A stretch of DNA of 17,771 bases, taken from positions 8,666 through 26,436 of the forward strand of contig MEWM01000036.1 in assembly GCA_001775355.1 (NCBI GenBank). The letters are read 5' to 3'. Origin of the DNA: a candidate division Zixibacteria bacterium RBG_16_43_9. GTDB taxonomy: Bacteria > Zixibacteria > MSB-5A5 > RBG-16-43-9. The translations under genes were made by a program, and so were the position numbers. Position 1 is the stretch's first letter. Each line of letters starts with the position of its first letter. Under the pieces are notes generated by a model. It had not been told where the DNA came from and made no database searches. It worked only from the letters and a program-made list of their open reading frames with translations. Positions 1 through 17,771 of the stretch are shown here, piece by piece.

Positions 1-887
1 ATGCTTCCCCAGAAAAGAACCCGCATCAGATTTTTTGTCTGGGTGAACTTGGCAACCGGAATCTGAAGCAGGACGACAATCAGACCGTTAAGCGCAAATA
101 GAAAACCTAACTGCGCTTTTGTAATTCCCACATAATCGACTGAGAAAACCGATATGGTCGAGACCAACTGACCGATTACCACGAAAAGTAAAATCGAAAT
201 GGAACAGTAGAGAAGAAAAAGATGGTCATCCTTCAGCTTGACAAGGTCTTTGAAATAAAATTTCTCCTCTATAGAGTCCCTTTTGACCGACTCAGACAGA
301 AAGAAAAGTATTAGCGCCGAGGAGATGAAGGTTAGTACCCCGCCGATGATGAAGAGAAGTGGGTAAGAGGCAGAGGCTAAAAATCCTCCGATCACCGGAC
401 CAAAAGCCCAGCCGGTGTTGCCACCCACACGCAGGATGCTGTAAGCTTCCACCCTTTTTTCTTTAGGGACTATGTCTGCTGCCATGGCATTGGCAACTGG
501 CTGGTAAAATCCCCCAAACAACCAGTTCAGGATAAGAGCTAAAGACCACAGCGCAAAGCTGCCACCTTTAAAAGCAAGCCCGGCCATAAAGATAAAAATG
601 ATACCTCTGGCAAACTGGGCAAAGCCCATTATCTTCACCCTGCCAAGCTTATCTGAAAGATGTCCGCCGATTAAACCAGATAAAGCCCGGGCAATCGCTC
701 CTGCTCCAAATATAAACCCGACCTGAGTCATAGGAATTTGCATCTGATTATGAAAATAGATGCTCATATAAGGGATAACCATCGCAAATCCCATAGCAGA
801 TGCCATCCAGCCGGAGAAAAGTATCCACATCCGGTAATCGTAGCTTTTTACAAAAGATGAGAATCTGGAGAGGTTGAGTTGAGGCAT
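1..887 (-). CDS. MFS transporter, DHA1-like exporter (partial)
   Basis: Inner-membrane secondary transporter of the major facilitator superfamily, probably a drug or metabolite exporter driven by proton exchange. The frame is open from an ATG at 887-885 to the window edge, giving 295 residues, so the last three or so membrane segments lie outside. Seen: hydrophobic segments throughout; motif A in the first cytoplasmic loop (GGHLSDKLGRVK, residues 74-85); an Arg in the following helix (R94); and an antiporter motif C in segment 5 (GWAFGPVIGG, residues 159-168), which in this superfamily marks exporters rather than importers. No clear Shine-Dalgarno precedes the start, and a GTAG-headed inverted repeat sits just upstream. 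It diverges from the restriction-modification genes. Substrate cannot be told. Family call is firm, function within the family is not. Confidence 0.9.
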   Translation of the reverse strand, partial: MPQLNLSRFSSFVKSYDYRMWILFSGWMASAMGFAMVIPYMSIYFHNQMQIPMTQVGFIFGAGAIARALSGLIGGHLSDKLGRVKIMGFAQFARGIIFIFMAGLAFKGGSFALWSLALILNWLFGGFYQPVANAMAADIVPKEKRVEAYSILRVGGNTGWAFGPVIGGFLASASYPLLFIIGGVLTFISSALILFFLSESVKRDSIEEKFYFKDLVKLKDDHLFLLYCSISILLFVVIGQLVSTISVFSVDYVGITKAQLGFLFALNGLIVVLLQIPVAKFTQTKNLMRVLFWGS

Positions 888-896
888 ATTATCTAT

Positions 897-940
897 GTAG
901 GTCAAGCACGTCCCGCCAAAGAAGGGAATGGTTGACCTAC
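897..940. repeat. GTAG...CTAC inverted repeat
   Basis: GTAGGTCAA (897-905) is the exact inverse of TTGACCTAC (932-940), with a 26-base loop. It lies immediately upstream of the transporter start codon, in its leader. It has the GTAG foot and CTAC end shared by the other intergenic hairpins in this window but lacks their inner hairpins. Confidence 0.6.
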
Positions 941-1021
941 GAATCCTGCCAAGATAAAGAAGAATGAATGATTTTGCAATAATTAAATGATAAAGGACTA
1001 ATGACGAATAATAAATAAATT

Positions 1022-1073
1022 GTAGGGGTAGACCCTTCTGCTTAGTCTGGCAACTTTAGAAGTCAAAAGCAGG
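1022..1073. repeat. degraded GTAG-headed hairpin element
   Basis: GTAG at 1022-1025 is followed by a short GGGT/ACCC hairpin (1026-1035) and then by CTGCTT (1038-1043) facing AAGCAG (1067-1072). This looks like a decayed copy of the paired-hairpin family. The 888-1187 spacer holds only this, the 897-940 repeat and the promoter below. Confidence 0.4.
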
Positions 1074-1091
1074 ATGAAATTATTTATTTAC

Positions 1092-1120
1092 TTGACAAGT
1101 ATCATGTTATTGTATATAAT
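1092..1120 (+). promoter_or_regulatory. consensus sigma70-type promoter for the methyltransferase pair
   Basis: TTGACA (1092-1097) and TATAAT (1115-1120) are both perfect consensus hexamers with an ideal 17-base spacer. Transcription would start near 1127, giving a leader of about 60 bases before the first methyltransferase. A maximal promoter fits early methyltransferase expression when a restriction-modification island enters a new host. Confidence 0.75.
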
Positions 1121-1187
1121 ATTTTTGAATTAAACTAGTTATTATTAAAGTTCAAAAACTAAACAGAGTTAAAAATAGCGATTACAT

Positions 1188-2036
1188 ATGACTTTGAGAT
1201 TGTCTTCAAATAATAAATTTACAATTAATAATCAAACTCTTCTATTAGGAGATTCTTTAAATATTTTACCTACTTTAAAAAAGCAATTTGACGCATGTAT
1301 TACTGATCCACCTTATAATATATCTGGGTATGATCATAAAAAAGAAATTGGTTGGCTTAAATCTAATAAATTCTGGACCGAACAAAAAAAGTTCTACAAA
1401 ATAGATGAAAGCTGGGATAAATTTTCTAATGGCGATTATGAGAGATTCACAGAAGAGTGGCTAAAAATGGTATGTTGTTTAGTAAAGAAAAATGGAAATA
1501 TAATAATATTTGGAACCTATCACAATATTTACAAAATTGGTTACTTGTTAGAAAAACTTGACAAAAAAATTATAAATTCTATCGTTTGGTATAAAAGAAA
1601 TGCTTTTCCCAATATAACACAAAGAATGCTTTGTGAAAGCACAGAACATATTATATGGGCAGTTAATAATAGTCAGAAAAATGCTAGCAACTGGATTTTC
1701 AATTATAATTTTTTGAAAAGTATAAATCATGGAAAACAAATGAGAAATGTTTGGGACATACCAAGCACACCTCAAAATGAGAAAGAATTCGGAAAACATC
1801 CTTCACAAAAGCCAGTTAAAGTGATTGAAAAATTAATTATTGGATTTACAAATAAAGGTGATAATATCTTGGACCCATTTATGGGTAGTGGTACAATCCC
1901 CTTGGTTTGTATGCTACATGATAGAGAAAGTTTATGTATAGAGAATAATGAAGATTATTATAATTTAGCAGTGAAAAGATTGAAAGGATCAAATAAAAAT
2001 AAAAATGTAGATGCTTTTGAGTTGTTATCATGTTAA
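1188..2036 (+). CDS. DNA adenine/cytosine-N4 methyltransferase, beta class, DpnA/MboIIA-like
   Basis: Amino-group DNA methyltransferase, 282 residues, using S-adenosylmethionine. The catalytic DPPY motif (residues 40-43) comes before the SAM-binding FMGSGT motif (231-236), the order of the beta class. KHPSQKP (203-209) precedes motif I as usual. The stretch with HNIY, STEHIIWA and HGKQMRNVW resembles what I recall of M.DpnA and M.MboIIA, which argues for adenine methylation, but the target site cannot be read from the sequence. The ATG at 1188 has only a weak ribosome site. It overlaps the next gene by 7 bases, so the two are co-translated. Codon use is strongly AT-biased, unlike most of the window, which points to transfer with the neighbouring methyltransferase and nuclease. 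Confidence 0.93.
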   Translation: MTLRLSSNNKFTINNQTLLLGDSLNILPTLKKQFDACITDPPYNISGYDHKKEIGWLKSNKFWTEQKKFYKIDESWDKFSNGDYERFTEEWLKMVCCLVKKNGNIIIFGTYHNIYKIGYLLEKLDKKIINSIVWYKRNAFPNITQRMLCESTEHIIWAVNNSQKNASNWIFNYNFLKSINHGKQMRNVWDIPSTPQNEKEFGKHPSQKPVKVIEKLIIGFTNKGDNILDPFMGSGTIPLVCMLHDRESLCIENNEDYYNLAVKRLKGSNKNKNVDAFELLSC

Positions 2037-2731
2037 AAGAATGGTTAAACACAATTCAATGTATTGATTGCATTGACGGACTTAAGAAAATACCTGACAA
2101 TTCTATAGATCTAATTATTGCTGATCCTCCCTACGGGATTAGCAGAGAATTAAATTGTAAAAATCAGAAGTTAGGTACAACAGCAAAATTGAATTTTGAT
2201 TTTGGAGAATGGGATAAATTTGACAAGAAATGGTTCGAAATTGCTATTAAAAAGACAAAAGGTTGGATTGTGACGTTTTGCGCTAAAAAAGATATTGGAG
2301 TCTATTGGGATATTTTAGAGAAAAATGGTTTTGTTGCAATAGACTCAATAGCTTGGATAAAACCAGACCCTCTTCCACTAAATGCTAAAAGTAGATTTTT
2401 AAATGCGTGGGAATCTATAGTTGTTGGTAAAAAATCTGGAGCATATTGGGGAAGCAAATATTTCCCGAATATATTAAAGTTTCAGGCGCCAAAAGGAAGA
2501 GATAGAATTCACCCAACACAGAAACCTTTAGGATTGATTGAAAAATTAATAGAATTAATGACTAAAAAAAATGATATTGTGCTTGATCCGTTTATGGGTA
2601 GTGGAACAACTGCAGTTGCTTGTAAGCAACTAGGCAGGCATTTTATTGGATTTGAAATTTCTAAAGAATTTTATGAACTAACAAAAAAAAGACTTAATGG
2701 AATCAGTGAAAGATTAGAGATTCAATTATAG
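2030..2731 (+). CDS. second beta-class DNA methyltransferase of the island
   Basis: Small amino-group DNA methyltransferase, 233 residues. DPPYG is at 32-36, HPTQKP at 161-166 and DPFMGSGT at 186-193, again the beta-class order. It is clearly diverged from the upstream enzyme rather than a recent duplicate. Two separate methyltransferases serving one nuclease usually mean that the site is asymmetric, each enzyme modifying one strand; that is established for type IIS systems and an inference here. The start overlaps the preceding stop by 7 bases. The stop codon overlaps the stop of the convergent nuclease gene by 6 bases, so the two transcripts must be complementary at their 3' ends unless transcription stops inside a gene. 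Confidence 0.92.
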   Translation: MLKEWLNTIQCIDCIDGLKKIPDNSIDLIIADPPYGISRELNCKNQKLGTTAKLNFDFGEWDKFDKKWFEIAIKKTKGWIVTFCAKKDIGVYWDILEKNGFVAIDSIAWIKPDPLPLNAKSRFLNAWESIVVGKKSGAYWGSKYFPNILKFQAPKGRDRIHPTQKPLGLIEKLIELMTKKNDIVLDPFMGSGTTAVACKQLGRHFIGFEISKEFYELTKKRLNGISERLEIQL

Positions 2732-3730
2732 TATTTCTATTGCGTCAATTTTTTCAAGGTCTCGTATAGATAGCGAAACTTGTAATCTTCTTAATTCCTT
2801 GCCCTGTACAGCAAATCTTTTAAATTTTTCTTTCAACTTTTCCCTTAATCTTGAAACAACTAATTTGGGGAGTGCTTTATATATCTTAACAATTTCAAAT
2901 TTTTGTTTATCTACTACAGCCAGAATAATCGCTTTGTCTTTTAGATATTTGTTTAAAACGTTATCCGAAATGTCTTGAAAATTCCATGAAAATGTTTTAG
3001 ATACTTTATATTCATAATAGTTACCTTCATCGTCGATAGCATCATGTGCCGCTTGCTCAGTAAGAACTTTATGACCTAATTTGATTGCTATCAACAATTC
3101 CCAGCATTTATTACTTGTCAAAATATCTTTTACCTTTGCGATCTTTTCAATTTGTTTAGTAATTACTAATATTCTGTTTAACCATTTATCGTACCCTCCT
3201 CTTAAATTAGATTCAAAAGAGTTTTTTTTAATATCTAGTTCTTTTTCAATCTGATGTGGACTTACATTTATCATTTTTCTTTTATTGATTATTTTTATAG
3301 TCTTTTCTTTTAAGTACTTTGAGATTAGTTCTCCTGGAACAATAAAGCACCAATCCATAAAAGGTTTATCACATAGATCATTAATATGTGCAAAAACAAC
3401 AGCTTTCACAGAATTTAGTTTTTCTATAGTAGTATCAGAGAAATCATTAAAAGTCCAAGTGTGATTAGAACTGGTCTCTTTATAATGTTTATATTCATAC
3501 TCATCTCTATTTTCATCTCTCCCATTACGTGAACCGGAATGTCCTGGAATTAAGTTATGGTGTAATTCGTTTGCTATTATTATTTCAAAAATCTTACTAT
3601 TAGAGTATATGTCATTTACTCCAAATAATTCAAAGAACTCATTCTGAATCTGAACTAATTCATTAACTAATTCTGTAATTTTATTTTTATATTCCATAGT
3701 TTTATCCGGATCAGAGGCTTCCACCTTCAA
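2726..3730 (-). CDS. putative restriction endonuclease with two tandem PD-(D/E)XK-like domains
   Basis: I do not recognise a named family. The protein has up to 334 residues and contains an internal duplication: residues about 46-143 and 208-303 align, each with an early Glu in a helix (E49; E211), acidic residues before the core (D76; D233/D234), an EYK triad (E79-K81; E240-K242), then a Trp-Thr/Asn-Phe-x-Asp-x-Ser-Asp segment (TWTFNDFSD; SWNFQDISD) and a LKEK end. The E...D...ExK pattern is that of PD-(D/E)XK nucleases, and both copies keep it. Position beside two methyltransferases makes restriction the likely role. The first start is TTG at 3730; ATG at 3697 (residue 12) is equally possible, and neither has a good ribosome site. 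AT-rich like its partners. Nuclease fold is inferred from motifs, and the site is unknown. Confidence 0.75.
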   Translation of the reverse strand: MKVEASDPDKTMEYKNKITELVNELVQIQNEFFELFGVNDIYSNSKIFEIIIANELHHNLIPGHSGSRNGRDENRDEYEYKHYKETSSNHTWTFNDFSDTTIEKLNSVKAVVFAHINDLCDKPFMDWCFIVPGELISKYLKEKTIKIINKRKMINVSPHQIEKELDIKKNSFESNLRGGYDKWLNRILVITKQIEKIAKVKDILTSNKCWELLIAIKLGHKVLTEQAAHDAIDDEGNYYEYKVSKTFSWNFQDISDNVLNKYLKDKAIILAVVDKQKFEIVKIYKALPKLVVSRLREKLKEKFKRFAVQGKELRRLQVSLSIRDLEKIDAIEIL

Positions 3731-3855
3731 ACTGGGTGTTTTCCAACAAAAGATATTTAAAAAGTTTTAAAAAACAAGGTATGTTTTTAAAAAATAATCT
3801 GCAAAAGGTTTAAGTGGATACAAAATTGGTAGCGAATAACTATTTAGATGGCACT

Positions 3856-3888
3856 ATCTTATTGGTAAATAATAAGTTACCTTAAGAT
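3856..3888. repeat. imperfect palindrome upstream of the nuclease gene
   Basis: ATCTTATTGGTAA (3856-3868) faces TTACCTTAAGAT (3877-3888) with a single bulge and an 8-base loop. It lies in the AT-rich spacer between the nuclease start and the GTPase promoter. It could be an operator for the nuclease, but no controller-protein gene is present in the island. I see no convincing nuclease promoter. Confidence 0.4.
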
Positions 3889-3954
3889 GCTTTTCCATAA
3901 TAACATATTAGGTAATGTTTGAACTTGTGTGTAATTTTTTCTTCCTTATTATTT

Positions 3955-3983
3955 TTGACATTTCCCTCGGTATTAGATATATT
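3955..3983 (+). promoter_or_regulatory. sigma70-type promoter of the TGS-GTPase gene
   Basis: TTGACA (3955-3960), a 17-base spacer and TATATT (3978-3983). The start would be near 3990, leaving a leader of about 34 bases that contains a small hairpin, TCCGAAATTCGGA (4000-4012), directly before the ribosome site GGAAAGGAG (4010-4018). Confidence 0.7.
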
Positions 3984-4023
3984 TTTCTTGTCCTGCGGAT
4001 CCGAAATTCGGAAAGGAGTTTTT

Positions 4024-5010
4024 ATGCCAGCTAATTTGACTCCTCAATATTTAGAAGCGGAAAGGAAATACAAGCAGGCCAAGACTGTCGAGGAAAAGCT
4101 TTCTGCTTTAGAGGGGATGCTTGCGACCATCCCTAAGCACAAGGGGACTGAAAAGCTTCAAGCTGACATAAAGACCAGGATCTCCAGACTAAAGGACCAG
4201 GAGAAAAAAACTAAAGGGGGGAAAAGGGAAGACCTTTATTATATCAAAAAGGAAGGGGCTGGTCAGGTGGTTATTATCGGTTCTCCAAATGCTGGTAAAT
4301 CTCGGCTTTTAGCCTCCTTGACCCATGCCAAGCCAGAGGTGGCACCTTTTCCCTTTACTACCCAGAAGCCTTTAGCCGGTATGATGCCCTATGAGAATAT
4401 CCAGATTCAACTGATCGATACCCCGCCCATCACCCATGATTTCTTAGAAAGCGGGATGCTGGGACTGATCCGCAATTCAGATTTAGTCTGGTTGGTGATA
4501 AATTTAAGCTTAGATGACCCTTTAGCTGAATTAGAGATGGTCAAGAAAAGGCTGGAGGAGAAAAAAATCAGGCTGTGCGGGGATGAAAAAGGCGTGGCTT
4601 TGCAGGTGGGTGAGATCTGCAAAAAGACTATGATTTTAGGGAATAAAAATGATCTGGAAAATGCTGCGGAAAACTGGCAGGTCATAAAGGAGTTGTACAG
4701 CAAATCTTTTTCCTTATACTCTGTTTCCGCGGAAAAAAAACAGGGTCTGGAGGAATTGAAAAGGGAGACCTTCGAGAAGCTGGAAATTCTAAGAGTTTAT
4801 ACTAAAATCCCGGGAAAACCTTTAGATTATACTGATCCGGTTATCCTGAAAAAAGGGCAAAAAGTATTAGATGCCGCTTTTATCATTCACAAGGATTTTG
4901 CCCATAATCTGAAATATGCCCGGATCTGGGGCAAAGGCAAATATGAAGGGCAGATGGTGCACCGGGACCAGGTGCTAACGGATGGAGATGTGATAGAGTT
5001 TCATCTTTGA
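4024..5010 (+). CDS. Obg/DRG-family GTPase with C-terminal TGS domain
   Basis: Cytoplasmic GTPase, 328 residues, of the Obg-HflX superfamily, whose members mostly act on ribosomes. G1 GSPNAGKS is at 86-93, G2 threonines in FTT 111-113, G3 DTPP 132-135, G4 NKND 207-210 and G5 SAE about 235-237; TGS domain about 258-328. The N-terminal 65 residues are charged and probably helical, with no Obg glycine-rich domain, so it is not ObgE; it looks nearest to DRG-type proteins. I chose ATG 4024 because GGAAAGGAG stands at the right distance and a consensus promoter lies between 3955 and 3983, which excludes an in-frame start at 3919. The last 53 codons and 31 bases beyond the stop are repeated at 5718-5911. 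Exact role unknown. Confidence 0.9.
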   Translation: MPANLTPQYLEAERKYKQAKTVEEKLSALEGMLATIPKHKGTEKLQADIKTRISRLKDQEKKTKGGKREDLYYIKKEGAGQVVIIGSPNAGKSRLLASLTHAKPEVAPFPFTTQKPLAGMMPYENIQIQLIDTPPITHDFLESGMLGLIRNSDLVWLVINLSLDDPLAELEMVKKRLEEKKIRLCGDEKGVALQVGEICKKTMILGNKNDLENAAENWQVIKELYSKSFSLYSVSAEKKQGLEELKRETFEKLEILRVYTKIPGKPLDYTDPVILKKGQKVLDAAFIIHKDFAHNLKYARIWGKGKYEGQMVHRDQVLTDGDVIEFHL

Positions 5011-5041
5011 TTTCTGGTGGAACAGACATCCTGTCTGTTCC
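4848..5041. repeat. 194-bp direct repeat, left copy (GTPase 3' end)
   Basis: This matches 5718-5911 with three differences in 194 bases. It covers GTPase codons 276-328, the stop and a downstream hairpin (GGAACAGACA at 5019-5028 facing TGTCTGTTCC at 5032-5041). It ends exactly at the foot of that hairpin, where the transposase unit begins. In the right copy the same hairpin goes on into a second one, so this copy is the cut-off one. Confidence 0.95.
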
Positions 5042-5088
5042 GCTTTTTCGTAGGGTCGGGGGACCCAACAGGCACAGGAAACCGCGCT

Positions 5089-5114
5089 CCCGCTGGATGT
5101 TATCATCCAGCGGG
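5089..5114. repeat. left terminal hairpin of the RAYT unit
   Basis: Stem CCCGCTGGATG (5089-5099) with CATCCAGCGGG (5104-5114), loop TTAT. It ends 10 bases before the transposase start codon and contains its ribosome-site region (GGGGAAG). Its inverse shares the 14-base core of the right hairpin. Confidence 0.8.
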
Positions 5115-5124
5115 GAAGTAAAAA

Positions 5125-5682
5125 ATGGGAAAGTTCGCCAAGAAATTTCAAGACAACGGACTTCTGTTCATTACTAATACGATTATTGATTGGAACAAGA
5201 TCTTCCACTTATCCAGGTATGCTTTGATAGTGATGAATAGCTTGAAATACTGTATTGAAGATGAATGGTTCGAATTATATTCTTATATCTTAATGCCCAA
5301 TCATCTCCATCTCATTTTAAAAGTATTGAAAAATCACACCATAGAACAGATATCCAGAGATTTCAACAAATATACTGCCCAGCAGATTCTACTCACCCTT
5401 AAGGATAAAAATCCCGAGATGCTGGATTTGTTTTGGGTTGGGACCAAAAAACAAAATTACAGAGTCTGGCAAGAAGATGGAGACATAAAAAATGTTATTT
5501 CCCCACAATTTCTTCTTCAGAAGGCAGAATATATTCACAACAATCCATTGAGAGGGGATTGGAGAAAATTCTTAAAAGTGGAGAGATCCGAGGATTATGA
5601 ATATTCCAGTGCCAGATTCTATGTAAGCGGGGTCGAAGACAAATATGTGAGACTGAGTGATCTGCGAAAACTGGTCGTTTGA
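5125..5682 (+). CDS. REP-associated tyrosine transposase (RAYT, Y1 HUH)
   Basis: Single-domain IS200-like transposase of 185 residues, normal for the family. The HUH metal-binding motif is MPNHLHLI (57-64, with H60 and H62), the likely nucleophile is Y83 in NKYTAQQ, and the family hallmarks YIHNNPLRG and DYEYSSARFY follow. RAYTs cut single-stranded DNA next to hairpins marked by a GTAG-type foot and are held responsible for spreading REP sequences. This window is full of such hairpins, which makes the enzyme the natural candidate for making them. The start at 5125 has GGGGAAG six bases upstream. All catalytic residues are present and there is no frameshift, so it is probably active. It stands alone, with no partner gene. 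Confidence 0.92.
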   Translation: MGKFAKKFQDNGLLFITNTIIDWNKIFHLSRYALIVMNSLKYCIEDEWFELYSYILMPNHLHLILKVLKNHTIEQISRDFNKYTAQQILLTLKDKNPEMLDLFWVGTKKQNYRVWQEDGDIKNVISPQFLLQKAEYIHNNPLRGDWRKFLKVERSEDYEYSSARFYVSGVEDKYVRLSDLRKLVV

Positions 5683-5689
5683 TTGAGAC

Positions 5690-5709
5690 GGCGGATGATA
5701 ACATCCGCC
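5690..5709. repeat. right terminal hairpin of the RAYT unit
   Basis: Stem GGCGGATG (5690-5697) with CATCCGCC (5702-5709), loop ATAA, seven bases after the transposase stop. The loop is the inverse complement of the left hairpin loop, so the two ends are mirror images. Confidence 0.8.
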
Positions 5710-5717
5710 TAAGAGCG

Positions 5718-5880
5718 GAAAAAAGGGCAAAAAGTATTAGATGCCGCTTTTATCATTCACAAGGATTTTGCCCATAATCTGAAATATGCCAGGATCTGGG
5801 GCAAAAGCAAATACGAAGGGCAGATGGTGCACCGGGACCAGGTGCTAACGGATGGAGATGTGATAGAGTTTCATCTTTGA
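5718..5880 (+). pseudogene. duplicated C-terminal fragment of the TGS-GTPase gene
   Basis: This repeats codons 276-328 and the stop of the GTPase gene with three base changes. Two are silent; the third gives Ser where the intact gene has Gly305 (GKS against GKG). It has no usable start codon or ribosome site and is not in frame with the transposase, so it is not expressed as protein. GKS is, as far as I recall, the commoner form in TGS domains of this family, which hints that this fragment is the original gene end and that the copy now in use is the one that arrived or drifted. Confidence 0.9.
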
Positions 5881-5886
5881 TTTCTG

Positions 5887-5944
5887 GTGGAACAGACATC
5901 CTGTCTGTTCCATAACTATAGTCAGACAGGAATGTCTGACCTAC
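5887..5944. repeat. complete paired-hairpin (BIME-like) element
   Basis: The first hairpin is AACAGACA/TGTCTGTT (5891-5909 region, after GTGG). A nine-base spacer follows, then GTCAGACA (5921-5928) facing TGTCTGAC (5933-5940), and CTAC at 5941-5944. The two hairpins share the word CAGACA in opposite orientation. Only the first half is present in the left duplicate at 5019-5041. Confidence 0.8.
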
Positions 5945-5945
5945 C

Positions 5946-5980
5946 TTTGTAGGGGTGGGTTTGAAACCCACTCCTACAAA
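5946..5980. repeat. GTAG...CTAC hairpin in the yedF-like leader
   Basis: TTTGTAGGGGTGGGTTT (5946-5962) faces AAACCCACTCCTACAAA (5964-5980), one mismatch and a one-base centre. It ends 23 bases before the next start codon, so it lies in the untranslated leader and could affect expression. Confidence 0.85.
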
Positions 5981-6003
5981 GAAAGACATTTTCAAAGGAA
6001 GGT

Positions 6004-6339
6004 ATGGGAAAAGTCATAATGATAAACAATGAAAGAATGGGACAGGGAGAGACTGAATTGACCACTCTTTTGATGGGGAATTTTTTGAGAAGTCTGGTCA
6101 GTTCGGAAAAGAAACCTGAATTTTTGATCTTCTATGCCTCCGGAGTAAAGCTGGTCTCTGAAGGCTCGGTCTATCTTGAAACACTTGTCTCCCTGGAAAA
6201 TTCAGGGGTAGAGGTACTTTCCTGCTCCACCTGCCTGAATTATTACGGGCTTACAGATAAAGTCAAAGTAGGGAAAAAGAGTAATATGAAAGAGATCGTA
6301 GAGGTTCTCTTAAAATTCGAGGGTACTATTACTATTTAA
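6004..6339 (+). CDS. YedF-type DsrE-like protein
   Basis: Small cytoplasmic protein of 111 residues that matches the C-terminal DsrE-like half of YedF proteins linked to sulfur and selenium metabolism. Visible family marks are GQGETEL (13-19), FYASGVKL (43-50), the cysteine motif CSTC (74-77) with LNYYGL after it, and SNM (93-95). The N-terminal TusA (SirA) half present in full-length YedF is absent, and no reading frame for it exists upstream, where hairpin repeats fill the spacer. The ribosome site GGAAGG ends two bases before the ATG, closer than ideal. Role in this organism is inferred; a selenium or sulfur relay function is the likely one. No selenium genes are seen nearby. Confidence 0.85.
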   Translation: MGKVIMINNERMGQGETELTTLLMGNFLRSLVSSEKKPEFLIFYASGVKLVSEGSVYLETLVSLENSGVEVLSCSTCLNYYGLTDKVKVGKKSNMKEIVEVLLKFEGTITI

Positions 6340-6375
6340 GAACTGTTGCCGAAGTCTCTTTTGGGAGAAATCTTG

Positions 6376-6439
6376 TGTAGGGACAGGGCTTGTCCCTGTC
6401 CTAACCCTAATAAGGACAGCCACAAGGGCTGTCCCTACA
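6376..6439. repeat. paired-hairpin element, GTAG to CTAC
   Basis: The outer stem is TGTAGGGACAG (6376-6386) with CTGTCCCTACA (6429-6439). Inside, AGGGACA/TGTCCCT (6379-6397) and GGACAGCC/GGCTGTCC (6414-6434) can form two separate hairpins, so the element can fold as one long arm or as two. Confidence 0.85.
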
Positions 6440-6440
6440 T

Positions 6441-6525
6441 TAACTCATCCCCTGACCCCTTCTCTTAAAAAGAGAAGGGGTCAGGCATTCCCTCTCTTTA
6501 TAAGAGAGGGATTAAGGGTGAGTTA
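6441..6525. repeat. paired-hairpin element with a 16-bp stem
   Basis: The outer stem is TAACTCA (6441-6447) with TGAGTTA (6519-6525). The first inner hairpin is a perfect 16-bp stem with a 3-base loop (6451-6466 with 6470-6485); the second is CCCTCTCTT/AAGAGAGGG (6490-6510). It has no long T run, so it is not a standard terminator. It follows directly on the 6376-6439 element. Confidence 0.85.
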
Positions 6526-6589
6526 TTCAACTGCAAACTAAAGTTCGAGAAGCCGGAGACTACGTCTGGTGCTCATACGGGCTTGCGGG

Positions 6590-6665
6590 CTCGTAGCCAC
6601 CGTAGGACTTGCGACTACCGTTTATTTTTGCAGGGCTGGTCCGCCTTTGGCGGACTGCCTACGAG
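6590..6665. repeat. paired-hairpin element upstream of the methyltransferase gene
   Basis: The outer stem is CTCGTAG (6590-6596) with CTACGAG (6659-6665). Inner parts are GTAG (6602-6605) facing CTAC (6615-6618), and a firm GTCCGCC/GGCGGAC hairpin (6639-6655). With the two elements before it, it fills most of the 342-base spacer 6340-6681, where I see no gene and no clear promoter. Confidence 0.65.
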
Positions 6666-6681
6666 TTGTTACTGTTTAATT

Positions 6682-7275
6682 ATGTCTAAAAGAGAATATT
6701 TTGACAGGTATGCTCACAAATGGGATCAGCTCTGTCATTTAGAGACTGAAGATAAACTGGAAAAACTCCTCAGATGCTTCAGACTCAGGAAAGGCTCGCA
6801 GGTTCTGGATTTAGGATGCGGGACTGGTATTTTGTTTCCCCACATCCTGAAAGCCATTGGCAAGAAAGGCAGGGTTTTTGGGGTAGACTTATCTGAACAG
6901 ATGCTGCTGGAGGCCAGGAGGAAACATCGGAATGAAAATATCTTCTTAATTTGTGCTCCTGCGGAGAACCTTCCCTTTCTGCCAGGATCTTTAGATTATG
7001 TGATTGCTTTTGCTTCTTTCCCTCACTTTGAAAAGAAAGCTAAAGCCATACAAGAGATCAATAGGGTCTTGAAAAGAGGAGGGAGACTTTTCATCGCTCA
7101 TCTGCTTGGGAGCAAAGAGTTGCAGGAGCATCATCGATCATCTGGGGACATTGAGGTCATGAGGGATATTCTGCCGGCTGAAAAAGTTCTAAAAAGAATG
7201 TTAAAAAGGGAAGGATTTAAAAAGATACTTATAATAGACAAACCTTCCTTATACATAGCCTGTGGGTCAAAATGA
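6682..7275 (+). CDS. class I SAM-dependent methyltransferase (Methyltransf_11 type)
   Basis: Small-molecule type methyltransferase of 197 residues. The SAM-binding motif VLDLGCGTG is at 41-49, the acidic ribose-binding residue is D69 in GVDLSEQM, PAENLPF corresponds to the adenine-binding loop, and INRVLKRGGRL is the usual post-motif III strand. I chose ATG 6682, because an in-frame TTG at 6583 would put a repeat element into the protein. The ribosome site is weak. The stop overlaps the start of the transporter gene by 4 bases (ATGA), so the two are translationally coupled and probably act in one process. The substrate is unknown. Family assignment is firm. Confidence 0.87.
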   Translation: MSKREYFDRYAHKWDQLCHLETEDKLEKLLRCFRLRKGSQVLDLGCGTGILFPHILKAIGKKGRVFGVDLSEQMLLEARRKHRNENIFLICAPAENLPFLPGSLDYVIAFASFPHFEKKAKAIQEINRVLKRGGRLFIAHLLGSKELQEHHRSSGDIEVMRDILPAEKVLKRMLKREGFKKILIIDKPSLYIACGSK

Positions 7276-7793
7276 GAATCTCTGCAAAACAGATAAGCCT
7301 GAGTGGATTATTCATTTCGCTGGGAATAGTCGTTCCTTTTCTTTTTCATCAGTTTGGTTTAGCTGGTAGGATTTTTTCGCCGATGCATTTTCCAGTCTTT
7401 CTCGCTGGAATCCTGTTAGGGCCCCTAAGTGGTGCTGTGGTTGGTTTATTATCTCCGATCTTAAGCTTTTTCCTGACCGGAATGCCACCACCTTATGCAG
7501 TCCCTTTGATGGCTTCGGAACTTCCGGTTTATGGACTGACTATAGGCTTATTCTGCAGGTATCTTAAAGCACCTCTTATAGTTAATCTGTTATTTTCAAT
7601 GGTCGCAGGCAGGATAGCATTTGCTCTTGGGATATTCATCATAGGGGCTTTTGTTAAATTACCAGTAAGTTTCATCTCTTTCTTAGAAGCTTCTTTTATC
7701 ACCGGGCTGCCGGGCATCTTTCTTCAGTTAATCATCATCCCTGCTTTAGCCATCAGACTGAAAAAAATTCCAGCTTTTTCTGGAAAGCTCTAA
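7272..7793 (+). CDS. ECF transporter S component
   Basis: Integral membrane substrate-binding subunit of an energy-coupling-factor importer, 173 residues and about six hydrophobic segments, which is the size of an S component. Conserved features are PMHFPVFLAGILLGPLSG (residues about 36-53), SPILSFFLTGMPPP in the middle and ELPVYG. This is the PF12822-like type, which includes cobalamin (CbrT-like) and other vitamin importers. The shared ATPases and T component are not in the window and would be encoded elsewhere, as in group II systems. Coupling to the SAM methyltransferase by ATGA overlap suggests that the imported compound is methylated, or is the product or cofactor of methylation. A corrinoid is a reasonable guess because NrdJ needs cobalamin, but the sequence does not prove it. 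Confidence 0.82.
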   Translation: MRISAKQISLSGLFISLGIVVPFLFHQFGLAGRIFSPMHFPVFLAGILLGPLSGAVVGLLSPILSFFLTGMPPPYAVPLMASELPVYGLTIGLFCRYLKAPLIVNLLFSMVAGRIAFALGIFIIGAFVKLPVSFISFLEASFITGLPGIFLQLIIIPALAIRLKKIPAFSGKL

Positions 7794-7832
7794 GGTGGTT
7801 TCAAAATAGCTCCACCTCTGGCAGGTCAAAGA

Positions 7833-7854
7833 TAAACCTAAGGATTTACACTCC
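7833..7854 (-). repeat. half element: GGAG plus hairpin
   Basis: Read on the minus strand: GGAG (7854-7851), then a weak TAAATC/GGTTTA hairpin. The wording matches the GGAGTGTAAA type at 14732. It lies between the ECF-S gene and the histidine kinase, with another inverted repeat, AATCAGG (7869-7875) facing CCTGATT (7899-7905), just after it. Confidence 0.4.
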
Positions 7855-7953
7855 ACTGTCTGCGATTCAATCAGGACAATTATGTCAGAAGTCTTTCTCC
7901 TGATTAAGCTTTCTATTATTTTTCCGAAGATAAAAGAATAGGGGGAGAAGAGT

Positions 7954-9939
7954 ATGAAAAATATCCAGAATGAAATAAAAAAAATCGAGAGAAAAGACTG
8001 GCATCTCTGGATTTTGACTTCCGGGGTTTTTTTGAGCTTGGTTGCCTTTGTTCTTCTTCTGATTTTCTATTCAGATGTTAGAAATCTGTATGAAAAGGAG
8101 CTCTCCAATTATACCTACAATCTTCTCTTCGTTGGGTTTACCGGAATTTCGCTTCTTTTCTTAGCCTACATTCTTTTTAAAGAGCAATCCATAAAAAAGC
8201 TGCGTGGTGAACTTTTCAAAGAAAAGGTTTTGTCGCAGTCCCTGGAAGAACGGTTTCAGGAACTTAAAGCCTTATTCGAAGTAAGCACCTTGGTGAATTC
8301 TGAGATAGAGCTTTCTTTAATCTTAGATTTGATCTCCAAAACTGTGCGGGATTACCTGCAGACCGACAGGTGCTCTGTTTTGCTCTTTGACAAAAAGAAA
8401 AATAAGCTGGTCTGTGTGTCAGCTCATGGAGTCTCAAGTGAGAAGATAAAAAATACTGAGCTGAACCCGGGCGAGAGTGTAGCTGGCTGGGTTATGACCC
8501 ATGGTGAACCGCTCCTCTTAGGAGAGGAATTGCAGGAGGATAAGTTCAAAAACTTTGTCTCCAAGGAGGAGAAGATATCCTCTTCTTTATCTGTCCCTCT
8601 AAAGGTCAAGAATGAGATAAAAGGGGTTTTGAACGTCTGTATGGTCAAAGGAAAAAGAAAATTCAATGAAGCGGATCTAAAACTGGTCTCGATATTCGCC
8701 CAGAATGCCGCAGTCTCCATTGAAAAAGCAGAGTTATACCAGGAAGTAAAAAAACAGGCAGAAGTCTTAGAAAAAACTTTGGAGGATTTGAAAAAGACCC
8801 AGGGACAATTAATTCAGTCTGAAAAGATGAGGGTTTTAGGAGATCTGGCTGGAGGGATAGTCCACGATTTTAACAACATCCTTGGAATTATAACTGGCAG
8901 GGCTGAGCTTCTTTTGAAACAGGCTAAAGAAGAAGGATTTATAAAAGGATTGATGCTGATCGAACAGGTAGCTAATGACGGGGCGGAGATAATCCGGAGA
9001 TTGCGGGAATATACCAAGATTGGCCAGGGATCAATCTTCATTAAAGTCGATCTGAACAAGATTCTCAGGCAGGTCGTGGAACTGACCAGTTTCAAGTGGA
9101 AGGATGAAGCGTTAGCCAGGGGGATTAACATCAATATCGATATGGACTTAAAAGAAATAAATCCTATTGCAGGTAACCCTTCGGAGATAAGGGAAGTATT
9201 TGTTAACTTACTCTTGAATGCAATAGAAGCGCTGCCAAAAGGAGGGGAAATTACCTTAGGCACCAGGATGGAAAACGATTATGTCTTAGCCTGGGTGAGA
9301 GATGACGGCATAGGAATGAAAGAGGAGGTCAAATCGAAAATCTTTGAGCCTTTCTTCACTTTGAAAGGAGAAAAAGGAATGGGTCTGGGCTTGACCATCG
9401 TATCCGGATTAGTCTCAAAACATCAGGGAAATATAACTGTCGATTCAGAGTTAGGTAAAGGGACTTGCATCTGGTTGAAATTTCCGGTTTCCAGGAAAGC
9501 CCAGGAGGAGGAAGAAAAAATCACGGTTATCGATTTTCAGCCAGCCAATATTTTGGTAATTGAGGATGAGAAAAATATGCGGGACATAATCCTGGAGATG
9601 CTGAGCGAACAGGGTCATTCAGTTACCTTAGCTGTGGATGGAAAACAGGGGATTGAATTTTTCAAAAAAGGTACTTACGACCTGGTTCTTACAAACCTGT
9701 CTATGCCTGAAATGTCCGGCTGGGAAGTCATCAGGGAGATTAAATCAGCAAACCCTTATGTCAAAGTGGCATTGATGACCGGGTGCGGAACCCAGACAAA
9801 GGAAGAAGAGGCAAAGGGGGCTGATTTTTTGATTTCAAAACCTTTTAAAAAGAACCAATTGCTCTTCGCAGTTTCTGAAGCCATAAAAAAGAATAAGAAT
9901 TTTTCACCTGAAGGAAATTTAACCTGTAAAAAGTCATAA
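7954..9939 (+). CDS. membrane hybrid histidine kinase with GAF domain and degenerate receiver
   Basis: Sensor kinase of 661 residues: two membrane helices (about 17-39 and 56-77), GAF domain (about 105-258), coiled coil (about 258-290), dimerisation helix with phospho-accepting His304 in HDFNN, and an ATP-binding domain with N422 (NLLLNAIEA), DDGIGM (450-455) and GMGLGL (475-480). The C-terminal receiver (about 530-645) has the acidic pocket E537-D538-E539, T609 and K629, but the phospho-acceptor position is Asn581 (TNLSMP instead of TDxxMP), so it probably cannot be phosphorylated in the normal way. HDFNN kinases usually use a separate response regulator. None is adjacent. Ribosome site GGGGGAG at 7941-7947. 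The signal is unknown; with almost no periplasmic part, sensing is probably by the GAF domain or the membrane. Confidence 0.93.
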   Translation: MKNIQNEIKKIERKDWHLWILTSGVFLSLVAFVLLLIFYSDVRNLYEKELSNYTYNLLFVGFTGISLLFLAYILFKEQSIKKLRGELFKEKVLSQSLEERFQELKALFEVSTLVNSEIELSLILDLISKTVRDYLQTDRCSVLLFDKKKNKLVCVSAHGVSSEKIKNTELNPGESVAGWVMTHGEPLLLGEELQEDKFKNFVSKEEKISSSLSVPLKVKNEIKGVLNVCMVKGKRKFNEADLKLVSIFAQNAAVSIEKAELYQEVKKQAEVLEKTLEDLKKTQGQLIQSEKMRVLGDLAGGIVHDFNNILGIITGRAELLLKQAKEEGFIKGLMLIEQVANDGAEIIRRLREYTKIGQGSIFIKVDLNKILRQVVELTSFKWKDEALARGININIDMDLKEINPIAGNPSEIREVFVNLLLNAIEALPKGGEITLGTRMENDYVLAWVRDDGIGMKEEVKSKIFEPFFTLKGEKGMGLGLTIVSGLVSKHQGNITVDSELGKGTCIWLKFPVSRKAQEEEEKITVIDFQPANILVIEDEKNMRDIILEMLSEQGHSVTLAVDGKQGIEFFKKGTYDLVLTNLSMPEMSGWEVIREIKSANPYVKVALMTGCGTQTKEEEAKGADFLISKPFKKNQLLFAVSEAIKKNKNFSPEGNLTCKKS

Positions 9940-10016
9940 AATTCTACATTTTGATATTCATATTTTATTGAAATACAAGATATTGTGTTTTTTTTCGATA
10001 AAATAAAAATTTTTCC

Positions 10017-10045
10017 TTGACATCATATCTACTTTACAATAGAAT
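10017..10045 (+). promoter_or_regulatory. promoter of the thyX-nrdJ operon
   Basis: TTGACA (10017-10022), 17-base spacer, TAGAAT (10040-10045). Start expected near 10052. A weaker second candidate further down, TTGTCC (10105-10110) and TATACA (10127-10132) with a 16-base spacer, would start past the hairpin. The spacer 9940-10163 is otherwise AT-rich with no gene. Confidence 0.65.
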
Positions 10046-10069
10046 GGATTTGCAAAGATAAGAAAAATT

Positions 10070-10093
10070 TTGGTGACATCTCACCAATTTTTT
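10070..10093 (+). terminator. terminator-like hairpin in the thyX leader
   Basis: TTGGTGA (10070-10076), loop CATC, TCACCAA (10081-10087), then six Ts. It lies about 18 bases after the expected start of the thyX transcript and 70 bases before its ATG. It could end read-through from the kinase gene, or act as an attenuator of the operon. The stem has only seven pairs, so strength is uncertain. Confidence 0.5.
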
Positions 10094-10163
10094 ATCCATA
10101 AATTTTGTCCAATTGAATCAGAATTATATACAGGGAAAACTGTCCAATAAAAAGGTTTAGAAT

Positions 10164-10814
10164 ATGAAAGTTGAGTTAATGGCCATAACTCCACAGGCTG
10201 AAGACGTGATTGAAAAAGCCTGCCGCACCTGTTATCTTTCTTTTCACCGCTATAATCCTCCGTCATCCACTGAGGAGCTGATTAAAAAAGTCATCCAGAA
10301 AGGGCACCATTCGGTCTTGGAACATGCATATGCCACCTTCAGGATCAAAGGCGGCTCAAGGGTTTTCACGCACGAGATGGTAAGGCACAGGCTTATGTCC
10401 CCTTCTCAGGAAAGCCAGAGATATGTGGAGTACGGTAAAACCAAAGAATTTGAGTTTGTCATTCCTCCAACTGTCGAAAATACCAATTTGAAAGACAAAT
10501 TCAGGAAAAAGGCTCTTGAGCTCAAAGATTTTTATGAGGAGATGGTGAAAGCCGGGGTGCCAAAAGAAGATGCCAGATATATTCTACCGAATGCCACTGT
10601 CTCCGAGATAGTAGTATCTGCCAATTTCAGGGAGCTCAGGCACATTTTCGAGGTAAGATGTGTGGAAAGAGCCCACTGGGAGATCAGGCAGATCTGTTTG
10701 GAGATGCTTAAGATAATGAAAAAAGAAGCCCCCATAGTCTTCTGGGACTTTGTAATAGATGAGAAAAATAAAATAGCGCAGCGTGAGGAGGGAATAGATG
10801 CAGGGGATAACTGA
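10164..10814 (+). CDS. thyX: flavin-dependent thymidylate synthase
   Basis: Makes dTMP from dUMP with methylene-tetrahydrofolate and FAD/NADPH, without producing dihydrofolate. The protein has 216 residues, normal for the family. The signature RHRX7S is at R74-H75-R76 to S84 (RHRLMSPSQES), followed by QRY. LEHAYATFRIKG and the RELRHIFEVRC-type segment in the C-terminal half also fit. AAAAAGG stands about nine bases before the ATG. Its 3' end overlaps the start of nrdJ by 17 bases, an operon for deoxynucleotide synthesis. Regulation may involve the leader hairpin and two TGTCCAAT repeats (10106-10113 and 10141-10148). The identification is secure. Confidence 0.97.
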   Translation: MKVELMAITPQAEDVIEKACRTCYLSFHRYNPPSSTEELIKKVIQKGHHSVLEHAYATFRIKGGSRVFTHEMVRHRLMSPSQESQRYVEYGKTKEFEFVIPPTVENTNLKDKFRKKALELKDFYEEMVKAGVPKEDARYILPNATVSEIVVSANFRELRHIFEVRCVERAHWEIRQICLEMLKIMKKEAPIVFWDFVIDEKNKIAQREEGIDAGDN

Positions 10815-12999
10815 CCTTACTCCTAACTCTCTTAAAGTTTTGGAGAGAAGGTATCTGAAAAAGGACGAGCGGGGTAAGATAGTCGAGACTCCAGAGGAGC
10901 TTTTCTGGAGAGTGGCTCTGGCAATTGCCCAGGTGGAGAAAATCTACGGAGCCAGTGATAGAGAAATAGAAAGATTAGCTCAGGAGTTCTATGCGCTGAT
11001 GAGCAAACTGGATTTTCTGCCCAACTCGCCTACCTTAATGAATGCAGGCAGACCTCTGGGGCAACTTTCAGCTTGCTTTGTAATACCGATTGAGGATACA
11101 ATGGAATCGATTTTCGATGCGGTGAAAAACACCGCGCTGATCCATAAAAGCGGAGGGGGTACCGGCTTTTCTTTCTCCAGGCTCCGTCCCAAGAATTCGG
11201 TTGTGGCATCCACGTCCGGAGTAGCCTCCGGGCCAATCTCCTTTATGAAGGTAATAAATGCGGCAACTGAGGCGGTCAAACAAGGAGGGACCAGAAGAGG
11301 TGCTAATATGGGGATCCTGAGGGTGGACCATCCGGATATCCTGGAGTTCATCTCCTGTAAAGACGATCTTAAAGAGCTAACTAACTTCAATATCTCTGTG
11401 GCAGTTACTGAAGAATTCATGAAAAAAGTGGAAGAGGATGATTACTATGAACTGATAAACCCCCGTACAGAGAAGCCATATTTGAAGGATGGGCAAGCGG
11501 TAAAATACAGTGCTAAAGAGGTTTTTGACCGGATAGTAGACCATGCCTGGAAAAGCGGAGAGCCGGGAGTTATCTTCTTAGACCGGGTTAACCAGTCTAA
11601 CCCTACCCCGAAAATCGGGATGATCGAATCAACCAACCCTTGCGGGGAGCAGCCTCTTTTACCTTATGAAAGCTGTAACTTAGGCTCAATTAACCTCTCC
11701 AAAATGGTGAAATCTGAGCAGGGTAAAGATTCGATTGATTGGGATAAATTAGAAAAAACGATAAGAGTTTCAGTTCACTTTCTGGATAACGTGATCGATG
11801 CCAACAAATATCCTCTTCCTCAGATCGAGGAAATGACCAGGGCTAACCGGAAGATCGGGTTAGGAGTTATGGGTTGGGCTGATTTGCTCCTTTTACTTGA
11901 GATACCTTATGACTCAGATGAGGCTTTGGAATTAGGTGCCAGGGTTATGGATTTTATCCAGAAGGAATCACACCAGTACTCCTCAGAGTTAGCCGAGAAA
12001 AGGGGCAATTTCCCCAATTGGGAAAAAAGTATTTTCTACGACAAAAAGATACCTATGAGGAATTCCACTGTCACCACTATAGCTCCAGCCGGGACTATAA
12101 GTATTATCGCTGGATGTTCCTCAGGTATCGAGCCTTTATACGCAATATCTTATATCCGAACAGTTATGGACCAGACCAGGCTTATCGAGGTCAATCCCTT
12201 CTTCGAGCAAAAGGCGAAAGAATTTGGGTTTTACTCTCAGGAGTTGATGGAAAAGATTGCTGAAAAGGGTTCAATTCAGGACTTCCCAGAAATACCTGAG
12301 GATTTAAAGGCAATCTATAAAACCGCTTATGATGTTTCTCCTGACTGGCACGTTAAGATGCAGGCGGAGTTTCAGAAATATACAGATAATGCGGTTTCCA
12401 AGACCATAAATTTGCCTAATAAAGCCAGCCTGGAAGATGTGAGGCAAGCCTATCTTTTGGCTTATAGATCAGGATGTAAGGGGATAACCATCTACCGGGA
12501 CGGGAGCAGAAAAGAACAGGTCCTGGCTACCAGGATGAAAGCCGAAGGTGAGGTAGTAGTCAAGGACCGCCCGGAGACCTTGACCGGAATAACTGAGAAG
12601 ATAAAGACTGGTTACGGGAACCTCTATATCACTATTAATAGCGTTAATGGTAAACCGTTTGAGGTTTTCGCCCAGATAGGAAAGTCTGGCTATTCCACTA
12701 TGGCAGATACTGAGGCTATCTGCAGGCTCATCTCCTTAGCCTTGCGCAGTGATGTGGCAGTGGATAAGATCATCGAGCAATTGATAGGAATCGGAGGCTC
12801 CTCTCCGGTTTTCGGAAACGGCGAGCTGATAATGTCGATCCCGGATGCAATTGCCAAGGTTTTGAAAAAGCATTTTGGAAATGGTAAACGTGAGCCTATC
12901 AAGGACATAAACTTAGAATACTGCCCGGATTGCGGTGCCAAATTAGAATATAAGGAAGGATGTATTCTTTGCCGGGAATGCGGGTTTTCCAAGTGTTAA
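10798..12999 (+). CDS. nrdJ: adenosylcobalamin-dependent (class II) ribonucleotide reductase
   Basis: Reduces ribonucleotides to deoxyribonucleotides using a thiyl radical generated with coenzyme B12, so no oxygen or iron cofactor is needed. The protein has 733 residues. The redox cysteines are C93 (QLSACFV) and C293 (ESCNLGS), the radical cysteine is C282 in NPCGEQ with N280 and E284; the spacing C282-C293 equals that of the Thermotoga enzyme as I recall it. The sequence starts without an ATP-cone. The C-terminus has a TSCPD-like domain (about 595-700) and a zinc ribbon (CPDC, CREC and a final Cys) that carries the reducing thiols. GAGGAGG lies seven bases before the ATG, inside thyX. There is no intein and no frameshift. 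Confidence 0.97.
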   Translation: MQGITDLTPNSLKVLERRYLKKDERGKIVETPEELFWRVALAIAQVEKIYGASDREIERLAQEFYALMSKLDFLPNSPTLMNAGRPLGQLSACFVIPIEDTMESIFDAVKNTALIHKSGGGTGFSFSRLRPKNSVVASTSGVASGPISFMKVINAATEAVKQGGTRRGANMGILRVDHPDILEFISCKDDLKELTNFNISVAVTEEFMKKVEEDDYYELINPRTEKPYLKDGQAVKYSAKEVFDRIVDHAWKSGEPGVIFLDRVNQSNPTPKIGMIESTNPCGEQPLLPYESCNLGSINLSKMVKSEQGKDSIDWDKLEKTIRVSVHFLDNVIDANKYPLPQIEEMTRANRKIGLGVMGWADLLLLLEIPYDSDEALELGARVMDFIQKESHQYSSELAEKRGNFPNWEKSIFYDKKIPMRNSTVTTIAPAGTISIIAGCSSGIEPLYAISYIRTVMDQTRLIEVNPFFEQKAKEFGFYSQELMEKIAEKGSIQDFPEIPEDLKAIYKTAYDVSPDWHVKMQAEFQKYTDNAVSKTINLPNKASLEDVRQAYLLAYRSGCKGITIYRDGSRKEQVLATRMKAEGEVVVKDRPETLTGITEKIKTGYGNLYITINSVNGKPFEVFAQIGKSGYSTMADTEAICRLISLALRSDVAVDKIIEQLIGIGGSSPVFGNGELIMSIPDAIAKVLKKHFGNGKREPIKDINLEYCPDCGAKLEYKEGCILCRECGFSKC

Positions 13000-13014
13000 T
13001 TGGTCAAAAAGATG

Positions 13015-13073
13015 GTAGCGTTGCCACTCCTGTGGCGACGAACCCGTCGTCCTCACAGGAGTGAGGACGCTAC
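13015..13073. repeat. paired-hairpin element, GTAG to CTAC
   Basis: The outer stem is GTAGCGT (13015-13021) with ACGCTAC (13067-13073). The inner hairpins have tips CCACTCCTGTGG and CTCACAGGAGTGAG, which are also complementary to each other, so the element can fold as one long arm or as two. It fills most of the short spacer after nrdJ. No T run follows. Confidence 0.85.
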
Positions 13074-13093
13074 GTTAAATATACAAACTTCAA

Positions 13094-13708
13094 ATGGGAT
13101 TTATTATACCAGCAGGAAGGACTTCTTCAGTAACCTGGGAAGGGAAAATTTTTCAGGTTCAGACTGAATTTGTTACCCGTCCGAATCCCAAAGTAGTCTC
13201 TTCTATTATCCTGGACGGAAAACTGATCCATAAAGTGGAAAAACCCTGGAAAGGTGAAATCAAAGCTGAAGAGCAAAAGGAGGTCGAACAATTCCTGAAA
13301 AAAGAGCATGAGAAAGTAGCCCGGGCTTTAAAGAAAAATCCATATGATTTCTTATCCGGAGGAAAAGAGGATTTTCAAAACCAGATCCAGAAGCTATCCG
13401 AGTTAAAAGAAATAGATAATCCCTTTATCCTGATGTACGACGGTTCACTCCTTTTTCCGGATAAGAAAGACGAGGTTTTCCTGGAAAAGTTCTCCAAAAC
13501 GATAGCCCAGACCCTAAGGCTTGCCTCAGCTCTAACTGATTCCTCCAAGCTGGGCGAGATCAGGGCTGGGATTTTAGAGTGTCCTCCAGATAAGATCATC
13601 TGGGTTTATTATAATGACAGGGTCTGTGCAGCATTTCTGAAAAAAGGTTCTCCGGTAGATGAAACTATACAAAAAATGGGTAATCTGGTGGTGGAAACCT
13701 ATGAATGA
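13094..13708 (+). CDS. conserved hypothetical protein upstream of a roadblock-like gene
   Basis: Not recognised by name. It has 204 residues, is soluble and lacks a signal peptide. The first 50 residues (FQVQTEFV, then ILDGKLIHKVEKPW) form a beta-rich module that I recall from hypothetical proteins of many delta- and candidate-phylum bacteria. The middle is charged and helical. Residues about 125-200 (KTIAQTLRLA, IWVYYNDRVCAAFL, DETIQKMGNLV) have the alternation of helix and strand seen in roadblock/LC7 proteins, without certainty. The ATG at 13094 lacks a good ribosome site. It overlaps the next gene by 8 bases, so the two are likely partners. Roadblock proteins commonly regulate small Ras-like GTPases; none is in the window. 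Confidence 0.75.
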   Translation: MGFIIPAGRTSSVTWEGKIFQVQTEFVTRPNPKVVSSIILDGKLIHKVEKPWKGEIKAEEQKEVEQFLKKEHEKVARALKKNPYDFLSGGKEDFQNQIQKLSELKEIDNPFILMYDGSLLFPDKKDEVFLEKFSKTIAQTLRLASALTDSSKLGEIRAGILECPPDKIIWVYYNDRVCAAFLKKGSPVDETIQKMGNLVVETYE

Positions 13709-14450
13709 GATCCTGCAGGAGATCAAATCGGTTCAGGGCGTAACCGGCGTTCTGGTATTAAATAAGAATGAGGGGGTTACCTATCAAGTCACCCCGGTCT
13801 CTTTTCCCAAGCAGGGGTTACAGGAAATCGGAACACGCCTTTCACGTCTGGCTAAGACAAGCTTGACCGGAACGAGCTTAGAGCTCAGGTTTGAAAACGG
13901 TATAGCTTTCTTCTTTAATTTAGATAAAGGAGCGGTTTTGATCTTCGGCCGCCCGGGCATGAACCTTTCGGTCTTAAATTTAGTCCTGAAGTCAGCTTTC
14001 TTGTCTATTGAAAGGAAACTGTCAAAAGAGGGTGAGAAACCCTTATTCAGAGAGGAGGAGAGAAGCTCTTTTTTCCTGGATAAAATCTACTTAGAGCATC
14101 TGGTTACCGCTTTGAACCAGATTGCTAAAATCTTCAAGGAGAAGTTAGGCACTTATTCGGTTACCCAGAATCTGAGAAAGTCAAAAGAGGAGTTTTTGAT
14201 AAAATTCGACCTGTTGCAGAACTTCTTTGTGGACAATAACGGGTCAGTCTCTTTGATCCGGGGAAAAGAAGAGGAGACTTCCTCTGATCTTTTAAAAGCG
14301 TTTGCACTCTGGATAGGGCATTTCATCCACCTTTGCTCGGTTCAGGAGCCGGAGATATTGACTGATATAAGGGGGCTGACATTTGGGCTGGAGGATAAGC
14401 TGCAGATGATGGGTTTCTATGAAACTTATGAAAAGCTAAAAAATGCTTAA
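13701..14450 (+). CDS. roadblock/LC7-like protein
   Basis: The protein has 249 residues and is predicted to be soluble. The N-terminal 110 residues begin MNEILQEIKSVQGVTGVLVLNKNEGV, then SRLAKTSLTGTSLELRFENGIAFFFNLDKGAVLIF, the helix-strand pattern and Gly-Val-Leu-Val core typical of roadblock domains. The remaining 130 residues are helical and resemble nothing that I can name. I chose ATG 13701 over the in-frame ATG 13659, which would add a Trp-rich tail lying wholly inside the upstream gene; GGTGG precedes 13701. Coupled to the preceding gene by an 8-base overlap, and followed directly by a strong terminator. A role in GTPase control or cell polarity is only an inference from family. Confidence 0.75.
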   Translation: MNEILQEIKSVQGVTGVLVLNKNEGVTYQVTPVSFPKQGLQEIGTRLSRLAKTSLTGTSLELRFENGIAFFFNLDKGAVLIFGRPGMNLSVLNLVLKSAFLSIERKLSKEGEKPLFREEERSSFFLDKIYLEHLVTALNQIAKIFKEKLGTYSVTQNLRKSKEEFLIKFDLLQNFFVDNNGSVSLIRGKEEETSSDLLKAFALWIGHFIHLCSVQEPEILTDIRGLTFGLEDKLQMMGFYETYEKLKNA

Positions 14451-14458
14451 GTAAAATG

Positions 14459-14493
14459 AAAACCCCTCCGTCCCTCGGGCGAAGGGGTTTTTT
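14459..14493. terminator. bidirectional intrinsic terminator
   Basis: AAAACCCCT (14459-14467) faces AGGGGTTTT (14483-14491), with a GC-rich loop and a run of six Ts on the plus strand. On the minus strand the hairpin is followed by TTTTCATTTT. It would end the roadblock gene transcript from the left and the candidate RNA transcript from the right. Confidence 0.85.
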
Positions 14494-14664
14494 GGAAAGG
14501 GATAAGGATTTGAAAAAACGCTCTGTAAACAATACGATAAAGGTTTTTTACAGCCGCCCGGGATCTTTTGCTTTCGCTCTCCCGAAGGGTCATCGCGTAC
14601 ACGCAACCCCAGGGGACAACCTTCATAGCATCGCTGTTAAAGGTTTTTCAAATGATCCCTTTCC
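14494..14664 (-). ncRNA. candidate structured RNA with a 20-bp closing stem
   Basis: The ends pair: GGAAAGGGAT (14494-14503) with ATCCCTTTCC (14655-14664), then ATTTGAAAAA (14508-14517) with TTTTTCAAAT (14644-14653). On the minus strand the interior holds several further helices: CCTT/AAGG, a GGGG-type hairpin, CGGGA/TCCCG around GCGAAAGC (a GNRA tetraloop), and CTGTAAA/TTTACAG. The minus-strand promoter below would start transcription at 14664, the first base of the stem, and the terminator at 14459-14493 would end it. Size and long closing stem recall 6S RNA, but the interior looks branched and I recognise no known family. There is no convincing gene in this stretch. Confidence 0.55.
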
Positions 14665-14670
14665 GCTTTC

Positions 14671-14698
14671 ATAATATGACTTAAAATGAAAAAAGCAA
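14671..14698 (-). promoter_or_regulatory. minus-strand promoter for the structured RNA
   Basis: Read on the minus strand: TTGCTT (14698-14693), a 16-base spacer and TATTAT (14676-14671). With a standard distance the start falls on 14664, exactly the 5' base of the closing stem. The -10 box is good, the -35 box only fair. Confidence 0.5.
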
Positions 14699-14731
14699 GT
14701 GTTTTTTTAAAAATTTTTCTGGAGCAATAAT

Positions 14732-14783
14732 GGAGTGTAAAGCTTTAGCTTTACCTTTTTGTAAACCTAAAGGTTTACATTCC
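14732..14783. repeat. paired-hairpin element, GGAG type
   Basis: The outer arms are GGAGTGTAAA (14732-14741) and TTTACATTCC (14774-14783), one mismatch. The inner palindromes are GTAAAGCT/AGCTTTAC (14737-14754) and GTAAACCT/AGGTTTAC (14761-14778). Both hairpins begin GTAAA and end TTTAC but differ at the tip. With the terminator and RNA it accounts for most of the 373-base spacer 14451-14823. Confidence 0.85.
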
Positions 14784-14823
14784 AAACCATGCAAAATCTA
14801 CTTTACCAGAATCTGTTAGCAGT

Positions 14824-15192
14824 ATGATAGAAGCCTTGGGCATAGACCTAATCGAGATAAAAAGGATAAAAAAAGCTTTGGAAAGGTGGGGTAGGAGATT
14901 TTTAGAAAGGGTCTATACTCCAAAGGAATTGGAATACTGTTTAAAGAAAAGGTATCCGGAAAACTCCCTGGCTGGCAGGTTTGCCGCCAAGGAGGCAGTG
15001 ATGAAGGCTTTGGGCACAGGACTTTCCTCCGGGGTAAGCTGGAGAGAGATAGAGATTTTAAATGATAAAAAAGGCAAGCCGGAGATTTTACTTTACGGCA
15101 AAACAAAAAAGCTTTTGGGCAAGAAAAAGGTTTTGATCAGCATCTCCCATACTAAGGAAGATGCAATTGCCCAGGCGGTGATAATAAAATAA
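14824..15192 (+). CDS. acpS: holo-[acyl-carrier-protein] synthase
   Basis: Transfers the phosphopantetheine arm of CoA to a serine of acyl carrier protein, which activates it for fatty-acid synthesis. The protein has 122 residues, the normal AcpS length. The metal- and CoA-binding residues are D8 in GIDLIEI and E57 in FAAKEAVMKALGTG (54-66), and ISISHT closes the fold near the C-terminus. No strong ribosome site precedes the ATG. It stands alone between hairpin-filled spacers. Identification is secure. Confidence 0.95.
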   Translation: MIEALGIDLIEIKRIKKALERWGRRFLERVYTPKELEYCLKKRYPENSLAGRFAAKEAVMKALGTGLSSGVSWREIEILNDKKGKPEILLYGKTKKLLGKKKVLISISHTKEDAIAQAVIIK

Positions 15193-15317
15193 ATGGAAAA
15201 AGGAATATTGGGAAGTCGACGGGTGATGGATTTTGAATGAAGTATAAAGATCCCCTCTACCTCTAAGGGAGAGATAAAAGGTAGTTGCTCGATTAATCAA
15301 GTATCGTTATCTGCGAT

Positions 15318-15371
15318 GGTAGCCGCAACCTTCAGGTTGCGCATTAACGCAGACTAAAGTCTGCGGCTACC
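15318..15371. repeat. paired-hairpin element, GTAG to CTAC
   Basis: The outer stem is GGTAGCCGC (15318-15326) with GCGGCTACC (15363-15371). The inner hairpins are CGCAACC/GGTTGCG (15324-15341) and CGCAGACT/AGTCTGCG (15348-15365). It lies in the 303-base spacer between acpS and pyrE. Confidence 0.88.
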
Positions 15372-15395
15372 ACCTTAGAGATAAGGAAAGAATTT

Positions 15396-15427
15396 GGAGT
15401 GTAACTCTTCAGGTTTAACGGCCTGAA
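15396..15427 (+). repeat. degraded GGAG-headed element
   Basis: GGAGTGTAAC (15396-15405) repeats the head of the 14732 element. TTCAGG (15408-15413) facing CCTGAA (15422-15427) is the only hairpin left. Confidence 0.45.
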
Positions 15428-15432
15428 ATCTG

Positions 15433-15462
15433 GTAGGGGGCGTATTGCAATACGCCCCCTAC
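15433..15462. repeat. perfect 30-bp palindrome, GTAG to CTAC, in the pyrE leader
   Basis: GTAGGGGGCGTATTG (15433-15447) is followed at once by its exact inverse complement (15448-15462). TTTTCTCTC follows. The palindrome ends 33 bases before the pyrE start, so it should be part of the leader if transcription starts upstream of it. Confidence 0.92.
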
Positions 15463-15495
15463 TTTTCTCTCAACTCAGCAAAAAGGAGTCAAACA

Positions 15496-16071
15496 ATGGA
15501 ACAAGAGAAAATCTTAAACATCTTCAAAAAATCAAAAGCTCTTTTAAAGGGGCATTTCCTTTTGTCTTCGGGCCTGCACAGCGACATCTATTTTGAAAAA
15601 TTTCAGGTTTTGCAGTACCCGCAATATGTGGAGCTTTTATGTAAGGAACTTGCCAAGCTTTTCTGGAAGGAAAAAGTTCAGGTGGTGGTGGGCCCAACCA
15701 CGGGAGGAATTATCATAGCTTATGAGGTGGCTAAAAATTTAAAAGTCAGGTCAATTTTCGCAGAGATGGAAGAAGGGGTCAGGGTTTTCAAAAGGGGATT
15801 TGATTTAAAAGAAGGTGAGAGGGTTTTGATTGTGGATGATATTTTGACCACTGGAAAGTCAGTGCAGGAGGTTGTCGATTTAGTAAATAAATATGATGCT
15901 AAAATCGTTGGACTGGGAGTCCTCTTAGATAGAAGCGGAGGAAAAGTTCAATTTGACTATCCTTTAAAACCCTTAGCCTCTGTGGTTGCCAGAACATTCA
16001 AGCCTGAAGAATGCCCTCTGTGTAAAGAAGGAAGACCTTTGGTTAAGCCGGGAAGCAGGAAAGTGATTTGA
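15496..16071 (+). CDS. pyrE: orotate phosphoribosyltransferase
   Basis: Joins orotate to PRPP to form OMP in pyrimidine synthesis. The protein has 191 residues. The PRPP-binding loop VLIVDDILTTGKS is at 110-122, VVGPTTGGIIIAYEVA (64-79) forms the phosphate-binding start of the fold, and FAEMEEG with its basic loop follows. The C-terminal tail has CPLC (173-176) and LVKPGSR, as in one branch of PyrE proteins. ATG 15496 is preceded by AAAAGGAGT at the right distance; an in-frame upstream start at 15445 would lie inside the palindrome. Single gene, not with other pyr genes. The leader palindrome may influence expression. Confidence 0.95.
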   Translation: MEQEKILNIFKKSKALLKGHFLLSSGLHSDIYFEKFQVLQYPQYVELLCKELAKLFWKEKVQVVVGPTTGGIIIAYEVAKNLKVRSIFAEMEEGVRVFKRGFDLKEGERVLIVDDILTTGKSVQEVVDLVNKYDAKIVGLGVLLDRSGGKVQFDYPLKPLASVVARTFKPEECPLCKEGRPLVKPGSRKVI

Positions 16072-16086
16072 GAAGTTTAAAAAACT

Positions 16087-16110
16087 GGAGAGTAAAATTT
16101 TAACTTTACT
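16087..16110 (+). repeat. short GGAG-headed hairpin
   Basis: GGAG (16087-16090) is followed by AGTAAA (16091-16096) facing TTTACT (16105-16110). It resembles a half element of the GGAG group and directly precedes the 16115 element. Confidence 0.4.
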
Positions 16111-16114
16111 ACCT

Positions 16115-16175
16115 GTGCTTGCCAGGTCCCCTGACCTGGCAAGGTTCCCGTCGGGTCAGGGGACCCGACGAGCAC
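16115..16175. repeat. paired-hairpin element between convergent genes
   Basis: The outer stem is GTGCT (16115-16119) with AGCAC (16171-16175). Hairpin 1 has an 11-bp stem (16118-16128 with 16133-16143), hairpin 2 a 9-bp stem (16149-16157 with 16162-16170). The tips GGTCCCCTGACC and GGTCAGGGGACC are complementary to one another. It stands where pyrE and the minus-strand gene converge. There is no T run. Confidence 0.85.
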
Positions 16176-16197
16176 CTTATTACTTATGAATTTAGCC

Positions 16198-16986
16198 TCA
16201 TTTCCGTCTCGGAAATATCTCATCTGAAATCCCCACATTTAACTGAAACTCGCTATACACCATCTCCATTTCAAACTTCTTTTTCATAAATAAAAATCCT
16301 CCCTCCCCTTTCATCTTAGTTGAAACTGGCATGAAAATGTGTGCATCAGATATATCCTTGATTTCAATCTCCTGAAATATTCTTTCTCCACTCATCTCTT
16401 TAACAAATTTTTGTTTTTTAGAAAGTCTTTGTTCTTCTTTCAGCACCCCAAAACTTTTCTGATCGATCCAGTAAAAGTCATCCAGAAAGTTTTCATCCTT
16501 CTTCTTAGGCTCAGCCTTTAAAAGATATGTGGGGAGCCCATTTAAGGTATCCTCTTTAACAAAATAATAATCGAATTTCCCATTCTCCTCCGGGTCAAAA
16601 GGGAAGAAAGTTTTGGTTTTTTCTTTTGCATTTCCCTTTCCACTTTCCCTTTTGTCCTGTTTTTCCTGCATTTCTTTTATCTTTTTTTCATCTAAGAATT
16701 TGCCATTTTCCTGAACGCTTAAAATCTCCTCATGATTGATTTCCCCTTTCACATAGATTTTTTTCACTGTGGTTTTCGATTCCTTCACCTTTCCCTGTTT
16801 ATCCAGCGACCTTTGAGTTTCAGTGCTTTTAAAGATATAGTCCTTTAAATATTCTTTTTGCTTTCTCTTCTGCTCTTTTACTTTCTGGACGATCTGGTCT
16901 AAAGAGATTTCTTTTGGTTCTTGTGCTTGTAGATTTTTTACTGAAAACAAGAGGAAGACCATTAAAAGAATGAGGTTTCTTTTCAT
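16198..16986 (-). CDS. secreted protein, LolA-like fold suspected
   Basis: The protein has 262 residues with a classical signal peptide (MKRN, hydrophobic core LILLMVFLLFSV, cut probably after AQA near residue 21), so it is periplasmic or exported. It is not a lipoprotein, as there is no Cys at the cut site. The mature part is very rich in Lys and Glu. Segments such as YYFVKEDTLNGLPTYLLKAEP, DDFYWIDQKSFGVLK and KMKGEGGFLFMKKKFEMEMVYSEFQLNVGISDEIF follow the strand order of outer-membrane lipoprotein-sorting (LolA/DUF4292-type) proteins, where a lipid or polymer is carried in a half-barrel; this is an impression rather than a proven match. GGAAGG lies about six bases before the ATG. Probably co-transcribed with the acetyltransferase gene 36 bases upstream. 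Confidence 0.8.
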   Translation of the reverse strand: MKRNLILLMVFLLFSVKNLQAQEPKEISLDQIVQKVKEQKRKQKEYLKDYIFKSTETQRSLDKQGKVKESKTTVKKIYVKGEINHEEILSVQENGKFLDEKKIKEMQEKQDKRESGKGNAKEKTKTFFPFDPEENGKFDYYFVKEDTLNGLPTYLLKAEPKKKDENFLDDFYWIDQKSFGVLKEEQRLSKKQKFVKEMSGERIFQEIEIKDISDAHIFMPVSTKMKGEGGFLFMKKKFEMEMVYSEFQLNVGISDEIFPRRK

Positions 16987-17022
16987 ATAACCCTTCCTTG
17001 GTATTTGGGTTCAAAAGCTTAA

Positions 17023-17771
17023 TTAAATCTTCATCTCATAAATCCTGTATTTCTTATAAAGCTTTGCTCCGAAGGTTTCCAGGGCGTGGTTGATCAGATA
17101 ATTATCCTCCAAATTCCAGGACATCTCTGCCCAGCGGTAACCTTTTTTCTCCCCGTTGAAATAGGTGTCTGTATAAAATACGGTCTCAATTCCTCTTTTC
17201 TGATATTTGTGGATTACACCCATAGTCAAGAGCCTGAGTCCATCTATCACCTTATGAAATTTGGTGTACCATAAAAGCTTGAAAATTCCAAAGGGGAAAA
17301 GCCGACCGTTTAACTTGATCAGAAGCTGATTTATGTTGGGCAAAGCCATAGAAAATCCGGCCGGCTCTCCATTTACCTCGGCGATCATGACTAAATCCGG
17401 GTCAACTAACTTTTTGAAATCCTTTGCCAGATGCTCAAACTCCTCATCGGTCATCGGGATGGCTCCCCAGTTTTTACTCCAGGCTAAGTTATAAATCTGT
17501 TTTATCTTCTCAACCTCGCCTTTAAAATCCTTCAGATTGAGTTTTCTGACTACGACGTTTCCCTTTTTCTTGACTAAGTCTGCTATTCGTTTAAACCTTT
17601 CCGGCGGGCGGACTTTCGTATCCAAGTAATAGGCATAAAGGTCTTTTGCCTTTATCATTCCATACTTTTCCATAAAATCCAGATAATATTTCGGATTGTA
17701 GGTCATCATAAAATTGGGCGGGTATTCAAAACCCTCCAAGAGAAAGCCGATCTCATCATTTACCGAGAAGT
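17023..17771 (-). CDS. GNAT-family N-acetyltransferase (partial)
   Basis: The frame stays open to the window edge, so the N-terminus lies outside; an apparent TTG start at 17739 is internal, because the residues before it (FSVNDEIGFLLEGFEYPP) continue the family sequence. The visible 248 residues include GFEYPPNFMMTYNPKYY, a linker, then a GNAT-like domain with DPDLVMIAEVNGEPAGFSMALPN (the core strand) and LTMGVIHKYQKRGIETVFY, where the acetyl-CoA pyrophosphate loop is expected (QKRGIE). This looks like the long (about 370-residue) YghO-like group of uncharacterised acetyltransferases. The substrate is unknown. Upstream member of a probable operon with the secreted protein. Confidence 0.82.
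   Translation of the reverse strand, partial: FSVNDEIGFLLEGFEYPPNFMMTYNPKYYLDFMEKYGMIKAKDLYAYYLDTKVRPPERFKRIADLVKKKGNVVVRKLNLKDFKGEVEKIKQIYNLAWSKNWGAIPMTDEEFEHLAKDFKKLVDPDLVMIAEVNGEPAGFSMALPNINQLLIKLNGRLFPFGIFKLLWYTKFHKVIDGLRLLTMGVIHKYQKRGIETVFYTDTYFNGEKKGYRWAEMSWNLEDNYLINHALETFGAKLYKKYRIYEMKI

Follow-up and report, generated by a model that had tools for sequence, protein, structure and literature searches.

A REPtron between two copies of a GTPase gene end in a candidate division Zixibacteria genome looks like an insertion with long target duplication

Here, we report that a REPtron, a RAYT-like transposase gene flanked by two REP hairpins, lies between two 194-nt copies of the end of a GTPase gene in candidate division Zixibacteria bacterium RBG_16_43_9, and that both the unit and the second copy of the gene end are missing from the same site in a relative that is about 94% identical. 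The structure looks like a known but rare type of event, insertion with long target duplication, and not like the work of an element that mends its own target gene. We favor, with moderate confidence, a single insertion of this type that formed during the repair of a break or of replication. The analysis covers a window of 17,771 nt, by which we mean the whole stretch of DNA under study (contig MEWM01000036.1, positions 8,666 to 26,436). In the following, G000 is the source genome, G001 and G002 belong to the same genus, G003 belongs to the same family and G009 represents another genus of the order.

As the sequence-only reading of this DNA had stated, a direct repeat surrounds the RAYT unit: the two copies, which start 870 nt apart, are equal at 191 of 194 positions (98.5%), a match that is far beyond chance. 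Each copy holds the final 53 codons of the GTPase gene, the stop codon and the first of two hairpins. If the repeat is called B, the GTPase part before it A, the inserted unit X and the part downstream C, the locus reads A-B-X-B-C (Table 1), with X taking up the 676 nt from 5042 to 5717 that include the RAYT-like gene. The copies differ at three positions (left copy/right copy/G002: c/a/a at 4921, g/a/g at 4936 and t/c/t at 4944), and comparison of the copies bears out that two of these differences are silent, while the third changes Gly305 to Ser. The left copy stops at 5041, which is the final base of a 10-bp core stem (5019-5028/5032-5041). It had been described as stopping exactly at the foot of the hairpin, and this holds for the core stem but not for the full predicted fold, in which the hairpin gains two pairs by using the first two inserted bases. 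The right copy does run on into the second hairpin, as had been noted, and the same continuation is found in G002.

Table 1. Features at and around the duplicated gene end (positions in the window)
Feature	Positions	Strand	Evidence
TGS-domain GTPase gene, intact	4024..5010	+	MMR_HSR1 and TGS domains; 97% amino acid identity to G002
Left copy of B	4848..5041	+	Repeat comparison
Hairpin ending the left copy of B	5019..5041	+	Fold z -7.05
44 nt similar to another dispersed repeat, perhaps flank of the donor	5042..5085	+	Similarity; fold z -0.24
REPtron, natural span from GCTC to GAGC	5086..5716	+	Ends compared with L085 and 18 REP doublets
Left REP hairpin	5089..5114	+	Fold z -6.07
RAYT-like HUH transposase gene, 185 aa	5125..5682	+	PF01797, NF047646, motifs
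Right REP hairpin	5690..5709	+	Fold z -4.60
Right copy of B, remnant with Ser305	5718..5911	+	Repeat comparison, residue alignment
Second hairpin of the original pair	5921..5940	+	Fold; same in G002
yedF-like gene	6004..6339	+	TIGR03527, 119.2 bits (cut-off 110)

First, the site can be compared with its empty state. In G002, whose DNA is about 94% identical to that of the source lineage, a single GTPase end, the paired hairpins and the yedF-like gene follow each other in a row with neither insert nor repeat, which is in full the ancestral order that had been proposed from the source sequence. G003 (79% amino acid identity) likewise has the GTPase gene followed by the yedF-like gene, separated by a different short spacer and again with no insert and no repeat, while G001 has no orthologue-level match to the GTPase and hence cannot be used for this comparison. 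The empty sites in G002 and G003 imply that the insert and the second copy of B are derived in the source lineage. The proposed link between duplication and insertion is supported, and a direct repeat without the transposase, which the earlier reading had named as evidence against itself, is absent from both. The target is thus single in the empty relative and doubled around the insert, the pattern that characterizes insertion with long target duplication. Compared with G002, the 5' part of the GTPase gene is 94.2% identical, the two copies of B 95.4% and 94.8%, the spacer that follows the copies 96.7% and the yedF-like gene 90.8%. Both copies share all of the informative sites that separate the source lineage from G002 (8/8), and the left copy has one private change and the right copy two. 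Judged by these sites, the duplication postdates the divergence from G002 and copies the resident allele, and a crude count suggests an age of about a third of the divergence between the source lineage and G002.

Second, the inserted unit has the properties of a RAYT REPtron. The open reading frame encodes a protein that scores 23.8 bits against PF01797 (cut-off 23) and 71.9 bits against NF047646, below the cut-off of 80 for REP-associated tyrosine transposases, and for this reason we refer to it as RAYT-like. Its HLH and YIHNNP motifs align with those of its relatives, and we take the Tyr of YIHNNP to be the catalytic residue. The HUH/Tyr motifs and the REP ends agree with the transposase type that had been claimed, at an NF047646 score under the cut-off. 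The protein database contains a cluster that is 98% identical to the protein, with three differing residues, while a PDB search gave no match at E 0.001 and the viral contigs searched gave none. The nearest relative found together with its flanks is L085, on a Candidatus Zixiibacteriota contig (67% amino acid identity, with an in-frame stop). By protein search, 15 of 59 genomes carry a relative at E 1e-15, other homologues in the source genome are at most 43% identical, and the best relatives in G001 and G002 are 45% identical and located among other hairpins.

The ends of the unit can be defined from L085, where GCTC and a hairpin lie to the left of the RAYT gene and a hairpin and GAGC to the right, and from dispersed REP sequences. 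A search for the REP hairpin core that allowed up to one mismatch gave 50 matches in G000, 81 in G001, 43 in G002 and 5 in G003, and the reversed pattern, used as a control, gave none in any of the four. Many of the cores in G000 form inverted doublets, and in a set of 18 such doublets the left end carries GCTC in 16 and the right end carries GAGC in 14. The foot tag of this family is therefore GCTC and not the canonical GTAG, and it is from the GCTC and GAGC ends in L085 and in the doublets that the natural span in Table 1 is derived. Inverted REP hairpins at both ends of the unit, as seen in predicted folds, together with dispersed genomic copies, are the hallmarks of a RAYT REPtron. The family of GCTC-tagged doublets is abundant in G001 and G002 despite the distant RAYT proteins there, and since these stand beside other hairpins, both assemblies appear to hold the REP family without its cognate enzyme. 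Relative to the natural ends, the right copy of B starts 1 nt beyond GAGC, and the left copy ends 44 nt before GCTC. Most of this left stretch (42 nt, 5042-5083) is 86% identical to one locus each in G002 and G001, with shorter matches elsewhere, and the 44 nt fold no better than shuffled sequences. Thus, by sequence comparison, the right end of the insert is precise, and the left end carries a donor-like flank. A second copy of the whole unit was not found in the 74%-complete source assembly, and since the unit occurs there once, we infer a donor and its flank. The similar locus in G002 and G001, flanked by ORFs that read by eye as radical-SAM genes, is at most a candidate for the donor site, as its orthologue was not found in G000, which gave short repeat matches only. 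Elsewhere in G000 (L098:837-2500), a REP doublet is followed at a distance of 1,621 nt by a similar one whose right flank is also alike; the matching stretch holds one doublet in G001 and none in G002.

Third, we asked how general the arrangement is. We scanned 32 RAYT loci, this one included and L167 left out, for flanking direct repeats; L087, from a Candidatus Zixiibacteriota record, and L139, the RAYT region of G002, are apparently the same locus, so that the set is partly non-independent. The agreement of these two makes a member of Candidatus Zixiibacteriota the most likely host. Eight loci have no such repeat at E 0.01, and three have a repeat of at least 100 nt at 95% identity or more, namely this locus, L089 and L143. 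Inspection of five loci suggested that L139, L140 and L145 are REP arrays. In L143, the RAYT gene of G039, a 281-nt direct repeat of 99% identity (L143:27-307 and the right flank) includes the gene's own last codons and the hairpin region, and resembles a partly lost tandem copy or a circle-derived one. In L089, from a member of the Sphingobacteriaceae, the RAYT gene lies between 102-nt copies (2791-2892 and 3583-3684) of what reads by eye as the start of a neighboring gene, which makes it a possible second case of a RAYT with a long duplication. Its second copy forms the end of the contig after an exact match of 99 nt, counted by eye, and this length may reflect assembly k-mer overlap; the repeated stretch was found nowhere else in its genome, and no other of the 60 genomes searched (its own included) covers the region. 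Further RAYT copies that carry the end of a neighboring gene, which the sequence-only reading had suggested looking for, did not hold up among the 32 loci.

REP clusters served as a control. For 42 clusters (30 in G000, 11 in G002 among the matches listed and 1 in G009), up to 500 nt on either side, less where a contig ended, were compared for their highest-scoring ungapped direct repeat. In none of the 42 does such a repeat lie within 10 nt of both cluster ends, and the best score is 29 as compared to 185 at this locus; REP spread in the genus therefore does not usually leave a long duplication. A comparison of filled and empty doublet sites, based on ten queried flank pieces and 14 locus pairs, yielded three aligned loci where the relative lacks the doublet, and none of these is a clean, precise empty site.

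We therefore propose the following sequence of events, in which the REPtron (REP hairpin, RAYT-like gene, REP hairpin) would have been copied or captured during the repair of a break or a stalled fork, together with 44 nt of its presumed left donor flank. The repair strand would already have passed the gene end and the first hairpin when the unit was joined to it, and synthesis or end-joining would then have resumed 194 nt upstream, so that B was produced twice. The enzyme perhaps supplied the right end by a cut at the right REP. The junctions and their order are seen directly in the contig as assembled, and it is from them that we infer the pathway, that is, a single event, repair as its cause and any role of the enzyme. 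The empty sites in G002 and G003, the lineage-specific allele common to both copies of B, the precise right end, the donor-like left flank and the end at the hairpin foot speak for insertion with duplication, and the Dup-IS-Dup structure of IS481 and the insertions of restriction-modification genes with long target duplication may, as analogies, be counted on the same side. On the other side, the 74%-complete source assembly yielded no second copy of the unit as a donor, the end of the left copy at the hairpin foot may be due to chance, two successive events would yield an identical structure, and microhomology at the junctions could be judged only with the donor sequence at hand. A broader version seems doubtful to us: RAYT-like enzymes would feed their own REPtron into forks that have stalled or broken, with one end cut by the enzyme (the right REP) and the other loose, repair would tend to leave duplications of 100-200 bp, and L089 would be a second case.

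Other routes to the same structure have to be weighed. The REPtron could have arrived in two steps, by entry after the first hairpin (A-B-X-C) followed by tandem duplication of B-X and precise loss of the second X. The junction of the right copy of B with the second hairpin matches that of G002 exactly, the REPtron would have entered at a hairpin foot between genes, and the repeat in L143 has the appearance of a partly lost tandem copy, but this route needs three exact steps and its intermediate is not seen in G002 or G003, which makes it unlikely in our view. An assembly chimera of strains or repeats is a concern in a metagenome-derived genome that is as fragmented as this one (160 contigs, 74% complete). 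We nevertheless consider it rather improbable because the copies of B differ at 3 sites, the unit is embedded in a contig with about 13.7 kb to its left and 12 kb to its right, and the near-identical proteins in the database (98%) comprise 11 member sequences. A circle of B and X, generated by the HUH enzyme or by recombination and integrated by homologous crossover at B, would yield exactly A-B-X-B-C, and single-strand circles are known for IS200/IS605 elements according to passages of PMC6006769; yet X would need to have been joined to B beforehand, and no copy of this kind was found in the source genome, which leaves the circle quite improbable. It is very improbable that a gene-restoring element entered inside the GTPase gene and kept the frame with a carried or remade 3' end, since no integrase or attachment core is seen in the insert, the gene need never have been broken and no other gene-end carrier withstood the survey, even though the gene is intact, the copy retains the stop codon and the hairpin, and the gene end may have been duplicated a second time in G009.

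The findings on the GTPase gene itself bear on this last point. The order A-B-X-B-C may reflect equally well an entry before B, in which the gene was broken and restored, or an entry after B, at the foot of the hairpin downstream of the gene. In the latter case, with X entering at 5041/5042 between the two hairpins, the GTPase gene would have stayed intact all along. The 676-nt insert encodes no integrase, and among ORFs of 70 aa or more the RAYT-like gene alone falls entirely within 5042-5717. Among 29 aligned homologues, residue 305 is Gly in 23, His in 2 and Thr, Ala, Lys or Glu in 1 each, and in none is it Ser. This alignment suggests that Ser305 of the remnant is the derived residue, a change in an unused copy, and reverses the earlier impression that the remnant is closer to the family form. 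With the entry point ambiguous, no integrase and a derived Ser305, the idea of an element that supplies or generates a new 3' end for the gene finds no support. Nor does the description of the GTPase as essential-looking, as 8 of 59 genomes (G001, G005, G018, G024, G026, G033, G043 and G056) have no orthologue-level match, although some of these absences may reflect assembly gaps or misses at first look; one of the eight, G026, is a single contig given as 99% complete. Six GTPase fragments from five other genomes lie at contig ends or no more than about 35 nt away from them and were discounted as breaks in the assembly. This gene end is duplicated in one RAYT case, and G009 has a decayed 93-nt copy (79.6%) of its own GTPase end (contig C119, L131:815-907), which lies 7 nt after a BglII-type restriction endonuclease gene. 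This copy, on one of two unjoined contigs, is more suggestive of a restriction-modification insertion that duplicated its target than of gene restoration. In our window, two N6/N4 methyltransferase genes and a PvuII-like endonuclease gene (1188-3730) lie just upstream of the GTPase gene where G002 has only about 320 nt, and no long repeat flanks them in the window, the direct repeats found being at most 26 nt.

Restriction-modification insertions with long target duplication were reportedly found in Helicobacter pylori by Nobusato et al. in 2000. Our locus is similar to these in that the insert is absent from a close relative, where the target is single and not doubled, and in that the duplication is far longer than the target site duplication of a transposase; the cargo, by contrast, is a REPtron, the case is single and the likeness is drawn by way of citing papers. 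Passages of two such papers describe insertion with long target duplication for restriction-modification genes (PMC1643837; PMC3031569). According to excerpts of a recent study in P. fluorescens SBW25, an IS481 copy arose between two copies of a 59,943-bp duplication, within a REP, with no target site duplication and with donor bases copied along, and the authors propose insertion into a break while also allowing for two successive events (Ngan et al., 2024; PMC11708052). The excerpts further recount that ISDra2, an HUH element, transposes during the reassembly of a broken genome (PMC11708052). The REPtron studied here resembles this Dup-IS-Dup case as a transposable unit placed exactly between the copies of a duplication, at a REP, with no target site duplication and with donor bases along; it differs in that 194 bp and an HUH RAYT-like enzyme take the place of 59,943 bp and a DDE transposase. 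With the RAYT REPtrons of E. coli and Stenotrophomonas and the TnpA-REP of Marinomonas it shares an HUH-Tyr enzyme, inverted REPs at both ends and genome-wide REPs, but its tag is GCTC, its NF047646 score is under the cut-off and the unit is at a new site. IS200/IS605 elements such as IS608 and ISDra2 belong to the same enzyme superfamily; their insertion products have precise ends and no larger duplication, in contrast to the 194-bp repeat and the 44 extra nt on the left seen here. It had been pointed out that enzymes of this class do not commonly produce long duplications, and the relevant passages of PMC2817692 accord with this.

Finally, the comparison of a filled site with an empty one dates the relocation of a REPtron and provides both of its junctions. 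Within the sections consulted, the literature reports no typical sign of IS-like mobility for RAYTs (PMC2817692), no evidence of mobility for tnpA-REP (PMC8266576) and no formal evidence of autonomous mobility for RAYTs (PMC6006769), whereas a mention of RAYT genes at a novel chromosomal site in Pseudomonas counts against novelty (part of PMC3686654). Our literature search, partial in its coverage, found no report of a RAYT with long target duplication. In the case described here a REPtron has come to occupy a new site, and published RAYT work, in the portions covered, reports no evidence of such mobility. If our reading is correct, RAYTs that seem immobile may on rare occasions be captured at breaks, and a new kind of cargo would be added to those known for insertion with long target duplication.
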